DNA from: Bdellovibrio reynosensis
Lineage (GTDB): Bacteria > Bdellovibrionota > Bdellovibrionia > Bdellovibrionales > Bdellovibrionaceae
Direction: 5' to 3'
DNA: 64,000 nucleotides
Assembly: GCF_022814725.1 (NCBI RefSeq)
Contig: NZ_CP093442.1
Span: forward strand, 434,001 to 498,000
Position 1 is the stretch's first letter. Every line of letters begins with the position of its first letter. A model generated the notes under the pieces. That model searched no databases, had not been told where the DNA came from, and saw only the letters and a list, made by a program, of their open reading frames with translations. The position numbers and the translations under genes were made by a program. Below, one piece after another: positions 1 to 64,000 of this stretch.

Positions 1-48
1 CCGGTGGACGGGTATTACTTCTTGTTTGATGCTTACTGGAGATTCTAA
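1..48 (+). CDS. C-terminus of an outer-membrane beta-barrel protein (partial)
   Basis: Reading frame 1 is open from the window edge for 15 codons and ends in TAA. The encoded tail is PVDGYYFLFDAYWRF. Alternating aromatic residues and a terminal Phe form the C-terminal signature recognised by the BAM machinery in outer-membrane beta-barrels. The stop codon overlaps the next start (TAATG), so the two genes are probably co-translated. Too little is visible to name the family. Confidence 0.5.
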   Translation, partial: PVDGYYFLFDAYWRF

Positions 49-1229
49 TGAGTCGCTTTTTTGTTTCAACGCCACTGGGGTTTGAAGAGCGAACTCTGGC
101 AGATCTAAAAGCTATCTGGCCCCATCTTCTGGGGAAGGATGCAAAACCCCACGGTCTTCCCTGTACTGAAGTGCAAGTTCTTGAAGGGGGTCTTGAATTT
201 GAAGCTGATCTTTTCATCGGATTGCAGCTTAATTTTTTCTTAAAGACAGCCAACAGAGTTTTATTGCGGATGGCATCTTTCAAGGCCCGGGATCTGCCGA
301 AATTCTATCAGAAATTCAAATCTCTTCCGTGGTTAGAATATCTGGCTTCAGCAAATGTAGAATGGGAAGTCGCTGCGAAAACCAGCCGCCTTAATAACGA
401 AAAACGTCTGCAAGAAAGTGCTGAACAGGCCTTAACGGAAATCTTTGCGAATATAAAACCGTCTGCACAACCTTGTGGCAGCATCTTTATCAGAATGGAA
501 GACGATGTCTGCACCATCAGCTTAGATACGACCGGCGAACATTTGCACAAGCGGGGGTGGACTGTTCTTAAGGGTGAAGCCCCTTTGCGGGAAACCATCG
601 CTAGCTTTTTAATCAAAGAGCTGGTTGACGGGGATACGGATCTTTCAGAGGTCACATTGTTTGATCCAATGATGGGGGCTGGAACCTTTTTAACCGAGGC
701 CCGTTCTTTAGCTGCGGGACAATTCGTAAGACCTTTTGCCTTTCAAAAATGGAAAAAAGCGCCGAAGCTTTTTTTATCGAATAGTTTTGCGTTCAATTAT
801 TCTTTGCCGCCAGCCAAAACTTTTAAAAAGTTCATTGGAAAAGACATCAATTCTGAAATGCTTGAAGTGGTAGAAAAAAATTTTCAGGAAGTTGAAAGGC
901 AGATTTCCTTGGTGCAAAAGAAGGCGTTTTCTAAAGCTGATCTTGATGTGTCCCAAGGGGACTCTTTAATGGGGCCAAGTTTAGCAGCAGAAAACCTGTG
1001 GATGATTGTGAATCCTCCCTACGGAGAACGCCTTCCCACAGCCTCAGGAGAGGGGCTTAAGGGTCTTGCCCATGAGCTGTGCAGTCGCTATACCCCCCGC
1101 AGGATAGGCCTGCTTTATCCAGACAAAGAAAAGGTTCAGCCGGTGCCACAAGGCTACCGCCGCCTTAAAGAGATTAAAATCAACAATGGCGGCATTCGCT
1201 GTCTGTATACAGTTTTGACACGCCTTTAG
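48..1229 (+). CDS. THUMP-domain 23S rRNA guanine-N2 methyltransferase, RlmL type
   Basis: Predicted SAM-dependent RNA methylase that modifies a guanine N2 in 23S rRNA, matching the N-terminal half of E. coli RlmL/YcbY and the YpsC family. An N-terminal ferredoxin-like and THUMP RNA-binding region (about residues 1-165) precedes a Rossmann methylase. Motif I is DPMMGAGTF at 206-214 and the catalytic NPPYGER motif lies at 322-328; NPPY is typical of N-methyltransferases. The 393-residue length fits the single-domain family, without the RlmK half. The start overlaps the stop of the preceding gene, which fixes it. The exact target nucleotide is inferred from the family. Confidence 0.85.
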   Translation: MSRFFVSTPLGFEERTLADLKAIWPHLLGKDAKPHGLPCTEVQVLEGGLEFEADLFIGLQLNFFLKTANRVLLRMASFKARDLPKFYQKFKSLPWLEYLASANVEWEVAAKTSRLNNEKRLQESAEQALTEIFANIKPSAQPCGSIFIRMEDDVCTISLDTTGEHLHKRGWTVLKGEAPLRETIASFLIKELVDGDTDLSEVTLFDPMMGAGTFLTEARSLAAGQFVRPFAFQKWKKAPKLFLSNSFAFNYSLPPAKTFKKFIGKDINSEMLEVVEKNFQEVERQISLVQKKAFSKADLDVSQGDSLMGPSLAAENLWMIVNPPYGERLPTASGEGLKGLAHELCSRYTPRRIGLLYPDKEKVQPVPQGYRRLKEIKINNGGIRCLYTVLTRL

Positions 1230-1312
1230 AATTTTCAGGAATTAGTCAGAAATCCGTGACTAGGCGTCTTCCCTCTAGAAACTTACCGAGTTTCAAGTTA
1301 GATTCCTGGTCC

Positions 1313-2266
1313 ATGAAAACATCATCTCTTTTAGCAGCATTATTTCTTGGTTCCTCACTCTTAACCTCCGCTTGTACGCCTGCAGATAAGGCTGTCACTG
1401 AAAAAGATCTGCGCTTAAAAATCCAGGCGCAGAATGATAGAAAAGCTAAAAAGAAATCTAAAGATGGTGGCCGATCTAATTCCTCTAGCGGGGCAAGAAT
1501 TGGCTTCTTTTCATTGTCTTCGCTCATTCTAGATAAAGAGGTAGAGTCGGTTGAACTTTATCGCTTGGCGGCGGAAATTGATAAAGGCGATAAATCCAAT
1601 GCACGTATCAAAGACCGCCAAGAAAAAGATGGGACTGTTTCGCTGGTGATTTCTCTTGATAACGCAGAAGTTAATTATACAACGACCCAAGGTTCTTTTA
1701 AGACGTCACAAAAAAAGACGTACAATGTTTTATCGACAGCTGATGAGTTGACCGTAACTGCTGCGAATATAAAACAATCTTTTGATAAAACGAATTCAGA
1801 AAAAGGCAAAACTTACGCAAACCTTGGTGAAGAAAATTATAAAATTTCAGCGAAAGAAAAATCGGATTCTGTTTTAGAGATCACTTTGACGACAAAAAGC
1901 AAAGTGCAAATTTCTAAAGAAGGTCAAAAAGCTTTTGAAAATTTCAATCTTGTGGTTGTGACCGAAGTTGATAAAGAAAGTTTGGCGACGGAAAATGTAA
2001 AAGTCTTGAAAAGTTCAGGCACATTAACTCGTGTTAAAGACGATGGCAGTTTAGTTGACGTGAAAGTAGAAGGAACAAATCATCTTCTAAAAATGGTCGG
2101 TTTGTGTAACTCGCTGATAGGGTCTTCTAAGATCGTAACGGGTAAAGGGAGAGAATTAAAATCTACTGAAACCACAGTTGAAGTTTTGAATTCCAGCTTT
2201 AAAACAAGCCTTGGTGAATGCCAAAAGCGCCCTACGGTGGATCTAAGTAAACTTCTTTTGTTCTAA
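1313..2266 (+). CDS. Putative lipoprotein, unknown function
   Basis: I do not recognise the family. The ATG at 1313 is preferred over upstream in-frame starts because it places a clean type II signal peptide at the N-terminus: KT, a hydrophobic stretch, then LTSAC with the lipidated Cys near residue 21. The mature protein starts with a Lys/Ser-rich linker (KAKKKSKDGGRSNSSSGA), and the rest is rich in Thr, Ser and Lys with alternating polar and hydrophobic residues, suggesting beta structure. It ends in LLLF. A strong bidirectional terminator separates it from the convergent nuclease-like gene. Probably membrane-anchored, facing the periplasm or cell surface. Confidence 0.7.
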   Translation: MKTSSLLAALFLGSSLLTSACTPADKAVTEKDLRLKIQAQNDRKAKKKSKDGGRSNSSSGARIGFFSLSSLILDKEVESVELYRLAAEIDKGDKSNARIKDRQEKDGTVSLVISLDNAEVNYTTTQGSFKTSQKKTYNVLSTADELTVTAANIKQSFDKTNSEKGKTYANLGEENYKISAKEKSDSVLEITLTTKSKVQISKEGQKAFENFNLVVVTEVDKESLATENVKVLKSSGTLTRVKDDGSLVDVKVEGTNHLLKMVGLCNSLIGSSKIVTGKGRELKSTETTVEVLNSSFKTSLGECQKRPTVDLSKLLLF

Positions 2267-2289
2267 GCTTCATTACAGCTTTAGACTTA

Positions 2290-2322
2290 AAAAAAAAGCC
2301 GCGTTTCCCGCGGCTTTTTTTT
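2290..2322. terminator. Bidirectional intrinsic terminator
   Basis: GCCGCG (2298-2303) pairs with CGCGGC (2309-2314), with a run of A before and a run of T after. It sits between two convergent genes and can serve both strands. The T-run overlaps the 3' end of the minus-strand gene. Confidence 0.9.
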
Positions 2323-3502
2323 ATTTCTTTTTCTTCGCTTTGACTTCTTTTTGCTCTGTTTTTACAGGTTCTTCCGTTACCGGATTTTTAGCTGAGCTTC
2401 TTTGTTTTAATCTTACGTAAAGCGGGAAGTGATCTGCAACGCCATCCATTTTTTCGTAATCCCAACGTTTAGGATATTTGCCTTTTTTAAGGTGAACTTC
2501 GCTATAGCGAATCACATCGATGGTATTTGGAAGCATTTGGTAACTTCCAGCGCCCTTTTCTAGCAACGCCTTACTGTATATGTGGGCATCAAGGAAAGAC
2601 CATGACTTGCGATAGTTATGGGTTCCTTGGCACTCTTTGCAGCCCACTAAGTGGGATACAGCGCCGGCTTGGCTGAAAGTGTTGGCAAAGAACTTTTCTC
2701 GATCTTCTTCTTCTGCAGAAATATTCAGGTCCCCACCAGCCATGACTAAAGCATTCGGTCCCTTGTCTTTGATAAGTTTTGTTAAAAACTCAGTGGCTTG
2801 GCGTCTCCAGTAAGTGGGATTTGCCTGGGATGGGAAGTGAGCTGTGAAGAATGTCATTGGGTCGCCGTTAGGCAATTTCAAAGTGACTTCTAAGATGCCG
2901 CGGGATTGCGCCATCCACTTAGCATCCTTTTCGTTTTCTGGCTTCCATGGAATGATGTGCAATACAGGCTTACCAACCACAGGGAAACGTGACATCAAAC
3001 CTACGTCGATACCGCGTTTGTCAGGGCCTTCAAGCAACACCACCGTTTGATAGTTTGCTTTTTTTAAGTAGTCTTTATTCCAAATGTTAAGGACGTTTTC
3101 ATTTTCAACTTCAATGAGCATTAGAACATCAGGTCCTTGGCCATCTACAGCCAGAACTACTTCTGTCAGATTTTTTAGTTTGCTGTCCAATTGAAGTTCG
3201 TTCCAATCAGTGCCTAAGCATTCGCCCAGTCGGTAAGAACTATCGCTATTTTCTTTACAGGCTTGTTGGTATTCAGGAGTTTTTCTTTTCACCATTAAAG
3301 GCAAATAGGTGTGATCGTTGCGGTCTTTATCGTGAACTGTATCGAAAAGGTTTTCGACGTTAAAAGACATCACAGAAACTTCTTCTGCGGCCTTAGGTGG
3401 CAGGTCCCATTTGTCTTTTTTAAAGCTAACAGCGCAGCCTGATAGCAAAGAAAGTGAAAGAATCAGCGTCAAACTTTTAGACATAAATGCATTTTTTCTC
3501 AT
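2321..3502 (-). CDS. Endonuclease/exonuclease/phosphatase-fold lipoprotein
   Basis: Secreted or membrane-anchored member of the EEP superfamily (DNase I, exonuclease III, inositol phosphatase fold). The signal peptide ends in the lipobox LLSGC. Family motifs visible in order are SFNVENLFD (metal-binding Asn and Glu), a central MLIEVEN, GGDLNIS (the GDxN motif) and DHFPLYVRL near the C-terminus (catalytic Asp-His). A lysine-rich tail closes the protein. Two in-frame ATGs (3502, 3484) both leave the signal peptide intact and neither has a clear Shine-Dalgarno site. Substrate is unknown; an exported nuclease or phosphatase would fit degradation of prey polymers, which is inference. Confidence 0.85.
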   Translation of the reverse strand: MRKNAFMSKSLTLILSLSLLSGCAVSFKKDKWDLPPKAAEEVSVMSFNVENLFDTVHDKDRNDHTYLPLMVKRKTPEYQQACKENSDSSYRLGECLGTDWNELQLDSKLKNLTEVVLAVDGQGPDVLMLIEVENENVLNIWNKDYLKKANYQTVVLLEGPDKRGIDVGLMSRFPVVGKPVLHIIPWKPENEKDAKWMAQSRGILEVTLKLPNGDPMTFFTAHFPSQANPTYWRRQATEFLTKLIKDKGPNALVMAGGDLNISAEEEDREKFFANTFSQAGAVSHLVGCKECQGTHNYRKSWSFLDAHIYSKALLEKGAGSYQMLPNTIDVIRYSEVHLKKGKYPKRWDYEKMDGVADHFPLYVRLKQRSSAKNPVTEEPVKTEQKEVKAKKKK

Positions 3503-3654
3503 GACATATTTCTAAGGGGATTAAGAGAGCGACACAAGCCTAAAAATTTTAGCTTTCAGTTGAGACTCGGGCTGTCTAACTTTTGGGTATTGTGTAACGT
3601 GTTGCAATATGGCATAAACATCGAGATTTATTTCCTCTGTCACAAGGAGCTTTC

Positions 3655-4575
3655 ATGCTTAAAAAGGCCTTAGCCCTTACCCTGGCGTTCTCTTGTTTTG
3701 GTTCACTATCTACGGCCCAAGAGCGTGAAGAATCGTCTGTGATGTCTGCCGCTGACACTTATAGAAAAAACTGGAATGCGACTTTGTTTTCGATCGCTTC
3801 AGTAACCAACATGAACTACGGAAAAAAAGCAACAGACCAGCGCTCGTTAGAGTCTTATAACTACATTGGTTTAAATTATAAATTGGATGCGGATACAAAA
3901 GTGTCAGTGCGTTTGCCTTTTGTATACAATACTGCGGGCCAAAATAAATACGCCGAACATGAAGCTTCTGTTCTAGATCTTCAAGATATTCACTTTGCTT
4001 TTTCTAAATACGACTTAGGCTATATCGGTGATATCGATATTTCTGGAAACGTAAAAGTCTATTTGCCAACAAGCGAATATTCGCAAAATTCAAAAATGGT
4101 TTCTAAGCTTCGTTTGGAAGGTTACTTTGAATATTCCATCGGTCGTTTTTCATCTATAACTTATGCCGTGAAGCCCGACATCTACTGGCAAAGACAAACG
4201 GCTTATTTTGATCCAGAAACTCCCCAGTACGACAGTGGCGACTTCATGAAGGATCCTCGGTCGACATTGAAACAATACTCTTTTGAGCACTATTTAGAAG
4301 CGGTGATTGATATCAATCGTATGTTTTCTGTAAAACCAAAAGTAGGCTTTGATGAAGATTGGTTTTATTCTTCTGCAGTCGAAGAGCTTTCTGGAAGTCA
4401 CGTCACTAAAGTGAAAGCGGGATTGGGATTAGAAATTCGCGCCATGAAAGGTCTTACTTTCACAGCCGGTGTGCAAAACCAAACGACCCTTGGCAGCTAT
4501 AAAGGCAAAGACGTAAAATGGATGCAACCAGAGAACACTCAGTACTCTGTGATGACTAACGCTTTCTTGTTCTAA
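3655..4575 (+). CDS. Putative outer-membrane beta-barrel protein
   Basis: A Sec signal peptide (cleavage near STAQE, residue 22) is followed by about 280 residues of alternating aromatic/hydrophobic and polar residues, such as YNYIGLNYKLDADTKVSVRL, and the protein ends in AFLF. This is the pattern of a transmembrane beta-barrel with terminal Phe. A good AAGGAG site lies 5 bases before the ATG. It overlaps the stop of the convergent pseudouridine synthase by 4 bases. No specific transporter family is recognised. Confidence 0.7.
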   Translation: MLKKALALTLAFSCFGSLSTAQEREESSVMSAADTYRKNWNATLFSIASVTNMNYGKKATDQRSLESYNYIGLNYKLDADTKVSVRLPFVYNTAGQNKYAEHEASVLDLQDIHFAFSKYDLGYIGDIDISGNVKVYLPTSEYSQNSKMVSKLRLEGYFEYSIGRFSSITYAVKPDIYWQRQTAYFDPETPQYDSGDFMKDPRSTLKQYSFEHYLEAVIDINRMFSVKPKVGFDEDWFYSSAVEELSGSHVTKVKAGLGLEIRAMKGLTFTAGVQNQTTLGSYKGKDVKWMQPENTQYSVMTNAFLF

Positions 4576-5423
4576 ATCTTGAAATAGTGTTTTTCGCCTG
4601 TGAGCGGATTGGTAAAACCAAGCTCGCAGGCTTCAAGTTCGATTCGATCTTCTTCCCACAATTTCCTAGCGCCATAAGCATGATCGCCTAAAATTGGATG
4701 GCCTTCCGACGACAGTTGCGCGCGGATTTGATGGGTGCGCCCTGTGTGCAGGCGAATTTTTAATTCACTTTGATTATTTCCTAAAATACGAGCTTCAAGG
4801 ATTTCCAGAATGCACTCTTGCCATTGCTCTTTAGCTTCGCGGGAAACAACTTTCGGAGCGCGTGGTGAAGGCTCCATAAAATGCGTCAGAATTCCTGGTG
4901 AAAGTCTTTGCCCTTCGACCTTCGCGCGATACACCTTTGTCATCTCTCTTTGAATTAAAAGTTTATTGAAGGCCTTTTGAAATTCAGAGGTCTTTGCATA
5001 GAGAATCAAACCACGAGTGGGAACATCCAAACGGTGAGTCACTAATACATCGCACTGAAGTGACTTGGTTAAATAACTCTGCAAATTTTCCTGCAAGTTA
5101 TCAACGCTGCCATGAACGGGAAGGCCCGATACTTTTTTAACTACAACGAAGTGCGGGTTTTCGAAAAGAATTCGTTCTTTCCACAAACCATCATCCGGCA
5201 GGAATCGGCGAGGCTTCGTGTGAACTCGCACATAATCACCTTCGCTAATTTCAATGTTAGATAGGACTCTTAAATGATTGTGATATATGGAACCCATGTG
5301 CAACAAAAAGTGCAGTTGCGCTTCATCTGTTTCAAGAATGCCTAATAAAACATCAATTAGCGCACCCGACTTGGGGCTAATAATGTGTCGCACTCCGTAT
5401 TCAAATCCTCTAGCGCTATGCAT
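4572..5423 (-). CDS. RluA-family RNA pseudouridine synthase
   Basis: Predicted to convert uridine to pseudouridine in rRNA or tRNA. The catalytic motif reads HRLDVPTRG, where the family consensus is HRLDxxTSG with catalytic Asp. The conserved RTHQIRAQL and GHPILGDHAYG segments follow in the right order. A divergent N-terminal part (about 80 residues) may be an S4-like RNA-binding region. I place the start at the ATG at 5423, which has AAAGGAC just upstream, rather than the in-frame TTG at 5441. Which uridine is modified cannot be read from the sequence. Confidence 0.85.
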   Translation of the reverse strand: MHSARGFEYGVRHIISPKSGALIDVLLGILETDEAQLHFLLHMGSIYHNHLRVLSNIEISEGDYVRVHTKPRRFLPDDGLWKERILFENPHFVVVKKVSGLPVHGSVDNLQENLQSYLTKSLQCDVLVTHRLDVPTRGLILYAKTSEFQKAFNKLLIQREMTKVYRAKVEGQRLSPGILTHFMEPSPRAPKVVSREAKEQWQECILEILEARILGNNQSELKIRLHTGRTHQIRAQLSSEGHPILGDHAYGARKLWEEDRIELEACELGFTNPLTGEKHYFKI

Positions 5424-5519
5424 GGTCGTCCTTTTACGCAAAACTACTCATAGCACGGTGTAGCAAGTGTGTTCAAGTGGGACTGATTACTTCATATTGT
5501 AATCCTCAAAGGAGCTTCA

Positions 5520-6191
5520 TTGGACTTTGCAAGTGAGCCTATCTTTGTATGGATGTCACAGTTCGCGTATCAGCCGGGAACTGTTTATGCTGCATTGATT
5601 GGTATGATGATGTTATCTGCAGTCGGCTTTCCACTTCCAGAAGAGGTGACGCTGATTAGTGTAGGTATTCTCGCATTCATGGGTGCAAATCCAGAACACT
5701 TTCCTCCGCCGTATCCAGGGGCTCCTGTCGTTAACGTTCATACTGCTTCCATTATTGCCTTTACCGCCGTCGTAACTAGTGACTTTATCATCTATCTTTT
5801 AGGGCGGGTGTTTGGGCGAAAGCTTCTATATCATCCGCGGGTTCACAAGTTTTTCCCTGAAGATATGATGAAACGTGTGGAAGAGTGGACTCATAAATAC
5901 GGAGCTTATGCTTGCGGTATTTTTCGATTCACTCCGGGCTTACGTTTTCCAGGTCACTTGGCGTGCGGAATGCTTCATTACCCAGCGTGGAAATTTTTAG
6001 TGATCGACGGTATTGCAGCCTTAATCAGTGTGCCGACACAGATTTATCTTTTGGCTCATTACGGAGAGCCTATCTTAAAATACCTAAGACAGTTTAAAAT
6101 GGTCGTGCTTGCGATCATCGGCTTGGTCTTGTTGTATATGCTGATTAAGTGGTTACGAAACCGCTTCCTTAAAGCAAAGCTAACTCATTAA
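5520..6191 (+). CDS. DedA-family membrane protein
   Basis: Polytopic inner-membrane protein of the DedA/SNARE-associated family, linked to undecaprenyl-phosphate or phospholipid flipping and envelope homeostasis. It shows an N-terminal hydrophobic helix, the re-entrant GFPLPEEVTLI segment, the conserved FRFTPGLRFPGH motif in the middle and two C-terminal membrane helices. The start is TTG at 5520, supported by AAAGGAG five bases upstream; no in-frame ATG gives a better fit. Length of 223 residues is normal for the family. Confidence 0.88.
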   Translation: MDFASEPIFVWMSQFAYQPGTVYAALIGMMMLSAVGFPLPEEVTLISVGILAFMGANPEHFPPPYPGAPVVNVHTASIIAFTAVVTSDFIIYLLGRVFGRKLLYHPRVHKFFPEDMMKRVEEWTHKYGAYACGIFRFTPGLRFPGHLACGMLHYPAWKFLVIDGIAALISVPTQIYLLAHYGEPILKYLRQFKMVVLAIIGLVLLYMLIKWLRNRFLKAKLTH

Positions 6192-6199
6192 TTTAAAAA

Positions 6200-6294
6200 G
6201 AAGTGAAGCTCTGCTTCAGCTCCGCGGCCCGAAGGCCGCTACGCTAGTTTACACTCCGACGTCGTCGGAGTAGATTGTGCCGGGTTTCCGTCGC
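6200..6294. repeat. GC-rich palindromic intergenic element
   Basis: The 103-base space between convergent genes is GC-rich and full of inverted repeats. CGGCC-CGAA-GGCCG is one hairpin and ACTCCGAC (6253-6260) pairs perfectly with GTCGGAGT (6264-6271). The latter palindrome recurs at 50095-50113. It may act as a transcription stop for both neighbours, but there is no T-run. Confidence 0.6.
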
Positions 6295-7350
6295 TTATCC
6301 AGCTTTTTTGCCGTAGATATGTTCTTCAGGAATCTCGCAGCACAAGTGTAGTGCGAAAGGTTTTGAGTGGAACTTCGGCTCCACATCTTTCCAAAAGATT
6401 TTTTCATAGCCACTTTGTAAAGCAAAAATCTCTTCGCGGATTTTGAATAGCAAACCAGCTGGGGAACCTAACAGCCAATCCATTTGCACAAGATAGAATG
6501 CTTCTTCAAGCTCTACTTGGTTCAATGAACTGATGAAGTTTTTCGGAAGATTATCAACCAACTGACAAGCGTTGTGCGAATATTTCTTAAACGCTTTTTC
6601 CATTGGATTTACCATTAACTTTTCAACCTTGGCGTCTGCTTTAGGGCCCGCAAACGGCAAAGAAAGTTTTTTAAAGTTCCAATAAAGTAAAGCGTCGTTC
6701 ACGACGTACTCGGCTCTTGGCAAGTAATCAGTGATCGCATCGACTTTCACACCTTCATGGGATGGATCTTCGATGTGCGCATTGTGATCGACTGCCACAA
6801 GGCTTCTTAGGTGATAAAGGAAAGAATAAAGGATGTGCAGCTTTTCCATGAACGGTTTAGAAAAATTCAAACCGAAGTTATAAAGCAACGGAGAGTCCGC
6901 TTTGTTTTCAAACCAAGAAAAAGTATCTAAAAGCGGGCATAAGGCTGACATATCTACGCCCCAAGGTTTCAAAGCCATCTCGAAGTGTTCGTTAAAATGA
7001 TTTTCAAACTCTGCGCAAATCGCTGGATCTACCATTGCAATATGGGATTGTAAGGCACGCACGCGAGGTTGTGATCTTTCAAAAAGCTCTACATGGGGAT
7101 CAAGGTTCTTCCAAGCTTCCACAGCCATGTTGTAATTTAGGTGCGGAGTCACCATCGGGCTTTTGATGAAATGATTTAATTTGACCAATGACAAAGCAGT
7201 CAAGGCATCCGACATGTACTTGAATGGGGGAGTGGCTTTGAAGTTTGCGTATTTCTCTTCCTGGCTCCAGAACTGAATCTTTAAGGGCTTCCATGTAGAT
7301 CCCTTTTCCATTGTCACATCAAAACCTAATCGCAAACCTTTGTGCTTCAT
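6295..7350 (-). CDS. Conserved-looking protein of unknown function
   Basis: I do not recognise this family. The start at ATG 7350 has AAGGAG five bases upstream, better than the GTG at 7356. The 351-residue product has no signal peptide or membrane segment, and is mainly alpha-helical and acidic-aromatic. It begins with a short strand-like segment (LRLGFDVTME) and later contains VDHNAHIEDPSHEG. It is a stand-alone minus-strand gene between convergent dedA and the divergent TatD-type gene. Probably cytoplasmic. Confidence 0.7.
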   Translation of the reverse strand: MKHKGLRLGFDVTMEKGSTWKPLKIQFWSQEEKYANFKATPPFKYMSDALTALSLVKLNHFIKSPMVTPHLNYNMAVEAWKNLDPHVELFERSQPRVRALQSHIAMVDPAICAEFENHFNEHFEMALKPWGVDMSALCPLLDTFSWFENKADSPLLYNFGLNFSKPFMEKLHILYSFLYHLRSLVAVDHNAHIEDPSHEGVKVDAITDYLPRAEYVVNDALLYWNFKKLSLPFAGPKADAKVEKLMVNPMEKAFKKYSHNACQLVDNLPKNFISSLNQVELEEAFYLVQMDWLLGSPAGLLFKIREEIFALQSGYEKIFWKDVEPKFHSKPFALHLCCEIPEEHIYGKKAG

Positions 7351-7429
7351 AAACACTCCTTCGCAATCAAAATATCGGAATAATTAGAAACTTGTTCGAG
7401 TCCGGGATTTAGGGATATTATCTAGACCT

Positions 7430-8263
7430 ATGGTTGGATTTGGCTTTTGGACAGACGCTCATGGACACCTTGCTGACGCCCGCTGGGACGGTAAGCAGGA
7501 TGAAATTATCAACGATGCCCGGGCTCGCGGTATCCACTTTTTCATGCAAGGCGGGGTTGGCCCCGAAGACTGGCAACGACAGCGCGCCCTTCACGCTCGC
7601 CATCCTTTGCATATTGGAATGTGCTTTGGCCTTCACCCTTACTGGGTTGTCGATCACGGCGAAGAAGAATGCGAAGAGGCTTTAAATCTTTTAGCGATGG
7701 AACTGGTTGACGCCCAAGGCATCGGGGAAATGGGTTTGGATTTCCGCCCTCATATCATGAAGGATTCTAGGGAAAGACAATTAGACGTTTTTGAACAGCA
7801 GATCGAACTTGCCCATGTATCGCATAAACCGATGGTCCTTCACTTAGTTCAGGCCCATGAAGAAAGCCTTAAGATGATGGACCTGTTTGGCATTCCGAAG
7901 CAAAAAGGCATGGTACACTCCTTCAATGGCAGCTGGGGAAAAGCGCAGGATTTTCTAAAAAGAGGTCTTTTTCTTTCCGTCGGCGGGCCGGTGTGTCGTC
8001 CTGACAATGAAAAGCTGAAACAAGCCATTCGCGAAATGCCGCTAGAGATGCTTTTAATTGAAAGTGACAGCCCCGATCAGCCGCCACCAGCATTTAAAGG
8101 CCAATTAAACCCCCCAGATAGCATCTGGGAGGTGGCAAGAACTATAGGGGAATTAAAATCACTTGATCCCTTGGAAATTTTAGATATCACTACTGAGAAT
8201 TTTAGAAGGTTGTTCCCTGTAGCGTCGAACGGCGGCAGAACCGAAGCGTCCTGGGACGCGTAA
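7430..8263 (+). CDS. TatD-family metal-dependent hydrolase
   Basis: Predicted metal-dependent (deoxyribo)nuclease of the TatD TIM-barrel family. The N-terminal metal site is TDAHGHL, the central Glu lies in GIGEMGLDF, His residues are in MVLHLVQAH and VHSFNG, and the C-terminal LIESDSPDQ corresponds to the family (E/D)xDSP motif. Length of 277 residues is normal. No strong ribosome site precedes the ATG, so the start is moderately sure. It may be cotranscribed with the tcdA-like gene 52 bases downstream. Confidence 0.85.
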   Translation: MVGFGFWTDAHGHLADARWDGKQDEIINDARARGIHFFMQGGVGPEDWQRQRALHARHPLHIGMCFGLHPYWVVDHGEEECEEALNLLAMELVDAQGIGEMGLDFRPHIMKDSRERQLDVFEQQIELAHVSHKPMVLHLVQAHEESLKMMDLFGIPKQKGMVHSFNGSWGKAQDFLKRGLFLSVGGPVCRPDNEKLKQAIREMPLEMLLIESDSPDQPPPAFKGQLNPPDSIWEVARTIGELKSLDPLEILDITTENFRRLFPVASNGGRTEASWDA

Positions 8264-8315
8264 GCTGAAGCAGCTCCTTCTAAATTTCGTAAGAAAGAAC
8301 GAAGGACTTAAGGCA

Positions 8316-9200
8316 ATGGAAAACATCACTCCGCAAAATTCTCTAAACACCGCAAATCCAGCTCAACCTGAAGAAACGGAATACGTATTACACCGCCGTT
8401 TCGATCGCATGGGTCGCTTGGTTGGTGATGAAGTGATGAAAAAACTTTTCAATACCCACGTCATGGTGATCGGTTTGGGCGGTGTTGGTTCATGGGCGGC
8501 TGAATCTTTGGCTCGTTCAGGTGTCGGCAAATTAACAATCATTGATTTCGACGAAGTCTGCATCACTAACGGCAATCGCCAACTTCATGCCATTCAAGGC
8601 ATGGTCGGTAAGAAAAAAGCGGAAGTGATGGGCGAGCGTCTTCGCAAAATCAATCCTCAAGCAAATATCCAAGTGATCACAGAATTTTATAATGAAGAAA
8701 ATTCTGAGATGATGCTTTCCCATAAGCCAGATTATATCGTCGATGCGATTGATAATCTGACAGCAAAAACTCACTTGCTAGCGACATGTCGTGAAAGAGG
8801 CATCAACGTTATCACATCGGGCGGTTCAGCTGCGAAAATGGATCCATTAAAAATTAAACTTGTGGATTTGGCTGACACTTACGTTGATCCTTTGGCGCAT
8901 CAAGTGCGTAAAATTTTGCGCCAGAAATACGGTTTCCCTGAAAAGAAATTCGGTATTCCTTGTGTGTTCTCTGACGAAATTCCTATTCAGCCAGAAGAAC
9001 TTAAATACGATAAAGGCATGGGTTTTAAATGTGTATGCCCGCAGGGTTCTAACAACTTACATGGTTGTGACAACCGTAACGTGATTTGGGGTACTGCAAG
9101 CTTTGTCACCGGCGCATTTGGTTTGGCAATGGCTTCCCATATCGTGAATGAGGTTTACGCTTCAGTAAAAACTCCAGCTGCTCCAGAGGCAAACACATGA
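8316..9200 (+). CDS. tcdA: tRNA threonylcarbamoyladenosine dehydratase (TcdA/CsdL)
   Basis: E1-like ATP-dependent enzyme that cyclises t6A at tRNA position 37 to ct6A. The ThiF/MoeB-type nucleotide-binding loop is GLGGVGSWAAESLARSG (about residues 53-69), followed by IIDFDEVCITNGNRQLHA, the TcdA hallmark where ubiquitin E1-type proteins have N-x-x-RQ. DAIDNLTAKT and a C-terminal Cys-rich stretch (CVCPQGSNNLHGC) are as in the family. An Ala/Pro/Glu-rich N-terminal extension is present. The stop overlaps the start of a 49-residue membrane protein (ATGA), suggesting coupled translation. Confidence 0.9.
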   Translation: MENITPQNSLNTANPAQPEETEYVLHRRFDRMGRLVGDEVMKKLFNTHVMVIGLGGVGSWAAESLARSGVGKLTIIDFDEVCITNGNRQLHAIQGMVGKKKAEVMGERLRKINPQANIQVITEFYNEENSEMMLSHKPDYIVDAIDNLTAKTHLLATCRERGINVITSGGSAAKMDPLKIKLVDLADTYVDPLAHQVRKILRQKYGFPEKKFGIPCVFSDEIPIQPEELKYDKGMGFKCVCPQGSNNLHGCDNRNVIWGTASFVTGAFGLAMASHIVNEVYASVKTPAAPEANT

Positions 9201-9346
9201 TCGTTTTCACTTGGTTCGCCATTATCATTTTTATTATTCTTGTCGGCTTCACTTTGGTGGGCCTGACGTTTAGACACTGGTACAAAGAATCGAAAGCTTT
9301 GAAGCAGCAGCAGAGGCTTGCTGAATCACAAGCGGTAAAATCCTAA
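9197..9346 (+). CDS. Small single-span membrane protein (49 aa)
   Basis: The ATG overlaps the tcdA stop codon as ATGA, which supports translational coupling. The product has one strongly hydrophobic helix (about residues 2-24), then a basic stretch (FRHWYKESK) and a charged, Gln-rich tail, so an inner-membrane anchor with a short cytoplasmic tail is likely. I recognise no family. It may be an accessory of the dehydratase or an unrelated small membrane protein. Confidence 0.65.
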   Translation: MIVFTWFAIIIFIILVGFTLVGLTFRHWYKESKALKQQQRLAESQAVKS

Positions 9347-9355
9347 CTTCATAAT

Positions 9356-9437
9356 ACCTCACCGGGCTGGTCCTTCGGGACAGTGGCTCAAGTCTTGAGT
9401 TCCATTAAGCCTGCCAGTAGGCTTAATCCTGTGAGGT
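9356..9437 (+). promoter_or_regulatory. Structured leader RNA (four-way junction) that includes the ribosome site
   Basis: ACCTCAC (9356-9362) pairs perfectly with GTGAGGT (9431-9437), which contains the GAGG ribosome site of the methyltransferase gene. Inside are three hairpins: CTGGTCC-TTCG-GGACAG with a UUCG tetraloop (9367-9383, one bulged G), CTCA/TGAG (9387-9399), and ATTAAGCCT/AGGCTTAAT (9404-9427). The layout is that of a regulatory cloverleaf, possibly a riboswitch or thermosensor. It does not match a riboswitch class I know, and it is not a tRNA. Pairings are read directly; the function is inference. Confidence 0.5.
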
Positions 9438-9441
9438 GTCC

Positions 9442-10497
9442 ATGAAACTGAAAATTCCCTATCAGGATAAAATCACTCTCGGCTATTCACTAGCTCGCAC
9501 TGTTCACTATACGACGCAAAAACTTTATCTTCCGTTGTTTGAGTTTCTGGCGACCGGTAAGAATCTTCATCGCGGGCATACGACGCCACAAAATGTTAAA
9601 CTTATATATTCAGAACTTTATCGACTGCTAAAAAAAGACAGCGATAATATTTCAAAGGGTCTTTATCCCTGGGAAGTTCTTAAGCCAGAAAAAATGACCG
9701 AACACCTTCGCCGTTTTCCACGTATCATCATGGATGGCTACCAAATCGCCAAACGTCGCGAAAATAAAAACCAGAAAGATTTTAATCCAGAAGCCCAAGA
9801 ACTGATGCGTGATTTGCCTGAATATTATCAGCGCAATTTTCATTTTCAAACGGGCGGATATTTAACTAAAGATTCTGCAGATCTTTATGAGCATCAGGTA
9901 GAAATTCTTTTCTCGGGCGCTGCGGATGCCATGAGACGTTTGATCATTCCGCTGTTAAAAGAACCTTATCCCGGGGACGGGGAAGGTTTGCACTTCTTAG
10001 AAGTAGCTGCCGGCACCGGGCGTCTGACTCGTTTTATGAAGATGGCTTTTCCCAAAGCCAAGATTACGGTGCTTGATTTAAGCTCGCCGTATTTAAAAAA
10101 GGCTCAGGAAAATTTAGCAGAATTTGATCGCCTAGATTTTGTGCAAGGGGCGGCCGAAGAGTTGCCGTTCAAAGATGGTATTTTTGATTGCGTCTATTCC
10201 TGCTTTTTATTTCATGAGCTGCCCATTGAAATTCGCCGCCAAGTGGTGGCTGAAACCTTCCGCGTCCTAAAAGAAGGCGGATGGATGGGGTTGGTCGACT
10301 CTGTGCAAAACGAAGATGTCAGCCATTTTGAGTGGGCTTTAGAGCAATTCCCGGTGGATTTTCATGAACCATTTTATAAAAACTATCTGCTGAATCCGAT
10401 GGAAGGCTTAATGACATATCGGGGCTTTGATAAGCTCAAAAGAGATCAGGGATTTTTTGCCAAGGCCCTTGTCGGGCAAAAGCCATTCTCTTCTTGA
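9442..10497 (+). CDS. Class I SAM-dependent methyltransferase
   Basis: Predicted small-molecule methyltransferase. About 185 residues of unassigned helical N-terminus precede the Rossmann domain: motif I is LEVAAGTGRLTRF, motif II ITVLDLSSPYL, then AEELPFKDGIFDCVYSCFLFHELP (post-motif region), as in UbiE/Methyltransf_11 proteins. The ATG at 9442 is chosen because GAGGT lies 4 bases upstream; an in-frame GTG at 9436 lies within that ribosome site. The gene follows a structured leader and is 65 bases from the deoxyhypusine-synthase-like gene, so the two are probably one unit. Substrate unknown. Confidence 0.85.
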   Translation: MKLKIPYQDKITLGYSLARTVHYTTQKLYLPLFEFLATGKNLHRGHTTPQNVKLIYSELYRLLKKDSDNISKGLYPWEVLKPEKMTEHLRRFPRIIMDGYQIAKRRENKNQKDFNPEAQELMRDLPEYYQRNFHFQTGGYLTKDSADLYEHQVEILFSGAADAMRRLIIPLLKEPYPGDGEGLHFLEVAAGTGRLTRFMKMAFPKAKITVLDLSSPYLKKAQENLAEFDRLDFVQGAAEELPFKDGIFDCVYSCFLFHELPIEIRRQVVAETFRVLKEGGWMGLVDSVQNEDVSHFEWALEQFPVDFHEPFYKNYLLNPMEGLMTYRGFDKLKRDQGFFAKALVGQKPFSS

Positions 10498-10524
10498 AAT
10501 TGGTTCCTAATGCATGCTACCTTG

Positions 10525-10560
10525 CGAGCCCTAAAGTTAAAAAATTAGACCGGAGGCTCG
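10525..10560 (+). promoter_or_regulatory. Hairpin over the ribosome site of the deoxyhypusine-synthase-like gene
   Basis: CGAGCC (10525-10530) pairs with GGCTCG (10555-10560), which overlaps the GGAGG ribosome site at 10552-10556. The loop is A-rich. It could modulate translation of the downstream gene. The pairing is visible; regulation is inferred. Confidence 0.35.
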
Positions 10561-10562
10561 TC

Positions 10563-11534
10563 ATGGGACCAATTTCTCAGTTCATTGAACATCACTACCG
10601 TCACTTTAATGCGGCAGCTTTAAAAGATGCAGCTAAAGGCTACAAAGCCCATATCGCAAACAACGGCCAAATGCTTGTAACTTTAGCAGGTGCTATGTCG
10701 ACTGCTGAGCTGGGTCTTTCTTTGGCTGAAATGATCCGCCAAGGTAAAGTTCACGCGATTTCTTGCACAGGTGCGAACCTTGAAGAAGACGTGTTCAACC
10801 TTGTTGCCCATGATCACTACGAGCGCATTCCAAACTACCGTGATTTGACTCCGGCAGATGAACAAAAACTTTTGGAAAGACACTTGAACCGCGTGACTGA
10901 CACGTGCATCCCTGAACACGAAGCTATTCGTCGTATCGAAGGTGCAGTTCTTGAGTACTGGCAAGATGCGGATAACAAAGGTGAGTCTTACTTCCCACAT
11001 GAATTCATGTACAAAATCCTTCTTTCTGGAAAATTGAAAGAGCACTACCAAATCGATCCAAAAAATTCTTGGTTGCTAGCTGCAGCTGAAAAAAACCTTC
11101 CAATGGTTGTTCCAGGTTGGGAAGACTCAACTTTGGGTAACATCTTTGCTGGTTACTGCATTAAAGGCGACATCAAAAAATCGACGACTGTAAAAGGTGG
11201 TATCGAGTACATGAAAACTTGGGCAGAATGGTACATGGGCGCTTCTAAAAAGAACCCAGTAGGCTTCTTCCAAATCGGTGGCGGTATCGCCGGTGACTTC
11301 CCAATCTGCGTAGTACCAATGCTAGAACAAGACTTGGGCCACGAAGACGTTCCATTGTGGAGCTACTTCGCGCAAATCTCTGACTCTACAACTTCATACG
11401 GTTCATACTCTGGCGCTATTCCAAATGAGAAAATCACTTGGGGTAAATTGGCACCAACAACACCTTCGTACATCGTTGAATCAGACGCTACAATCTGTGC
11501 TCCTCTGATCTTCGCTTACGTACTTGGTCAGTAA
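10563..11534 (+). CDS. Deoxyhypusine-synthase-like protein lacking the catalytic lysine
   Basis: Member of the deoxyhypusine/homospermidine synthase fold, which transfers an aminobutyl group from spermidine using NAD. The start is ATG 10563 with a good GGAGG site. Family features include SCTGANLEEDVFN near residue 65, a Ser/Thr-rich region SDSTTSYGSYSGA and PNEKITWGKL near the C-terminus. Where human DHS has GGGVVK with active-site Lys329, this protein has GGGIAG, so the lysine is absent. Bacteria have no eIF5A, so the substrate must differ; a polyamine reaction is possible but unproven. 323 residues, cytoplasmic. Confidence 0.85.
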   Translation: MGPISQFIEHHYRHFNAAALKDAAKGYKAHIANNGQMLVTLAGAMSTAELGLSLAEMIRQGKVHAISCTGANLEEDVFNLVAHDHYERIPNYRDLTPADEQKLLERHLNRVTDTCIPEHEAIRRIEGAVLEYWQDADNKGESYFPHEFMYKILLSGKLKEHYQIDPKNSWLLAAAEKNLPMVVPGWEDSTLGNIFAGYCIKGDIKKSTTVKGGIEYMKTWAEWYMGASKKNPVGFFQIGGGIAGDFPICVVPMLEQDLGHEDVPLWSYFAQISDSTTSYGSYSGAIPNEKITWGKLAPTTPSYIVESDATICAPLIFAYVLGQ

Positions 11535-11562
11535 TCGCTGAACTGAAATGCGAAAAAGAAAA

Positions 11563-11589
11563 GGGCTCCGTTCGGAGTCCTTTTTTTTT
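11563..11589 (+). terminator. Intrinsic terminator
   Basis: GGGCTCC (11563-11569), loop GTTC, GGAGTCC (11574-11580), then nine T. It ends the methyltransferase/deoxyhypusine-synthase-like unit. Confidence 0.9.
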
Positions 11590-11786
11590 GCTTCGAACGA
11601 GGGTTTTGGGTTTGGGTGGAGCCAGTTCATTTCTGCTCCTGCGTGGTCACGCCATCCGGGCTCAGTTGCCGCCGCTCCTGCGGAGCGGTTCGCGCCGTCC
11701 GGGCGCCGGCAAAGGCCCACTTCGGATCAGAAGTGAACTAGCTCCACCCAAACCCAAAACTGTTCAAACCAAAAAACCTGACTTCG
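11590..11786. repeat. Long imperfect inverted repeat with structured GC-rich loop
   Basis: Arms at 11603-11639 and 11724-11760 match over 37 bases with three mismatches; the core is GTTTTGGGTTTGGGTGGAGC and its reverse complement. The 84-base loop is GC-rich and contains further hairpins: GCGTG/CACGC, CCGCTC/GAGCGG, TTGCCG/CGGCAA. No convincing gene lies here. It may be a structured RNA or a mobile palindromic element. Together with the following 210 bases this is the longest gene-free stretch in the window. Confidence 0.7.
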
Positions 11787-11940
11787 AAAGGTGCCTGGTT
11801 CTTTTTTACGCCCATAGTGCGTTATCATGTTCGTTGGAAGAATTTGGAATTAGATTTTAGGGTTGTTCTAATGCTTTTTGAATCTGTTGCCTTTTATCGC
11901 CACCGACGCTTTTTCTGAAGGTGCCTGCTTCTTTTTTTGG
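11787..11940 (+). repeat. Two direct copies of a dispersed repeat (GGTGCCTGsTTCTTTTTT)
   Basis: Copies start at about 11787 and 11917. Both contain GGTGCCTG, then C or G, then TTCTTTTTT, and continue with CCCA/CCCC and TGCGTTAT 8-12 bases later. A third copy in reverse orientation lies at 37549-37570 upstream of uvrB. The rest of the segment up to the MOSC gene shows no ORF I can support. Confidence 0.6.
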
Positions 11941-11998
11941 TCCCCACTGCGTTATTTATTTTCTTGCCATTGTGGCTGCAAAACATAAGCATTTAGCT

Positions 11999-12790
11999 AT
12001 GAAAATTACTGAGCTTAATGTTTTTCCTATCAAGTCGGCGCGGTCTCAAAGTTTGAAAGAGATGAAGATTACACATGAAGGTCCTGAAGGAGATCGTCAG
12101 TGGATGCTTGTTGATGAGAATGGGAAATTTATTTCTCAGCGTACTGTTCCTCGGTTGGCTAGTGTGGAGGTTTTTCAGGATGACACGGCTTTGACTGTGG
12201 GTCTTGGGAAAATGTTCTTTAAGATTTCTAAGAAGAATTCTTTTTCTCGTAAGGTTAAGGTTTCGGTTTGGAATGACACTTTTGAGGCGGCTCTTGAACC
12301 GGATCTTTATTCTCAAGGGATTGCTCAGTATCTTGGGGTTCATTGTCGTTTGGTTCGTTATGCTCCTTTTTCTCAGCGCCGGGTGCTTTCTTTGAATAAA
12401 GAGTGGAAGCCTGAGGTTCGGTTTTCTGATGGGCGTCCTCTGCAGCTTTTGAATTTGAAAAGTCTTGAGGATCTTAATTCTAAGCTTCCTTCGCCGATTG
12501 GTACCGATCGTTTTCGTGCGAATATTGTTTTTAATGGGTCGCAAGCTTTTGAAGAAGATAAGTGGAAGAAGATCCGTATTGGTGATGTTGTGTTCTCTCA
12601 ACCTAAGAAGTGCGCTCGTTGCACTATCATCACTATTGATCAGCAGACGGGGGCTTCGATGGGGCCAGAGCCATTGAAGACTTTGGCGACTTATCGTCGT
12701 GAAGATAAGGGTGTCTTCTTTGGAACGTTGTGGATTCCAGAAAATGAAGGAACCATCAAGCTTACTGATTCTGTGGAAGTTCTTGAATAG
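11999..12790 (+). CDS. MOSC domain protein (YcbX/mARC-like)
   Basis: Predicted molybdenum-cofactor sulfurase C-terminal-type protein, as in bacterial YcbX, which reduces N-hydroxylated compounds with the molybdenum cofactor. A MOSC N-terminal barrel (ITELNVFPIKSARSQSL, GDRQWMLVDENGKFISQR) is followed by the MOSC domain with RFRANIVFNG and KKCARCTIITID, whose Cys is the usual cofactor ligand. The 264-residue length fits single MOSC proteins without the ferredoxin tail. ATG 11999 starts directly at the conserved N-terminus; upstream codons lie in a repeat. Codons are unusually T-ending compared with neighbours, so recent transfer is possible. Confidence 0.85.
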   Translation: MKITELNVFPIKSARSQSLKEMKITHEGPEGDRQWMLVDENGKFISQRTVPRLASVEVFQDDTALTVGLGKMFFKISKKNSFSRKVKVSVWNDTFEAALEPDLYSQGIAQYLGVHCRLVRYAPFSQRRVLSLNKEWKPEVRFSDGRPLQLLNLKSLEDLNSKLPSPIGTDRFRANIVFNGSQAFEEDKWKKIRIGDVVFSQPKKCARCTIITIDQQTGASMGPEPLKTLATYRREDKGVFFGTLWIPENEGTIKLTDSVEVLE

Positions 12791-12895
12791 TGTGCTAATC
12801 AACACCCTATAATTAAACCTCCGAAACTTTCAAAATCCTGATTGTTAGATGTCCATAACTTCCCCAACATAAATGTTATTTAGGGAGGTTTTTGG

Positions 12896-14254
12896 ATGGC
12901 TGCCACTAACGATTACAATGTCATTTCAGAAAAAAGAAATATCTGGAAGGTGATTGCAGCCTCCAGTGCTGGCACTTTGATCGAATGGTATGACTTTTAT
13001 ATTTTCGGAAGTTTAGCCACCATTATCGCCACTCAGTTTTTCCCAAAAGGAAATGAAACCGTAGCCCTGTTAAGTACTCTTGCAACTTTCGCTACGGGAT
13101 TTATCGTTCGACCTTTTGGTGCTTTAGTTTTCGGTCGCGTTGGTGATGTGATTGGACGAAAATACGCCTTCATGGTGACGTTGTTGATCATGGGGGTTGC
13201 AACCACAGCCATCGGATTGCTTCCCAATTATGAAAGTATCGGTGTTCTTGCGCCCATATTGTTGCTTCTGTTGCGATTGTTGCAGGGGTTGGCTTTAGGC
13301 GGTGAATATGGTGGGGCCGCTACCTACGTTGCTGAACACAGTCCGGATAAGCGCCGGGGCTTCTATACAAGTTTTATTCAGACGACGGCGACCCTGGGGC
13401 TTTTTGTTTCCCTGGGAGTTATTTTAATCACGCGCCTGATTTTGGGCGAAGAGGACTTTAAAGACTGGGGTTGGCGAATTCCGTTCTTGTTATCCGTAAT
13501 ATTAGTGATTGTGTCCTATGTGATTCGTAGAAAAATGGAAGAATCCCCGGTGTTCTTGCAGATGAAAGCAGAAGGCAAAGCTTCTAAGCGTCCTTTGCAT
13601 GATAGTTTCATGCAGCCTGAAAATCGCCGCTTGGTTATTTTATCGTTATTGGGGGCGACTGCAGGGCAAGGGGTGGTGTGGTACACGGGGCAGTTTTATG
13701 CTCTCTACTTTTTGCAAACCAGTTTGCGCATTGATTTCGTGATCGCCAACCAGATCATAGCTGTAGCCTTACTTTTGGCGACTCCATTTTTTGTCGTCTT
13801 CGGAGCACTTTCTGACAAGATCGGCAGAAAGCCCATCATGATGGCCGGGTGTCTGGTTGCGGCTTTGTCGTACTATCCAATTTATAAAGCCATGGCGTTT
13901 TATTCCGGTTGGAATCCTGCGGATCCGCTGGCGCCAGCGATGAATCCAAACGCAACAATGTTAACTCTTCTGATTTTCATTCAAGTGATTTTTGTGACGA
14001 TGGTGTACGGGCCTATCGCAGCGTTTTTGGTGGAGTTATTCCCAACGCAGATTCGTTACACTTCGATGTCGTTGCCTTACCATATCGGTAACGGTGTTTT
14101 TGGTGGATTGGTACCTTTTATCGGAACGGCGTTAGTTGCAAGCACAGGAAATATGTTCGCTGGGTTATTATATCCCATCGCCATAGCCGTTATGACTTTT
14201 ATTATCGGAACCATTTACATTAAAGAAAATCGCGATATCAAATGGCACCCTTAA
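12896..14254 (+). CDS. MFS transporter, metabolite:H+ symporter family
   Basis: Twelve-helix inner-membrane symporter of the MHS branch (proline/betaine ProP, shikimate, alpha-ketoglutarate and citrate carriers). Signature segments are GTLIEWYDFYIFG at the first helix, FGRVGDVIGRKYAF (loop 2-3), RLLQGLALGGEYGGAATYVAEH (helix 4) and ALSDKIGRKP in the second half. A GGGAGG site precedes the ATG. Substrate cannot be fixed; an organic acid or osmolyte is most likely. It overlaps the convergent MATE gene by 4 bases. Confidence 0.88.
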   Translation: MAATNDYNVISEKRNIWKVIAASSAGTLIEWYDFYIFGSLATIIATQFFPKGNETVALLSTLATFATGFIVRPFGALVFGRVGDVIGRKYAFMVTLLIMGVATTAIGLLPNYESIGVLAPILLLLLRLLQGLALGGEYGGAATYVAEHSPDKRRGFYTSFIQTTATLGLFVSLGVILITRLILGEEDFKDWGWRIPFLLSVILVIVSYVIRRKMEESPVFLQMKAEGKASKRPLHDSFMQPENRRLVILSLLGATAGQGVVWYTGQFYALYFLQTSLRIDFVIANQIIAVALLLATPFFVVFGALSDKIGRKPIMMAGCLVAALSYYPIYKAMAFYSGWNPADPLAPAMNPNATMLTLLIFIQVIFVTMVYGPIAAFLVELFPTQIRYTSMSLPYHIGNGVFGGLVPFIGTALVASTGNMFAGLLYPIAIAVMTFIIGTIYIKENRDIKWHP

Positions 14255-15609
14255 GGGGTGTCATTTGATTTATGAATGAATCGATTGCTAAGAATGTGAA
14301 AACGGAACGTTAAGAATATCGAAGCAATGATAAGCCCGATCAAAAGACCAATCCAAATTCCCACGGGGCCCACGCCTAAGTGAAATGCTAGTAAGTAACC
14401 AACAGGCAGGCCCACAATCCAGTAAGCAACAAATGCAATGATGCCAGGCCACTGAGTGTCTGACATTCCTCTTAGGGCGCCAATCGCCACGGCTTGAACT
14501 CCGTCAAAGATCTCAAAGATAGCGACCACGATAAAGAACAATGCTGCTAAATTTATAACGTCAGGATCTTTAACGTAAAAAGTCGGAAGCCAGTGGCGCA
14601 GAGCAAAGAATCCGACTCCGCAAATTGCCATGTAGACTGCACCCAATTTGATTGCCGTAAAACCGGCAAAGCGCGCTAAAGGATAATCTCCACGGCCTAA
14701 TTCATAACCCACGCGAATCGTGGCTGCGATACCAATACCCAAGGTAATTAAGAAGCTCGTACTCGCAAGGCTGATGGTGATCTGATGAGCTGCCAGGGGA
14801 CCCGCACCAAACCAACCAACCATGATGGCTGCTGCGGAAAATGCACCGACTTCAAAAACATAAGTAAGACCGTTAGGAAGTCCCAAACGAATCATGCTTT
14901 TAATTAAGTGATGATCAAAGCGATGAATCCATGGTTCTTTAAAGTAATGCTTAAACTGAGGATGAACGTGAACGTAAACCATCATGATGATTGCCATCAG
15001 AACTCGCGCAATCAACGTGGCGTAAGCGGCACCATAAAGTCCCATTTTCGGGAAACCTAAATGCCCGTGAATCAAGACCCAGTTGCCGAAAACGTTCAGC
15101 ACGACTCCAAGGATCATCACATACATTGCGACCTTGGTTTTTCCAATGCCGTCTGTAAATTGCTTGTAGGAGATATAAAGAAGGCTTGGCAGTACCGACC
15201 ACGCAATGATCTCAAAAAACTTCGCGCCTAGATCCAAAACTTCCGGAGTTTGCCCAAAAAGTTTTAAGTTCGGTAAGAGCAAATACAAGAGCCCAATAAT
15301 AAAACCGCTGATTCCGACAGCCACCGCCACACTATGGCGCAATAAAACTCCGCCATAAGGGAAGTTTGCTTGGCCTTGCATGCGCGCAAAAAGGGCTGTG
15401 ACCGGCGCTAACATGCCGATACCGAAAATCAGAAATACGATAAAGATGCTGCCTGCAAAAGCCGCAGCACCTAAAGCCAAGGGACCCAATGCTCCCACCA
15501 TGATGGTGTCAGCCAAAGTGATCAGGTTTTGACCAATTTGACCAACGATGATGGGACCGGCAAGTTTGGCTAAGAGTTTACTTTCGTGAAAAAACTTAGA
15601 CTGCGACAA
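14251..15609 (-). CDS. MATE-family efflux transporter
   Basis: Twelve-helix multidrug and toxin extrusion carrier (NorM/DinF type), exporting cationic compounds by Na+ or H+ antiport. Typical segments are LAGPIIVGQIGQNLITLADTIMVG near the N-terminus and GLPNGLTYVFEVGAFSAAAIMVGWFG at the start of the second half. The proposed start is TTG at 15609, inside the last codons of the upstream nfu-like gene (14-base overlap), implying coupling; no in-frame ATG leaves the first helix intact. Length of 452 residues is standard. Confidence 0.88.
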   Translation of the reverse strand: MSQSKFFHESKLLAKLAGPIIVGQIGQNLITLADTIMVGALGPLALGAAAFAGSIFIVFLIFGIGMLAPVTALFARMQGQANFPYGGVLLRHSVAVAVGISGFIIGLLYLLLPNLKLFGQTPEVLDLGAKFFEIIAWSVLPSLLYISYKQFTDGIGKTKVAMYVMILGVVLNVFGNWVLIHGHLGFPKMGLYGAAYATLIARVLMAIIMMVYVHVHPQFKHYFKEPWIHRFDHHLIKSMIRLGLPNGLTYVFEVGAFSAAAIMVGWFGAGPLAAHQITISLASTSFLITLGIGIAATIRVGYELGRGDYPLARFAGFTAIKLGAVYMAICGVGFFALRHWLPTFYVKDPDVINLAALFFIVVAIFEIFDGVQAVAIGALRGMSDTQWPGIIAFVAYWIVGLPVGYLLAFHLGVGPVGIWIGLLIGLIIASIFLTFRFHILSNRFIHKSNDTP

Positions 15610-16144
15610 CTTCTTTGATCTCCGGGAAAAGCTCTCTCATGCGTGTTTCGATACCTTCTTTTAAGGTCACGCTAGAGCTTGGGCAGCCGGAGCAAGCGCC
15701 TTTCATATGCACGTACAAAACTTGATCTTGATATTTATGGAAAACGATATCGCCGCCATCAAGTGCAACTACTGGGCGGATTTCGCGGTTCAATACGGAT
15801 TTAATATTACGAACCATCGGAGAGTCATTTTCGTCATCTTCAGCCATTTCGATGAATTCAACCACCACAGGCTCGTCACGATCCAAATGCTCTTGGATAA
15901 GACCGGTTAAAGGATTGGCCAAAAGTTCCCAATCAACCCAATCTTGCTTTGTCACGGTGATAAAATCAGGGCCCACATAAACCGAGCTTGTCCAAGGAAA
16001 GCCAAAAATTTTAGCAGCCAACGGGGAGCGCTCCGCCTCTTGAGAGTTGGCGCAATCAAAGCCTTCCGCCGTCACTTGGCGATGCAGGTGGAATTTCATC
16101 GTTGCTGGGTTTGGAGTTGGTTCAAATGTGACTTGTACGCTCAT
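15596..16144 (-). CDS. nfuA: Nfu-type Fe-S cluster scaffold/carrier protein
   Basis: Delivers Fe-S clusters to apoproteins in the cytoplasm. The N-terminal Nfu_N domain (SVYVGPDFITVTKQDWVDWE) is joined to a C-terminal NifU-like domain whose GACSGCPSSSVTLKEGIE holds the CxxC cluster ligand. 182 residues, as in the mitochondrial and proteobacterial Nfu1 type rather than the A-type-domain NfuA of E. coli. GAGG lies 8 bases before the ATG. It overlaps the MATE gene downstream. Confidence 0.88.
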   Translation of the reverse strand: MSVQVTFEPTPNPATMKFHLHRQVTAEGFDCANSQEAERSPLAAKIFGFPWTSSVYVGPDFITVTKQDWVDWELLANPLTGLIQEHLDRDEPVVVEFIEMAEDDENDSPMVRNIKSVLNREIRPVVALDGGDIVFHKYQDQVLYVHMKGACSGCPSSSVTLKEGIETRMRELFPEIKEVVAV

Positions 16145-16303
16145 AGTGGGACCTCGTTCTTAAGAATAGGGAAAGTATACCACACAAGTGTTTCTGCCAA
16201 GCGTGTTAAAAGGTCTGACACGCAATTCAGGATGCTTGCCTAAATCAGAAAAACTCACTAGTTTTAGACCCGTTGAAAATGACACTTAATAGGGAGCATT
16301 TAG

Positions 16304-17227
16304 ATGACGCCAAGAGTTAGAGAGATTTTGAACTGGTACGGAGCCGACAATCCAGGGGTACTTACGAATTTAGCTCGTATGTTGAATCAAGGTAAACTTG
16401 CAGGAACTGGTAAACTAGTTATTTTGCCTGTGGACCAAGGTTTTGAGCACGGTCCTGCTCGTTCATTTGCAAAAAATCCAGATGGCTACGATCCAGCTTA
16501 TCACGTCGAGCTTGCGATTGAATCTGGTTGCTCTGCTTACGCGGCTCCATTGGGTGCTATCGAAGCGATCGCACGTGATTACGCGGGTGAGATTCCGTTG
16601 ATCTTAAAAATCAATAACTCTGACACTCTTTTCGGAAACAAAGCTCCAATCTCTGCATTAACTTCTTACGTTGATGACGCTTTAAGATTGGGTTGTGTGG
16701 GTATCGGTTTCACAATCTACCCAGGGTCTGCTGAACGTAAACACCAATACGAAGAAATCGCTCAAGCGGCACGCGCTGCTAAAGAAGCGGGTCTTGTTGT
16801 GATCATCTGGTCTTACGCTCGTGGTGAGCAACTTTCTAAAGAAGGTGAAACGGCTATCGACGTCATCGCCTACGCCGCTCACATCGCGGCTCAATTGGGC
16901 GCGCACATCATCAAAGTAAAACCACCTTCTGCACACATTGAACAAGCAGCAGCTGCGAAAGTTTACCAAGAACAAGGTATTAAAGTTTCCACAATGGCTG
17001 ATCGTATTCGTCACGTTGTTCAAGCTTGCTTTAACGGCAAACGCATCGTGATCTTCTCTGGTGGTGAAGCAAAAGGCACTGAAGAGTTGCTAAAAGAAGT
17101 TTCTGAACTTGCTCAAGGTGGCGCATTTGGTTCCATCATGGGCCGTAACGCTTTCCAACGTCCGAAGAAAGAAGCAATCCAATTGCTAACGAACGTGATG
17201 GAAGCTTTTGCTGGTAAAAAACTTTAG
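16304..17227 (+). CDS. fbaB: Class I fructose-bisphosphate aldolase (DhnA/FbaB type)
   Basis: Cleaves fructose-1,6-bisphosphate to two triose phosphates through a Schiff base, in glycolysis/gluconeogenesis. The archaeal-type (DeoC/LacD fold) signatures are visible: LPVDQGFEHGPARSF near residue 46, HIIKVKPPS with the Schiff-base Lys near 203-207, and SGGEAKGTEELL near the C-terminal phosphate site. 307 residues. lysS begins 22 bases downstream, so the two may be cotranscribed. Codon use looks optimised, in line with high expression. Confidence 0.9.
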   Translation: MTPRVREILNWYGADNPGVLTNLARMLNQGKLAGTGKLVILPVDQGFEHGPARSFAKNPDGYDPAYHVELAIESGCSAYAAPLGAIEAIARDYAGEIPLILKINNSDTLFGNKAPISALTSYVDDALRLGCVGIGFTIYPGSAERKHQYEEIAQAARAAKEAGLVVIIWSYARGEQLSKEGETAIDVIAYAAHIAAQLGAHIIKVKPPSAHIEQAAAAKVYQEQGIKVSTMADRIRHVVQACFNGKRIVIFSGGEAKGTEELLKEVSELAQGGAFGSIMGRNAFQRPKKEAIQLLTNVMEAFAGKKL

Positions 17228-17249
17228 TTTTTAAATTGAAAGAACGTAA

Positions 17250-18728
17250 ATGAGTATTCACGAAAATCCGCTCAGAGCGGAAAAAAGAAAAAAGCTTCAT
17301 GCCCTTCGCGAAAAAGGCATCAATCCTTACCCTTATGTTTTTGAAAACAAGGCAAGCATCGCTAACGTAGTTAGCGAGCACGCAGCCACTTTGACTGCGG
17401 GAGAAAAGAAGCCTGAGTTTTCTTATAAGATTGCGGGTCGCTTGATGACCCTTCGTCAAATGGGAAAAGCTTCTTTCTTCAACGTTCAAGACCAAACAGG
17501 CACAGTGCAAGTTTATGTGAAGGTTGAAGAACTTTCTGAAAAAGACCGTGCGGCTTTTGAGCTTGTGGATCTTGGCGATATCGTGGGCCTAGAGGGATTT
17601 GTTTTCAAGTCCCAAAAAGGCGAATTCTCTATCTACGCTAAAAGCTTTCAAATCCTGACTAAAACAATTGAACCATTGCCGGAAAAATTCCACGGTGTTC
17701 AAGATATCGAAATCAAATATCGTCACAGACATTTGGATTTGATCTCTGATGCTGATTCTCGCAAGGTTTTTGAAACTCGCTCTAAGATCATCAAAGAAAT
17801 TCGCCGTTTCCTTGATGACCGTGGTTTTATGGAAGTGGAAACTCCGACGTTGCAACCGGTTTACGGTGGTGCGGCCGCGACTCCATTTACAACCCATCAC
17901 AAAGCTTTGGATATGAAGCTTTACATGAGAATTTCCCCAGAACTTTATTTAAAACGCCTGATCGTGGGTGGTTTTGAAAAAGTTTACGAAATCAGCAAAA
18001 ACTTCCGTAACGAAGGTATCGACCGTACCCACAATCCGGAATTTGCGCTTTTAGAATTCTACGAAGCTTACACGGACTACAACTATCAAATGGCGCAGTT
18101 TGAAGAAATGATCTCAACACTGGCGCAAAAAATCACTGGCAGCATGAAAGTTTCTTACCAAGGTAAAGAAATCGATTTCACTCCGCCGTGGAGACGTTTG
18201 ACCGTTTACGACGGTGTTCGTGAATACGCAGGCATCGATCCAGAAAAAGCATCTGATGACGATATCTTCCAAGCCATCCGTAAAAACGGTGGTGATATCG
18301 ATGAACCGGGTAAACGCGGCGAAATGATCATGGAACTTTTCGAACTAACAGCAGAACAACACTTGTGGCAGCCGACGTTTGTGATGGATCACCCGGTGGA
18401 GATTTCTCCATTGACGAAGATCCACCGCAAGGACGGTCGTTTGGTTGAACGTTTTGAGCCGTTTGCCGCTTGCATGGAAATCGGTAACGCGTATTCAGAA
18501 TTGAACGACCCTGAAGACCAATTGGCTCGTTTGAAAGAACAAGAAGCCAATCGCGCGAAAGACGAAGAAGCCCATCCAATGGATGAAGACTTCTTGCTTG
18601 CGATCGATGCTGGTATGCCGCCAACAGGTGGCGTGGGTATCGGTATTGAGCGTATCGTGATGATCATGACCGATCGTCCAAGTATCCGCGACATCATCTT
18701 CTTCCCGACGATGAGAATCACAAAATAG
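17250..18728 (+). CDS. lysS: Lysyl-tRNA synthetase, class II
   Basis: Charges tRNA-Lys. An N-terminal OB-fold anticodon-binding domain (AGRLMTLRQMGKASFFNVQDQ) precedes the class II catalytic core. Motif 1 lies around RRFLDDRGFMEVETPTLQP, motif 2 is FRNEGIDRTHNPEFALLEFYEAY, and motif 3 is GVGIGIERIVMIMTDRPSIRDI. 492 residues is full length. It follows the aldolase gene by 22 bases. Confidence 0.95.
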   Translation: MSIHENPLRAEKRKKLHALREKGINPYPYVFENKASIANVVSEHAATLTAGEKKPEFSYKIAGRLMTLRQMGKASFFNVQDQTGTVQVYVKVEELSEKDRAAFELVDLGDIVGLEGFVFKSQKGEFSIYAKSFQILTKTIEPLPEKFHGVQDIEIKYRHRHLDLISDADSRKVFETRSKIIKEIRRFLDDRGFMEVETPTLQPVYGGAAATPFTTHHKALDMKLYMRISPELYLKRLIVGGFEKVYEISKNFRNEGIDRTHNPEFALLEFYEAYTDYNYQMAQFEEMISTLAQKITGSMKVSYQGKEIDFTPPWRRLTVYDGVREYAGIDPEKASDDDIFQAIRKNGGDIDEPGKRGEMIMELFELTAEQHLWQPTFVMDHPVEISPLTKIHRKDGRLVERFEPFAACMEIGNAYSELNDPEDQLARLKEQEANRAKDEEAHPMDEDFLLAIDAGMPPTGGVGIGIERIVMIMTDRPSIRDIIFFPTMRITK

Positions 18729-18743
18729 TTTTTTCCTCTGCAC

Positions 18744-18781
18744 GGGGTGCTGTGCGCCCCAAAGAGCATTTGGGGTGCACA
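18744..18781 (+). promoter_or_regulatory. Mutually exclusive hairpins at the rhodanese lipoprotein start
   Basis: TGTGCGCCCCAAA (18751-18763) pairs with TTTGGGGTGCACA (18769-18781) with one G-T wobble and a five-base loop, hiding the ribosome site and the A of the start codon. An alternative stem, GGGGTGC (18744-18750) with GCGCCCC (18754-18760), uses the same central strand and would free the start. No T-run follows, so a simple terminator for lysS is less likely. Regulation is inferred. Confidence 0.5.
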
Positions 18782-19620
18782 TGAAGTTCCTGCTTCCTTT
18801 GTTTTTATTTCTTGCTATTGGCTGTCAGATGAAACCCACGAAAGTGGTGAATCAAGAAGCCATTCAAAGTGAATCGATCACTGCTGAAAATCTAAAAAAA
18901 GAAAATGCAGTTCTTTTAGATGCACGTCCTGCATTTGAATTTAATCTTTTGCATGTTCCTGGCGCCATCAATGTTCGTTGGGAGGATTTATCCCAAAACA
19001 ATCCCAAGTCCCGCGGTTTGCTGCAAACAGATCTATTTGCTTTAGCCCGCAGACTGTCGTTAATCGGTATTGATCCAAACACAAAAGTGGTGGTGCTCGG
19101 AAAAGGCACTGCAGGCCAAGGTGAAGAGGGCCGAGTTGCTTGGACGCTGAAAGTCCTAGGGGTTAAGAATGTTTACACTTTAGTGCATAACTCTTATCGA
19201 GAAATGAATCCCACTAAGGAAATTCCTCCGGTTCAAAACAAACCTTATTGGAAGCCTGAAGTTCAAGAAGGTTTAATGACGGAATTAAAGTCCCTGCAAG
19301 CTCTTGCAGCGAAAGCTGATTTGAACACAGTGATTTTAGACGTCAGATCGCCAGAAGAGTTTGCGCAAAGAAATCTATCCCAGGAAAAAAAGGTCAAAGC
19401 CAAGGTCGTTAATCTTGATTGGAAGAAGTTTTTCACCAGCAATGGGCTTCCACAAAAAGACGTCGAGAAAACATTGGCTGCACTTGGTATCTCAAAAGAC
19501 ATAAATATAGTGGTTATTAGCAACCACGGTGTCAGATCTGGAGCAGTGACTTACGCTCTGGGATTTTTAGGCTATAATAAATCCAGCAACTTTGCTGGAG
19601 GATATGAGCAGTGGAAGTAA
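18781..19620 (+). CDS. Two-domain rhodanese-like lipoprotein, active-site Cys not seen
   Basis: Exported tandem rhodanese (sulfurtransferase) protein. The lipobox LAIGC gives a lipid anchor at about residue 15. Domain 1 shows ENAVLLDARPAFEFNLLHVPGAINVRW, and domain 2 VILDVRSPEEFAQRNL and [18 protein letters not shown]. In domain 2 the active-site loop reads ISNHGVRSG, with Ser where the CxxGxRS consensus has the catalytic Cys. Domain 1 has LGKGTAGQ and also shows no Cys there. So it is probably a binding or structural protein. The start lies in a strong hairpin. The 3' end overlaps the next gene by 10 bases. Confidence 0.82.
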   Translation: MKFLLPLFLFLAIGCQMKPTKVVNQEAIQSESITAENLKKENAVLLDARPAFEFNLLHVPGAINVRWEDLSQNNPKSRGLLQTDLFALARRLSLIGIDPNTKVVVLGKGTAGQGEEGRVAWTLKVLGVKNVYTLVHNSYREMNPTKEIPPVQNKPYWKPEVQEGLMTELKSLQALAAKADLNTVILDVRSPEEFAQRNLSQEKKVKAKVVNLDWKKFFTSNGLPQKDVEKTLAALGISKDINIVVISNHGVRSGAVTYALGFLGYNKSSNFAGGYEQWK

Positions 19621-20069
19621 ACCCGCTGGAGCTTTCTGAAATCCTAAGAAATAAGATCGCGCTTTATGAGCATCTTGGTATTGAGGTACTGACCATGGGG
19701 CCCCACGAAGTGCGCTTCCGTGTCGCCTTAGAAAAAAACTACAACCACAAGGGCACAGCCTTCGGTGGAAGTCTTTACGCCACAGGCGTGATGGCAGCTT
19801 ATGCCATGGTTCTTACCGGTCTTCACGAACGAAAGATCAATACCGAAAACATCGTGATCTCAAAAGGGGAGATTGAATATCTTCGTCCCGTGGATACAGA
19901 CTTTGAAATCATCTGCCGCTTTCCTTCCATTGAAGAAGAAAACGCGTTCTATGATGAGCTAAAAGACAAGGGACGAGTGAAAGCCAAGCTTGAAAGTCAG
20001 ATTGTAGGACTTGGCCCGGGACGTTCTTTAAAGGCTTCTTTGATCGGCACCTTCGTCGTTAGATGCTGA
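19611..20069 (+). CDS. Hot-dog-fold thioesterase domain protein (YiiD C-terminal type)
   Basis: Predicted thioesterase or acyl-binding protein of the YiiD_C family. The recognisable core is [24 protein letters not shown], typical of the hot-dog helix and active site, followed by [21 protein letters not shown]. The GTG start at 19611 overlaps the end of the rhodanese gene and has GGAGG nine bases upstream. The 3' end runs 73 bases into the convergent histidine kinase gene on the other strand. Confidence 0.8.
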
Positions 20070-22138
20070 GATAAAATTTCTAAAATCTCAGTCTTCTTAA
20101 CAGGCTTCACTGCGTAAGCGTCACAACCAGCAGCAAGCGCGCGTTTTAAATCCTCAAGAACCGCTGTTGCCGTTAATGCAATAATCGGTGTGTGCTGCAG
20201 TTTCTTTTCAGTTTCATAGTGGCGAATGATTTCTGTCGCCTTATATCCAGTCATAATGGGCATCTGCATATCCATAAAGACCAAATCGAACTTTTCAGCA
20301 GCGAATTTATCAACGGCTTCCTGACCATTGACCGCTTCAATACAGTCAAACGGTAAGCTTTTTAAATAGTGGATCAGCAGCACACGGTTGTCTTCAGAGT
20401 CATCGACCAAAAGAATTTTGTAACGACGGTCTGATTTATTAAACGCATAAATGGGTGTCGATTTTTTCTCTTGTTGATTAGTAAGGTCCGGTGAATAGGG
20501 CAAATGAATACGGAAGGTGGTTCCACGACCCGCAAGACTCTTCATTTCCATAGTTCCACCCATGATCTCTACTAGGTTTTTAGAAATCACAAGTCCCAGA
20601 CCCGTTCCGCCGAATTTACGACTGATGCCTGGTTCTCCTTGAAAGAACGGTGAAAAGAGTTTTGCTTGCTTGTCGCGGGGAATACCAATGCCCGTGTCGG
20701 CAACATCAATCGCAAGCTCTTCTTTAGTGCCAGTTTTTGCGATGTTCACATCGACTTGAACTTTGCCCTCATCCGTAAATTTCAAAGCATTACCGATAAG
20801 ATTAAATAAAACCTGGCGCAAGCGCGTTGGATCGCCGAAGTGATAAGCTGGAACGTCAGGATTGATATTTAAAACAAAGTGAATACCTTTTTCTTCCGCC
20901 TTGATTTGCAAGATTTCAAAAACACTGCGAATGGTGGCGTGCAGGTTGAAGCTGACGTTTTCAACGTTAAGCGCTTTGGCTTCAATTTTTGAAAAGTCTA
21001 ATAAGTCATTGATCAGTGCTTTTAAGTTTTCCCCGGCATGACTGAACAGCGTCAAATAACGTTGTTGATCATTTGAAAGCTGTGTTTCTTTTAATAGTTC
21101 CAACATACCCAAAACTGAATTTAACGGTGTACGAATCTCGTGACTCATTCTTGCTAAAAATTCTGATTTTGCCTGGGAGGCTTCTTCGGCTTGGTCTTTT
21201 GCGGATTTTAGTTCGCCTTCAGTTTCCTTTAATTTCACAAGCTTTTCAGTAAGGCTGGTTACGGCAGAACCTGTAATCAAAGCACAGAAACAAAGAGTTA
21301 AAAGGGTCGATGGGGTTTGAACAAAGAAGGGTTCTTCGCTGCCCGGGATATTAAAAAATTTCGGCGACAAGACCGTAATAGCCATGATCCAAGTATTGAT
21401 TATCAGTGAGGCGTACAGTCCATACCAGGCCGCTGAAATTAAAATTAAAATACCATAAACATACCAAGTCTGAGCTAAAGGCATAGTTAAAGCCAAAGCC
21501 AAACTACCGGCAAGGACTCCCACCCAAAGAAGTTTTTCTTTGAAAGTAACTTTCTCTAAATGAAAAGGAGGCAAAGTTTCGTGTTTAAACAACGACAAAT
21601 TTCTTTTGTAAAGAAAGGGAGTTAGCAGAATCAAAAGAGGAAAACATAGAAACACACCCCCAGTTAAATCCCCAATAACAGCTATCAGGGTGTTCCAAAG
21701 GAAAAGTGATCTGTCGACATGACCAGTGAAAATATAGATTCCTTGAGTCAAAGCTGAGCAGACCAGTGTCGGAATTAATAAACCATAGACAAAAAGTAAG
21801 CTGATATTCTTAGGGCTTGGGCGCCAAGCGGAAAGACCTTTAAATCGTTCTTTGACTAGCATCCAGGCGATAAAAACCTGCAAGGTTTCCGGCAAAGCAT
21901 AAAGAGGATAAAGATATGTTTTGGGTAGACCCAACATTTGAACGGCCCAAAGAGCGTTTAAGAATACAGGAATAAGGACTCGAGGCCCCCACCACAAGGC
22001 CATGACAACGCCGATATTGATTGGAAAATAGATCCAGTAAAGTTTGTTCGTCGCAAACGGCAGGCTAAGCATTGTCGCCAGCGGTAATGCAATAAAAGGA
22101 ACAACCCAGGTCCACCAAGGAAGACGTCTTGTATTCAT
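19997..22138 (-). CDS. Membrane hybrid histidine kinase with MASE1-like sensor and REC domain
   Basis: Two-component sensor. The first ~300 residues form about eight membrane helices resembling MASE1. A coiled linker ([19 protein letters not shown]) leads to HisKA with [18 protein letters not shown] (phospho-His), then the ATPase domain with N box [19 protein letters not shown] and GGTGLGL. A receiver domain at the C-terminus has [11 protein letters not shown] and the phospho-acceptor Asp in [14 protein letters not shown]. No separate response regulator lies beside it, so the signal likely passes to a phosphotransfer protein elsewhere. Its end overlaps the convergent thioesterase gene by 73 bases. 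Confidence 0.92.
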
Positions 22139-22193
22139 GAATCTTAGTTTAGAGAAAAGAAGAATCGCTGACTAAGTGGGACTGAGTAAAATG

Positions 22194-23060
22194 CTAAAGG
22201 TCAATGCCATGAACTTTAGTGTAGGTTTCACCGAAACAAGTTCCGTTTTTGCATCTATTGAACTCAATACATCCACCTTCTGTTTGAACGCGGTAAATGT
22301 CGTCTTCAAGAATATCATCCATGCCGGTGCTCAAAATACCAACCAAAGCACCCTTTGCGTTAAACAGCGGTGAACCCGAACTGCCGCTAAAGGTATCTAC
22401 TTCCATTTTCAGCATCGCACCTTCTGTGTCCCTTAGCACGCGACCAAGATCTTTTTTTAGGGGTAAGCCAAGAGGATAAGAAAGACTTAAGAGTGGTTCA
22501 CCAACGGCATAAGTTTTTTCTGAAGCAAGCGCAACAGGTTCAGCATTTACTTCGCGATCAAGTTCAATCACCGCGTAGTCAGCATGGCCGCGACGATTTT
22601 GCAGTTTTAGTACTTGTTTGCAGCGATAGATTTCTTCAAGAGGTATGACTTTCGATTCAGCTTTGCTGGCGTTAAAGCCAAAGACAAATAAGCTTTCAGC
22701 GCAGCGATTTTTCTGGTCCATACAATGCCCGGCGGTCAAAACCTTGTTTTTACCGATTAGAACGCCGGTGCAAAATCCTAAAAGGGGTTGATTTTGAAAC
22801 TTCTCGCTTTCACACAACGGATAACTTTGTCCCAATGTGCGAGTGAAAGGAATCATGCCGTCCACAGCTGGTTTTAACTTTGATTTTTCAATGATAACTG
22901 AAACTGCAGAAGCTATTTTTTGCAGGTTTAAATCTTCAGAAGATATATCTGTTCTAGAATCATCGCCGTAAATGACAGCTGCACCGTCAGTGTGAAGACT
23001 TTCTTGGGAAGCTGAACATGAAGCAAGAAGAAGGCTTGCAGCCAGAAGAATAAGGCGCAC
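22194..23060 (-). CDS. Trypsin/V8-like serine protease lipoprotein
   Basis: Exported serine endopeptidase with a lipobox (LLLASC, lipidated Cys about residue 15). The triad is visible: His in VLTAGHCM, Asp in HADYAVIELD, Ser in GSSGSPLFN. The fold matches the glutamyl endopeptidase/trypsin-like peptidase family. The GTG start overlaps the stop of the DUF3465 gene, so the two are co-translated. Six or more Cys suggest periplasmic or surface disulfides. A role in prey protein digestion is inference. Confidence 0.88.
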   Translation of the reverse strand: MRLILLAASLLLASCSASQESLHTDGAAVIYGDDSRTDISSEDLNLQKIASAVSVIIEKSKLKPAVDGMIPFTRTLGQSYPLCESEKFQNQPLLGFCTGVLIGKNKVLTAGHCMDQKNRCAESLFVFGFNASKAESKVIPLEEIYRCKQVLKLQNRRGHADYAVIELDREVNAEPVALASEKTYAVGEPLLSLSYPLGLPLKKDLGRVLRDTEGAMLKMEVDTFSGSSGSPLFNAKGALVGILSTGMDDILEDDIYRVQTEGGCIEFNRCKNGTCFGETYTKVHGIDL

Positions 23061-23530
23061 TATTTTTCCGCTTTTGGGTTTACTAAGCCTGTGATCTGAC
23101 CGTTGATTATCATATAACCATGATCATGATTCGATTTTTTCGGAGCCATGTGCAGCCAGTGCACAACGGCCTTAAATGGAGAGTAAGGGTCAGCAACAAA
23201 ATCGCCACAAGCGATAAGTTCATCACCGGGTCTGTTTTCTGGAACAGGGCCAAACTTCGTATTATAGATCACTTCAATACGGTCGTCGCGGGTAGCTAAA
23301 TCTCCATCCAAGTCGACTTCAAAGTGCACATGCTTCTGACGGTCTTCAATGATGCCTACGATGATACCTTTAATGAAAGCTCTCGCAGTGAACTTTGGCT
23401 CCATCTCGTCACGATAAAGAAGCAGACGGCTTTCATTGTAATCCAGGCGATCTTTTCTATCCATGCAAGCCGGCGCCGCAAAAGCGCCGAAGGAAAATAC
23501 TGTGATTAAAAGAAAGATGAAGTATTTCAT
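23060..23530 (-). CDS. DUF3465-family exported protein
   Basis: Sec signal peptide (cleavage after FGAFA, about residue 18). The mature part carries the DUF3465 pattern: HVHFEVDL, IEVIYNTKFGPVPENRPGDELIACGDFV and AVVHWLHMAPKKSNHDHGYMIINGQ. The family has an OB-like fold, is periplasmic, and has no proven function. It sits between the diheme lipoprotein (one base gap) and the protease (overlap), so the three form one operon. Confidence 0.8.
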   Translation of the reverse strand: MKYFIFLLITVFSFGAFAAPACMDRKDRLDYNESRLLLYRDEMEPKFTARAFIKGIIVGIIEDRQKHVHFEVDLDGDLATRDDRIEVIYNTKFGPVPENRPGDELIACGDFVADPYSPFKAVVHWLHMAPKKSNHDHGYMIINGQITGLVNPKAEK

Positions 23531-23531
23531 A

Positions 23532-24278
23532 CTACTCTTGATTCGCCTGGATGAATTTTTTCAAGTACTCCACTTCATCAGCACTTAGTGGCGCTAAAGA
23601 AGCGCGGGCTGGTGGCATACGCGGCGGAGCCGTTGGATTATCCAAAGGCGGAACAACCGCACGGTAAAGCGGAGTTGATTCAATAGGGGAAGCAGGATCC
23701 TTAGGAACCAGGATTTGCTTCACACTTGTTTTTAGGCCTTCAAGGTTTTCAAGAACCGTTTTCTTACCAACGACGTGGCACTTTAAACACTTCTGATCAA
23801 TGATATGTGTTTTAAGATTTTCAAAGCTAACTTCCAAAGTCTTAAAATCAACACCCTTTGGCGTTTCTGATTGTTTTACATTTCCGCAGGCAGGAAGTTC
23901 TTTAACTGTGAGCAGCTGAGTGCGATCATGAAGTTTATCATCAATCCAAGTGCGCAAAATCTGTTTTTCACACTCGTTTAGGGGAGAGTAACCACCACTG
24001 CGCGGAGGCATTGTTTCAGCCTCAACCGTCGCCAGGATTTTTTCGCGCATTCCAAAAACTTTTTCTTCATCGGTCATGCTATGGCATCTTTGGCAGGTGC
24101 TTAATGGAAGGTTTCTAACCAACTCAAAATTGACTTCTTTATCGGCGAATTTATTTTTTAATACATCGATATCGTCGATCTTAAGGCCGCCAGTTTTATA
24201 AAAACCGATCTCTTCAAGCCCATAAGTACAACCCGTCAACGAAAGAACCAAAACCATAGAGGAAATGAATGTTTTCAT
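23532..24278 (-). CDS. Diheme c-type cytochrome-like lipoprotein
   Basis: Lipoprotein signal with lipobox SLTGC. Two heme-attachment motifs are present: CQRCH near residue 61 and CLKCH near residue 158. Each is followed by a Met-Pro-Pro pattern (TMPPRSG and PPRMPPA) that can give the axial Met ligand. This resembles the planctomycete-type/PSCyt1 cytochromes. Likely a periplasmic electron carrier attached to a membrane. First gene of an operon with DUF3465 and the protease; whether cytochrome and protease function are linked is unknown. Confidence 0.82.
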   Translation of the reverse strand: MKTFISSMVLVLSLTGCTYGLEEIGFYKTGGLKIDDIDVLKNKFADKEVNFELVRNLPLSTCQRCHSMTDEEKVFGMREKILATVEAETMPPRSGGYSPLNECEKQILRTWIDDKLHDRTQLLTVKELPACGNVKQSETPKGVDFKTLEVSFENLKTHIIDQKCLKCHVVGKKTVLENLEGLKTSVKQILVPKDPASPIESTPLYRAVVPPLDNPTAPPRMPPARASLAPLSADEVEYLKKFIQANQE

Positions 24279-24352
24279 AAGCCCAAGGTTCTACCAATTT
24301 TTAGACCGATTTTGCCATAGATTCGTTGGCAAAGAATAAAATACATAACTGT

Positions 24353-24376
24353 AAAGACGGAAGACAGTCCGTCTTT
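24353..24376 (-). terminator. Possible terminator hairpin of the HD-GYP operon
   Basis: AAAGACGG (24353-24360) pairs perfectly with CCGTCTTT (24369-24376), just after the stop of the small secreted protein on the minus strand. Only a weak T-rich tail follows, so termination is moderately supported. Confidence 0.5.
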
Positions 24377-24392
24377 AGTTGGAGGGGCTAAC

Positions 24393-24776
24393 TTATTTTT
24401 GTTTTTGGATTTTAAGAGGCTGGAATAGGTCTTTATCTGAGGAAGCAGGCTTACGAGCCTTATCCGAAGCTGAAATACAGCTTTGTCGTTCTGAATCTGA
24501 TGAGTCCCCATTAGCACACTTCTTTAAAGCAGTGGGGTTAAATGATTTGCCTTTAATGCTATCCCAGCAGCTCCAGAAAGCGCTGTCTTCTTTTTGCATT
24601 TGGCAGATCGAAGCAGCATACCAGTCGACTTCTTCTTTTTCAGCTTTCGCGATACAAGCTTGAGTGTCTTTTTCAGCAAGGAAGCGGTCGCAGAAGCTTT
24701 GTGGGTTCGCGGGTTCAATGGCGAACGCAATCAAAGGAACGATGGCAACTGAAATGATCGACTGAACAACTAACAT
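24393..24776 (-). CDS. Small exported Cys-rich protein, unknown function
   Basis: No family recognised. A signal peptide (VVQSIISVAIVPLIAFAIE) is followed by a ~100-residue mature part with six Cys, spaced in pairs as in disulfide-stabilised helical hairpins (FCDRFL, ACIAK, ICQMQ, SCWDS, KKCANG, SCISA). The tail is Lys-rich. Two tandem ATGs (24779 and 24776) overlap the HD-GYP stop, so translation is coupled. Confidence 0.65.
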   Translation of the reverse strand: MLVVQSIISVAIVPLIAFAIEPANPQSFCDRFLAEKDTQACIAKAEKEEVDWYAASICQMQKEDSAFWSCWDSIKGKSFNPTALKKCANGDSSDSERQSCISASDKARKPASSDKDLFQPLKIQKQK

Positions 24777-25747
24777 CATGATGCAACCTTGATTTTGAAT
24801 AGAACAGAATACATTGCTTTCAACATGTCGGGATCATAACGACCCGCAAGTTTTTCTTTCATCATCGTCACAGCGTCCAGCGGTGACATTGGTACGTTAT
24901 AGGATCTTTGTGTCGTCATCGCATCGTAAGTATCAGTGATAGCAACGATACGGGCAAACGGGTGAATCTCTTCTGCCACTAACTGCTGAGGATAGCCGTT
25001 ACCTGCCCAAGATTCGTGATGCTCAAAGCAAGCCGCTTTAATTGCGTCGCTGATGTTCGGGTGGTTATTTAAAATCACCAAACCATACTGCGGATGCATT
25101 TTCATTTGCTCCCACTCAGGATCAGTCAGTCCGCCTTTTTTACAAAGGATATCTAAGCTCACATTGCGTTTTCCGATGTCATGGAAAAGAGCACCCACAC
25201 CCAGTTCTTCTAAGGTCTTCGCATCATAACCTAAGGCTTTTCCCAAACCTAAAGAGTATATACTGACATCTAACGAGTGGTTGTAAGTGTAAAAGTCATG
25301 GCCTGATAACGAGATCATAAAGCCCATGGCTTCAGGAGCATTTTCCATCAAATCAATGAAATCAGTGATGATCGGGCGGGAATCATCCAAGGCTTGGTTT
25401 ACATCGGGATTTTCAAAAAGATCTTCCATCAAAGCGACAGAGGATTCACGCAAGATCGCGGCTTTTTCAAATGGATTAATCAGGCTTGAGTTCATTTCTT
25501 CACGAACCCAGTCACGGTATTTTTGCTTATCTTCGCTGCGCACAAAGAATGTGTCGCCAGTATCGCGGCCGTGCATGGCTTTGATTTTTCCATCAGAAAG
25601 ACGATCCCCCGCACGCAGATACAAAAGATATTTGCCATCGATGTGCAAAAAGATATCGAAAGAGGTCATTTTATCGGGGCGAATTGTAGTCAGACGGATG
25701 CGAAAATATGACGAAGATTCCATAGTAAAATTCTGCCATGGATACAT
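24776..25747 (-). CDS. HD-GYP domain protein (c-di-GMP phosphodiesterase type)
   Basis: Predicted hydrolase of cyclic di-GMP, or a related signalling adaptor. The N-terminal ~100 residues are an unassigned sensor-like domain with beta character. The HD-GYP part has HDIGKRNVS and HHESWAGNGYP, matching the HHExxxGxGYP signature, so catalysis looks intact. Cyclic-di-GMP signalling controls predation and motility in Bdellovibrio; the role of this protein is unknown. The start at ATG 25747 lacks a clear ribosome site and later in-frame ATGs (25723, about 25666) remain possible. Divergent from recG, 35 bases apart. Confidence 0.88.
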   Translation of the reverse strand: MYPWQNFTMESSSYFRIRLTTIRPDKMTSFDIFLHIDGKYLLYLRAGDRLSDGKIKAMHGRDTGDTFFVRSEDKQKYRDWVREEMNSSLINPFEKAAILRESSVALMEDLFENPDVNQALDDSRPIITDFIDLMENAPEAMGFMISLSGHDFYTYNHSLDVSIYSLGLGKALGYDAKTLEELGVGALFHDIGKRNVSLDILCKKGGLTDPEWEQMKMHPQYGLVILNNHPNISDAIKAACFEHHESWAGNGYPQQLVAEEIHPFARIVAITDTYDAMTTQRSYNVPMSPLDAVTMMKEKLAGRYDPDMLKAMYSVLFKIKVAS

Positions 25748-25782
25748 TGACTTAGATAGAAATTCCTGAATAATCGAAGGCC

Positions 25783-27870
25783 ATGGCCCTTCGTCTAGAC
25801 ACCCAAATCATGTACTTAAAAGGGGTCGGGCCAAAGCTTGGCGATCTCTTTAACAGGAAGGGATTAAAGACTTTGGCGGACCTATTTGAGTTTTACCCTC
25901 GAGCCTATGAAGATCAGAGGGCGGCACGCAATATTGCCAGTCTCAAACCGGACGACATCGTTAGTATTAAGGCTCAGGTTGTGGCAGTTCATAGTATCAA
26001 TATGGGACGCTCGACACGAAAAATGTACGATGTGGTTTTGCGAGATGCCTCTGGGCAAATTCACTGCAAGTATTTCCGCGTTCCTTACAAAGGTTACTTT
26101 GAAAGATTCAAACCTTTCACCGAAGTTCGAGTTGTTGGTAAGGTTACTGAGTACCGTGGCCGAATAGAATTTCATCATCCTGACATTCGCGACATCGAAC
26201 CCGATGAGGAAACCAAAGACGCACTTATTCCTCTGTACACAGAAATTGAAGGTCTAGCTACGGCAAAGATCATGAAATTGGTGCGTCTGGCTTTTTCGCA
26301 AATCGAAGAATGGCCGGAAGAAGCTTTGCCAAAATGGATCTTAGAAAAATACAAACTGAAGCCTCGCAAAGATGCGCTTAAGGAAATGCATTATCCAGAT
26401 CCTGCGAAGGCGCAAGAATATGCCGAATTTAAAAGTGCTGCCCAACGAAGAATCATTTTTGATGAATTTTTCTGGTTAGAGCTTTATCTGGCCTCTAGAA
26501 AAACCGGATTTCAAAAAGAAGGCGCGCCACAAATTCAGAATAAGGGGGACAAGTTAAAGGCCCTTGAAAAATCGTTGCCATTTACAATGACTGGCGCACA
26601 AAAAAGAGTTTTCGCTGAAATCAAAAGTGACTTAGAAAAACCCCATCCAATGCACCGAATGGTTCAAGGAGATGTTGGAAGCGGAAAAACCTTGGTGAGT
26701 TTCATGGCGGCGGTTTACGCTGCTGAAAGTGGCTACCAATCCTGCTTAATGGCGCCGACCGAAATCCTAGCAGAGCAGCACTTCAAAAATGCTCAAAAAG
26801 TTTTAGAACCTTTGGGTCTAAGACTGGCTTTGCTTGTTGGAAAAACCAAACAATCGGAAAGAAAAAAGGTTCTAGCGGCACTTCATGCTGGCGAAGTAGA
26901 CCTGATCATTGGGACCCATGCGCTTATCGAAGACGAAGTGCAATTTGCAAATTTAGGCCTCGTCATCATCGATGAGCAGCACCGTTTCGGCGTCGAACAA
27001 CGGGGAGTTCTTAAAAACAAAGGAAACTCACCCCATTTCCTGGTCATGACGGCGACACCAATTCCCCGCACTCTGGCTATGACAGTTTACGGTGATTTGG
27101 ATGTATCCATCATTGATGAGATGCCTGCGGGCCGAAGTCCGATTCAAACCCGCGCGACCTTTGAAAGCAAAAAGCCCCAGGCTTTGCAGTTTATGCTTGA
27201 GCAACTAAAAAAAGGACGCCAAGCCTACATCGTCTATCCGTTGGTTGAAGAAAGCGAAAAGATCGATCTGAAGGATGCGGTTTCAGAATACGAAAACCTA
27301 AAAGCCAAGTTCCCCGATGTCACCTTCGGTTTGCTTCACGGAAAAATGAAGCCCGATGAAAAAGATCAGGTTATGGATGCTTTCCGTCGCCAAGAAATTC
27401 AAGTTCTGGTTTCAACCACAGTTATCGAAGTCGGCGTCGATGTGCCAAACGCCAACATCATGATCATTGAACATGCCGAACGCTTTGGCTTATCACAACT
27501 TCATCAATTGCGCGGACGTGTCGGCCGGGGAGAGCACAAAAGTTTCTGTATTCTGATCATGGGTTATGCAGTTTCAGAAGAAGGCAAGCAGCGCACAGAA
27601 ATGATGGAAAAAACCACCGATGGATTTAAAATCGCAGAATTTGATTTAGAAATGCGCGGCCCCGGTGAGTTCATGGGCACTCGTCAATCCGGTCTTTCTG
27701 GTTTTAAACTTGCGAATTTGGTACGTGACATGGCGATTTTGCAGCAAGCGCGGGAAGCTGCTTTCGAAGTTTTACGCAAGGACCCACGCCTGAGTTACGC
27801 TGAGAACAAGGGTTTGCGGGAAGAACTGCTCAGAGAACACGGGCCTGCGGCCTTAGCAGGAATCGCATAA
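25783..27870 (+). CDS. recG: ATP-dependent DNA helicase RecG
   Basis: Rescues stalled replication forks by branch migration. The N-terminal wedge/OB domain (VKGVGPKLGDLFNRKGL, DIVSIKAQVVAVHS) is followed by helicase motifs: Walker A QGDVGSGKT, DEQH box IIDEQHRFG, TATPIPRTL and a C-terminal QLRGRVGRG (motif VI). 695 residues is full length. Divergent from the HD-GYP gene. Confidence 0.95.
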   Translation: MALRLDTQIMYLKGVGPKLGDLFNRKGLKTLADLFEFYPRAYEDQRAARNIASLKPDDIVSIKAQVVAVHSINMGRSTRKMYDVVLRDASGQIHCKYFRVPYKGYFERFKPFTEVRVVGKVTEYRGRIEFHHPDIRDIEPDEETKDALIPLYTEIEGLATAKIMKLVRLAFSQIEEWPEEALPKWILEKYKLKPRKDALKEMHYPDPAKAQEYAEFKSAAQRRIIFDEFFWLELYLASRKTGFQKEGAPQIQNKGDKLKALEKSLPFTMTGAQKRVFAEIKSDLEKPHPMHRMVQGDVGSGKTLVSFMAAVYAAESGYQSCLMAPTEILAEQHFKNAQKVLEPLGLRLALLVGKTKQSERKKVLAALHAGEVDLIIGTHALIEDEVQFANLGLVIIDEQHRFGVEQRGVLKNKGNSPHFLVMTATPIPRTLAMTVYGDLDVSIIDEMPAGRSPIQTRATFESKKPQALQFMLEQLKKGRQAYIVYPLVEESEKIDLKDAVSEYENLKAKFPDVTFGLLHGKMKPDEKDQVMDAFRRQEIQVLVSTTVIEVGVDVPNANIMIIEHAERFGLSQLHQLRGRVGRGEHKSFCILIMGYAVSEEGKQRTEMMEKTTDGFKIAEFDLEMRGPGEFMGTRQSGLSGFKLANLVRDMAILQQAREAAFEVLRKDPRLSYAENKGLREELLREHGPAALAGIA

Positions 27871-27944
27871 AAATTTTTTTCTTTATTGCACGGGAATTTT
27901 TTTTAAGACATCCTTGAATCAGAAGATCACAAGGACGTGTTCGA

Positions 27945-28352
27945 ATGACATCAAGAATTCTCAGCATTGTAGCGGCATCTACATTTATTTCTCTTAGTTC
28001 TTTTGCAGCGGCTCCGCAGTACAAAGTGAACATGCGGGTCGGAATCAAGGGATCATCTCCTTTTTCTGTAAACACAGTTGCTAAATCCGGCAAAAAAACT
28101 TACGTAAGCCAATTCTCTGATGACGGACAAACTGAAACTGTTGTTGAAGTGTTCGCGAAAAAATCTCAGGTAAATCGCAAGAATGGTCTATTCATGGATG
28201 TTCTCGTAACAAAACGAGTTCGTGGAATGTCAAAAGTCTCTGAGCGTGCGCAAATCTTTGCACCTGACAATCAAGAGATGGAATTCGGAATGAATTCAAA
28301 GGGCAGAACTGCAGGAAATCTTTCTCTCGCAGTGATGGCTCATCAACTCTAA
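27945..28352 (+). CDS. Small exported protein, unknown function
   Basis: No family recognised. Signal peptide (ASTFISLSSFAAA, cleavage about residue 22) and a mature part of ~110 residues with alternating polarity, likely a beta-rich periplasmic domain. There is no Cys. It lies 84 bases upstream of the subtilisin-like protease, in the same direction; a propeptide-like or inhibitor role is a speculation only. Confidence 0.6.
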   Translation: MTSRILSIVAASTFISLSSFAAAPQYKVNMRVGIKGSSPFSVNTVAKSGKKTYVSQFSDDGQTETVVEVFAKKSQVNRKNGLFMDVLVTKRVRGMSKVSERAQIFAPDNQEMEFGMNSKGRTAGNLSLAVMAHQL

Positions 28353-28390
28353 AGACTGACCGCAGCAAAGGACGACTTTCTTCGTTGATA

Positions 28391-28406
28391 CACGACTTAG
28401 GTCGTG
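28391..28406 (+). promoter_or_regulatory. Hairpin in the leader of the subtilisin-like gene
   Basis: CACGAC (28391-28396) pairs with GTCGTG (28401-28406) over a TTAG loop, 31 bases before the ATG at 28437. It could be a weak terminator of the upstream gene or a leader element; only two short T runs follow. Confidence 0.35.
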
Positions 28407-28436
28407 ATCTGATTTTCCCTGTTGAGGGGGTAACAG

Positions 28437-30572
28437 ATGATTCAACTCGTGAAGAATTTCACAGTGACAACAGCCGTGGCGGTTTTATCCGTCAGTGCCG
28501 CAAGTGCCGGAACAGTTCTAAAACTGAATGCAGGCGCGATCGACACAACAAAAATCTCTAACAATTATGCCGCTTCTTGGATGATGGAAGCTCAGCCAAC
28601 TGAGTACATCGTGCAATTCAAGAAAGCGATCACGGAAGCTGACAAAGCAAAACTTAAAGCTCAATTTGAAGTTTTCGGTTACCTGCCTGATGACGCTTTA
28701 GTAGTTCGTTCTACTTACGCGCAACTTATCAGCTACAAAAATTCAAACGCAGAAGTTCAAGCAGTAGTTAAATATTCTCCAGCTTATAAAGTAAGCCGTG
28801 ATTTCGACGCTGCCTCTGTATTTAATAAAGATGTACTTGAAAGTGTTGTCGTAAAGACCTTCAAAGCTTCAGAAACTGAACAAGTAGCAGCAAAAATCGC
28901 CGCTTTAAATCCTCAAGTAGAACTTCAAGTTGTTGACGGAAAATCTATCCTTGCTTTGATTCCTCGCGGATCAGTGGTGGCAGTGGCTGCGGTTTCTGGG
29001 GTTGAGCACGTTCAACCAAATCCTCAATTTGAATCTTTGCACTTTGCGATGGATGAAGACATCACAGGCACTGTGGTTGCCACTGCAGCCGGTGACTACA
29101 CTGATTTAAAAGGTGATGAAACAGGAACACGAGTAATGAAATTTGATGCGGCATGGTCGCAAGGTTTCACGGGCCGTGGTCAAACAGTTTCAATGGCAGA
29201 TACAGGTCTTGATTCTGGTAACATCGCGACAATCCACCAAGATTTCGCAGGCCAAGTCATTTCAGGATATCCTTTCGGATTATGGTCTAAAACTTGGGAC
29301 GATCCAATGGGGCATGGTACCCACGTTGCTGGTTCAGTGATGGGTAACGGTAAAGCGTCTCGCGGTTTATTAAAAGGTGGAGCTTACGACGCTAACATGG
29401 TGGCTGAAGGTATGTGGTCGCCAATGCTTAAAAATCTAAGCGTTCCATCTAAACTTGGTGATCTATTCGCTAAAGCTTACGCTGACGGTGCTCGCGTACA
29501 CACGAACTCTTGGGGTGGTGCTCGTACCTTTGGTGCTTACGATGCCTTCGCAATCCAAGTCGATGAGTGGACTGCTGCAAATCCCGATATGTTAGTTTTA
29601 TTTGCAGCTGGTAACAGCGGCGCAGATAAAAACAAAGACGGCCGTATTGATGCAAATTCAATGGCTTCTCCAGGGACTGCAAAGAACGTTTTGACAGTAG
29701 GTGCTTCTGAAAACAAAACGACTTCTGGCGGTATCCAAGTTCCAATCAGCAAGTTGCGTGCAGCTAAAGATGAATGGCCAGCAGAACCAATCTACAGCGA
29801 TTATATTTCCAACAACGAAAACGGTGTAGCGATGTTCTCTTCTCGCGGTCCTACAGTGGATGGCCGTATTAAGCCAGACATCGTAGCTCCAGGAACAAAC
29901 ATCCTTTCTGTTCGTGCACAAACAAACGGTGCATCTGAGCTTTGGGGTGCCTACAACAAAGATTACGCTTGGTCAGGTGGTACATCTATGGCGACTCCGC
30001 TAACTGCGGGTGCGGTAGCGATTGCTCGCCAAGTATTGATCGAAAAACACGGAATCCAAAATCCATCTGCTGCATTGATGAAAGCAACAATGATTCACAC
30101 AGCAGTTGATATGTACCCAGGCCAATTCGGAGAGATCGGTGCTTCTCGTGGGCAAGAGTTACTGACTCGTCGCCCGAACTCTGATGAAGGTTACGGTCGC
30201 GTGGATGTTTCAAACATCGTAAACATCGGTGCTGAAACGAAATTGATCGACAATCGTCAAGGTGTTGCTCAAGGTGCGGAAGTTGTATACGAGTTCACAT
30301 TGGCGCAAACAGGCAGCCTTTATGCGAACCTTGTTTGGACTGATGTCGCAGGTTCTGCGAATGCGGCTCAAGCGTTAGTAAATGACTTAGACTTAGTTTT
30401 GACTATGCCAAACGGTCAAACAATCAGCATGAACGATCACATCAACAATCTTGAGATGATCGAAAAATCGGGCTTACCTGCAGGTACTTACAAGTTAGCT
30501 GTAAAGGGGAATAAAATCCCTCAAGGTAAGAACGGAGCTCAAGCTTACGCATTGGTGTTCACTGCCAAATAA
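28437..30572 (+). CDS. Secreted subtilisin-like serine protease (S8)
   Basis: Exported endopeptidase. Signal peptide (VAVLSVSAASAG) is followed by an inhibitor-I9-like propeptide up to about residue 200 and the peptidase S8 domain. The triad is complete: Asp in MADTGLDSG, His in MGHGTHVAGSV, Ser in SGGTSMATPL. A ~130-residue C-terminal beta domain with QTGSLYANLVWTD and NDLDLVL resembles the P-domain/PPC-like tails that follow S8 proteases. GAGGGGG precedes the ATG. A terminator follows. Likely used against prey or environmental proteins (inference). Confidence 0.92.
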   Translation: MIQLVKNFTVTTAVAVLSVSAASAGTVLKLNAGAIDTTKISNNYAASWMMEAQPTEYIVQFKKAITEADKAKLKAQFEVFGYLPDDALVVRSTYAQLISYKNSNAEVQAVVKYSPAYKVSRDFDAASVFNKDVLESVVVKTFKASETEQVAAKIAALNPQVELQVVDGKSILALIPRGSVVAVAAVSGVEHVQPNPQFESLHFAMDEDITGTVVATAAGDYTDLKGDETGTRVMKFDAAWSQGFTGRGQTVSMADTGLDSGNIATIHQDFAGQVISGYPFGLWSKTWDDPMGHGTHVAGSVMGNGKASRGLLKGGAYDANMVAEGMWSPMLKNLSVPSKLGDLFAKAYADGARVHTNSWGGARTFGAYDAFAIQVDEWTAANPDMLVLFAAGNSGADKNKDGRIDANSMASPGTAKNVLTVGASENKTTSGGIQVPISKLRAAKDEWPAEPIYSDYISNNENGVAMFSSRGPTVDGRIKPDIVAPGTNILSVRAQTNGASELWGAYNKDYAWSGGTSMATPLTAGAVAIARQVLIEKHGIQNPSAALMKATMIHTAVDMYPGQFGEIGASRGQELLTRRPNSDEGYGRVDVSNIVNIGAETKLIDNRQGVAQGAEVVYEFTLAQTGSLYANLVWTDVAGSANAAQALVNDLDLVLTMPNGQTISMNDHINNLEMIEKSGLPAGTYKLAVKGNKIPQGKNGAQAYALVFTAK

Positions 30573-30610
30573 CATTTCATTGGCATTATAAGTATCTGAA
30601 TATACTGACG

Positions 30611-30639
30611 AAAAGGCTTGGGTAGTCCCGGGCCTTTTT
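30611..30639 (+). terminator. Intrinsic terminator
   Basis: AAAGGC and GGG (30612-30622) pair with CCC and GCCTTT across the TAGT loop, followed by TTTTTGTTTTT. It ends the protease gene. Confidence 0.85.
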
Positions 30640-30783
30640 GTTTTTGAAAATACCTGAAAATATTTCCAGACACGCCGCTCTGGTTTGATAACTTGTGTCA
30701 AATTTGATAGAACATTCGAGGTTGTGACTCTGTCCAATTTGAGCCTACTTCGACAAAGTTGAAGTTAAGCAGCGGAGGTATGA

Positions 30784-31278
30784 ATGCAGACGTTTAATAT
30801 CGGTGATAATGCAGTTTATCCCGGCTATGGCGTTGTAAAAGTGGTTTCTATTGAAGCCAAAGAAATGCTGGGCACCAAAGTTACTTTCTATAATATGCAG
30901 CTTGTCGACACTGGTCTTAAAATCATGATCCCTACAACAAACGTTAAATCAGCAGGTCTTCGCCCGATCATCTCTAAAGCTGAAGCGAATAAAGTTGTTG
31001 GTATCCTTAAAGAAAAAGACATCAAAATTGATAATCAAACTTGGAACCGTCGCTACCGTGAATACATGGAGAAAATCAAGACGGGTTCTGTGTTCGAAAT
31101 TGCTGAAGTTTTACGCGATTTATTCCTTTTGAAAGCAGATAAAGAGCTTTCTTTTGGCGAACGCAAGATGCTTGATTCAGCTCGCAGCCTTCTTCTTAAA
31201 GAACTTACTTTGGCGACGAGCCAAGAAGAGCTTTTTAAGGAAGAAGAAGTAAAAGCAATCTTCGGAATCACAGGCTAG
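30784..31278 (+). CDS. CarD-family transcription regulator
   Basis: RNA-polymerase-binding regulator. The N-terminal CarD/TRCF RID domain begins FNIGDNAVYPGYGVVKVVSIE and continues through VTFYNMQLVDTGLKIMIP. A helical C-terminal part (WNRRYREYMEKI, SFGERKMLDSARSLLLKEL) matches the CarD DNA-binding domain, which stabilises the open promoter complex. 164 residues, typical of the short CarD/CdnL form. Single gene, followed by a structured intergenic element. Confidence 0.9.
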   Translation: MQTFNIGDNAVYPGYGVVKVVSIEAKEMLGTKVTFYNMQLVDTGLKIMIPTTNVKSAGLRPIISKAEANKVVGILKEKDIKIDNQTWNRRYREYMEKIKTGSVFEIAEVLRDLFLLKADKELSFGERKMLDSARSLLLKELTLATSQEELFKEEEVKAIFGITG

Positions 31279-31420
31279 GCGCCGGTTTCGCTGAAAACGG
31301 CCCATCCGACTGCGTTGTCGGGCCTTGGCCTTCTCTCCGACGTAGCTCTGCTACGCCTCCGTTTCGGCCAAAACCCTCCGCCTTGCGGCTGAACCGTTTT
31401 GAGCGAAACCTCTTCCGGGG
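31279..31420. repeat. Nested palindromic GC-rich element
   Basis: An outer stem joins 31284-31300 to 31394-31410 over 17 bases with one G-G mismatch. Inside are TTGGCC/GGCCAA (31325-31330 with 31366-31371), CGTAG/CTACG (31341-31355), CCGAC/GTCGG (31306-31321) and a CCGC/GCGG hairpin. Similar in build to the elements at 6200, 11590 and 50062. The motif CTCCGACG is shared with the 6200 and 50062 elements. No ORF of note. Confidence 0.65.
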
Positions 31421-31451
31421 TGACATTCAAAATAAAAAGTAATAAGTTTTA

Positions 31452-31479
31452 GGCTTGGTTTTTTGACCAGGCCTTTTTT
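31452..31479 (+). terminator. Intrinsic terminator upstream of gltX
   Basis: GGCTTGGT (31452-31459) pairs with ACCAGGCC (31466-31473) with one wobble, followed by TTTTTTATTT. It probably ends the CarD transcript, only 16 bases before the gltX start, so gltX must use a promoter within or upstream of it, or rely on read-through. Confidence 0.8.
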
Positions 31480-31494
31480 ATTTACGGAGCTTCG

Positions 31495-32976
31495 ATGACC
31501 TCTCAAATTTCTCCACATGTTCGTGTTCGTTTTGCACCATCACCTACGGGATATCTTCACGTCGGTGGAGCTCGAACAGCTCTTTATAATTATCTTTTTG
31601 CAAAAAAAAATAAGGGTGAATTTATTCTGCGTATTGAAGATACGGATGAAGCTCGGTCTACGGAAGAATCACTTCGTGGTGTGGTTGATGACTTAGTTTG
31701 GTTGAATCTTCTTTGGAATGAAGGTGTTGATCCGGTGACTTTGAAAGATCAAGGTCCTTTGGGGCCTTATCGCCAAAGTGAGCGTTTGGATATCTATAAA
31801 GAAGTTGCTGAAACTCTTCTGAAGCAAGGTAAGGCTTATTACTGCTTCATGACTGAAGAAGAAATCGAAAAACAAAGAGAAGAAGGCAAAGCGGCGGGTA
31901 CGTTTGCTCACTTGAACTCTCCTTATCAAGATTGGTCATTGGAAAAAGCTTTAGAGCATTTGAAAGCGGGTAACAAAGCCGTTGTTCGTTTTAAAACTAA
32001 AGGCCTTGCGAAAGATTATATCTTTAACGACCTAGTTCGTGGCGAAGTCAAATTCCCATCTGATATGGTAGGTGACTTCGTGCTTCTTCGCTCTGGCAAT
32101 ATGCCCGTTTATAATTTCTGCTGCGTGGTTGACGATCATTTGATGAAAATCACCCATGTGTTTAGAGCCGAAGAACATCTTCCAAACACTCTTCGTCAGT
32201 TGATGATTTATGAAGCAATGGGATGGCAAACTCCAGAGTTTGGTCATATGGCCTTGATCTTAGATGAAGATCGCCAAAAACTTTCTAAACGCAAAGGTGC
32301 TGTGGCTTGCGGGATCTTAAAAGAAGAGGGTTATCTGAATTCAGCTATCTTGAATTTCATTGCTCTTCTAGGTTGGTCACATCCTGAAGGTAAAGAGATT
32401 ATGACAGTTGATGATATGATTCAAGCATTTGATATTTCTCGTTTGAATCCGTCAGGTGCGATTTTTGACCGTGTGAAATTTAAATGGATGAATGCTATGC
32501 ATTTAAGAGCTTTGCCAAATGCAGAGCTTTGGCAGCAGATTCAGCCGTTCTTAGCCCGCGAAAAAATGGAACTTCCCCAGGATCCTGCATGGCAAGATCG
32601 TTCGTTGAATCTATTTAAGCCGTACATGGAAACTTTGGTGGATGCGATTGAGCTATATAAGCCATTGAATGATAAATCCTATGTGATTCTTCCTGAGGCA
32701 GAGGAAACTTTGAAGTGGGAATCTACCAAAGCTGTTCTAGCTACTTGGCGTGATCTGATCGCCGCTCATCCTTCTGATTACTTAACTGAAGAAGAATTTT
32801 TAAAATTCCAAGATGAAGTTAAGAATAAAACGGGTGCAAAAGGCAAGAACCTTTTCATGCCGATTCGTGTGGCGGTTATCGGTAAACCTCACGGGGCTGA
32901 ATTAAAAATTTTAGTTCCTTTGATTAAAAAACAATCCTTAGTGGCAAGAGCTCAACAAGCCTTGGCGCAAGCATAG
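31495..32976 (+). CDS. gltX: Glutamyl-tRNA synthetase
   Basis: Class I synthetase charging tRNA-Glu. The HIGH-type motif is in APSPTGYLHVGGARTALYNYL, and the KMSKS-type motif is KLSKRKG. The C-terminal anticodon-binding domain is present. FMPIRVAVIGKPHGAEL is typical of GltX. 493 residues is full length. Directly followed by cysS without a gap, so the two are an operon. Confidence 0.95.
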   Translation: MTSQISPHVRVRFAPSPTGYLHVGGARTALYNYLFAKKNKGEFILRIEDTDEARSTEESLRGVVDDLVWLNLLWNEGVDPVTLKDQGPLGPYRQSERLDIYKEVAETLLKQGKAYYCFMTEEEIEKQREEGKAAGTFAHLNSPYQDWSLEKALEHLKAGNKAVVRFKTKGLAKDYIFNDLVRGEVKFPSDMVGDFVLLRSGNMPVYNFCCVVDDHLMKITHVFRAEEHLPNTLRQLMIYEAMGWQTPEFGHMALILDEDRQKLSKRKGAVACGILKEEGYLNSAILNFIALLGWSHPEGKEIMTVDDMIQAFDISRLNPSGAIFDRVKFKWMNAMHLRALPNAELWQQIQPFLAREKMELPQDPAWQDRSLNLFKPYMETLVDAIELYKPLNDKSYVILPEAEETLKWESTKAVLATWRDLIAAHPSDYLTEEEFLKFQDEVKNKTGAKGKNLFMPIRVAVIGKPHGAELKILVPLIKKQSLVARAQQALAQA

Positions 32977-32985
32977 GTGTCAGCA

Positions 32986-34443
32986 ATGGCTTTAAAGATT
33001 TACAATTCGCAAAGTAGACAGCTTGAAGATTTCTCTCCGTTAACCCCGGGGAAAGTGACGATGTATGTCTGTGGGCCGACTGTTTACGATTTTTTGCATG
33101 TTGGAAATTTTCGTGGGCCGGTGTTTTTTAATTTAGTTCGTAACTGGTTAGAAAAGAGCGGCTATCAGGTAGCTTACGCCCTGAACTTTACCGACGTTGA
33201 TGATAAAATCATTGCTCGCGCCAATGAGCGAGGTATGACTCCGCATGAACTGACAGAAAAATACATTGCGGAATATAAAAAAGACTTTGCCGATCTTGGT
33301 CTAAGACCCCACGATTTTAATCCGAAGGTCACAGAGCATATGGATGATATTCTTTCGATGGTTAAAACCTTGATTGAAAATAAAAAAGCCTATGCAGAAC
33401 AAGGCGATGTTCTTTACTCTATCAAATCATTTGATGGATACGGCAAACTGAGCGGGCGAAATCCCGACGAGCTTTTAGCAGGTGCCCGGGTTGATGTGGA
33501 TGAAAAAAAGCACAGTCCTTTGGACTTCGCTCTTTGGAAGAAGGCAAAACCGGGGGAAGAACAAGCATCGTGGAATTCCCCTTGGGGAGTAGGGCGCCCC
33601 GGTTGGCATATTGAATGTTCGGCGATGATTAAAAAGATTTTCGGTGATCAGATTGATATTCACGGTGGCGGAATGGATTTGATTTTCCCGCACCATGAAA
33701 ATGAAATCGCACAAAGTGAAGGCTGTTCTGGCAAGCACTTCGTAAAATACTGGATGCATAATAATATGCTGAACTTTAGCGGTCAGAAGATGTCTAAGTC
33801 CGTGGGCAATCTGGTGACTATGCGCGAGTTCCTGCAAACCTATAATTCTGAAATTTATAAATGGATGATGTTATCAGTTCATTATCGTTCTACGAGTGAG
33901 TTTGGTGATGCGGCAATTGAAAGGACAGTGGGTAGTTTAGCCCGCGTCTATTCTGCACTATCTTTAGCTGAGACGTACTTAGCGCCTGAAGTAACTGTTC
34001 CCGATGCTGGATTTGAAAAAATCACGGCGGAAGCTTGGAAAAAAGTTGAGAGCGGTCTTAATGATGACTTCGGAACACCGGAAGTGTTTGCTGCGATCTT
34101 TGAAGTGGTTCGTCAGTTTAACAGCCAAGTTCGTCGTGGTATGAAATCAAATCCTGCAGTCCAGGCAAAAGCACTTTCATTTAGTAAATTTATTAAAGAC
34201 GTCGGCGCTTTGATGAGCATGTTCCAAGAACCAGCTCATGATTTCTTAATTAAACTTGATGATATGCTTTTAAAGAAAATGGATTTGCAACGTGCTGATA
34301 TTGATGCGTTGGTGGCTGAGCGTTCAGCGGCCCGCGATGCCAAAGACTTTGCAAAATCAGATGAGTATAGAAATAAACTTACGGGAATGGGTATTTCTGT
34401 AAGCGATACGGCGACGGGAAGCTTCTGGGAAGTGACTAAGTAG
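32986..34443 (+). CDS. cysS: Cysteinyl-tRNA synthetase
   Basis: Class I synthetase charging tRNA-Cys; its tRNA gene lies at 53.5 kb. The motifs are CGPTVYDFLHVGNFRG (HIGH equivalent, with zinc Cys), WHIECSAM, IHGGGMDLIFPHHENE (zinc ligands) and KMSKSVGN. A C-terminal helical domain ends in a DALR/CysS-type region. I prefer ATG 32986, since AGG lies nearby, over the GTG at 32977 next to the gltX stop. Confidence 0.95.
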   Translation: MALKIYNSQSRQLEDFSPLTPGKVTMYVCGPTVYDFLHVGNFRGPVFFNLVRNWLEKSGYQVAYALNFTDVDDKIIARANERGMTPHELTEKYIAEYKKDFADLGLRPHDFNPKVTEHMDDILSMVKTLIENKKAYAEQGDVLYSIKSFDGYGKLSGRNPDELLAGARVDVDEKKHSPLDFALWKKAKPGEEQASWNSPWGVGRPGWHIECSAMIKKIFGDQIDIHGGGMDLIFPHHENEIAQSEGCSGKHFVKYWMHNNMLNFSGQKMSKSVGNLVTMREFLQTYNSEIYKWMMLSVHYRSTSEFGDAAIERTVGSLARVYSALSLAETYLAPEVTVPDAGFEKITAEAWKKVESGLNDDFGTPEVFAAIFEVVRQFNSQVRRGMKSNPAVQAKALSFSKFIKDVGALMSMFQEPAHDFLIKLDDMLLKKMDLQRADIDALVAERSAARDAKDFAKSDEYRNKLTGMGISVSDTATGSFWEVTK

Positions 34444-34471
34444 TTTTTTATTTTGAACTTAAAAGAAATGA

Positions 34472-34506
34472 AGAGCTTCGTTTTAGGAACGAAGCTCTGT
34501 TATTTT
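34472..34506. terminator. Intrinsic terminator, probably bidirectional
   Basis: AGAGCTTCGTT (34472-34482) pairs perfectly with AACGAAGCTCT (34488-34498), with TTATTTTT after and A-rich sequence before. It lies between convergent cysS and the small exported protein gene. Confidence 0.85.
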
Positions 34507-34994
34507 TAAAGACCTGTTAGGATTGAATTTAAATCAGGGCGTTTCGCGATTTGCGAACTGGCGTCTTGGGTTTTTCTGCTTACCACGCCGAACGGTAAGT
34601 TGCCCCACCACTTTTCAACGATACTACCATCGCTGCCGATGCTAGTTAGTTTGCACGTTTTATACATGCCAACAGACGTCGTAATATCTTCTAAGATTCC
34701 GCCTTTTTCCACGCAGCTTGCTAGGATTTCTTTATAGCGGTCTGGTGAATAAAGATCTTCAACCTCAGAGATTTTAGATGTGCGATCTTTGCCAATATCT
34801 GCTTCGTATTTGACGGTCCATTTACGAGTGTCTTTATTAAACGCCAAGACCTCTTTGGTAATTTTAATTTCTTCTTTGGTGCCGTCCACCATGTTCACGG
34901 TTCCGTTCCAGGTGACCTTGTCGCCGACAGTGGGATAAGCACTGGCATAGCTCGCGATAAATAGAATTAAAGCTGTGAATCCAAAACGCTTCAT
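34506..34994 (-). CDS. Small exported protein, unknown function
   Basis: No family recognised. Signal peptide (ALILFIASYASA) and a ~145-residue mature part with two Cys (SCVEKGG, KTCKLTS), likely one disulfide, and beta-like repeats of the form VTWNGTVNMVDGTKEEI. AGGAGGAGTCT precedes the ATG (strong ribosome site). Single minus-strand gene. Confidence 0.65.
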   Translation of the reverse strand: MKRFGFTALILFIASYASAYPTVGDKVTWNGTVNMVDGTKEEIKITKEVLAFNKDTRKWTVKYEADIGKDRTSKISEVEDLYSPDRYKEILASCVEKGGILEDITTSVGMYKTCKLTSIGSDGSIVEKWWGNLPFGVVSRKTQDASSQIAKRPDLNSILTGL

Positions 34995-35101
34995 AGACTC
35001 CTCCTTCTAATCTTTTCGATCATGGCATAGGAAAGAGTCCTGTGAATCAAAAGATGCTGTTCTTGCAGTGATACAAGAAGGGGACTTTGCCGATACGCAA
35101 G

Positions 35102-37426
35102 TTAGTATAAAGTCAGTTCGTGGGTCTTGGCTTTTTCGATGTCAGCTTGATCCAACAGCTGTTCGCGATACTTGCCCTCGATAAACATCTGAACTTGGTC
35201 TTTGTAAAAAGGCGAAAGCATGTGCCCCGAAATACCGATGGGGTTAATACCCCAACTTTTCTGTGGGCTAGCAAAATCGATAATTCTACGAGTAGAAGGC
35301 CCGGCCACGACTTTGAAATCGGCTCCTAAGGCGTGCATTTTATTGTTGTTGATATCATTATAAGAGCCCGGCATTGGGTAAGGGCCTAAGTTAAACAGAT
35401 AACTTAAAGGTGCCTTGCGCCCCAGCGGATGAACGTATTCAACTGTGTGAATGTCTCCCCACACTATTTCTGTTCCTAATTTTTCTGCGGCATTGATAAA
35501 CCCTTGAGTGATAATTTCGTCGGGGTGTTTGTTGTTCCAAAAAGGCGCTTGCAGATTTTCAATCAGACGCTGATAAGAGATCCACGCATAAGGGGTATTA
35601 AGGTAAATCTTTCTTTGATCTTCAGGAATGTCCTTCATCATGAGCTGGATGATTTCGTTGTTCCACTGATGGTACAGAGCTGCCGCCTTAGAATCCGTGT
35701 TTGAAAGAAAATTCCAATTTTTCAGCTCTTGAATCTGTGGTGTGTACTCTCCATACTCGGCCTCTGAAAGTTTTAGGTTCTCAAAAAGTTTATCTAGAAG
35801 AAGCTTGGTTTGGGCGTTGAAGTTTTCAGTCTGTAAGGCTTTAAATTCTTCAGCACTCCACTGGTCTTTTTCTTGAAGAGCTTTAGTGATGGTTTGCAGG
35901 CGGTCATCTGACTGCCAGTCGCCGCGGATATCTGCAGATAAACCCGGTGGGCGCGAGTTCGCTGTAACAATGAACCCGGATTCTGGATTTATCGAATGAG
36001 GTTTTTCTTTCCACGGCAGTATTCTTACGTATTCATCTTGCCCGGTGCTGCCATCAAGAATCATGTCAGAATTGGGGTTTTTCTTTACCGCAATATCGCC
36101 AAACATCCACCAAGCAATGTTGACTCGGTCGGCATACATAACATTCAGCCCAGGAGCTGTTCCGAATTGCAGGGCGGATTCAAATTGGCCTAGGTCTTTT
36201 GCTTCACCCATCAGGCGTAAGGCCTTCATCGGATTATTTTCAGGGCGGTGAAAGGCCCACTTCAGCGCTAGATTTTTTTCTTCTAAGAAATGATCCATCA
36301 AAGGGCCGTGGGAGGTTTCAATCATCTCTAAAACCACGTCGGTGGAATCTTTCACTTTTATTGTTTCAGTCCAAGTTTTGTAGACCTCATCCTTGTTATT
36401 AAATAACACGGTCTGTTGGTGTCTATCGAGAACCTCGCGATACAAATCCATGTCATCAGCAAGTGACATGGTAAAGCCCCAAGCATGGTGGCGGGAATGT
36501 CCTAGAATTGCAAAAGGAACTAAAGCCAGGTGATGACCGTAAAGTTCAAATTCCGGGGTTTGGATATGAGCTTCAATCCACACAGAAGGAAAGCTGTATC
36601 CAATGTGGGGGTCGTTGGCAAAAAGGCTACTGCCTGATTGTGAGCGGCTCGGGCTAATAAGCCAGGCATTGCTTCCTTCAAAAGAAGCGATGAAGTTTCC
36701 ATTGGCTTCATCTTCAAAGGTTTTAAAGTTTTTATTATCGACAATTTTTAGGGGTGCTTTTAGTGGATCATTGCGAAGGTTTTGAAAGACTTCCGCCGGT
36801 AGCTGTGATGCTAGCTTCGTCATTAAGGGGTCGGCTTTCAGGGCGACTCCGAAGCTATAGGCCATGTGACCGGTCATGATGTAAGCATCGATCGGCTCAA
36901 AGCGACGAGGCTTGATGCCTAACAAAGTCATTTCATAGGGAAGTGTGCGAGTTTGAACATACTGATTTACGCCATCAAAGTAAGCTTCTAGTTCCTGCCA
37001 CAAGGTTTGATCGAAAGTGTTGTTCTTCTTTTCGTGTTCTAGCATGCGCTGAACAGATCTTTTTAGCATCAGGCTGCGGTAAAGTTTGTCGCTTTTAAGT
37101 GCGACCTCGCCAAAGACTTCGCTTAACTCGCCTTGGGTCAAGCGGCGGGAAAGTTCCATTTGAAATAATCTTTCGCTAGCGATCACAAATCCCAAGGCCC
37201 GCAAAGCATCTAACTTGTTAGCGGCTTTGATGTGGGGAATCCCGTAATTATCGCGAGTGATCTTCACGGCTGAAGAAAGATTTTGGATTTTAATTTCCCC
37301 ATCCAGTGGGGCCATAGAGGACCTTAGGAAGAGGAAAATCCCGATAGTAGCTAAAACAACAACGAATCCAAGCAGAGCTAAAATTCGTTTGAAAGTTTTC
37401 GTTGGAAATCTCTGTTTTCGTTTCAT
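35102..37426 (-). CDS. Penicillin-acylase-family N-terminal nucleophile hydrolase
   Basis: Ntn amidohydrolase of the penicillin G acylase/N-acyl-homoserine lactone acylase family, self-processed into alpha and beta chains. An N-terminal membrane anchor (LALLGFVVVLATIGIFLFL) precedes the alpha-chain motifs DNYGIPHIKA and GFVIASERLFQMEL. The beta chain would begin at Ser in GSNAWLISPSRSQSG, and the catalytic Asn region FIVTANSRP follows. ATG 37426 has AAGAGAG upstream and removes an unlikely 20-residue extension. Substrate (acylated homoserine lactone, beta-lactam or acyl peptide) is unknown. Probably faces the periplasm. Confidence 0.9.
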   Translation of the reverse strand: MKRKQRFPTKTFKRILALLGFVVVLATIGIFLFLRSSMAPLDGEIKIQNLSSAVKITRDNYGIPHIKAANKLDALRALGFVIASERLFQMELSRRLTQGELSEVFGEVALKSDKLYRSLMLKRSVQRMLEHEKKNNTFDQTLWQELEAYFDGVNQYVQTRTLPYEMTLLGIKPRRFEPIDAYIMTGHMAYSFGVALKADPLMTKLASQLPAEVFQNLRNDPLKAPLKIVDNKNFKTFEDEANGNFIASFEGSNAWLISPSRSQSGSSLFANDPHIGYSFPSVWIEAHIQTPEFELYGHHLALVPFAILGHSRHHAWGFTMSLADDMDLYREVLDRHQQTVLFNNKDEVYKTWTETIKVKDSTDVVLEMIETSHGPLMDHFLEEKNLALKWAFHRPENNPMKALRLMGEAKDLGQFESALQFGTAPGLNVMYADRVNIAWWMFGDIAVKKNPNSDMILDGSTGQDEYVRILPWKEKPHSINPESGFIVTANSRPPGLSADIRGDWQSDDRLQTITKALQEKDQWSAEEFKALQTENFNAQTKLLLDKLFENLKLSEAEYGEYTPQIQELKNWNFLSNTDSKAAALYHQWNNEIIQLMMKDIPEDQRKIYLNTPYAWISYQRLIENLQAPFWNNKHPDEIITQGFINAAEKLGTEIVWGDIHTVEYVHPLGRKAPLSYLFNLGPYPMPGSYNDINNNKMHALGADFKVVAGPSTRRIIDFASPQKSWGINPIGISGHMLSPFYKDQVQMFIEGKYREQLLDQADIEKAKTHELTLY

Positions 37427-37548
37427 TGGGACTCTCTTATTTCGCGAGGTAAAACGATATAATTTCACAGCCGCGGGAAGTGGCAAGGGGGATCGTTGTC
37501 ACCATGCAAAACAAGAGTCTAGACTTTCGATTGACGCGGTGAAACCGC

Positions 37549-37570
37549 AAAAAGAAGCAGGCACCTTTTT
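37549..37570 (-). repeat. Third copy of the GGTGCCTGCTTCTTTTT repeat
   Basis: Read on the minus strand this matches the direct repeats at 11787 and 11917: AAGGTGCCTGCTTCTTTTT. It sits 24 bases upstream of the uvrB ATG. See the finding on dispersed repeats. Confidence 0.55.
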
Positions 37571-37594
37571 CTGGAGCGTGGTAGCATTAGAGGG

Positions 37595-39670
37595 ATGGGC
37601 TCTTCATTTAAAAAGAACTTTCAATTGGTATCTGAGTTTAAGCCTTCTGGAGATCAGCCAAAAGCGATCCAAGAGATGCTTGAAAACTTTGATGCCGGGT
37701 TAAAACACCAAACCTTGTTAGGTGTGACGGGATCGGGAAAAACTTTTTCGATGGCGCACACTATTGCACAATTGAATCAGCCAGCGTTGGTGCTTGCACC
37801 GAATAAAACTTTGGCAGCGCAATTGTATGCGGAGTTTAAAGAGCTGTTCCCGCGTAATGCGGTTGAGTACTTCGTAAGTTATTACGATTACTATCAGCCG
37901 GAAGCTTATATCCCGACTACTGACACTTATATCGAAAAAGATTCTGCCATCAATGAACAAATCGATCGCATGCGCCACTCGGCGACTCGTTCGTTGTTTG
38001 ACCGTCGTGATGTTATCATCGTCAGTTCTGTATCTTGTATCTACGGTTTGGGATCACCAGAAGCCTATGAAGGCATGATGATTCAAATCGTTTCAAATAC
38101 CGATATGAAGCGGGATCATTTGTTGCGTGAACTTATTCGTATTCAGTACCAACGTAACAACGTGGATTTCTCTCGCGGTACTGTGCGGGTGCGTGGTGAT
38201 AATGTTGAAATCTTTCCTCCGTATGAAGAACAACGCGCGATCCGTGTTGAGTTCTTCGGCGATTTTATCGAACGCCTTTCATGGATTGATCCATTGACGG
38301 GTCAAGTTTTAGAAGAGCTTGATCAAATAGGCATTTATCCAGGAAGTCACCACGTTACCAGTGAAGATAACCTAAAGCGCGCTATCCGTACGATTCAAGA
38401 TGAACTGCGCGAAAGGCTTGTAGAACTGAATACGAATATGAAGTTTCTAGAGGCGCAACGGCTTGAGCAAAGAACTTACTATGACATCGAGATGATGGAA
38501 CAAATGGGTTTTTGCCAAGGGATTGAAAACTATTCGCGCCACATGACCGGCCGAGGGCCTGGTGAGCCGCCTCCAACTTTATTAGAATATTTCCCGAAAG
38601 ACTTCGTTACTTTTATCGATGAGTCCCACGTGACCGTTCCACAAATCGGGGGCATGTACCGTGGTGACCGTGCACGTAAGATGACGCTAGTTGATCACGG
38701 TTTCCGTTTGCCATCAGCACTAGACAACCGTCCTTTAAACTTCCAAGAATTTGAAACCATGATGGATAAGGTCGTTTATGTTTCCGCAACGCCGGGCACT
38801 TACGAACTGCAGAAATCAGAAGGTATCATCGTTGAACAAATCATTCGTCCAACGGGATTGATTGATCCTGTCGTTGAAGTTCGTCCGGTGAAGCATCAAG
38901 TTGATGATCTTTTAAAAGAGATTCGTGACCGAATTGCAAAAAAGGAAAGAGTTTTAATTACGACCTTAACGAAACGTTCTGCAGAGGACTTGACTGAGTA
39001 TTATGAAAATCTCGGTATTAAAGTTAAGTACCTGCATAGCGAAATCCAAACAGTGGAAAGAACAGAAATCTTGCGTGACTTGCGCTTGGGCGTCTTTGAC
39101 GTTCTTGTGGGTATCAACCTTTTAAGAGAAGGTTTGGATATTCCAGAGGTCAGCCTAGTAGGCATCACCGATGCCGATAAAGAAGGCTTCTTACGTTCCG
39201 ATAGATCTTTGATTCAAACGATTGGTCGTGCCGCCCGTAACTTAAACGGTCGCGTGATTCTTTATGGGGATACCATCACCGAAAGTATGAGAAAAGCGAT
39301 CAACGAAACGGACAGACGTCGTCGTATTCAGCAAGAATACAATACTCAACATGGTATTACGCCACAGTCGATTCGTAAAAAAATCCGTGAAGGACTTGGT
39401 GAAGTATTCGATGGAACTTTAAGTTCACCACTGCAAGGTGAAAATAAAGATGCTGCTATTAATGGCAAGTTCGCCCATGCTCCGGATAAGCTTCAGCAGG
39501 AAATCAAAAAGCTGCGTGATAAAATGAAAAAACTTTCTGCGGATCTTGAATTTGAAGAAGCTGCAAAAGTGCGCGATGAAATCAAGCGGCTGCAAATCAC
39601 CGAACTTGCATTACGAAGCGGGGAGGTAGAGTCAGACAGTGCGGAGGTAATTAAGGATGGCCTCAAGTAA
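37595..39670 (+). CDS. uvrB: Excinuclease ABC subunit UvrB
   Basis: Damage-loading helicase subunit of nucleotide excision repair. Walker A is GVTGSGKT, the beta-hairpin is around [12 protein letters not shown], the DESH box is FIDESHVTV, and the C-terminal helicase motif is [10 protein letters not shown]. The C-terminal UVR domain ([21 protein letters not shown]) binds UvrC. 691 residues is full length. The stop overlaps uvrC by 14 bases. Confidence 0.96.
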
Positions 39671-41549
39671 GTTTGACGAAGTTCGCGATAAGGTCAGAGA
39701 GTTTCCGTTAAATAGCGGGGTCTATCTGATGAAAGGACCTGGCGATAAGATTATCTATATCGGCAAGGCCAAGAATTTGCGTAATCGCGTGCGTAGTTAT
39801 TTTACTGATAATAAAGACCATTCCCCAAAGACGCGCCTTTTAGTGCAAAACATTCTTGAGGTTGAATACATTTTAACCAAAACAGAAGTAGAGGCGTTTC
39901 TTTTAGAAGCCTCTTTAATTAAGAAGCATCGCCCTAAATACAATATCCGTCTGCGCGATGATAAAGCTTATCCCTACATTCGCTTTACTTGGGGCGATGA
40001 TTATCCGCGCCTGTATTTGGCCCGTAAGGTGAAAAAAGATGGTTCACTTTATTTTGGTCCTTACACTTCAGGCTTTGCAGTTCACGGTACCATTCGATTT
40101 CTAAATCGAACTTTTAAAATCCGCGACTGTGGCGATGCAATGTTTCGTTCGCGCACACGTCCTTGTATGACTTATCAAATCGGACGCTGTACGGCTCCGT
40201 GTGTGAAATATATTTCTAAAGATGATTATAAGGCAGAAGTTGAAGGCGCGAAGCTCTTCTTAAAAGGACAGAATAAAAAAGTTCTAAAAGCGCTGACTGA
40301 AAAAATGATGACAGCGGCTGATGAAGAAAAGTTTGAAGTGGCTGCTCGTCTGCGTGATTCCATTCAAGCTGTTAAAGCTATCTTGCAAAAACAAACTGTT
40401 ATCAACGACACTTCTGAAAAAGATCAAGATGCTATCGGATTCTTTGGTGATGAGCGTGGTTGTCTGATTGAAACTGTCCACGTTCGTGCAGGCCGCGTGA
40501 TCGGGACACGTCCCCATTATCTGCCCCATTTTGATCCTAACGATCCGAAAGAAGATCCACGGGAATGGCTGGTGGATTTTATGAATCAGTACTTTGAAGA
40601 CAACTTTATCCCTGATGAAGTTCTTTTGCCTTTAGATATTGGCGAAGAGCTTTGCAAACTTATGGGCGAGGTTTTGAAAGAACGCAGTGGCAACAAAGTC
40701 GTTGTTCGTTATGCTTCGGATGAACGTGGCAGAAACTTAGTGGACATGGCTAATCAAAATGCCGAAGCCCATTTCTTAAAATACGTTTCTAAGTCCGAAG
40801 AAAAGCAGCGTGGTCTAGAAGAAATCAAAGAGCGTTTCTCTTTGCCTGAAATTCCACGTCGTATTGAGTGTTATGATATTTCAACCTTCCAAGGTTCTGA
40901 GACCGTGGCTTCTCAGGTCGTTTTTGAAGAAGGTGTTCCGGCTAAAGAACACTATCGCCGGTATAAAATTCGTACGGTTGAAGGAATCAATGACTTTGCT
41001 TCGATGTATGAGGTTTTAAGTCGCCGCTTTAAACACACTGAATACGATGATCCAAATTTGATCGTCATTGACGGTGGTAAGGGGCAGTTGTCCCAGGCGA
41101 TGAAGATTCTAGAAGAAATCGGCAGAAAAGACATCCCGGTGGTGGGGCTAGCTAAAGCTCGCACCGAATCGGATTTCCAAAAACAAACCGTGGAATCCAC
41201 TGAAGAGCGTTTCTTTTTACCGGGTCGCCAGAATCCCGTGGTCTTTAAAAACAACGCTGAAGCTTTATATATTTTAGCGGGCATCCGCGATGAGGCCCAT
41301 CGTTTTGCCATCACATATCACCGTAAACTTCGCGAAAACACTTCTTTAGAAAGTGAACTTGATTACGTCGTGGGTTTAGGCGAAAAAAGAAAGAAAGTTC
41401 TTTTGACTCGCTTTAACTCTATTGATGAAATCAAAATGGCAGCTCCGGATGAAATTGCCGCTTTAAAAGGCTTTAACCGAGTGCTGGCAGAGCGCATTTT
41501 GTTGCAGCTCAATGACACTGAAGAAGAAGAAGCTGAGGTTGAAGCGTGA
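39657..41549 (+). CDS. uvrC: Excinuclease ABC subunit UvrC
   Basis: Dual-incision nuclease of nucleotide excision repair. The GIY-YIG domain is GVYLMK ... [14 protein letters not shown] for the 3' cut. Next come the UVR motif ([15 protein letters not shown]), the RNase-H-like 5' endonuclease with IECYDIS and VIDGGKGQL, and C-terminal helix-hairpin-helix motifs ([20 protein letters not shown]). 630 residues. Start overlaps uvrB and its stop overlaps murJ (GTGA), so this is one operon. Confidence 0.96.
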
Positions 41550-43108
41550 AGAGTCATGCCCTGTTTGTGGGTCTGGGAATTTTCTTAAGCCGTATTGCGG
41601 GGCTGGTGCGTGAACGGGTGTTTGCACACTTTTTTGGAAACTCTGACGCTGGTGACGCTTTCAAAGCCGCCCTTAAAATTCCCAATTTTTTACAAAATCT
41701 TTTCGGTGAAGGCGTTCTTTCTGCCAGTTTTATTCCAGTTTATGCCCAGTTGTTAGCCAAGAAGCATGACGAAGAGGCCGCTAAGGTCGCGTCGGTTATC
41801 GGTAGTTTATTATTCCTACTGACTTCGTTTTTAGTTTTGTTAGGTGTTTTTGCTACGCCTTTTCTGATCGATCTTATTGCGCCAGGCTTTTCAGGTGAAA
41901 AGCGAGCGTTAACGATTCAAATCGTGCAAATTTTATTTCCTGGCACAGGCTTTTTGGTGATGTCTGCATGGTGCTTAGGAATTTTAAATTCCCATCGCCG
42001 ATTTTTTCTTTCCTATGTCGCTCCGGTTGTATGGAATTTAGCGATCATTGTTTCTTTAGTGGCATTTGGTTTTAAGCAAGGCCAATTTGACTTAGCTATC
42101 ACGGTGGCTTGGGGTTTGATGATAGGAAGCTTTTTGCAGTTTGCCGTACAATTGCCTTCAGCTTTGAAACTAGGGCGCAAGATTTATCCTTCATTGAATC
42201 TAAAAATGGCAGAGGTTCGTACCGTTTTAAAAAACTTCGTGCCGGTAGTGACATCCCGGGGTGTGGTGCAGATTGTTGCTTACATTGATAATATCTTCGC
42301 CAGTCTTTTGCCGACGGGTGCGGTGTCTGCATTGGCTTACGCGCAAACCCTTTATCTTTTGCCGATCAGTTTATTTGGAATGAGTGTATCAGCTGCAGAG
42401 CTACCAATGATGTCCCAGGCCACGGGCACGGATCATGAGATCAAGGAATATTTGCGTGAAAGACTGAATCGCGGTTTAGCGCAGATTGCTTTTTTCATAG
42501 TGCCATCGGTAGTGGGCTTTTTCTTTTTAGGTAATTATATCGTAGGGGCGTTGTTTCAGACGGGGGAATTTAAAGCTGATAACACCCGCTATGTGTGGAT
42601 GGTTTTAGCTGGCTACACGGTGGGACTGTTGGCGTCGACATTAGGAAGATTGTATTCATCGACTTTCTATTCTTTGAAGGACACTAAAACCCCGCTGAAG
42701 TTTGCCATCGTTCGTGTGGTTTTTGCGACGCTGCTTTCTGTCTTATTAACCTTCGTCGTGCCAAAACAATGGGACCTTGATTTTCAATGGGCTACGGTGG
42801 GTTTAACTTTGGCGGGTGGTATTGCAGGCTGGATTGAGTTTTATTTTTTGCGCCAGGCTTTAAATAAAAAAATTGGGAAGACCGGATTAAATATTCAGTT
42901 CCAAGGAAAGTTGTGGGGGATTGCCGCAGTCAGTGCAGGACTTGCCGCTGTCGTAGGTCATGGAATTCTGAATGAGCAGTTGCACATCATCGTTCAAGCT
43001 ATCATTGTGCTTGGTGTGTATGGCGTCTCCTATTTCGCACTTGGATATTTTGCGAAAGTAGAACAGGCCCACTCGTTCATCAGTAAGATTGTAAGACGAA
43101 TTAAATAA
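41546..43108 (+). CDS. murJ: Lipid II flippase MurJ
   Basis: Fourteen-helix inner-membrane protein of the MOP exporter superfamily that flips lipid II for peptidoglycan synthesis. The N-terminal signature FLSRIAGLVRERVFAHFFGNSDAGDAFKAA is diagnostic. 520 residues is typical. The GTG start overlaps the uvrC stop (GTGA). Link to uvrBC is by transcript only; no functional link is known. Confidence 0.93.
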   Translation: MKSHALFVGLGIFLSRIAGLVRERVFAHFFGNSDAGDAFKAALKIPNFLQNLFGEGVLSASFIPVYAQLLAKKHDEEAAKVASVIGSLLFLLTSFLVLLGVFATPFLIDLIAPGFSGEKRALTIQIVQILFPGTGFLVMSAWCLGILNSHRRFFLSYVAPVVWNLAIIVSLVAFGFKQGQFDLAITVAWGLMIGSFLQFAVQLPSALKLGRKIYPSLNLKMAEVRTVLKNFVPVVTSRGVVQIVAYIDNIFASLLPTGAVSALAYAQTLYLLPISLFGMSVSAAELPMMSQATGTDHEIKEYLRERLNRGLAQIAFFIVPSVVGFFFLGNYIVGALFQTGEFKADNTRYVWMVLAGYTVGLLASTLGRLYSSTFYSLKDTKTPLKFAIVRVVFATLLSVLLTFVVPKQWDLDFQWATVGLTLAGGIAGWIEFYFLRQALNKKIGKTGLNIQFQGKLWGIAAVSAGLAAVVGHGILNEQLHIIVQAIIVLGVYGVSYFALGYFAKVEQAHSFISKIVRRIK

Positions 43109-43110
43109 AA

Positions 43111-43512
43111 TTAGCGACGACGTCCCCATCCGTATAAATCGACATAAATATTATCGACGGGGAAAGCAAAACGCAGACGTCCCGCGAAGTAGCCGTCGTG
43201 CCACGGTCTAAACTCCACCGTAGTACGGCAGACTTGATTCGGTCCTAAGCGGTTAGGGCAGTTGCTCCATGCCCAATAGGCGGAACCTAGGATGTAGATG
43301 CCTTTCACTTCAAGGTTTTCATCCCCGGTGTTGCGAAGGTAGATATCTGCGCGTTCTCGAAAGTTCACCGCGACGTGACCGAAGTTATAGTAATAAAACT
43401 TATCGGCTTTGGCAGAAATTTGTTCAGGATTGATTGAAAGTTGCACCGCGGGTTTTGCTTGTGCCAGAGAGTTGAGGGCGATGACCAGAAAGATACTTAT
43501 TAGCAATTTCAT
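43111..43512 (-). CDS. Exported ASH/choice-of-anchor-D-like protein
   Basis: Signal peptide (VIALNSLAQA) and a ~110-residue immunoglobulin-like domain. The pattern VAVNFRERADIYLRNTGDENLEVKGI ... PNQVCRTTVEFRPWHDGYFAGRLRF is that of HYDIN/ASPM-SPD-2-Hydin (ASH) and choice-of-anchor-D domains. Two Cys (SNCPNRL, QVCRTT) may form a disulfide. The tail is WGRRR. Convergent with murJ, only 2 bases apart. Function unknown, probably structural. Confidence 0.7.
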   Translation of the reverse strand: MKLLISIFLVIALNSLAQAKPAVQLSINPEQISAKADKFYYYNFGHVAVNFRERADIYLRNTGDENLEVKGIYILGSAYWAWSNCPNRLGPNQVCRTTVEFRPWHDGYFAGRLRFAFPVDNIYVDLYGWGRRR

Positions 43513-43589
43513 GCTAACCTCCCACTGATTCTATTTTTTCTTAATAAGAAATTGGTCGCAAAGTTTTTCCGGTATATGATTGTCTTGTC

Positions 43590-44771
43590 ATGAATGAGTC
43601 CGTTTGGTCCCCCATGAAAATTTCCATCTACAGATCCTTTTGGATCTGTGCTTTTTTGTCAAATCTTGGAACTTGGATTCAAGATGTGGCAGCAAGTTGG
43701 GTGATGACACATTTAAACACCTCGCCCTTGGTGATCTCGCTTTTATCTTTTTCAAATAGTTTACCAGTTTTGTTTTTAAGTATTCCTGCGGGACTTATAG
43801 CGGATCAAGGGCACCGTCGTAAAGTGCTGCTGTTTGCGCAAAGTATGATGTTCTTTGCAGCAGGTCTTCTGGCGTATCTAGTGTGGCAAGGGCAAGTCAC
43901 CGTCGCGAGTTTGCTAAGTTTGTCGCTTATCATGGGGTGTGGATTTGCGCTTACGAATCCAGCTTTTCAGTCTGTGCTTACGGATTTAGTTCCCAATCAA
44001 ATGCATACTTCTGCGGTGATGGTTTATTATATGGGAATTAACTTAACCCGCGTGCTTGGCCCAACTGTGGGCGGAGGCATTCTAAGCAGTGTGGGCCCAA
44101 GCAGTGCTTTTTTAATTAATAGCGTTTCATTCTTAGGTCTGATCATTTTCTTTTGGATTTGGCCGGTGAACACCGGCCTGGAACAAACAAAAAAACTTGA
44201 AACCCTTGATTGGAGATTTTTATTTTCCTTTCACAACGCCAAGCTGTGGGTGGAAATATTCTGTGTCACTTTCTTTGCTTCGTCATTGTGGGCGCTATAT
44301 CCAACCAGGGGCCGCCTTGAAATGGAGTTAAACTCTTTTCAGTACGGTATGCTGTTGGGGAGTTTTGGATTAGGTGCGTGCTTAAGTGCAATTCTTTCTG
44401 AAAAAGTGATGCTGCCGGGAAAAACTAAAAAATCTTTGGCCGGTTCTTACGTGATTTATGCGGTGGGTGTGGGTCTTTTAGGGTTTGCTCCGCACTATGG
44501 GTTTTTATATGTCGCCATGTTTTTAGCAGGAATCGGGTGGTTAGTTCTTTCAACATTGATGAACATGAGTTCTCGGCAGATCACTGGAAAGTCCCACTTA
44601 AAAGCGACGATGCTGGGTGTTTTCTTGGCTGTCTTTTATGCCGGAATGGCGATTGGATCAGTAAGTTGGGGAGCCGTCGCAAGGCTTTCTGCTACAACAA
44701 CGGCCCTGTATATCGCAAGCCTGGGATTGGCCTTGATCGGAATCACAAAACTTTATCGCAACTGGGATTAA
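43590..44771 (+). CDS. MFS transporter (EntS/MFS_3 type)
   Basis: Twelve-helix exporter. The N-terminus reads FWICAFLSNLGTWIQDVAASWVMTHL, typical of the enterobactin-exporter/MFS_3 group, and GLIADQGHRRKVLLFAQ is the loop 2-3 motif. 393 residues. Substrate (siderophore, drug or metabolite) unknown. The 3' end abuts a convergent small zinc-ribbon gene, with no base between stops. Confidence 0.82.
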   Translation: MNESVWSPMKISIYRSFWICAFLSNLGTWIQDVAASWVMTHLNTSPLVISLLSFSNSLPVLFLSIPAGLIADQGHRRKVLLFAQSMMFFAAGLLAYLVWQGQVTVASLLSLSLIMGCGFALTNPAFQSVLTDLVPNQMHTSAVMVYYMGINLTRVLGPTVGGGILSSVGPSSAFLINSVSFLGLIIFFWIWPVNTGLEQTKKLETLDWRFLFSFHNAKLWVEIFCVTFFASSLWALYPTRGRLEMELNSFQYGMLLGSFGLGACLSAILSEKVMLPGKTKKSLAGSYVIYAVGVGLLGFAPHYGFLYVAMFLAGIGWLVLSTLMNMSSRQITGKSHLKATMLGVFLAVFYAGMAIGSVSWGAVARLSATTTALYIASLGLALIGITKLYRNWD

Positions 44772-44978
44772 TTAACTCACGCGATGAAGAGTGCTTTTTC
44801 TTTCGTGGGCGCAAACCTGGCATTTGCCATTTTCTTGGATCATCGCATCTTCTTTTGATTGTTGATAATCGAATTCCATGGGGCCACTGCATAACTCGCA
44901 GTTTTGTACACTCATTCGAAAGTTTTCACGCTTAATAAATTCTTCTGTAGGAATGATGTTGAATTTGAAAACTTCCAT
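44772..44978 (-). CDS. Small zinc-ribbon-like protein (68 aa)
   Basis: Four Cys as two CxxC pairs: NCELCSG and KCQVCAH, 25-27 residues apart, a likely zinc ribbon. The rest is charged and there is no signal peptide, so it is cytoplasmic. GGAGG lies 8 bases before the ATG, which supports a real gene. Function unknown. Confidence 0.7.
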   Translation of the reverse strand: MEVFKFNIIPTEEFIKRENFRMSVQNCELCSGPMEFDYQQSKEDAMIQENGKCQVCAHERKSTLHRVS

Positions 44979-45014
44979 GGTGATACCTCCACTGATGCTT
45001 TCTTATCGGCATCT

Positions 45015-45033
45015 TTTGTCTCAGCTTGAGACG
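45015..45033. promoter_or_regulatory. Palindrome sharing a 17-base motif with the 49.15 kb leader
   Basis: GTCTCAGCTTGAGAC (45019-45033) has six-base arms and lies in the divergent spacer between the zinc-ribbon gene and the 45130 gene. TTTGTCTCAGCTTGAGA (45015-45031) matches 49143-49159 with one mismatch. Possible operator. Confidence 0.35.
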
Positions 45034-45129
45034 TAAACTCCGATTTATTCTTCTGATGCATCGTTTATTCAGCAGCGCATCAGCCAGATTTGATGGTCTA
45101 TGGACTAGGGTCTGGGTAAACTCGCTGGC

Positions 45130-45621
45130 ATGAAAGACTACATTCAGTATTTGCAAGAGGTTTTGGGTCTGCAGAATGTGATGATCACACCTGGGGAAAC
45201 CGGCGCTCAAAAAACCAGCTTCTTTTTGCCTGAGGGACCGTTTGCTCCTGCTGAAGTTCAGCACGCGGAATTGGTGTTTTTAAATATTCTGACACAATCC
45301 AAGGAAAGTCTTTTTCTTCCTGAAACAAAAGATCTGTTCGGCAAAATGAAGGCGGCGATGAAACTTAAGAACCTGCAGGTTCTTGAACTTGACTGCACAG
45401 TGGATAGCAGGGGCGAGCTGCCATCAGAGTTAGCTAAATTAATTCAAGCCCGTGTCGTGGTGGTCTTTAGTTCTTTTCCTAAAGACATTGGTGAACTGAT
45501 TATCAAAGGCTCAGGTAAGTGGATTGAAACTTACAGTCCAGCTTACTTGCTTGAAGATCCTGGCGCGAAAAAAGTGGTCTGGAATGATTTGCAAAAAGTG
45601 ATGAAGGAGCTGGGCTTATGA
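45130..45621 (+). CDS. Hypothetical protein upstream of the NfeD gene
   Basis: No family recognised. 163 residues, no signal peptide, no membrane segment. It begins MKDYIQYLQEVLGL and contains LFLNILTQSKESLFLPETKDLFGKMKAAMKLKNL in the middle and VVVVFSSFPKDIGELIIKG near the C-terminus, which suggest an alpha/beta cytoplasmic domain. The stop overlaps the NfeD start (ATGA), so it is the first gene of the NfeD/slipin operon. Confidence 0.72.
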   Translation: MKDYIQYLQEVLGLQNVMITPGETGAQKTSFFLPEGPFAPAEVQHAELVFLNILTQSKESLFLPETKDLFGKMKAAMKLKNLQVLELDCTVDSRGELPSELAKLIQARVVVVFSSFPKDIGELIIKGSGKWIETYSPAYLLEDPGAKKVVWNDLQKVMKELGL

Positions 45622-46892
45622 AGTTTTTGGCTTTTTTGATTTTCATTTTGTGTAACCTACAAATAGCTGCCCATGCAAAATGCACTGTGGCTGTGACGAT
45701 CAATGAAGCCATCACGGCCTCTACCTCAGATTATCTAGAGCGCGCTGAAAAAAGAGCCAAAGAAAACAAGTGCGAAAGTATTTATGTGCGCATGAATACT
45801 CCAGGTGGAAGTTTGCAAAGCACGCGTTTGATCGTAGAAAAGATACTTGCTTCAGATTTGCCTTACGTGTGTTTGATCACGCCAAGTGGTGGCCACGCGG
45901 GCAGTGCGGGAGCGATTATTTTACAAGCTTGCCACGTCAATGGCGGGTTGCCAGCAACAAGTATCGGCGCAGCAACTCCAATTCTTGGAACGGGCGAAAA
46001 AATTCCTGATGATCTTCGTAAGAAAATCATCAACGACACCGTTAGCTGGCTTGAAGGCATCACCAAGCTTCGCGGCAGAAATTTAAAGTTCTCTAAAGAG
46101 ATCGTGACAGAAGCGAAGTCCTTGGGGGTTGAAGATGCCCACGCAGAAAAGGCTTTGGATATTTTGGCAAAAAATGAAATTGATTTTTTAAACCAAGCGC
46201 AAGGACGCATGGTGACGTTTAAAGAAAATCAAAAGCAGGAAGTTAAAATTTCTGACCTTCAAGAGTTTGCGCCAGACACTCGCTATAAGGTTTTAAGCTT
46301 CGTTGCGGATCCTGAATTTGCTTATTTGCTTTTTATGGGAAGCTTGGCTTTGCTTTATGTCGAGCTTACTCATCCCGGGTTGATCGCGCCGGGCGTGATT
46401 GGCGGTATTGGTTTAGTGTTATCGATGGTCGCTTTTCACAAGTTAGAAGTGGCGTGGGGCGGGCTTGCGCTGATTCTTTTAGGGATCGCGTTTTTGATTC
46501 TTGAAATTTTCGTTCCAAGCTTTGGTGCTTTAGGTGTGGGTGGTCTGATTGCGGTCTTTATGGGAAGTTTGTTTTTGTTTGATATGGAAACCACGGGTTA
46601 CAGCTTGCCCCTGCCATTGATTATTTCAGTCGTAGGTGTGTTGGCTGCGTTATTTTTAGGGATCGGATATCTGGCGGTTAGAACTATTCGCCTAAAAGCG
46701 CGCGACTGGGATGTGGACTTAGCCGAAGCAATGGGTGAAGTTGTGAGTGTTGAATCCAATGGCCACCGCGGCCAGATTATTATCATGGGCGAAACTTGGA
46801 AGTTTGTTTCAGAAGACTCTTTGCAGGTTGCAGACAGAGTCAACGTTACGGGCCGTCAAGGCCTTACTTTAAATGTTAAAAAAATTAAATAA
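45618..46892 (+). CDS. NfeD-family membrane protein with ClpP-like protease domain
   Basis: Membrane-bound serine protease-like protein of the NfeD1b type. Signal peptide, then the ClpP/SppA-like domain: VRMNTPGGSL, catalytic Ser in PSGGHAGSAGA, and Lys in the GTGEKIP region. Four or five membrane helices follow (about residues 235-355), then a C-terminal OB-fold NfeD domain (VDLAEAMGEVVSVESNGHRGQI). Full length, 424 residues. It pairs with the slipin gene 17 bases downstream; NfeD proteins cleave or partner stomatin-like proteins. Confidence 0.9.
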   Translation: MKFLAFLIFILCNLQIAAHAKCTVAVTINEAITASTSDYLERAEKRAKENKCESIYVRMNTPGGSLQSTRLIVEKILASDLPYVCLITPSGGHAGSAGAIILQACHVNGGLPATSIGAATPILGTGEKIPDDLRKKIINDTVSWLEGITKLRGRNLKFSKEIVTEAKSLGVEDAHAEKALDILAKNEIDFLNQAQGRMVTFKENQKQEVKISDLQEFAPDTRYKVLSFVADPEFAYLLFMGSLALLYVELTHPGLIAPGVIGGIGLVLSMVAFHKLEVAWGGLALILLGIAFLILEIFVPSFGALGVGGLIAVFMGSLFLFDMETTGYSLPLPLIISVVGVLAALFLGIGYLAVRTIRLKARDWDVDLAEAMGEVVSVESNGHRGQIIIMGETWKFVSEDSLQVADRVNVTGRQGLTLNVKKIK

Positions 46893-46909
46893 CCGACAAG
46901 AGGTGAATT

Positions 46910-47659
46910 ATGGAATTTTTAATTGGTGTAGTAGTCATCGGCGGTATCATCCTAAGCTCGATGATCAAAATTTTAAATGACTGGGAACGAGGTGTTGTTC
47001 TGCGTTTAGGTAAAGCTGTAGGTGTGCGTGGCCCTGGTTTGATTTTACTAATCCCATTCATTGAACGCATGCTTAAAATCGACACTCGTACCGTCGCTAT
47101 GGACGTGCAACCCCAAGACGTGATCACCAAAGACAACGTCAGTATGCAAGTCAACGCCGTTGTTTACTTCAAAGTGGTTTCGCCCTTAGAGGCTATCACA
47201 AAAATCGAAGACTATTACTTTGCAACAAGCCAACTAGCGCAAACGACTTTGCGTTCAGTTATGGGTCAATATCCATTGGATGATGTGTTAGAGCATCGTG
47301 ATAAAATCAATGGAGCATTACAAGGTATCCTTGATAAGCACACAGAAGCTTGGGGTATCAAGGTGACGATGGTTGAAGTAAAACAAATCGATTTGCCAAA
47401 AGAAATGCAAAGAGCCATGGCCCGTGAAGCAGAGGCCGAGCGTGAGCGTCGCGCGAAAGTCATCAGTGCTGAAGGTGAAGTGCAACGAGCGCAGAAACTT
47501 CAAGAAGCCTCTAATACTCTTTCAGAATCTCCGTCAGCCTTGCAGTTGGCGTATTTGCAGACATTGACTGAAATCGCGGGTGATAAAACCAACACCGTGA
47601 TTTTCCCAATGCCGCTGGATATCATTCGTCCGTTTTTTGAGATGAATAAGAAAAACTAG
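46910..47659 (+). CDS. Slipin/stomatin-family (SPFH) membrane protein
   Basis: SPFH scaffold protein anchored by one N-terminal helix ([16 protein letters not shown]). The SPFH domain runs from about residue 25 ([21 protein letters not shown]) to 185, with a coiled coil rich in Ala/Glu/Arg ([19 protein letters not shown]) after it. It ends in a hydrophobic-aromatic tail. The NfeD partner precedes it. Likely forms oligomers at the inner membrane in envelope quality control. Confidence 0.9.
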
Positions 47660-47688
47660 ACTTACATCCTTCGCCGCATTTCGCTTTA

Positions 47689-48903
47689 ATGGAAGAGCGT
47701 AAGTCTGCACGCGGACTTGCGCTCTCTAAGGATGGAGCGAAATTAGTGCGGTGGATGAGCGCGTTTTTCATTTTTGTTATCGCCTATGTGGTTTTCCTTT
47801 CTGAAGCCCACTCTACACCCGCAAGTAAGCCCCTGGTTCGCGTTCGCCTGTTAGAAGTTTCTAAAAGCTTAAAAATTTCCGGTTCCTCTTTAAAATTTCA
47901 AAACCTAGGTTCGCGGTATCAAACGGTAGCTATTCCGGCAGCTGCCAAAGCGGAAGTGCGTGTCCTAGAAAAAGATGGCAAACGTCTTTGGGCTTTAAGA
48001 GTGAACGATCAAGATCCTGAACAATTGTTTCACCAAAATTATTTGCTAGTTCAAGGTGAAAATCTGCGTTTGGGCGCAAAGCCCGTTCCTTCACAAGTTG
48101 TTTTAAATTTAAATGCCAACAAGAACGTGGATGTCATTGGCCTGGTTCCGCTTGAAGACTACGTTATTGGCGTGATCGCAAGTGAAATGCCATTGTCATG
48201 GCCGTTAGAAACTTTGAAAGCGCAAGCTGTGGCAGCAAGATCCTATGCCTTAGCTGTTATGAACGAACGCAAGGATAAGCCTTATCAGCTAGAAAGCACG
48301 GTTCTAGATCAGGTGTATCAACACGTTTTAACCCATAACGAAAACGACCCGTTGGTGAAAAAAGCGGTGCAAGCCGTTCGTTCAACCGAAGGTATCGAGC
48401 TATACACTGCTGATAACAAAATCTTAAAATCATTTTTCCACGCGGATTGCGGTGGCGAGACGACTTCGGCAAAAAATGTTTGGAACGCTGGCCCCTCTGC
48501 GGGAGTGGTCGTTGATAAATCGTGCCCCTTTAGCCCCAAGGCTCATTGGAAATTGGAAGTTTCAAAATTAGAGTTAGAAAAGAAATTGAATATCTCGGGT
48601 TTAAGTAAGTTGGAATTAATTCGTACTCCGGGTGAAAAGCGCATTAAGTCCGTCAAAGTCACTTTTGCTGATTCAAAAACAATACTGCTTAGTAGCAACG
48701 AGCTTCGTCAAAAGCTGGGATTTCAAGAGTTAAAGAGTTCTTTATTTGATTTAAAAACTGTGGGAAGTAACTACGTTTTTGAAGGTCGTGGATTTGGTCA
48801 CGGTGTAGGAATGTGCCAGTGGGGCAGCAGGGCCTTAGGAAAAAATGGATTGAGCTTCAGACAGATCCTGAAACACTATTATCCGTTGGCGTTACTCAAG
48901 TAA
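47689..48903 (+). CDS. SpoIID/LytB-domain protein
   Basis: Predicted peptidoglycan lytic transglycosylase-like protein. An N-terminal membrane anchor or signal (FFIFVIAYVVFL) is followed by an unassigned domain and then SpoIID/LytB: VPLEDYVIGVIASEMPLSWPLETLKAQAVAARSYAL with catalytic Glu in ASEMP, FFHADCGGETTS, and the C-terminal GRGFGHGVGMCQWGSRAL. 404 residues. It starts 29 bases after the slipin stop, so it likely belongs to that operon. A role in remodelling prey or own wall is inference. Confidence 0.9.
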   Translation: MEERKSARGLALSKDGAKLVRWMSAFFIFVIAYVVFLSEAHSTPASKPLVRVRLLEVSKSLKISGSSLKFQNLGSRYQTVAIPAAAKAEVRVLEKDGKRLWALRVNDQDPEQLFHQNYLLVQGENLRLGAKPVPSQVVLNLNANKNVDVIGLVPLEDYVIGVIASEMPLSWPLETLKAQAVAARSYALAVMNERKDKPYQLESTVLDQVYQHVLTHNENDPLVKKAVQAVRSTEGIELYTADNKILKSFFHADCGGETTSAKNVWNAGPSAGVVVDKSCPFSPKAHWKLEVSKLELEKKLNISGLSKLELIRTPGEKRIKSVKVTFADSKTILLSSNELRQKLGFQELKSSLFDLKTVGSNYVFEGRGFGHGVGMCQWGSRALGKNGLSFRQILKHYYPLALLK

Positions 48904-48909
48904 TTTATT

Positions 48910-48987
48910 TTAGAATCCCATAAAGACTCTGGCTGCAAACATAAATACTGCTCCCAGAATCAATGCATTCGTTGCTGAAATCGTCAT
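48910..48987 (-). CDS. Very small membrane protein (25 aa)
   Basis: Reads MTISATNALILGAVFMFAARVF then MGF and stop. A GAGG site lies 8 bases before the ATG (minus strand, 48988-48999). The product is one hydrophobic helix ending in a basic residue. No family recognised; the ribosome site makes it plausible. Confidence 0.5.
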   Translation of the reverse strand: MTISATNALILGAVFMFAARVFMGF

Positions 48988-49282
48988 GTCTATTTCCTCG
49001 ATAAAAAAGCTCTTATTCCCATTTCGGTAAAGGTCGAGAAAACCTTGAGTTCCTTAGAAAATGTCGAACTTTTTACCGCACTCTTTTGAGACAGAGGTGC
49101 CCTTTTTGCGCACCTTCAGCAGACATTAGACGCAAATGCCCCTTTGTGTCAGCTTGAGAAAACCATGTTTTCTTAATACTAATCATAGGCTTAGGCCTGG
49201 TTTTCAACCTTGGCACAAGCATCGCAATAAGACCTAAGCAAGAGGATCAATAAATTAACGAACCTCTTAAAGGTAGGCTGAT
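48988..49282. promoter_or_regulatory. Intergenic region with operator-like inverted repeat
   Basis: GAAAAC-CAT-GTTTTC (49158-49172) is a perfect inverted repeat. It overlaps TTGAGA (49154-49159), which with TACTAA at 49177-49182 could form a weak -35/-10 pair, 17 bases apart, for the lipoprotein at 49283. TTTGTGTCAGCTTGAGA (49143-49159) recurs with one mismatch at 45015. No other gene seen in this stretch. Confidence 0.35.
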
Positions 49283-50062
49283 ATGAAAGCAAATAACTCA
49301 AAACTGATTTTAGTAGCTGCGATCGCACTTCTTGGTGTTGGCTGCGCGAAAGAAGGTCAGACACCTGCATCGACAGTCTACCAAGAAGTTGTCCAAGGCG
49401 GCACTGGTACAATCCCAGTATCTCCAGATGGCGTATACACGAGCGATAACACGCAATACTCTTCTACTAATTCAGAGAAGACTGTGAATTTCACGCCGGT
49501 GTCTTTGAATGAAATGAACTCTTATGTTGGTTTACACCCACTGAACAATCCATCGAACTATAAGTTGACTGTGGATCTTTCAGCGGTTGAAAACGGTCGT
49601 TACAGCGGTACTGTGAAAATCAGCTACTTAGACCAAGGCCAACAATATACTGGTACTTTCTCGGCTGGTGCAGGAACAAATCCAGAGCACAAGTACTTGA
49701 AAGACAACAATATGCTAGAGTCTGAATTCAACAGATGGTTCATCATTGGTGGAAAATATTACTTCTCTGCTTTCTTCCAAGATAATTACGGTGCGATCGT
49801 TCTAGTGTTTGATAACTATGTAAACCAAGGGGATGCCCAAGGTGGTGGAGTTGTTTCTGGTCGCGTGTACTATAAAAACTTCGCGCAAAGTTACTACTAC
49901 CAATCTACTTACAGAAACTGCTGGTACATCCGCTCTGGTCCATGGAACTGCCGCTCTGACGCTGTCATCAACAAAACCACTCCATACCCTGGATCTGGTG
50001 ACGGTTACAGACTTCTTGGAACTTTCAGCGGTCTGAACAAAGCAGCGGCATTTAATCAGTAA
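49283..50062 (+). CDS. Putative lipoprotein with possible secreted beta domain
   Basis: Lipoprotein signal with LLGVGC (Cys about residue 21), then a Thr/Ser-rich linker (TPASTVYQEVVQGGTGTIPVSPDG) and a ~200-residue beta-rich domain. Aromatic pairs (FQDNYGAIVLVFDNY, YYKNFAQSYYYQ) and four Cys (NCWYIRSGPWNCRS) are striking. No family recognised. Good AGG site upstream. Followed by a palindromic element. Confidence 0.7.
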   Translation: MKANNSKLILVAAIALLGVGCAKEGQTPASTVYQEVVQGGTGTIPVSPDGVYTSDNTQYSSTNSEKTVNFTPVSLNEMNSYVGLHPLNNPSNYKLTVDLSAVENGRYSGTVKISYLDQGQQYTGTFSAGAGTNPEHKYLKDNNMLESEFNRWFIIGGKYYFSAFFQDNYGAIVLVFDNYVNQGDAQGGGVVSGRVYYKNFAQSYYYQSTYRNCWYIRSGPWNCRSDAVINKTTPYPGSGDGYRLLGTFSGLNKAAAFNQ

Positions 50063-50155
50063 GCCGCGGCCGCGGGCAGAGCCGCAGCGTTCTTACTCCG
50101 ACGAAGTCGGAGTGTAGACCAGACGCGTAGGCTGGAGCAGTAACGGACTTTGAAG
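50062..50155. repeat. GC-rich palindromic intergenic element
   Basis: ACTCCGAC (50095-50102), GAA loop and GTCGGAGT (50106-50113) form a perfect hairpin that also exists at 6253-6271; read in reverse complement the flanks (TACACTCCGAC and GTCGGAGTA) agree further. CCGCGGCCGCGG precedes it. It lies between two lipoprotein genes. Confidence 0.6.
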
Positions 50156-50213
50156 AGTTTAAAGACGAACTTAAAATTTAAAAAAGAAACTATTTATTAA
50201 CTAGGAGAAAAAC

Positions 50214-50852
50214 ATGGAAAGACTTAACAAAGAAACTTTAAGTTTTCCAGCATGGAATATCACAAAAATTTTCGCAGCGCTGGGAATGGTATTAACTCTC
50301 GCAGCTTGTGGAAAAGACGGCGGTGGCGGAACTGTTGCAGTGGCACCAAATGGTCTCACAAACTGTTCTAACTGCAGCACGATTGTGACTCCGGTGACTC
50401 TTGCAACTTTTGAAAGTGCAAGCCCTAGTCGCAATGTGACTTTGAAATCAATGAACTTGATTGCTCAGTCGTCGAACATTCAAGCCAATGCTTCGGGCAA
50501 TAACTATAACAATTATCAAGGGCCAGTGGCAGCACAAGGTTCGATGGTTGTCACAAGTGCTCAGTCTGACATCGATATGAATGGCGCGGCTTTATCAAGC
50601 TGTGTGTTGCAAGCAGGAACTTACATCGTTGAAACTAAGCAAGTGGGTCAATTGGGTCTTTACGGAACGAACTTAAGCATTCCATTATTGGTTGCAAGAC
50701 AAGGTTCGCAAATCGTCGAGATGAAAATTGAAGCTCCAGGCAGTGAGGGAATGGGTTTATACCAATCAGGCACTCGAGTTTGGGCGAAAGTTTCTATTAC
50801 TCGCATCAATAACATCACTTGCTCTTCGAACTTCTACGGATTGTTTGACTAA
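50214..50852 (+). CDS. Putative lipoprotein, unknown function
   Basis: N-terminus includes a hydrophobic segment and lipobox LTLAAC (Cys about residue 38). Then a Gly-rich linker (GKDGGGG), CSNCSTIVTPV and a beta-rich domain with NASGNNYNNYQGPVAAQG. No family recognised. AGGAGAAAAAC precedes the ATG. The signal is longer than usual, so a later start cannot be excluded. A terminator follows. Confidence 0.65.
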   Translation: MERLNKETLSFPAWNITKIFAALGMVLTLAACGKDGGGGTVAVAPNGLTNCSNCSTIVTPVTLATFESASPSRNVTLKSMNLIAQSSNIQANASGNNYNNYQGPVAAQGSMVVTSAQSDIDMNGAALSSCVLQAGTYIVETKQVGQLGLYGTNLSIPLLVARQGSQIVEMKIEAPGSEGMGLYQSGTRVWAKVSITRINNITCSSNFYGLFD

Positions 50853-50880
50853 TAAAAACGCCTCATCGAAAAACCCCCAA

Positions 50881-50906
50881 GGCTCCGAGACATCGGGGCC
50901 TTTTTT
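50881..50906 (+). terminator. Intrinsic terminator
   Basis: GGCTCCGA (50881-50888) pairs with TCGGGGCC (50893-50900) with one wobble, followed by TTTTTTA. Confidence 0.87.
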
Positions 50907-50991
50907 ATTTCGGTGCCTTTGAATATGTCGTTTTGAATTAGTGACATAATAATTCTTGCTCTTGGGATGAAAGTCTGGGTCTAATAGAGAT

Positions 50992-51870
50992 ATGGAATTA
51001 CCTCTTTGGATCGACTTCTTTGATGAGCTGCAAAATGTACGAGGACGTTCTCAGAATACAGTGATGGCTTATCGCCGTGATCTGGAACTTTATATTGAAT
51101 ACGGCAAAACCAGCAAAATGGTCAGCGGGTTTTACGAGTTTATGAAAAAGCATAAACTTTCAACCCGCTCTCAGGCCCGTGTGATTTCTTCTTTAAGAAC
51201 TTACTTTAAATTCTGTGAAACTCGCGGAATGAAATGCCCTGAGCTGCGTGAGCTAAGACCACCAAAAGTGAAAGTGGGTCTGCCAAAAGTTTTGACTCCG
51301 CAAGAGTTTCATCAACTTTTTGAAGCAGCGGAAGTTCAAGATGCGCACAAGACGGCGCGCAACCAACTGACTCTTTTGTTCTTGTATGGGTTGGGTTGCC
51401 GCGTTTCTGAGTTGATTGCTTTAAATATTGTTGATTTTAATCAGACGGATCGTTGGATCAAGGTTTTGGGTAAAGGTAATAAGGAGCGTTTGGTTCCTTT
51501 GACTGAAAAGTTGGCTGAGAATCTGACGGCTTACTTGAAAGATCATCGCACCCATTTAATCAGAGAAAATTCGCCAGCGATTCTGATCAATGATCGTGGC
51601 CATCGCCCCTCGCGCGTGGATGTGTGGCGTTGGCTAGCTGCTTGGTCAGCGCGTGCGGGTTTTCCTGAACCGGTGAATCCTCACAGATTCCGTCATGGAT
51701 GCGCGACGGCGTTGCTTGAAGGCGGCGCGGACTTGCGTTCGATTCAAATGCTTTTAGGGCACGCGAGCATTCAAACGACGCAAATATATACGAATGTTAC
51801 CACCAATACGATGGCTCGGACTATTGAAGAACACCATCCATTGTCGGCAATGCCGGAAATGGAAAAATAG
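50992..51870 (+). CDS. Xer-family tyrosine site-specific recombinase
   Basis: Resolves chromosome dimers at dif, as XerC or XerD. An N-terminal SAM-like core-binding domain (YRRDLELYIEYGKTSK) precedes the catalytic domain. Catalytic residues appear in order: Arg in GCRVSELIAL, Lys in GKGNKERLVPL, HRFRH (His-x-x-Arg), GHAS and Tyr in IYTNV. 292 residues, as expected for XerC/D. Which of the two cannot be decided. No dif site identified in the window. Confidence 0.9.
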   Translation: MELPLWIDFFDELQNVRGRSQNTVMAYRRDLELYIEYGKTSKMVSGFYEFMKKHKLSTRSQARVISSLRTYFKFCETRGMKCPELRELRPPKVKVGLPKVLTPQEFHQLFEAAEVQDAHKTARNQLTLLFLYGLGCRVSELIALNIVDFNQTDRWIKVLGKGNKERLVPLTEKLAENLTAYLKDHRTHLIRENSPAILINDRGHRPSRVDVWRWLAAWSARAGFPEPVNPHRFRHGCATALLEGGADLRSIQMLLGHASIQTTQIYTNVTTNTMARTIEEHHPLSAMPEMEK

Positions 51871-51906
51871 TTTTACCGTCTAAAACTTTTTGTCCGGTCT
51901 TCGTTG

Positions 51907-51937
51907 GGGCCTCTCGCTGAGAGGCCCTTTGTTTTTT
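51907..51937 (+). terminator. Intrinsic terminator
   Basis: GGGCCTCTC (51907-51915) and GAGAGGCCC (51919-51927) form a perfect nine-pair stem over GCT, followed by TTTGTTTTTT. It ends the recombinase gene, 39 bases before the ComM start. Confidence 0.92.
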
Positions 51938-51975
51938 CAGAATGCTTGGCGCTTTTTTGCTTGTGCCGGGTCTGC

Positions 51976-53424
51976 ATGAAAATAAAATCTTTGATTCGTG
52001 AAAATGATCGGTTGGTTCCTGTCGATGTGGAAATTAGTTTTATTCCAGGTTTACCGCAGGTGCAATTCTTAGGGCTGCCGGATCAGGCTATTAAGGAAAG
52101 CATTCATCGAATTAAAAGTGCTTTGCGGGCGCAGGATTTTGATTTTCCGAAGGCGCAGCAGGTGCTAGTGAATCTTCGACCTGCTCATCTAAAGAAAAGT
52201 TCCCGGGGCTTGGAACTTGCGGTGGCGTTAGGAATTCTTTGGGAAAGTGAGCAGATTAGAAAACCAAAGCTCGACGAGGTGTTTGTTTATGGCGAGCTTT
52301 CCTTAAATGGTGAAGTGTTTGAACCTGATGATCTTTGTGAAGACTTTGAAGATGATCAGGTGACGGTGTGGACGGGGAGAGTGCGGGATACGACGGCTCC
52401 GTTTGATCGTGCGGCTTTGTCGGTGTTAAAGGATGTGCAAACGCCTTTGGTCGTTGCTAAGCAGCCCCGTCAGTTTCCATTGGTGCGGCCTCAGTTCGGC
52501 TTGGATTTGAATTTTCCTGAACGCCAGGCAGAGATGTTAAAGCTTGTTGCTTTAGGGGAGCATAGCCTTTTATTGGCAGGACCCGCGGGTTCTGGGAAAA
52601 GTACTTTTGCTAAGACTTTGCAGAGTTTGCTGGCGGCACCTTCCCAAGACGATATTCAAGAAATCATTCGTAATAATAAAACAAAAAAAGATGAAGTAAT
52701 TAATTGGCGTCCGCTTATTCAGCCCCATCATTCAACTTCTCCGTTAGGTTTGATTGGTGGGGGTATTCCTCCGTTTAAGGGTGAAATTTCTAGGGCACAC
52801 AAGGGGATTTTGGTTTTAGATGAGCTTTTGGAATTTCATCCGCGGGCGCAAGAGGCCTTGCGGGAACCCATGGAGGAGTCACGGATTCGCATTCGGCGCG
52901 GGCGTTATTATGAAGATCATCCGGCGGAAAATCTGGTGATCGCAACGACAAATCTTTGCCCTTGTGGTGATTGGACTCCGCAAGCGAAAGTCGTTTGTGG
53001 ACGGTCCTTAAAGAAATGCCAGTCCTACATGGAAAGATTGTCGGGGCCGTTGGTGGATCGCTTTCAGGTGATCTTTTTTACTAAGAAGCGCGAGGACGGC
53101 CAGGCCCAGTCTGGGATGGATATTCTGGCAGCCATTGAAACCGCACGAAACTTCCGTAAAGGCCTCGCAGGCAAAGATCCGAGGTTTGTTAAGCCTTCAG
53201 GTCGGTGGACCTGGGATGAGCTTATTCGTGACCTTCCAAGCTTTTACCTGCAGGAGCTGTTTCCTAAGGAGCTGGCATCCCGCCGTAGGGATCTTGCAAC
53301 GCTGCGAGTCGCTAGAACTTTTGCGGACCTCGAAGCTTGTGAAAAGATGCTGCCAGCCCACGTAGAGAAAGCTTTGAAGATCACTTTTCTGCCGTTTGAA
53401 TCGCTAAAGAGGCTGGGGTGTTAG
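51976..53424 (+). CDS. comM: YifB/ComM-family Mg-chelatase-like AAA+ ATPase
   Basis: ComM is a hexameric helicase that promotes branch migration during natural transformation. The N-terminal ChlI-like domain begins DVEISFIPGLPQVQFLGLPDQAIKES. Walker A is AGPAGSGKSTFAKTL and Walker B is GILVLDELLEFH. The Cys cluster CPCGDW ... CGRSLKKC and RLSGPLVDRFQV are typical. ATG 51976 is chosen because the upstream extension runs through the terminator. 482 residues, slightly short of the usual ~500. Confidence 0.92.
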   Translation: MKIKSLIRENDRLVPVDVEISFIPGLPQVQFLGLPDQAIKESIHRIKSALRAQDFDFPKAQQVLVNLRPAHLKKSSRGLELAVALGILWESEQIRKPKLDEVFVYGELSLNGEVFEPDDLCEDFEDDQVTVWTGRVRDTTAPFDRAALSVLKDVQTPLVVAKQPRQFPLVRPQFGLDLNFPERQAEMLKLVALGEHSLLLAGPAGSGKSTFAKTLQSLLAAPSQDDIQEIIRNNKTKKDEVINWRPLIQPHHSTSPLGLIGGGIPPFKGEISRAHKGILVLDELLEFHPRAQEALREPMEESRIRIRRGRYYEDHPAENLVIATTNLCPCGDWTPQAKVVCGRSLKKCQSYMERLSGPLVDRFQVIFFTKKREDGQAQSGMDILAAIETARNFRKGLAGKDPRFVKPSGRWTWDELIRDLPSFYLQELFPKELASRRRDLATLRVARTFADLEACEKMLPAHVEKALKITFLPFESLKRLGC

Positions 53425-53487
53425 GGGAAGACCTTGTTAAAAGTTGACTTAAAGGGTGTTTTTCACTAGATTGACGTTTCCTTTAGG

Positions 53488-53561
53488 GGTGATGTGGCCG
53501 AGGGGTTAGGCTCAGCTCTGCAAAAGCTGCTACAGCGGTTCAAATCCGCTCGTCACCTCCA
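53488..53561 (+). tRNA. tRNA-Cys (anticodon GCA), CCA encoded
   Basis: Acceptor stem GGTGATG (53488-53494) pairs with CGTCACC (53551-53557); discriminator T and CCA follow. Anticodon stem CAGCT/AGCTG with loop CTGCAAA gives GCA at 53520-53522. The T-arm is AGCGG-TTCAAAT-CCGCT. 74 bases including CCA. Confidence 0.95.
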
Positions 53562-53583
53562 AATTCTTTTCTTTTTTAATCGC

Positions 53584-53680
53584 AAATTTTAAATTTTAAA
53601 TTTTAAATTTTAAATCTTAAATCTTAAATCTTAAATCTTAAATCTTAAATCTTAAATCTTAAATCTTAAATCTTAAATTT
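53584..53680 (+). repeat. Heptanucleotide tandem repeat, 13 units
   Basis: Four units AAATTTT (53584-53611) are followed by nine units AAATCTT (53612-53674) and a partial AAATTT. It lies 22 bases 3' of tRNA-Cys and 94 bases before the next ORF. The two homogeneous blocks suggest slipped-strand expansion of two variants. Length not divisible by three, so it is non-coding. Confidence 0.9.
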
Positions 53681-53773
53681 GAATTTTGGCTCGGGAATTT
53701 TGGTCTTGGAATTTCTGTGGTTACTTATGAATTTGTTTTTTTTTGAAAACAAAACCCTGATTATACTTAATTC

Positions 53774-54241
53774 ATGAAGATAATAGAATCGCCAGATAAA
53801 ATCGAAGTTATCGGAATTCACAATGGCACGAAGGTTATTTACCTTATTTTTTGTCTGATGTTCGCGATAGCTCCAGTCTCATTTGCGCTCAACAACAGAT
53901 GGGACGATGTCTCTTTGTCGGACGTAGTATTGTATAATGTTATGTTTTTCGCGGGCGCTGCGTGGATTTTTATTTTGTGGGAACAATCTAAAAGCAAAAT
54001 GACCATCTCGGAAGGCTCTATTCGCATTACGGCTCTGGTTTCCAGAAAAAACATGTTTATACAAAATGAAAAAATCAGGCTTTCTTATAGCTCAGGAAGA
54101 TTTCCAGGTTGTGGTTTTACAATTCACGTTGGTGATAAATATTTCTATTATCATTTTCCAACCAAAAGAAGTGCGGCAAACTTTGCGAAGTTAATTCAAA
54201 GTAAATATCGCGGGGAAATTTTGGTTAATCCGAAGTTGTGA
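53774..54241 (+). CDS. Putative membrane protein with PH-like C-terminal domain
   Basis: Two membrane helices (about residues 22-38 and 55-70) and a ~85-residue cytoplasmic or periplasmic C-terminal domain with alternating strands (KMTISEGSIRITALVS, GFTIHVGDKYFYYHFPTKRSAANF), like bacterial PH (bPH) domains. No close family named. It is the first gene after the heptad array. AT-richer than its surroundings. Confidence 0.55.
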   Translation: MKIIESPDKIEVIGIHNGTKVIYLIFCLMFAIAPVSFALNNRWDDVSLSDVVLYNVMFFAGAAWIFILWEQSKSKMTISEGSIRITALVSRKNMFIQNEKIRLSYSSGRFPGCGFTIHVGDKYFYYHFPTKRSAANFAKLIQSKYRGEILVNPKL

Positions 54242-54576
54242 ATTTCGCGGTATTTTGGCACATCACGAGCGACTCATTTTCTGTAAATTAAAATGCTACA
54301 TAGTTTGTTTAACGGCTGACTTACCACCGCTCCGGTGGCTTGAGATGTCATATCAAAAATGTCATGCTGATTTTGTTGACGGGTTTTTGGTGTTCTTAAA
54401 ATCCTCGCTGCTTGAAAAAACTTGGACGAAAATTTTAAAGTGGCTTTGATGAGAAGATCTCTTTTTATAAGCTAAATGCGACTGTTTAAAGAGTGATAAA
54501 AAGAGGTTTTCCATTGCCGAGAAATTTAACTCTTAAAAAGCCGTGTTATACACTTTCCCATCGCTGGGAGATTTTT
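54242..54576. other. Gene-free spacer with a 15-base palindrome
   Basis: No gene supported; a short ORF at 54255-54449 lacks a ribosome site. CCACCG-CTC-CGGTGG (54324-54338) is a perfect palindrome, and its reverse complement recurs inside the HNH gene at 55292-55306. Confidence 0.6.
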
Positions 54577-55575
54577 ATGAATTCACTTTCGCAGCTTTCA
54601 AATAATGAACTTGAGTCACGGCTAAAGTACTTAGTGCAAAAAGAGCGCAGACTCTTGCATCTTATCTTAGAACATATCCGCGAGGTCGATTCTCGGAAGC
54701 TCTATTTAGAAAAAGCTTATTCTTCCATTTATGATTATCTCATCAAAGAGCTTGGATATTCCGGATCGGCAGCCATGCGCCGACTTGAAGCGGCTCGATT
54801 GCTTCGTGATATTCCAGAAGTGGCCGAAAGAATTCAAGATGGTTCATTGAATTTAACCCAAGTGGGTGAAATTTCCCGAGCGATCAAAGAAAAAGAAAAA
54901 GTTAGCGGAGAGAAAATTTCAAATTTGCAAAAGCAAGCTTTGATCGAAATAGTTTTGGGCAAAACGACACAAGAAACTCAGCAGGAACTGGCGCAGGCTT
55001 TAGATTTACCCTTAAAAGAATATGACACTCAAAGAGTTCAAAAAGATGAGTCTGTACGGTTAGAACTTACACTGACTAAAGAACAACACGAAAAACTTTT
55101 GCGCTGCAAAGACTTGGCAGCTCATATCCTTCTGCAAGAACATGGGTCCATTGCACTTGCAGACGTGATTGAATTTTTAGCGAATCAGTATTTGGATGAA
55201 AAGTTTAAACGCAAAAAAGCTTCAAGTTCGGCAACGGTTGAGGATGAAGCGATGACGAATTTGGAAATTAATTTCCCGGAAGCAATAGTCACCACCGGAG
55301 CGGTGGTGAAAAATGTGGAAATCGGGGAAAGCTCAAAGGAAACAAAATCCGTCACTCCAAAAATGCGGCGCATGGTTTTTAAGAGGGATAAATGCTGCCA
55401 ATACGTAGATCGGACAACGGGGAAAGTGTGTGGAAGTACCTTTGCTTTGCAAGTGGATCATAAGGTTTCAAAGTGGGCTGGTGGTGTGAATTCACTAATG
55501 AATTTGCAACTTCTGTGTGGAATGCATAATCGCGCGAAATATTATAACGAAAAAGGCTTGAAAATACGGAGCTAG
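54577..55575 (+). CDS. HNH endonuclease
   Basis: Stand-alone HNH nuclease. The N-terminal ~200 residues are helical with LYLEKAYSSIYDYLIKELGYSGSAAMRRLEAARLL, resembling the DUF222-like N-terminus that precedes many bacterial HNH domains. The C-terminal HNH domain has CCQYVDRTTGKVCGSTFALQVDHKVSKWAGGVNSLMNLQLLCGMHNRAK, with Cys pairs and His-Asn-His core. ATG 54577 has GGGAG six bases upstream. 332 residues. It does not overlap an intron or intein. Possibly from a mobile or defence element. Confidence 0.85.
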   Translation: MNSLSQLSNNELESRLKYLVQKERRLLHLILEHIREVDSRKLYLEKAYSSIYDYLIKELGYSGSAAMRRLEAARLLRDIPEVAERIQDGSLNLTQVGEISRAIKEKEKVSGEKISNLQKQALIEIVLGKTTQETQQELAQALDLPLKEYDTQRVQKDESVRLELTLTKEQHEKLLRCKDLAAHILLQEHGSIALADVIEFLANQYLDEKFKRKKASSSATVEDEAMTNLEINFPEAIVTTGAVVKNVEIGESSKETKSVTPKMRRMVFKRDKCCQYVDRTTGKVCGSTFALQVDHKVSKWAGGVNSLMNLQLLCGMHNRAKYYNEKGLKIRS

Positions 55576-55596
55576 TGAAGAAAGAAAAAGAAAAAA

Positions 55597-55613
55597 GACC
55601 TGAAACAGGTCCT
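55597..55613 (+). terminator. Weak hairpin after the HNH gene
   Basis: GACCTG (about 55598) pairs with CAGGTC over AAA, followed by CTGTTTT. It lies between the HNH stop and the AbrB-like gene. Confidence 0.35.
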
Positions 55614-55676
55614 GTTTTGACTGCGAACGTGACAAAATTTTCGTCTGCTTTTAGCCTTTTTGAAGGAGGCAACCGC

Positions 55677-55907
55677 ATGTCAAAAGCAGGCGCAACTTCA
55701 AAAGCTTCAAAGAAGAATCAAACTACGATCCCAGCGCGCGTTCGTAAATCCTTGCAGATCGCTAAAGGCGATACGCTTTTATGGACCGTGAACGGAGATG
55801 AAGTTTCAATTAAGGTCATGAAAAAAGTGAAAGTAGATTGGAATAGAAATTCTGATCTTTCTCTTTTGGATTGGACCCCAGAAACAGATAAAGAGATGGA
55901 TTTATAA
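55677..55907 (+). CDS. AbrB/MazE/SpoVT-fold DNA-binding protein, antitoxin-like
   Basis: 76 residues. KASKKNQTTIPARVRKSLQIAKGDTLLWTVNGDEVSIKV is the swapped-hairpin AbrB-type DNA-binding fold, close to PrlF/MazE antitoxins. GGAGG lies seven bases before the ATG. The C-terminus (LDWTPETDKEMDL) would bind a toxin in antitoxins. No toxin gene is next to it: the HNH gene precedes, and a terminator follows. It may be an orphan or control its neighbour. Confidence 0.8.
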   Translation: MSKAGATSKASKKNQTTIPARVRKSLQIAKGDTLLWTVNGDEVSIKVMKKVKVDWNRNSDLSLLDWTPETDKEMDL

Positions 55908-55910
55908 AAA

Positions 55911-55938
55911 AAAAGGCGCTGATAAAATCAACGCCTTT
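55911..55938 (+). terminator. Intrinsic terminator
   Basis: AAAGGCG (55912-55918) with CGCCTTT (55932-55938), and an inner GAT/ATC pair. A run of A precedes and T follows, so it may also work in reverse. Confidence 0.8.
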
Positions 55939-56004
55939 GGTTTGAAATGCTTTACCTACGCGCTCAGCACGGAGCGCGCACAGCTCTGTCCAGCCTAAGC
56001 CAAA

Positions 56005-56481
56005 TTATTTGCAAGTCTCGATTTCTTTGTTTTTAGAAGAAATTGGACGTTCTCTTCTGTAGTCAGCCAGTTCATATTTGTACTGAGTGTAAGAAGTGGA
56101 GTACATCGCGTCTTTCAACACAGACTTCATGCAACGTGGGTATGCAGAATCGTTATTGTTCCATTTCAAGCAAACTTGTTTTTTTGTGAATGCAGAAACA
56201 GTCGTCGTAGTTGCAGGTACAGTGACCATCTTGCGACCCACGCAAATCTTTTTAGGTCTTGTAGAATCAGAGTGATCAGTTTTTACAGAATCACAAGTTT
56301 CAACAACGTGTTGAGCAACGTAAACTTTGAAAGCATCTTTATTGCTGTTTAAGCAGATTTGATTAGCAGTCACTACACCACGAGCAGGGATGTATGGGTT
56401 AGAAGAAGTGTTGTACACGATTTCAGTAGCAGCAGTAGCAAAAGCAGGAACCATCATAAGAATAGCGATCATAAGTTTCAT
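56005..56481 (-). CDS. Small exported Cys-rich protein, unknown function
   Basis: Signal peptide (LMIAILMMVPAFATAA). Mature part of ~140 residues with six Cys (NQICLN, ETCDS, KKICVG, KQVCLK, RCMKS, ETCK), likely disulfide-bonded in the periplasm or outside. AAAGGAG lies 5 bases before ATG 56481, so the longer upstream frame is rejected. No family recognised. Confidence 0.7.
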   Translation of the reverse strand: MKLMIAILMMVPAFATAATEIVYNTSSNPYIPARGVVTANQICLNSNKDAFKVYVAQHVVETCDSVKTDHSDSTRPKKICVGRKMVTVPATTTTVSAFTKKQVCLKWNNNDSAYPRCMKSVLKDAMYSTSYTQYKYELADYRRERPISSKNKEIETCK

Positions 56482-56640
56482 AAAGTCTCCTTTAAGTTTT
56501 CTTGTTTTCAGATGTCGAAGCTTTTGACATGGATAATTTTCCCAGACAAGGGGTGCTCCATGAAAACCTTTCACCGGTTTTGTGAATGTTCACTAATCTT
56601 GTGTAAGCCCAGAGAGCCCTTAGGGTATAAGGGTCCCACG

Positions 56641-57381
56641 ATGAACAAGTCTGATATTCTGAATTACAAAGACTATCGCGCTTTCCTAGCTGACTATAAT
56701 AGCTGGCGCAATGAGACCCGCACAGGCTGGAGTCTTTCGACGTGGACTCGTCATTTGGGTCTTGCGTATCCTTCAGCATTATCGATGATCTTGAATAAAA
56801 AGCGCCACGTTGGAGATAAACTGCTTCAGACGTTCTGTGAGTATTTCGAATTTAATGAAAATGAAAAAGCGCATTTCACAAACCTGGTGAAATACGAAAA
56901 GTCCATCGAAAGCACCACCCTTAGAGTTATGGTGCTGAACTACCTTGATGGGGAAAAGAAAAACTCCCTAGCCCGCTATATCGTGCGTGAAGGCCTACGT
57001 ATGCCCCGTTTTGAGGATACCGAGAGCCTAGCTGAGGTTTTAGCTCCGATCCTAGGAATCAAGCCCCAGGAGATTTTAAACCTAGAACCCGGGGTTCCTG
57101 AAAAGCCAGATCCAAAATCCATGCACCAAGAAGTTCTCGGGCTTTTAGATCGTTCCTTTGACCTTGTTCCTAAAGAGTCCCGCCAGTATTCAACAAACTT
57201 TATCCGCATGAAGCCAGAGCGACTGCAAGAGGCTATTACAAAGCTTAGAGCTTTCCAGCGTGAGTTCATCACGGAATTTGACGCTGAAGACGGTGAGTCC
57301 CTAGTGTGCTTCCAGAACGCGGTCTTTACGATGTTAAAGGAAGAATCAAAGCCAGAGCTTCCTTCGACTAAGTTAAATTAA
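56641..57381 (+). CDS. TIGR02147-family protein
   Basis: 246 residues matching the TIGR02147 family found mainly in Fibrobacter and Bdellovibrio. The family pattern is KDYRAFLADYNSWRNE, followed by WSLSTWTRHLGLAYPSALSMILNKKRHVGDKLLQTFCEYFEF, which looks like a helix-turn-helix, then an all-helical C-terminal domain ending in ITKLRAFQREFITEFD. Probably a transcription regulator. Start at ATG 56641 after AAGGG; an upstream 94-residue extension has no support. Confidence 0.85.
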   Translation: MNKSDILNYKDYRAFLADYNSWRNETRTGWSLSTWTRHLGLAYPSALSMILNKKRHVGDKLLQTFCEYFEFNENEKAHFTNLVKYEKSIESTTLRVMVLNYLDGEKKNSLARYIVREGLRMPRFEDTESLAEVLAPILGIKPQEILNLEPGVPEKPDPKSMHQEVLGLLDRSFDLVPKESRQYSTNFIRMKPERLQEAITKLRAFQREFITEFDAEDGESLVCFQNAVFTMLKEESKPELPSTKLN

Positions 57382-57440
57382 AAAGTCTGTTTTATTGATC
57401 TGTCCATTTTATGGGGTCCAGATCCTGTCAGCAGGCTTTT

Positions 57441-58001
57441 TTATTGTCCTTTAAAGGATTCGCGGATTTTTTCTAATAACAATCCTAGTTTGTTTTTTCC
57501 GGTGCGATCCCCGCAGTCACCCCAGTAACAATCGTTGGTGGTGTGCTCATAGATTCTAGCGTTGCCGGTTGAAAGCAATAAAATCTTCAACTCTGGGTAG
57601 CGTGAGAATTTATCCCATACTGCCTTTTCCATGAATTCATCTTTTCGTTGATCCCAGTCGGCGCGCTTCGGAATGTTTTTATCGCGACCCCGTTGCGCGG
57701 CTTCATAAGGGGTTGGCGCTGACTTCACCCATTCAATAAGCTCAATAGTGTCGTATTTGTGGGCTTGATAGTAATGTTCGCTGGTTGACCACCATTGGTT
57801 ATCAACAAACACAGGAAAAAGAGCAAAGTTAGAAAATTCCCCGTAAGCATCCTTGGTAGAATAAAAATCTAAAATATCACCTTGATAGGGAACCGCGGGA
57901 GTTTCAGGAAAGCGATCATAGTGAGGCGCCTTAGAGTGAGCACATGAAACAGAAAGCACAATGACAGCGATCAAGAGGAAATAACTTTTTAGAATTTTCA
58001 T
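57441..58001 (-). CDS. NADAR-domain lipoprotein (YbiA-like N-glycosidase fold)
   Basis: NADAR proteins (YbiA, ribA/ribD-fused) act as N-glycosidases on riboflavin intermediates or remove ADP-ribose from nucleobases. The domain is intact: FYSTKDAYGEFSNFALFPVFV, WWSTSEHYYQAHKY, AQRGRDKNIPKRADWD, and the C-terminal STGNARIYEHTTNDCYWGDCG with GKNKLGLLLEKIRE. ATG 58001 starts a lipoprotein signal with LSVSC (Cys about residue 19). NADAR proteins are normally cytoplasmic, so an exported form is unusual. Single minus-strand gene. No ribosome site is evident. Confidence 0.85.
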   Translation of the reverse strand: MKILKSYFLLIAVIVLSVSCAHSKAPHYDRFPETPAVPYQGDILDFYSTKDAYGEFSNFALFPVFVDNQWWSTSEHYYQAHKYDTIELIEWVKSAPTPYEAAQRGRDKNIPKRADWDQRKDEFMEKAVWDKFSRYPELKILLLSTGNARIYEHTTNDCYWGDCGDRTGKNKLGLLLEKIRESFKGQ

Positions 58002-58144
58002 GGGAAAAGTTATTTCAAAGTCCGAAAAGAATCTCAAAGAAAATCCCCGATCCTGACGCAAAGGGTTTTAACTCAAAGCCTGTTTTGCCACTCGTGACAT
58101 GTTTGAATATAATTTGCTGGAACACTCCTTACGAAAGATGGTTT

Positions 58145-58453
58145 ATGCGCATTAGACAAGTCGGCTTTTCCCAACGTCTTAAAGCCCATCGCAAGCTTCT
58201 TACCTTAGAAACCTTAAAATTTATTTCTGAGTATCGTAAAGACGGGGACGCAAGAATGGCGGCTCTGCGTTCTGGAGTTCCTGAAAATTATGCGTCTAAA
58301 CAGGGTGCATGGCTAAAAAAGCATCCCATCGTTTTAGCCTCCATGGAAGCTGAACTTGATGACCGTGAGCTTTTGAAATTACAAAAGCACTTAAACGAAA
58401 TCGAAAAACACATGGAAGCCTGTAAAGAAATGCTGGGCCTTCAGGACTACTAG
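58145..58453 (+). CDS. Terminase-small-subunit-like DNA-binding protein, orphan
   Basis: 102 residues from ATG 58145. LTLETLKFISEYRKDGDARMAALRSGVPENYASKQGAWLKKHPIVLASM follows the helix-turn-helix pattern of phage terminase small subunits (LTxKQ..F..EYL.DGNAT.AA..AGYS...A...G..LL.NP.V). A coiled-coil tail ends the protein. No large terminase or phage gene lies near it. It may be a phage remnant or a domesticated regulator. Confidence 0.6.
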   Translation: MRIRQVGFSQRLKAHRKLLTLETLKFISEYRKDGDARMAALRSGVPENYASKQGAWLKKHPIVLASMEAELDDRELLKLQKHLNEIEKHMEACKEMLGLQDY

Positions 58454-58584
58454 ACTGCGCTAGCGCATAGATAGCCTTTTTTTGTGTTACAAGGCCTTTT
58501 GACCAAGCTTTGATATCGTTTTTAAAATCAATTCTCTATTTAGATCAATCGGTTGTCCGATCTTACGAATAAAAGGAGTTGATT

Positions 58585-59373
58585 ATGAAAGCCTGTCTGC
58601 TGATTTTCTGTCTGCTTATTTCTTCACTCAGTGTTGCTGCAATCAAAGAGCAAACCCTGGATTATATGGATGGCAATACCACGCTTGAAGGTGTGCTGGT
58701 CTACGATGATGCCTGGAAAGGTCCTCGTCCCGTTGTAGTTATTATTCATCAGTTCATGGGGCTGACTGAATATGAAAAGATGCGCGCCCGCATGCTAGCT
58801 AACGAAGGCTATGTCGCCTTTGCTGCTGATATTTACGGAAAAGGCGTGCGCCCTAAAACCCCGGCAGAGGCTTTTCAACTTGTTGCTAAGCACATGGGTG
58901 ATATCCCTCTGTACCGCAGTCGCGTGAAAGCAGCAGTGGATTTTGTCGCCACCCGTGGTGAAGTGATAGCGGCAAAAACCGTTGTCATGGGTTATTGTTT
59001 TGGTGGGGCCGGTGCCTTAGAGGCTGCTCGAGCGAACTTAGATAACGTTGTTGGTGCCGTTAGCTTCCACGGCGTGCTTTCAACTCCGAACCCACAGGAC
59101 ACACAAAATGTGAAAGCAAGTATTCTTGTCGCCCACGGAGCAATTGATCCCATCGTTCCGCGCACGCAAGTGGAAGGCTTTTTAGACGAAATGAATCGCG
59201 CCAATGCTGATTATAAATTCGTAGCGTATGCTAACGCCGTTCATTCCTTTACGCACCAAGAAGCCGGCGATGATCCTTCCGATGGCGTTGCTTATAACGA
59301 AATCGCCGACAAACGTTCATGGCGGGATTTCATGGATTTTCTAAATGAAGTGGCGCCTACTTCGGTGAAGTAA
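58585..59373 (+). CDS. Exported dienelactone-hydrolase-family protein
   Basis: Alpha/beta hydrolase with a signal peptide (LLISSLSVAA). Nucleophile in VMGYCFGGAGALE (GxCxG), Asp in AHGAIDPIVP and His in AVHSFTHQEAG form a full dienelactone hydrolase triad. 262 residues. AAAGGAG lies six bases before ATG 58585. It overlaps the convergent gene by 17 bases. Substrate is unknown. Confidence 0.88.
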   Translation: MKACLLIFCLLISSLSVAAIKEQTLDYMDGNTTLEGVLVYDDAWKGPRPVVVIIHQFMGLTEYEKMRARMLANEGYVAFAADIYGKGVRPKTPAEAFQLVAKHMGDIPLYRSRVKAAVDFVATRGEVIAAKTVVMGYCFGGAGALEAARANLDNVVGAVSFHGVLSTPNPQDTQNVKASILVAHGAIDPIVPRTQVEGFLDEMNRANADYKFVAYANAVHSFTHQEAGDDPSDGVAYNEIADKRSWRDFMDFLNEVAPTSVK

Positions 59374-60103
59374 TATGAAGCCTTAGCCGTTGGATGGTGT
59401 TATTTAATTTCATCATCGTATTTTGGGAAACTTTTTTACTACACATAATGTAGCGATTTTCGCCATAGGGACCGAATTCAGGGAAGTTATAGATGCGGAA
59501 ACTGCCGGGATGAGCTTTGTCCTGGTATTCCGCTTCTTCTTTGGTAACCACAGCAATATCCGCTCGCCCATTTTTTACCATTTCGTATATACGACTGACT
59601 TCACCATCGATGGTTAATGTCTTTGGTGAATACTTCATCAAAAGTTCTTCAATTCTTGGCCCATAGGTGAAACGCGAAAATAAAATCAACAGCAGGTGCT
59701 TATTTCCAAATACAGTTTCAATATTCGAGCTTAGATTTAAGCGCGGGGAGCTGATTAGAACCCAAGGTCCATCCAAATAAATCGGCAAAGTGAACTGCGC
59801 AAACAGATCCCTCTCTTGCGACCTTTTAAATCCAAGCGAACAATCAGACCCCTGGTTTTCTTTTAGTATTCTCAACTGACGTCGCGCCGGGGTTTTCTTA
59901 AGTTTATAAGGAACATCCGCATCTTTGAAAATCTGCAAAACCAAATCAGCAGTAAGCCCTGTGGGCATATGATTTTTTTCAAACATGAATGGCGGGCGGT
60001 CGTAATAATGAAGCGTGATTTCTTCGGTGTTTTGTTTTGAAAAACTATTTTGAGAAAATAGGAACGAACTTAGAATTAACCAAAGTGTACCGAATAAATT
60101 CAT
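59357..60103 (-). CDS. Periplasmic solute-binding protein family 3 (amino-acid-binding-like)
   Basis: Signal peptide (LILSSFLFSQNSFSK) and an SBP_bac_3 fold: LHYYDRPPFMFEKNHMPTGLTADLVLQIFKDADVPYKLKKTP at the N-terminus, KRSQERDLFAQFTLPIYLDGPWVLIS, then VSRIYEMVKNGRADIAVVTKEEAEYQD. No permease or ATPase adjacent. It may work as a sensor input rather than for import. Confidence 0.82.
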   Translation of the reverse strand: MNLFGTLWLILSSFLFSQNSFSKQNTEEITLHYYDRPPFMFEKNHMPTGLTADLVLQIFKDADVPYKLKKTPARRQLRILKENQGSDCSLGFKRSQERDLFAQFTLPIYLDGPWVLISSPRLNLSSNIETVFGNKHLLLILFSRFTYGPRIEELLMKYSPKTLTIDGEVSRIYEMVKNGRADIAVVTKEEAEYQDKAHPGSFRIYNFPEFGPYGENRYIMCSKKVSQNTMMKLNNTIQRLRLHITSPK

Positions 60104-60204
60104 GGGCGGACATTAACAACCTCCAATCATAGAAGTCACGGAAGTAACTTTCACTATTGCGCTTAGTTGAAAACTACGTCGGCCATAGGAGTTTTATAGA
60201 GTAT

Positions 60205-61830
60205 TTACTTAACGGGCGAAGTGGCTGAACAAGGTGTGTTCTTCACTAACGGTAAAGTGAAAATAAAGCTGGTTCCAAATCCTAATTTAGACTCAAACCA
60301 AATTTTTCCACCGTAACCTTCGACTATTTTTTTACAGACGGCCAGGCCGACGCCGGAACCTTCGGTTTTTTCGCTGACTTCTTTTGCGCGTTCAAAAAGG
60401 CCAAATATCTTTTCAGAGTAAGCAGGGTCAATCCCAATGCCGTTATCTGAAATCTTAAACTGATTCATATTTTCATTTTGCTCACACTGGATTTTGATTT
60501 CTGGGTGTACGCCGGGTTTGCTGTATTTTAAAGAATTTCCGATCAGGTTCTGAAATAGTTCGATAAGCAAAATCTCGTCACCACACACATGGGGTAATGG
60601 TGCCACTTCCACGTTCGCTTCTTTCCCGGCGATTTCTGACTGAAGGTTCGTGATCGCAAGATCCACGATGTGGTTCGTATCTAACTCAACGGGTTTAGAA
60701 GAAACAGTTCCAGAGCGTGCGTATTCCAGCAAGACTTCGATTAACTTTACCGCTTTTGTGCCAAGACGATGAATGGTCTCTGCGTACTGATGGGCAGGTT
60801 GCTCTTTTGAAGTTTCATCCATTATAAGTTCTGAATAAGAAATCATTGAAGCCACCGGTGAACGCAAGTCATGTGCTGCAATGGCACTGAATTTATCTAG
60901 CTCAATCAGTCTTTGCGCAAGCTCCCTGGTTTTTTCCGCGACTCTTTCTTCTAAGGTTTCATTTAATTCTTTAAGCTGTGCTTCTGTGGTTTTAGAAACC
61001 TTAAGACTTTTCATCAGGGTTTGAATTAGATAACCCATGAACGAAAGCACTAGGGAAACAGCCGTCCCCACAACTAGAATCAGAGTCGATAGAAAATCAT
61101 CCTCTGGCAGTCGCACCACATAGGCTTGCCAAACAATAAGCGTAATAATGAATGTGCAAAGTCCAAGTATAACGGGCCACCATTGTTTGATATTGGCTTT
61201 ATTGGATTCGAATTCAAGATAAGTAAGACTGATCCCGGCTGCGATCAGTGTTACCGCCGTGTGAAAGGCCATGGCGTTTAATCCAACATCTGCAGTCGGC
61301 CCAAGATCATAATAGTTTGCAATCAGTGCTGCGACAGGAATTGCGATGACCGCGGGCCCAAAAAGCCCAAAGATCATTGATTTTTTTCTAAAGTCACTGG
61401 TGAATGGCGCAATAAGAGCGACGGCAATAAAGAAAAAGCAAGTGCGAGTGTAGGGCGAAAGATAACTTTCGATGTTCAAAGTTTCGGGGCTTTTAAAATA
61501 AGGGCCCACTCTCTGGTCCCACCAAGCATTGATTTGGAAAAAACGCACGCCTGTGAATGCAATTAGCCCGATAATGTACCCACAGGCCTGACTTAGGCGC
61601 GGAAAATAAAATAGGTAAAAGAAAATCCCAAAGCCAGTGAAAAACAAACCCAAGGCAGTTCGTTCATTCATCACAGCCCCACGATCCCACGCCGTAAGAA
61701 GATCTACGGAATTAATCTGCCAACCAATCAGAACAAGAATTCCAATAAGTGTAATAAATAATGCAAATCCGAAGGAAATCTTTGTCGCGGTTTTTTCAAA
61801 ATGAAGCTTATGAGAAACTTTTTGTCCCAT
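60205..61830 (-). CDS. Membrane sensor histidine kinase
   Basis: About eight membrane helices in the first ~280 residues, then a coiled coil (AQLKELNETLEERVAEKTREL). HisKA with phospho-His in FSAIAAHDLRSPVASMISYSELI follows, and HATPase with FQNLIGNSLKYSKPG, DNGIGIDP and GSGVGLAV. No receiver domain. No response regulator beside it. Bacteriophytochrome-type HisKA is possible from the AAHDLRSPV form. Confidence 0.9.
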   Translation of the reverse strand: MGQKVSHKLHFEKTATKISFGFALFITLIGILVLIGWQINSVDLLTAWDRGAVMNERTALGLFFTGFGIFFYLFYFPRLSQACGYIIGLIAFTGVRFFQINAWWDQRVGPYFKSPETLNIESYLSPYTRTCFFFIAVALIAPFTSDFRKKSMIFGLFGPAVIAIPVAALIANYYDLGPTADVGLNAMAFHTAVTLIAAGISLTYLEFESNKANIKQWWPVILGLCTFIITLIVWQAYVVRLPEDDFLSTLILVVGTAVSLVLSFMGYLIQTLMKSLKVSKTTEAQLKELNETLEERVAEKTRELAQRLIELDKFSAIAAHDLRSPVASMISYSELIMDETSKEQPAHQYAETIHRLGTKAVKLIEVLLEYARSGTVSSKPVELDTNHIVDLAITNLQSEIAGKEANVEVAPLPHVCGDEILLIELFQNLIGNSLKYSKPGVHPEIKIQCEQNENMNQFKISDNGIGIDPAYSEKIFGLFERAKEVSEKTEGSGVGLAVCKKIVEGYGGKIWFESKLGFGTSFIFTLPLVKNTPCSATSPVK

Positions 61831-61890
61831 GAGTACATAGTAAAACTATTACTTAACTGGGAGTAAGAAAATGCTCATGTAAAGTCACGT

Positions 61891-62178
61891 CTAAGTGTCT
61901 ACTAACAAGGCCTCTATGGATTTCAACATCGGACTAAGGGATGCTTCATACTGCGCAACCGAACATTCGCCTCGGTCTACGGCAATGCGTGCAAGAGCAA
62001 TTGCATTTGCTACGTTTGCTAAGTTAGCTGCTGTATTCCCGTGGGAAAGTCGAGCTTGGGCCAGGATCTTATTTTCGATTTCAATAGATTCCATAAACCA
62101 TAAAAGATAACCCCCAGACTCATCATTGAGACTGGAACCTGCGGAGATTAAATCTTGAACGGCAATTATCTTAGACAT
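61891..62178 (-). CDS. Hypothetical protein (95 aa)
   Basis: No family recognised. All-helical, acidic; contains AQARLSHGNTAANLANVANAIALARIAVDRGECSVAQYEASLSPMLKSIEALL. No signal peptide. Upstream on the minus strand of the histidine kinase gene (61 bases between), possibly cotranscribed. Real gene likely but not certain. Confidence 0.55.
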   Translation of the reverse strand: MSKIIAVQDLISAGSSLNDESGGYLLWFMESIEIENKILAQARLSHGNTAANLANVANAIALARIAVDRGECSVAQYEASLSPMLKSIEALLVDT

Positions 62179-62284
62179 GCCCTTATTTTAAACTGCAAGT
62201 GTGTCTAAACTAATTAGCAATTATGAAGTTTTGGTGACAATTAAATCCGCCTCAGCTAAATACGCGACTGACAAAGGAACTTCC

Positions 62285-62770
62285 ATGAATCCGTCTTTAA
62301 ATATTCGCAAAGCAAAATCCGGTGATTCCCATATAATTTTAAGTCTGATCAAAGAGCTAGCAGAGTACGAAAAGCTTCCTCACGAAGTCGTTACGAATGC
62401 TGAAGAACTAGAAAAAGAACTCTTCACAGAAAAATCTCCGGTCGAAGTTTTGATTGCAGAATGGGATCAGCAACCCGTGGGCTTTGCGCTTTTCTTCCAC
62501 AACTTCAGTACGTGGTTAGGTAAAAAGGGGATTTATCTAGAAGATCTTTATGTACAGCCCCATTTGCGCGGTAAGGGCATCGGTAAGGCGCTTTTAAAAA
62601 CGATTGCACAGATCGCAGTGGCAAGAAATTGCGGCAGGGTAGAGTGGTCAGTATTAGACTGGAATAAGCCTGCTATTGATTTCTACGAATCATTGAAGGC
62701 CGTTCCAATGAGTGAGTGGACGGTGTACCGCTTAACGGGCTCGGCTCTCTCGACTTTTTCACAAGAATAA
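62285..62770 (+). CDS. GNAT acetyltransferase, SSAT (diamine) type
   Basis: GNAT family N-acetyltransferase. LNIRKAKSGD and LIKELAEYEKLPHEV, then GFALFFHNFSTWLGKKGIYLEDLYVQPHLRGKGIGKALL with the acetyl-CoA-binding RGKGIG, and VLDWNKPAIDFYESLKA. This pattern is the spermidine/spermine N1-acetyltransferase (SAT1) type, so polyamine or a thialysine-like amine is a likely substrate. ATG 62285 has AAAGGAAC upstream; the longer frame is rejected. 161 residues. Confidence 0.88.
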   Translation: MNPSLNIRKAKSGDSHIILSLIKELAEYEKLPHEVVTNAEELEKELFTEKSPVEVLIAEWDQQPVGFALFFHNFSTWLGKKGIYLEDLYVQPHLRGKGIGKALLKTIAQIAVARNCGRVEWSVLDWNKPAIDFYESLKAVPMSEWTVYRLTGSALSTFSQE

Positions 62771-62876
62771 GTTTAGTTTCATTACAGAGCAAAATCAGAA
62801 ATAGTTTTCTAGGTCCGCGAATATACTTAATTTTGTTGGATATTCATAAGATTAACCTCGCATTACAAAATTTTGC

Positions 62877-62905
62877 TTAAGTCCCTTTAGTATCCCTCCG
62901 AGAAA
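62877..62905 (+). promoter_or_regulatory. Possible sigma-28 (FliA)-type promoter
   Basis: TTAAGTCC (62877-62884), 12 bases, TCCGAGAA (62897-62904) resembles TAAAGTTT-N11-GCCGATAA, five and six of eight matches, one base longer than usual spacing. It lies 36 bases before the chemoreceptor ATG, a class often under FliA control. Tentative. Confidence 0.3.
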
Positions 62906-62940
62906 TTGCATTATCAAATTGCAACCTTGGAGCGTGGTTC

Positions 62941-64000
62941 ATGAATTTTCAATCTTGGTTCAAAGGAATTAAGGGCAAACTATTATTAGCGGCTGTATTT
63001 CCAGTTATTGGTTTTGCAGTTTTAGGAGCAGTGGCATTTCAAGGCGTAGAACAAGTTTTAGTTCTATTATCTGAAGCCAATGACCAAGTGATCCCCACTT
63101 TTGAGGGTGTTGGTGAAATGCGCCAATCCCGCAATAAGTTCTTATATCAATCATGGGCAGCCATTGGTGAGATTGAAGATAAAGAGCGCGTCACAAAACG
63201 TTTAGCGTCAGCGCAAGAAGCCATTGGTGAATTTAGAAAAGCCCAAGAGGAGTATGATCCAATTCCTCGTACTCCAGAAGAAGACGTGGCTTACCAAGAA
63301 GTAAAGCCATTATTCCCTGAGTATTATGCATCTATGGATAAAGTGATTGCTTTGATTGAGTCAGGCGACCCGCAAAAAATCGAAGAAGCCAAAGGCATGC
63401 TTAAAGGAAATCTTGATAAGGTCAGCGGCAAAATCAGAAATTGGAATAAAGTCGTTGTCGAAATCTATTCTAAAATGGCGAAAGACGGTGTGGTGAAAGC
63501 AAGAGCCGAAGAAGCTTTTGTCATGAAGACGGTGATCGCAGTTACTTGTTTCAGTGCATTTTTGATTTTCGGATTATTACTGTGGATCGCATCACGCGTG
63601 TCTTCATCAGTTTCTTCTATCGCTGACCGTTTATCTACGGCGAGTTCAAGAGTAGCGACTTCTGTAGAACAGTTGAATGAAGCTGGTAACAGTTTGTCGC
63701 AATCGTCAACGGAAGCAGCAGCTTCACTTGAAGAAACAGTGGCAGCCCTTGAAGAAATGACTTCAATGGTGCAAATGAATTCAGATAATGCAAAACAGGC
63801 AGCCGCTCTTTCAGCCTCTTCTAAAGATTCAGCTGAAACAGGTGAACAAGAAATCAAAAATCTGATTCACTCTATGGGTGCGATCTCTCAATCTTCTAAA
63901 AAGATCGAAGAAATCATCGACGTGATTGACGACATTGCATTCCAAACGAACTTGTTGGCCCTGAATGCCGCGGTTGAAGCTGCTAGAGCCGGTGAGCAAG
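62941..64000 (+). CDS. Methyl-accepting chemotaxis protein, HAMP-less (partial, 3' cut)
   Basis: Chemoreceptor running off the window. TM1 ([20 protein letters not shown]) is followed by a ~165-residue periplasmic helical domain of the 4HB type and TM2 ([20 protein letters not shown], about residue 200). No HAMP domain is seen between TM2 and the signalling part; [20 protein letters not shown] leads straight into methylation helices and the hairpin start [25 protein letters not shown] lies 8 bases before the ATG. Confidence 0.93.

Follow-up and report, generated by a model that had tools for sequence, protein, structure and literature searches.

A putative lipid-anchored NADAR protein of Bdellovibrio reynosensis and a second exported NADAR-like family in Bdellovibrionota

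Introduction

NADAR proteins are known as intracellular antitoxins, repair enzymes or metabolic enzymes. The NADARs that have been tested, covering YbiA, stand-alone, antitoxin and phage types and including E. coli YbiA and T4 gp30.3, de-ADP-ribosylate guanosine in DNA or RNA in vitro; they are inactive on thymidine ADP-ribose, and the E. coli C7 NADAR is inactive on phosphate-end ADP-ribose (PMC11125620, PMC11833690). In the Phytophthora NADAR, the residues that contact ADP-ribose or take part in catalysis are E43, K50, R79, W89, E125, D130 and W133 (PMC11543638), and the gp30.3 class carries a His in place of the YbiA Glu (PMC11125620). The E. coli ybiA gene lies within a DNA-damage operon (PMC11125620), the DarT1-NADAR antitoxins (E. 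coli C7; BC4488 subfamily) have a catalytic Asp and an adjacent DarT, and in the YarT-YbiA pairs of myxobacteria the YbiA-type antitoxin is encoded beside an ART gene. Our literature search found no description of an exported NADAR and nothing relevant joining Bdellovibrio and NADAR.

Here, we present a NADAR protein of Bdellovibrio reynosensis, called P0001, that differs from these systems by a predicted export signal. Its gene lies in a window of 64,000 nucleotides (NZ_CP093442.1, positions 434,001 to 498,000), which is the whole stretch of DNA that was analysed and to which all coordinates of this gene refer. Relatives were searched in 369 Bdellovibrionota genomes, so that the phylum counts pool predators and non-predators, and also across 84,980 species genomes, from which an outgroup was picked by two short peptide patterns; exported NADARs may also occur outside the sampled outgroup. 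Signals were judged by pattern, by hydrophobicity and by comparison among relatives.

Results and discussion

A complete NADAR domain follows a lipoprotein signal

The gene of P0001 occupies positions 57441..58001 on the minus strand and encodes 186 aa (MKILKSYFLLIAVIVLSVSCAHSKAPHYDRF...FKGQ) from an ATG at 58001, so the coordinates, start and frame of the initial annotation were correct. The N-terminus, MKILKSYFLLIAVIVLSVSC-AHSK, reads as a signal peptide of residues 1-19 (57945..58001, minus strand) with the n-region MKILK and the h-region SYFLLIAVIVL, leading into the lipobox LSVS-C (57942..57956, minus strand) with Cys20 as the acceptor (codon 57942-57944). Residues 10-20, LIAVIVLSVSC, match the PROSITE pattern PS51257, with the Cys closing a hydrophobic segment close to the N-terminus, which makes P0001 a predicted bacterial lipoprotein and would imply lipidation and an envelope location. 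The pattern survives in 1.0% of shuffles of the first 40 residues. Residue +2 is Ala, and there is thus no Asp+2 inner-membrane retention signal according to the E. coli rule. In an in-frame scan of the ORF, no start codon separates Cys20 from the NADAR domain; the other in-frame starts are TTG 57974 and GTG 57959, both within the signal, and GTG 57812, within the domain, and the objection that the start had been misplaced therefore fails.

The NADAR domain extends over residues 46-183 (57453..57866, minus strand). It matches Pfam PF08719 with an E value of 3.2e-28 and 99.5 bits (cut-off 35.1) over profile positions 2-162 of 163, and TIGR02464, the profile of riboflavin biosynthesis intermediates N-glycosidases, with 114.6 bits (cut-off 73.7). 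The initial annotation of an intact NADAR domain behind the lipoprotein signal LSVSC is hence borne out on both counts. Among solved structures, E. coli YbiA is the nearest relative (2b3w, E 1.1e-41), ahead of the Phytophthora NADAR with ADP-ribose (8bau). An AlphaFold model of P0001 (mean pLDDT 88) shares the core fold of YbiA, with Z 17.4 and an rmsd of 2.6 over 155 residues, and aligns with the 8bau complex at Z 13.6 and an rmsd of 2.9 over 147 residues. No further fold match of the model rose above noise, all remaining rows having Z ≤ 2.4.

In the alignment to 8bau, whose chain numbering is two higher than the residue numbers of PMC11543638, the Phytophthora residues listed above map in the same order to E75, K82, R106, W116, E152, D157 and W160 of P0001. 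Glu75, within SEHYYQA (57777..57779, minus strand), corresponds to the distal-ribose Glu, E43 of the Phytophthora and E88 of the E. coli C7 NADAR; Lys82 (57756..57758, minus strand) corresponds to the essential, phosphate-contacting K50 and K95, respectively; and Glu152, within YEHT (57546..57548, minus strand), aligns with E125, the last-strand Glu that defines the YbiA subfamily (roles from PMC11543638). Asp157 and Trp160 are the counterparts of D130 and W133. Every mapped residue is kept in P0001 and invariant in 12/12 aligned exported copies, which answers the call of the initial annotation for a profile search with mapped catalytic residues.

P0001 thus shares with E. coli YbiA the domain (44-48% identity over ~140 residues), the catalytic Glu and the flanking Asp and Trp, whereas YbiA begins at the domain, without a signal, and has Ala or Gly at the positions of a Cys pair found in the exported proteins (see below). 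The Phytophthora NADAR has the same fold and ADPr-contact residues but is a eukaryotic stand-alone protein whose domain lies within ~10 residues of the chain start, with no signal region. Membership of the NADAR superfamily and the site Glu and Lys are common to P0001 and the DarT1-NADAR antitoxins; in place of their catalytic Asp, however, P0001 has a Glu, and no DarT was found in the B. reynosensis genome. The YarT-YbiA pairs belong to the YbiA subfamily as well and come from a phylum with predators, but P0001 is not placed beside an ART gene and, unlike P0001, the Myxococcota NADARs examined carry no signal.

The 3,582,323-base genome encodes no NADAR besides P0001. The P0001 gene is single and convergent with a DUF4423-type gene, and its flanks hold a small unknown ORF and a gene for a dienelactone hydrolase whose N-terminus resembles a signal. 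Elsewhere in the window, positions 54493-55575 (plus strand) encode a DUF222 protein whose C-terminus is HNH-like, the HNH score being just below its cut-off.

Export is conserved in Bdellovibrionota, the lipid anchor is not

YbiA-like relatives of P0001, hereafter the first family, occur in 12 of 24 Bdellovibrio genomes. Together with one copy from a neighbouring genus, 13 full-length proteins were available, and all 13 begin with a hydrophobic segment that runs up to a Cys, while the signal sequences themselves diverge widely; the initial annotation would have been weakened by orthologues lacking these features. Within Bdellovibrionota, a signal is visible in 34/34 distinct YbiA-like sequences that group with P0001, 32 of which exceed the hydrophobicity threshold. 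Among relatives from other phyla this threshold was passed by 1/47, via a spurious upstream extension that is missing from sister sequences, and in Myxococcota, which likewise include predators, ~30 NADARs begin at the domain without a signal. The few signal-less NADARs of Bdellovibrionota (L023, L044, L046) belong to other branches. One of these loci (L023 / L043, genome G014) is an extra copy in a Bdellovibrio genome that overlaps its upstream gene and is possibly a mobile defence gene. A further locus (L024 / L090, genome G359) encodes an exported protein of 455 aa with a long N-terminal region and a C-terminal NADAR domain.

The exported copies include lipoprotein types (e.g. L025-L030, L034, L037, L041) and proteins with an ordinary signal peptide without Cys (L031, L033, L035, L036, L039 and many Bacteriovorax and Halobacteriovorax copies). 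Strict lipobox matching misses five copies because of a Gln at -3 (SQIAC or SQMAC, four related copies) or a Pro at -2 (one copy). A phylogeny of 83 proteins unites the exported ones in one clade (96/89; 98% of bootstrap trees), which suggests that export most simply arose once in the Bdellovibrionota branch, and the lipid anchor changed at least four times. The ordinary signals in Bacteriovorax and Halobacteriovorax indicate that the conserved trait is export and not the lipid anchor. Hence, when the initial annotation is extended to other Bdellovibrionota, the signal and export hold throughout the first family, but conservation of the lipid anchor does not, the Cys being absent from many copies. 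Within the Bdellovibrio clade of the first family nests a copy from another class (L034, genome G184, family f12); the nearest fork is modestly supported, and the placement suggests gene transfer. In close first-family pairs, dN was far below dS (0.06/2.2, 0.05/0.63 and 0.09/1.05; ranges 0.05-0.09 for dN and 0.6-2.4 for dS), indicating that the protein is under purifying selection.

A second feature that follows export is the pair Cys158 and Cys163 (NDCYWGDCG; 57513..57530, minus strand), a candidate disulfide. Both Cys were found in 26 exported proteins, neither in 8 and a single one in 0; the pair occurs in 0/46 non-exported proteins (Fisher P 5.5e-8, kinship ignored), so that exported copies mostly read NDCYWGDCG and cytoplasmic ones NDxYWGDGG. 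A disulfide formed in an oxidising compartment would leave such an all-or-none pattern, and C158 and C163 may be bonded in this way. On the tree, the pair needs two changes: it is absent from early branches and was lost jointly once (L040, L049). By this distribution, a disulfide would seem to have evolved after export.

Judged from these comparisons, the export signal of P0001 is neither a chance resemblance nor a start-site error, and P0001 is almost certainly exported. An alternative is that the hydrophobic N-terminus reflects a misread start or a membrane anchor, with the domain remaining in the cytoplasm. We regard this as very improbable, as no start codon lies between signal and domain, the signal is kept in 34/34 relatives despite its varying sequence and is in some of them of the ordinary cleavable kind, the all-or-none Cys pair speaks against a cytoplasmic domain, and the Lys-bearing n-region would orient the N-terminus inwards and the domain outwards.

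A second exported NADAR-like family alternates with the first in Bdellovibrio

The search with the first family also yielded weak matches (E near 1e-4) to proteins of ~210-280 aa, marked by YPxxWW...WEILPQ...SKRxELGxxSNF...S[VI]EGxWQxxKYPE...PDH. In hhalign, this second family matched the first with 98.7% probability and an E value of 2.9e-16 over 137 columns, with the site Glu and Lys aligned. The best Pfam matches were Phage_30_3 (8e-9) and NADAR (4e-7), both under their cut-offs, for which reason these proteins are probably annotated as hypothetical; the PHROGs matches were phrog_652 and phrog_1017, the latter also being the PHROG of the first family. An invariant Asp-His fits the gp30.3 class, and the profile comparison supports a fold link, suggesting that the second family is a divergent, gp30.3-like NADAR branch. 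With respect to T4 gp30.3 (Phage_30_3, PF08010), the family has Asp-His where gp30.3 types have His, but it stays below the curated cut-off of PF08010, carries a signal region and has no close phage copy among those found.

The second family occurs in 113/369 genomes of the phylum, or 111 after removal of two marginal cross-hits (loci L014-L022, L051-L057 and L157-L206). An N-terminal signal is visible in 50/50 distinct copies, 46 of them over the threshold and 26 with a strict PS51257 lipobox. Outside the phylum, it was detected in 2/296 Bacteroidota genomes, likewise with a hydrophobic N-terminus. One carrier, G003, is presumably B. bacteriovorus HD100; in this HD100-like genome, the gene lies at L187:1441-2217 (minus strand). 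The conserved signals, the co-varying Cys pair and this second exported family together uphold, at the level of sequence, the earlier claim that the domain faces outside the cytoplasm.

Among the 24 Bdellovibrio genomes, 12 have the first family, 9 the second, 0 both and 3 neither (two of these fragmentary). The chance of zero overlap is 1.7e-4 if phylogeny is ignored. An rpoB tree requires at least four switches; it is poorly resolved, and the independent pairs are too few for significance. One switch is well supported, namely the second-family carrier G022 within a first-family clade (99/98). Both families are found together in Bacteriovoracaceae (G069, G071, G102-G104, G142-G144, G184), and the exclusion is thus a habit of Bdellovibrio rather than a rule. 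The two subfamilies, YbiA-like with Glu and gp30.3-like with His, appear to fill the same slot in the phylum and to alternate in Bdellovibrio.

Genomic context and phage relatives

An operon or partner gene was considered for the first family and rejected: the gene is solitary, and 19 neighbourhoods had no general partner in common, the context being kept in one small clade only. An ADP-ribosyltransferase partner was not found near the first-family genes of these neighbourhoods. A toxin-antitoxin pair was dismissed as well; no toxin gene is a common neighbour, and a DarT-like gene exceeded the cut-off in only 1/24 Bdellovibrio genomes (G011:C11:161393-161962, L207). The Tox-ART-HYD1 profile matched nothing anywhere, its controls included, and is therefore uninformative. 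A phage origin was discarded too, as viral contigs gave four relatives of the first family at 35-42% identity and one of the second at 27%, none of them close, and a fragment of the HD100-type protein had no match to phages and plasmids.

In Bdellovibrio, a class-V aminotransferase gene (PF00266) consistently begins ~2-10 bases downstream of the second-family gene (L187, L188, L190, L192, L194, L195), and a metallo-beta-lactamase/beta-CASP gene is often divergent upstream. In genus g17, the second-family gene has an exported trypsin-like protease gene on either side, all three in the same orientation (L017 501-3050, L021).

Proposed function and alternative readings

P0001 would be exported by Sec and lipidated on Cys20, and it would sit in the envelope, probably in the outer membrane, facing the periplasm or the outside. 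There, Glu75, Lys82 and Glu152 would serve to cut the N-glycosidic bond that joins a base, for example guanine, to a ribose, which most likely belongs to ADP-ribose. The likeliest substrates would be guanine nucleotides or pieces of nucleic acid that carry ADP-ribose, and similar ADP-ribosyl adducts, supplied by prey or the surroundings, and their removal may be part of the digestion and salvage of prey nucleotide material. We therefore read P0001 as a putative lipid-anchored extracytoplasmic NADAR hydrolase that acts on ADP-ribosyl guanine adducts during prey digestion or salvage, and give this reading a probability of roughly 0.5. N-glycosidase activity on ADP-ribosyl substrates is in itself probable from the sequence, while a tie to prey or other external nucleotide material is tentative, with even odds at the most. 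Support comes from the match of the site residues to the ADPr contacts of 8bau combined with the in vitro activity of tested NADARs, and we also count in its favour the position between exported proteases in g17. The aminotransferase beside the second family gives no pointer to ADP-ribose and counts against it, as do the missing ADP-ribosyltransferase partner in the neighbourhoods and the near absence of DarT from the genus. Moreover, we know of no report of ADP-ribose adducts of nucleic acid or nucleotides in the periplasm or the bdelloplast.

The YbiA group is also annotated as acting on riboflavin intermediates (TIGR02464, which P0001 matches well above its cut-off), and ADP-ribose may thus not be the substrate. 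With riboflavin-precursor N-glycosidase activity cited for bacterial and plant NADARs (PMC11125620), P0001 could instead act outside the cytoplasm as an N-glycosidase of different ribosylated small molecules, such as ARPP/DARPP or damaged prey nucleosides, in salvage or clearance. We consider this rather unlikely, since the residues holding the ADP-ribose pyrophosphate (K82, R106, W116, D157, W160) are invariant in the aligned exported copies and riboflavin precursors are short-lived compounds of the cytoplasm; with its signal peptide, P0001 is in any case unlikely to cleave ARPP/DARPP there. The proposal that phage NADARs target low-molecular-weight ADPr derivatives (PMC9503650), together with the resemblance of the second family to the phage gp30.3 type, would fit the destruction of small ADP-ribose-derived signals or toxins, of the cyclic ADP-ribose type, from NAD-based immunity of the prey. 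Such signals act in the prey cytoplasm, however, and a protein of the predator envelope would arrive late, which makes this role improbable.

The initial annotation had further raised the neutralisation of ADP-ribosylation toxins in self-defence. This part found no backing: no partner was seen, and an exported enzyme would be out of reach of the predator's own cytoplasmic nucleic acid. Immunity or clean-up against toxins acting at the envelope or in the surroundings, for instance Streptomyces ScARP or Scabin, could be thought of, given that ScARP modifies guanosine and guanine mononucleotides besides DNA and RNA and that NADARs reverse the nucleic-acid modification (PMC11833690); yet the targets of ADP-ribosylating toxins are cytoplasmic, and the neighbourhoods and the rarity of DarT described above make it quite improbable here. 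Exported binding proteins derived from enzymes exist, and P0001 might accordingly be a non-catalytic ADP-ribose binder such as a surface receptor, to which we give little credence because every residue known to matter for catalysis is kept.

Conclusions

The NADAR domain, its site residues, the signal, the conservation of export and the alternation of the two families are established by sequence comparison, and the preferred reading of P0001 as an extracytoplasmic hydrolase of ADP-ribosyl guanine adducts builds on them. A wider proposal would be that Bdellovibrionota use extracytoplasmic ADP-ribose/base N-glycoside chemistry in predation, with both subfamilies erasing adducts on prey nucleic acid or nucleotides as the first de-ADP-ribosylating NADARs known there; we put this forward as a doubtful extension. 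Proteins of the P0001 type are small, single-domain and probably soluble without the signal, and assays with guanosine-ADPr exist, so that they are directly testable, and the genetically tractable HD100 appears to have a second-family copy. The two exported NADAR branches point to extracellular ADP-ribose or base-sugar chemistry of an undescribed kind. If this is true, it would pay to remove ADP-ribosyl or similar N-glycosidic adducts outside the cytoplasm, and the question would arise of who makes such adducts in attacked prey.
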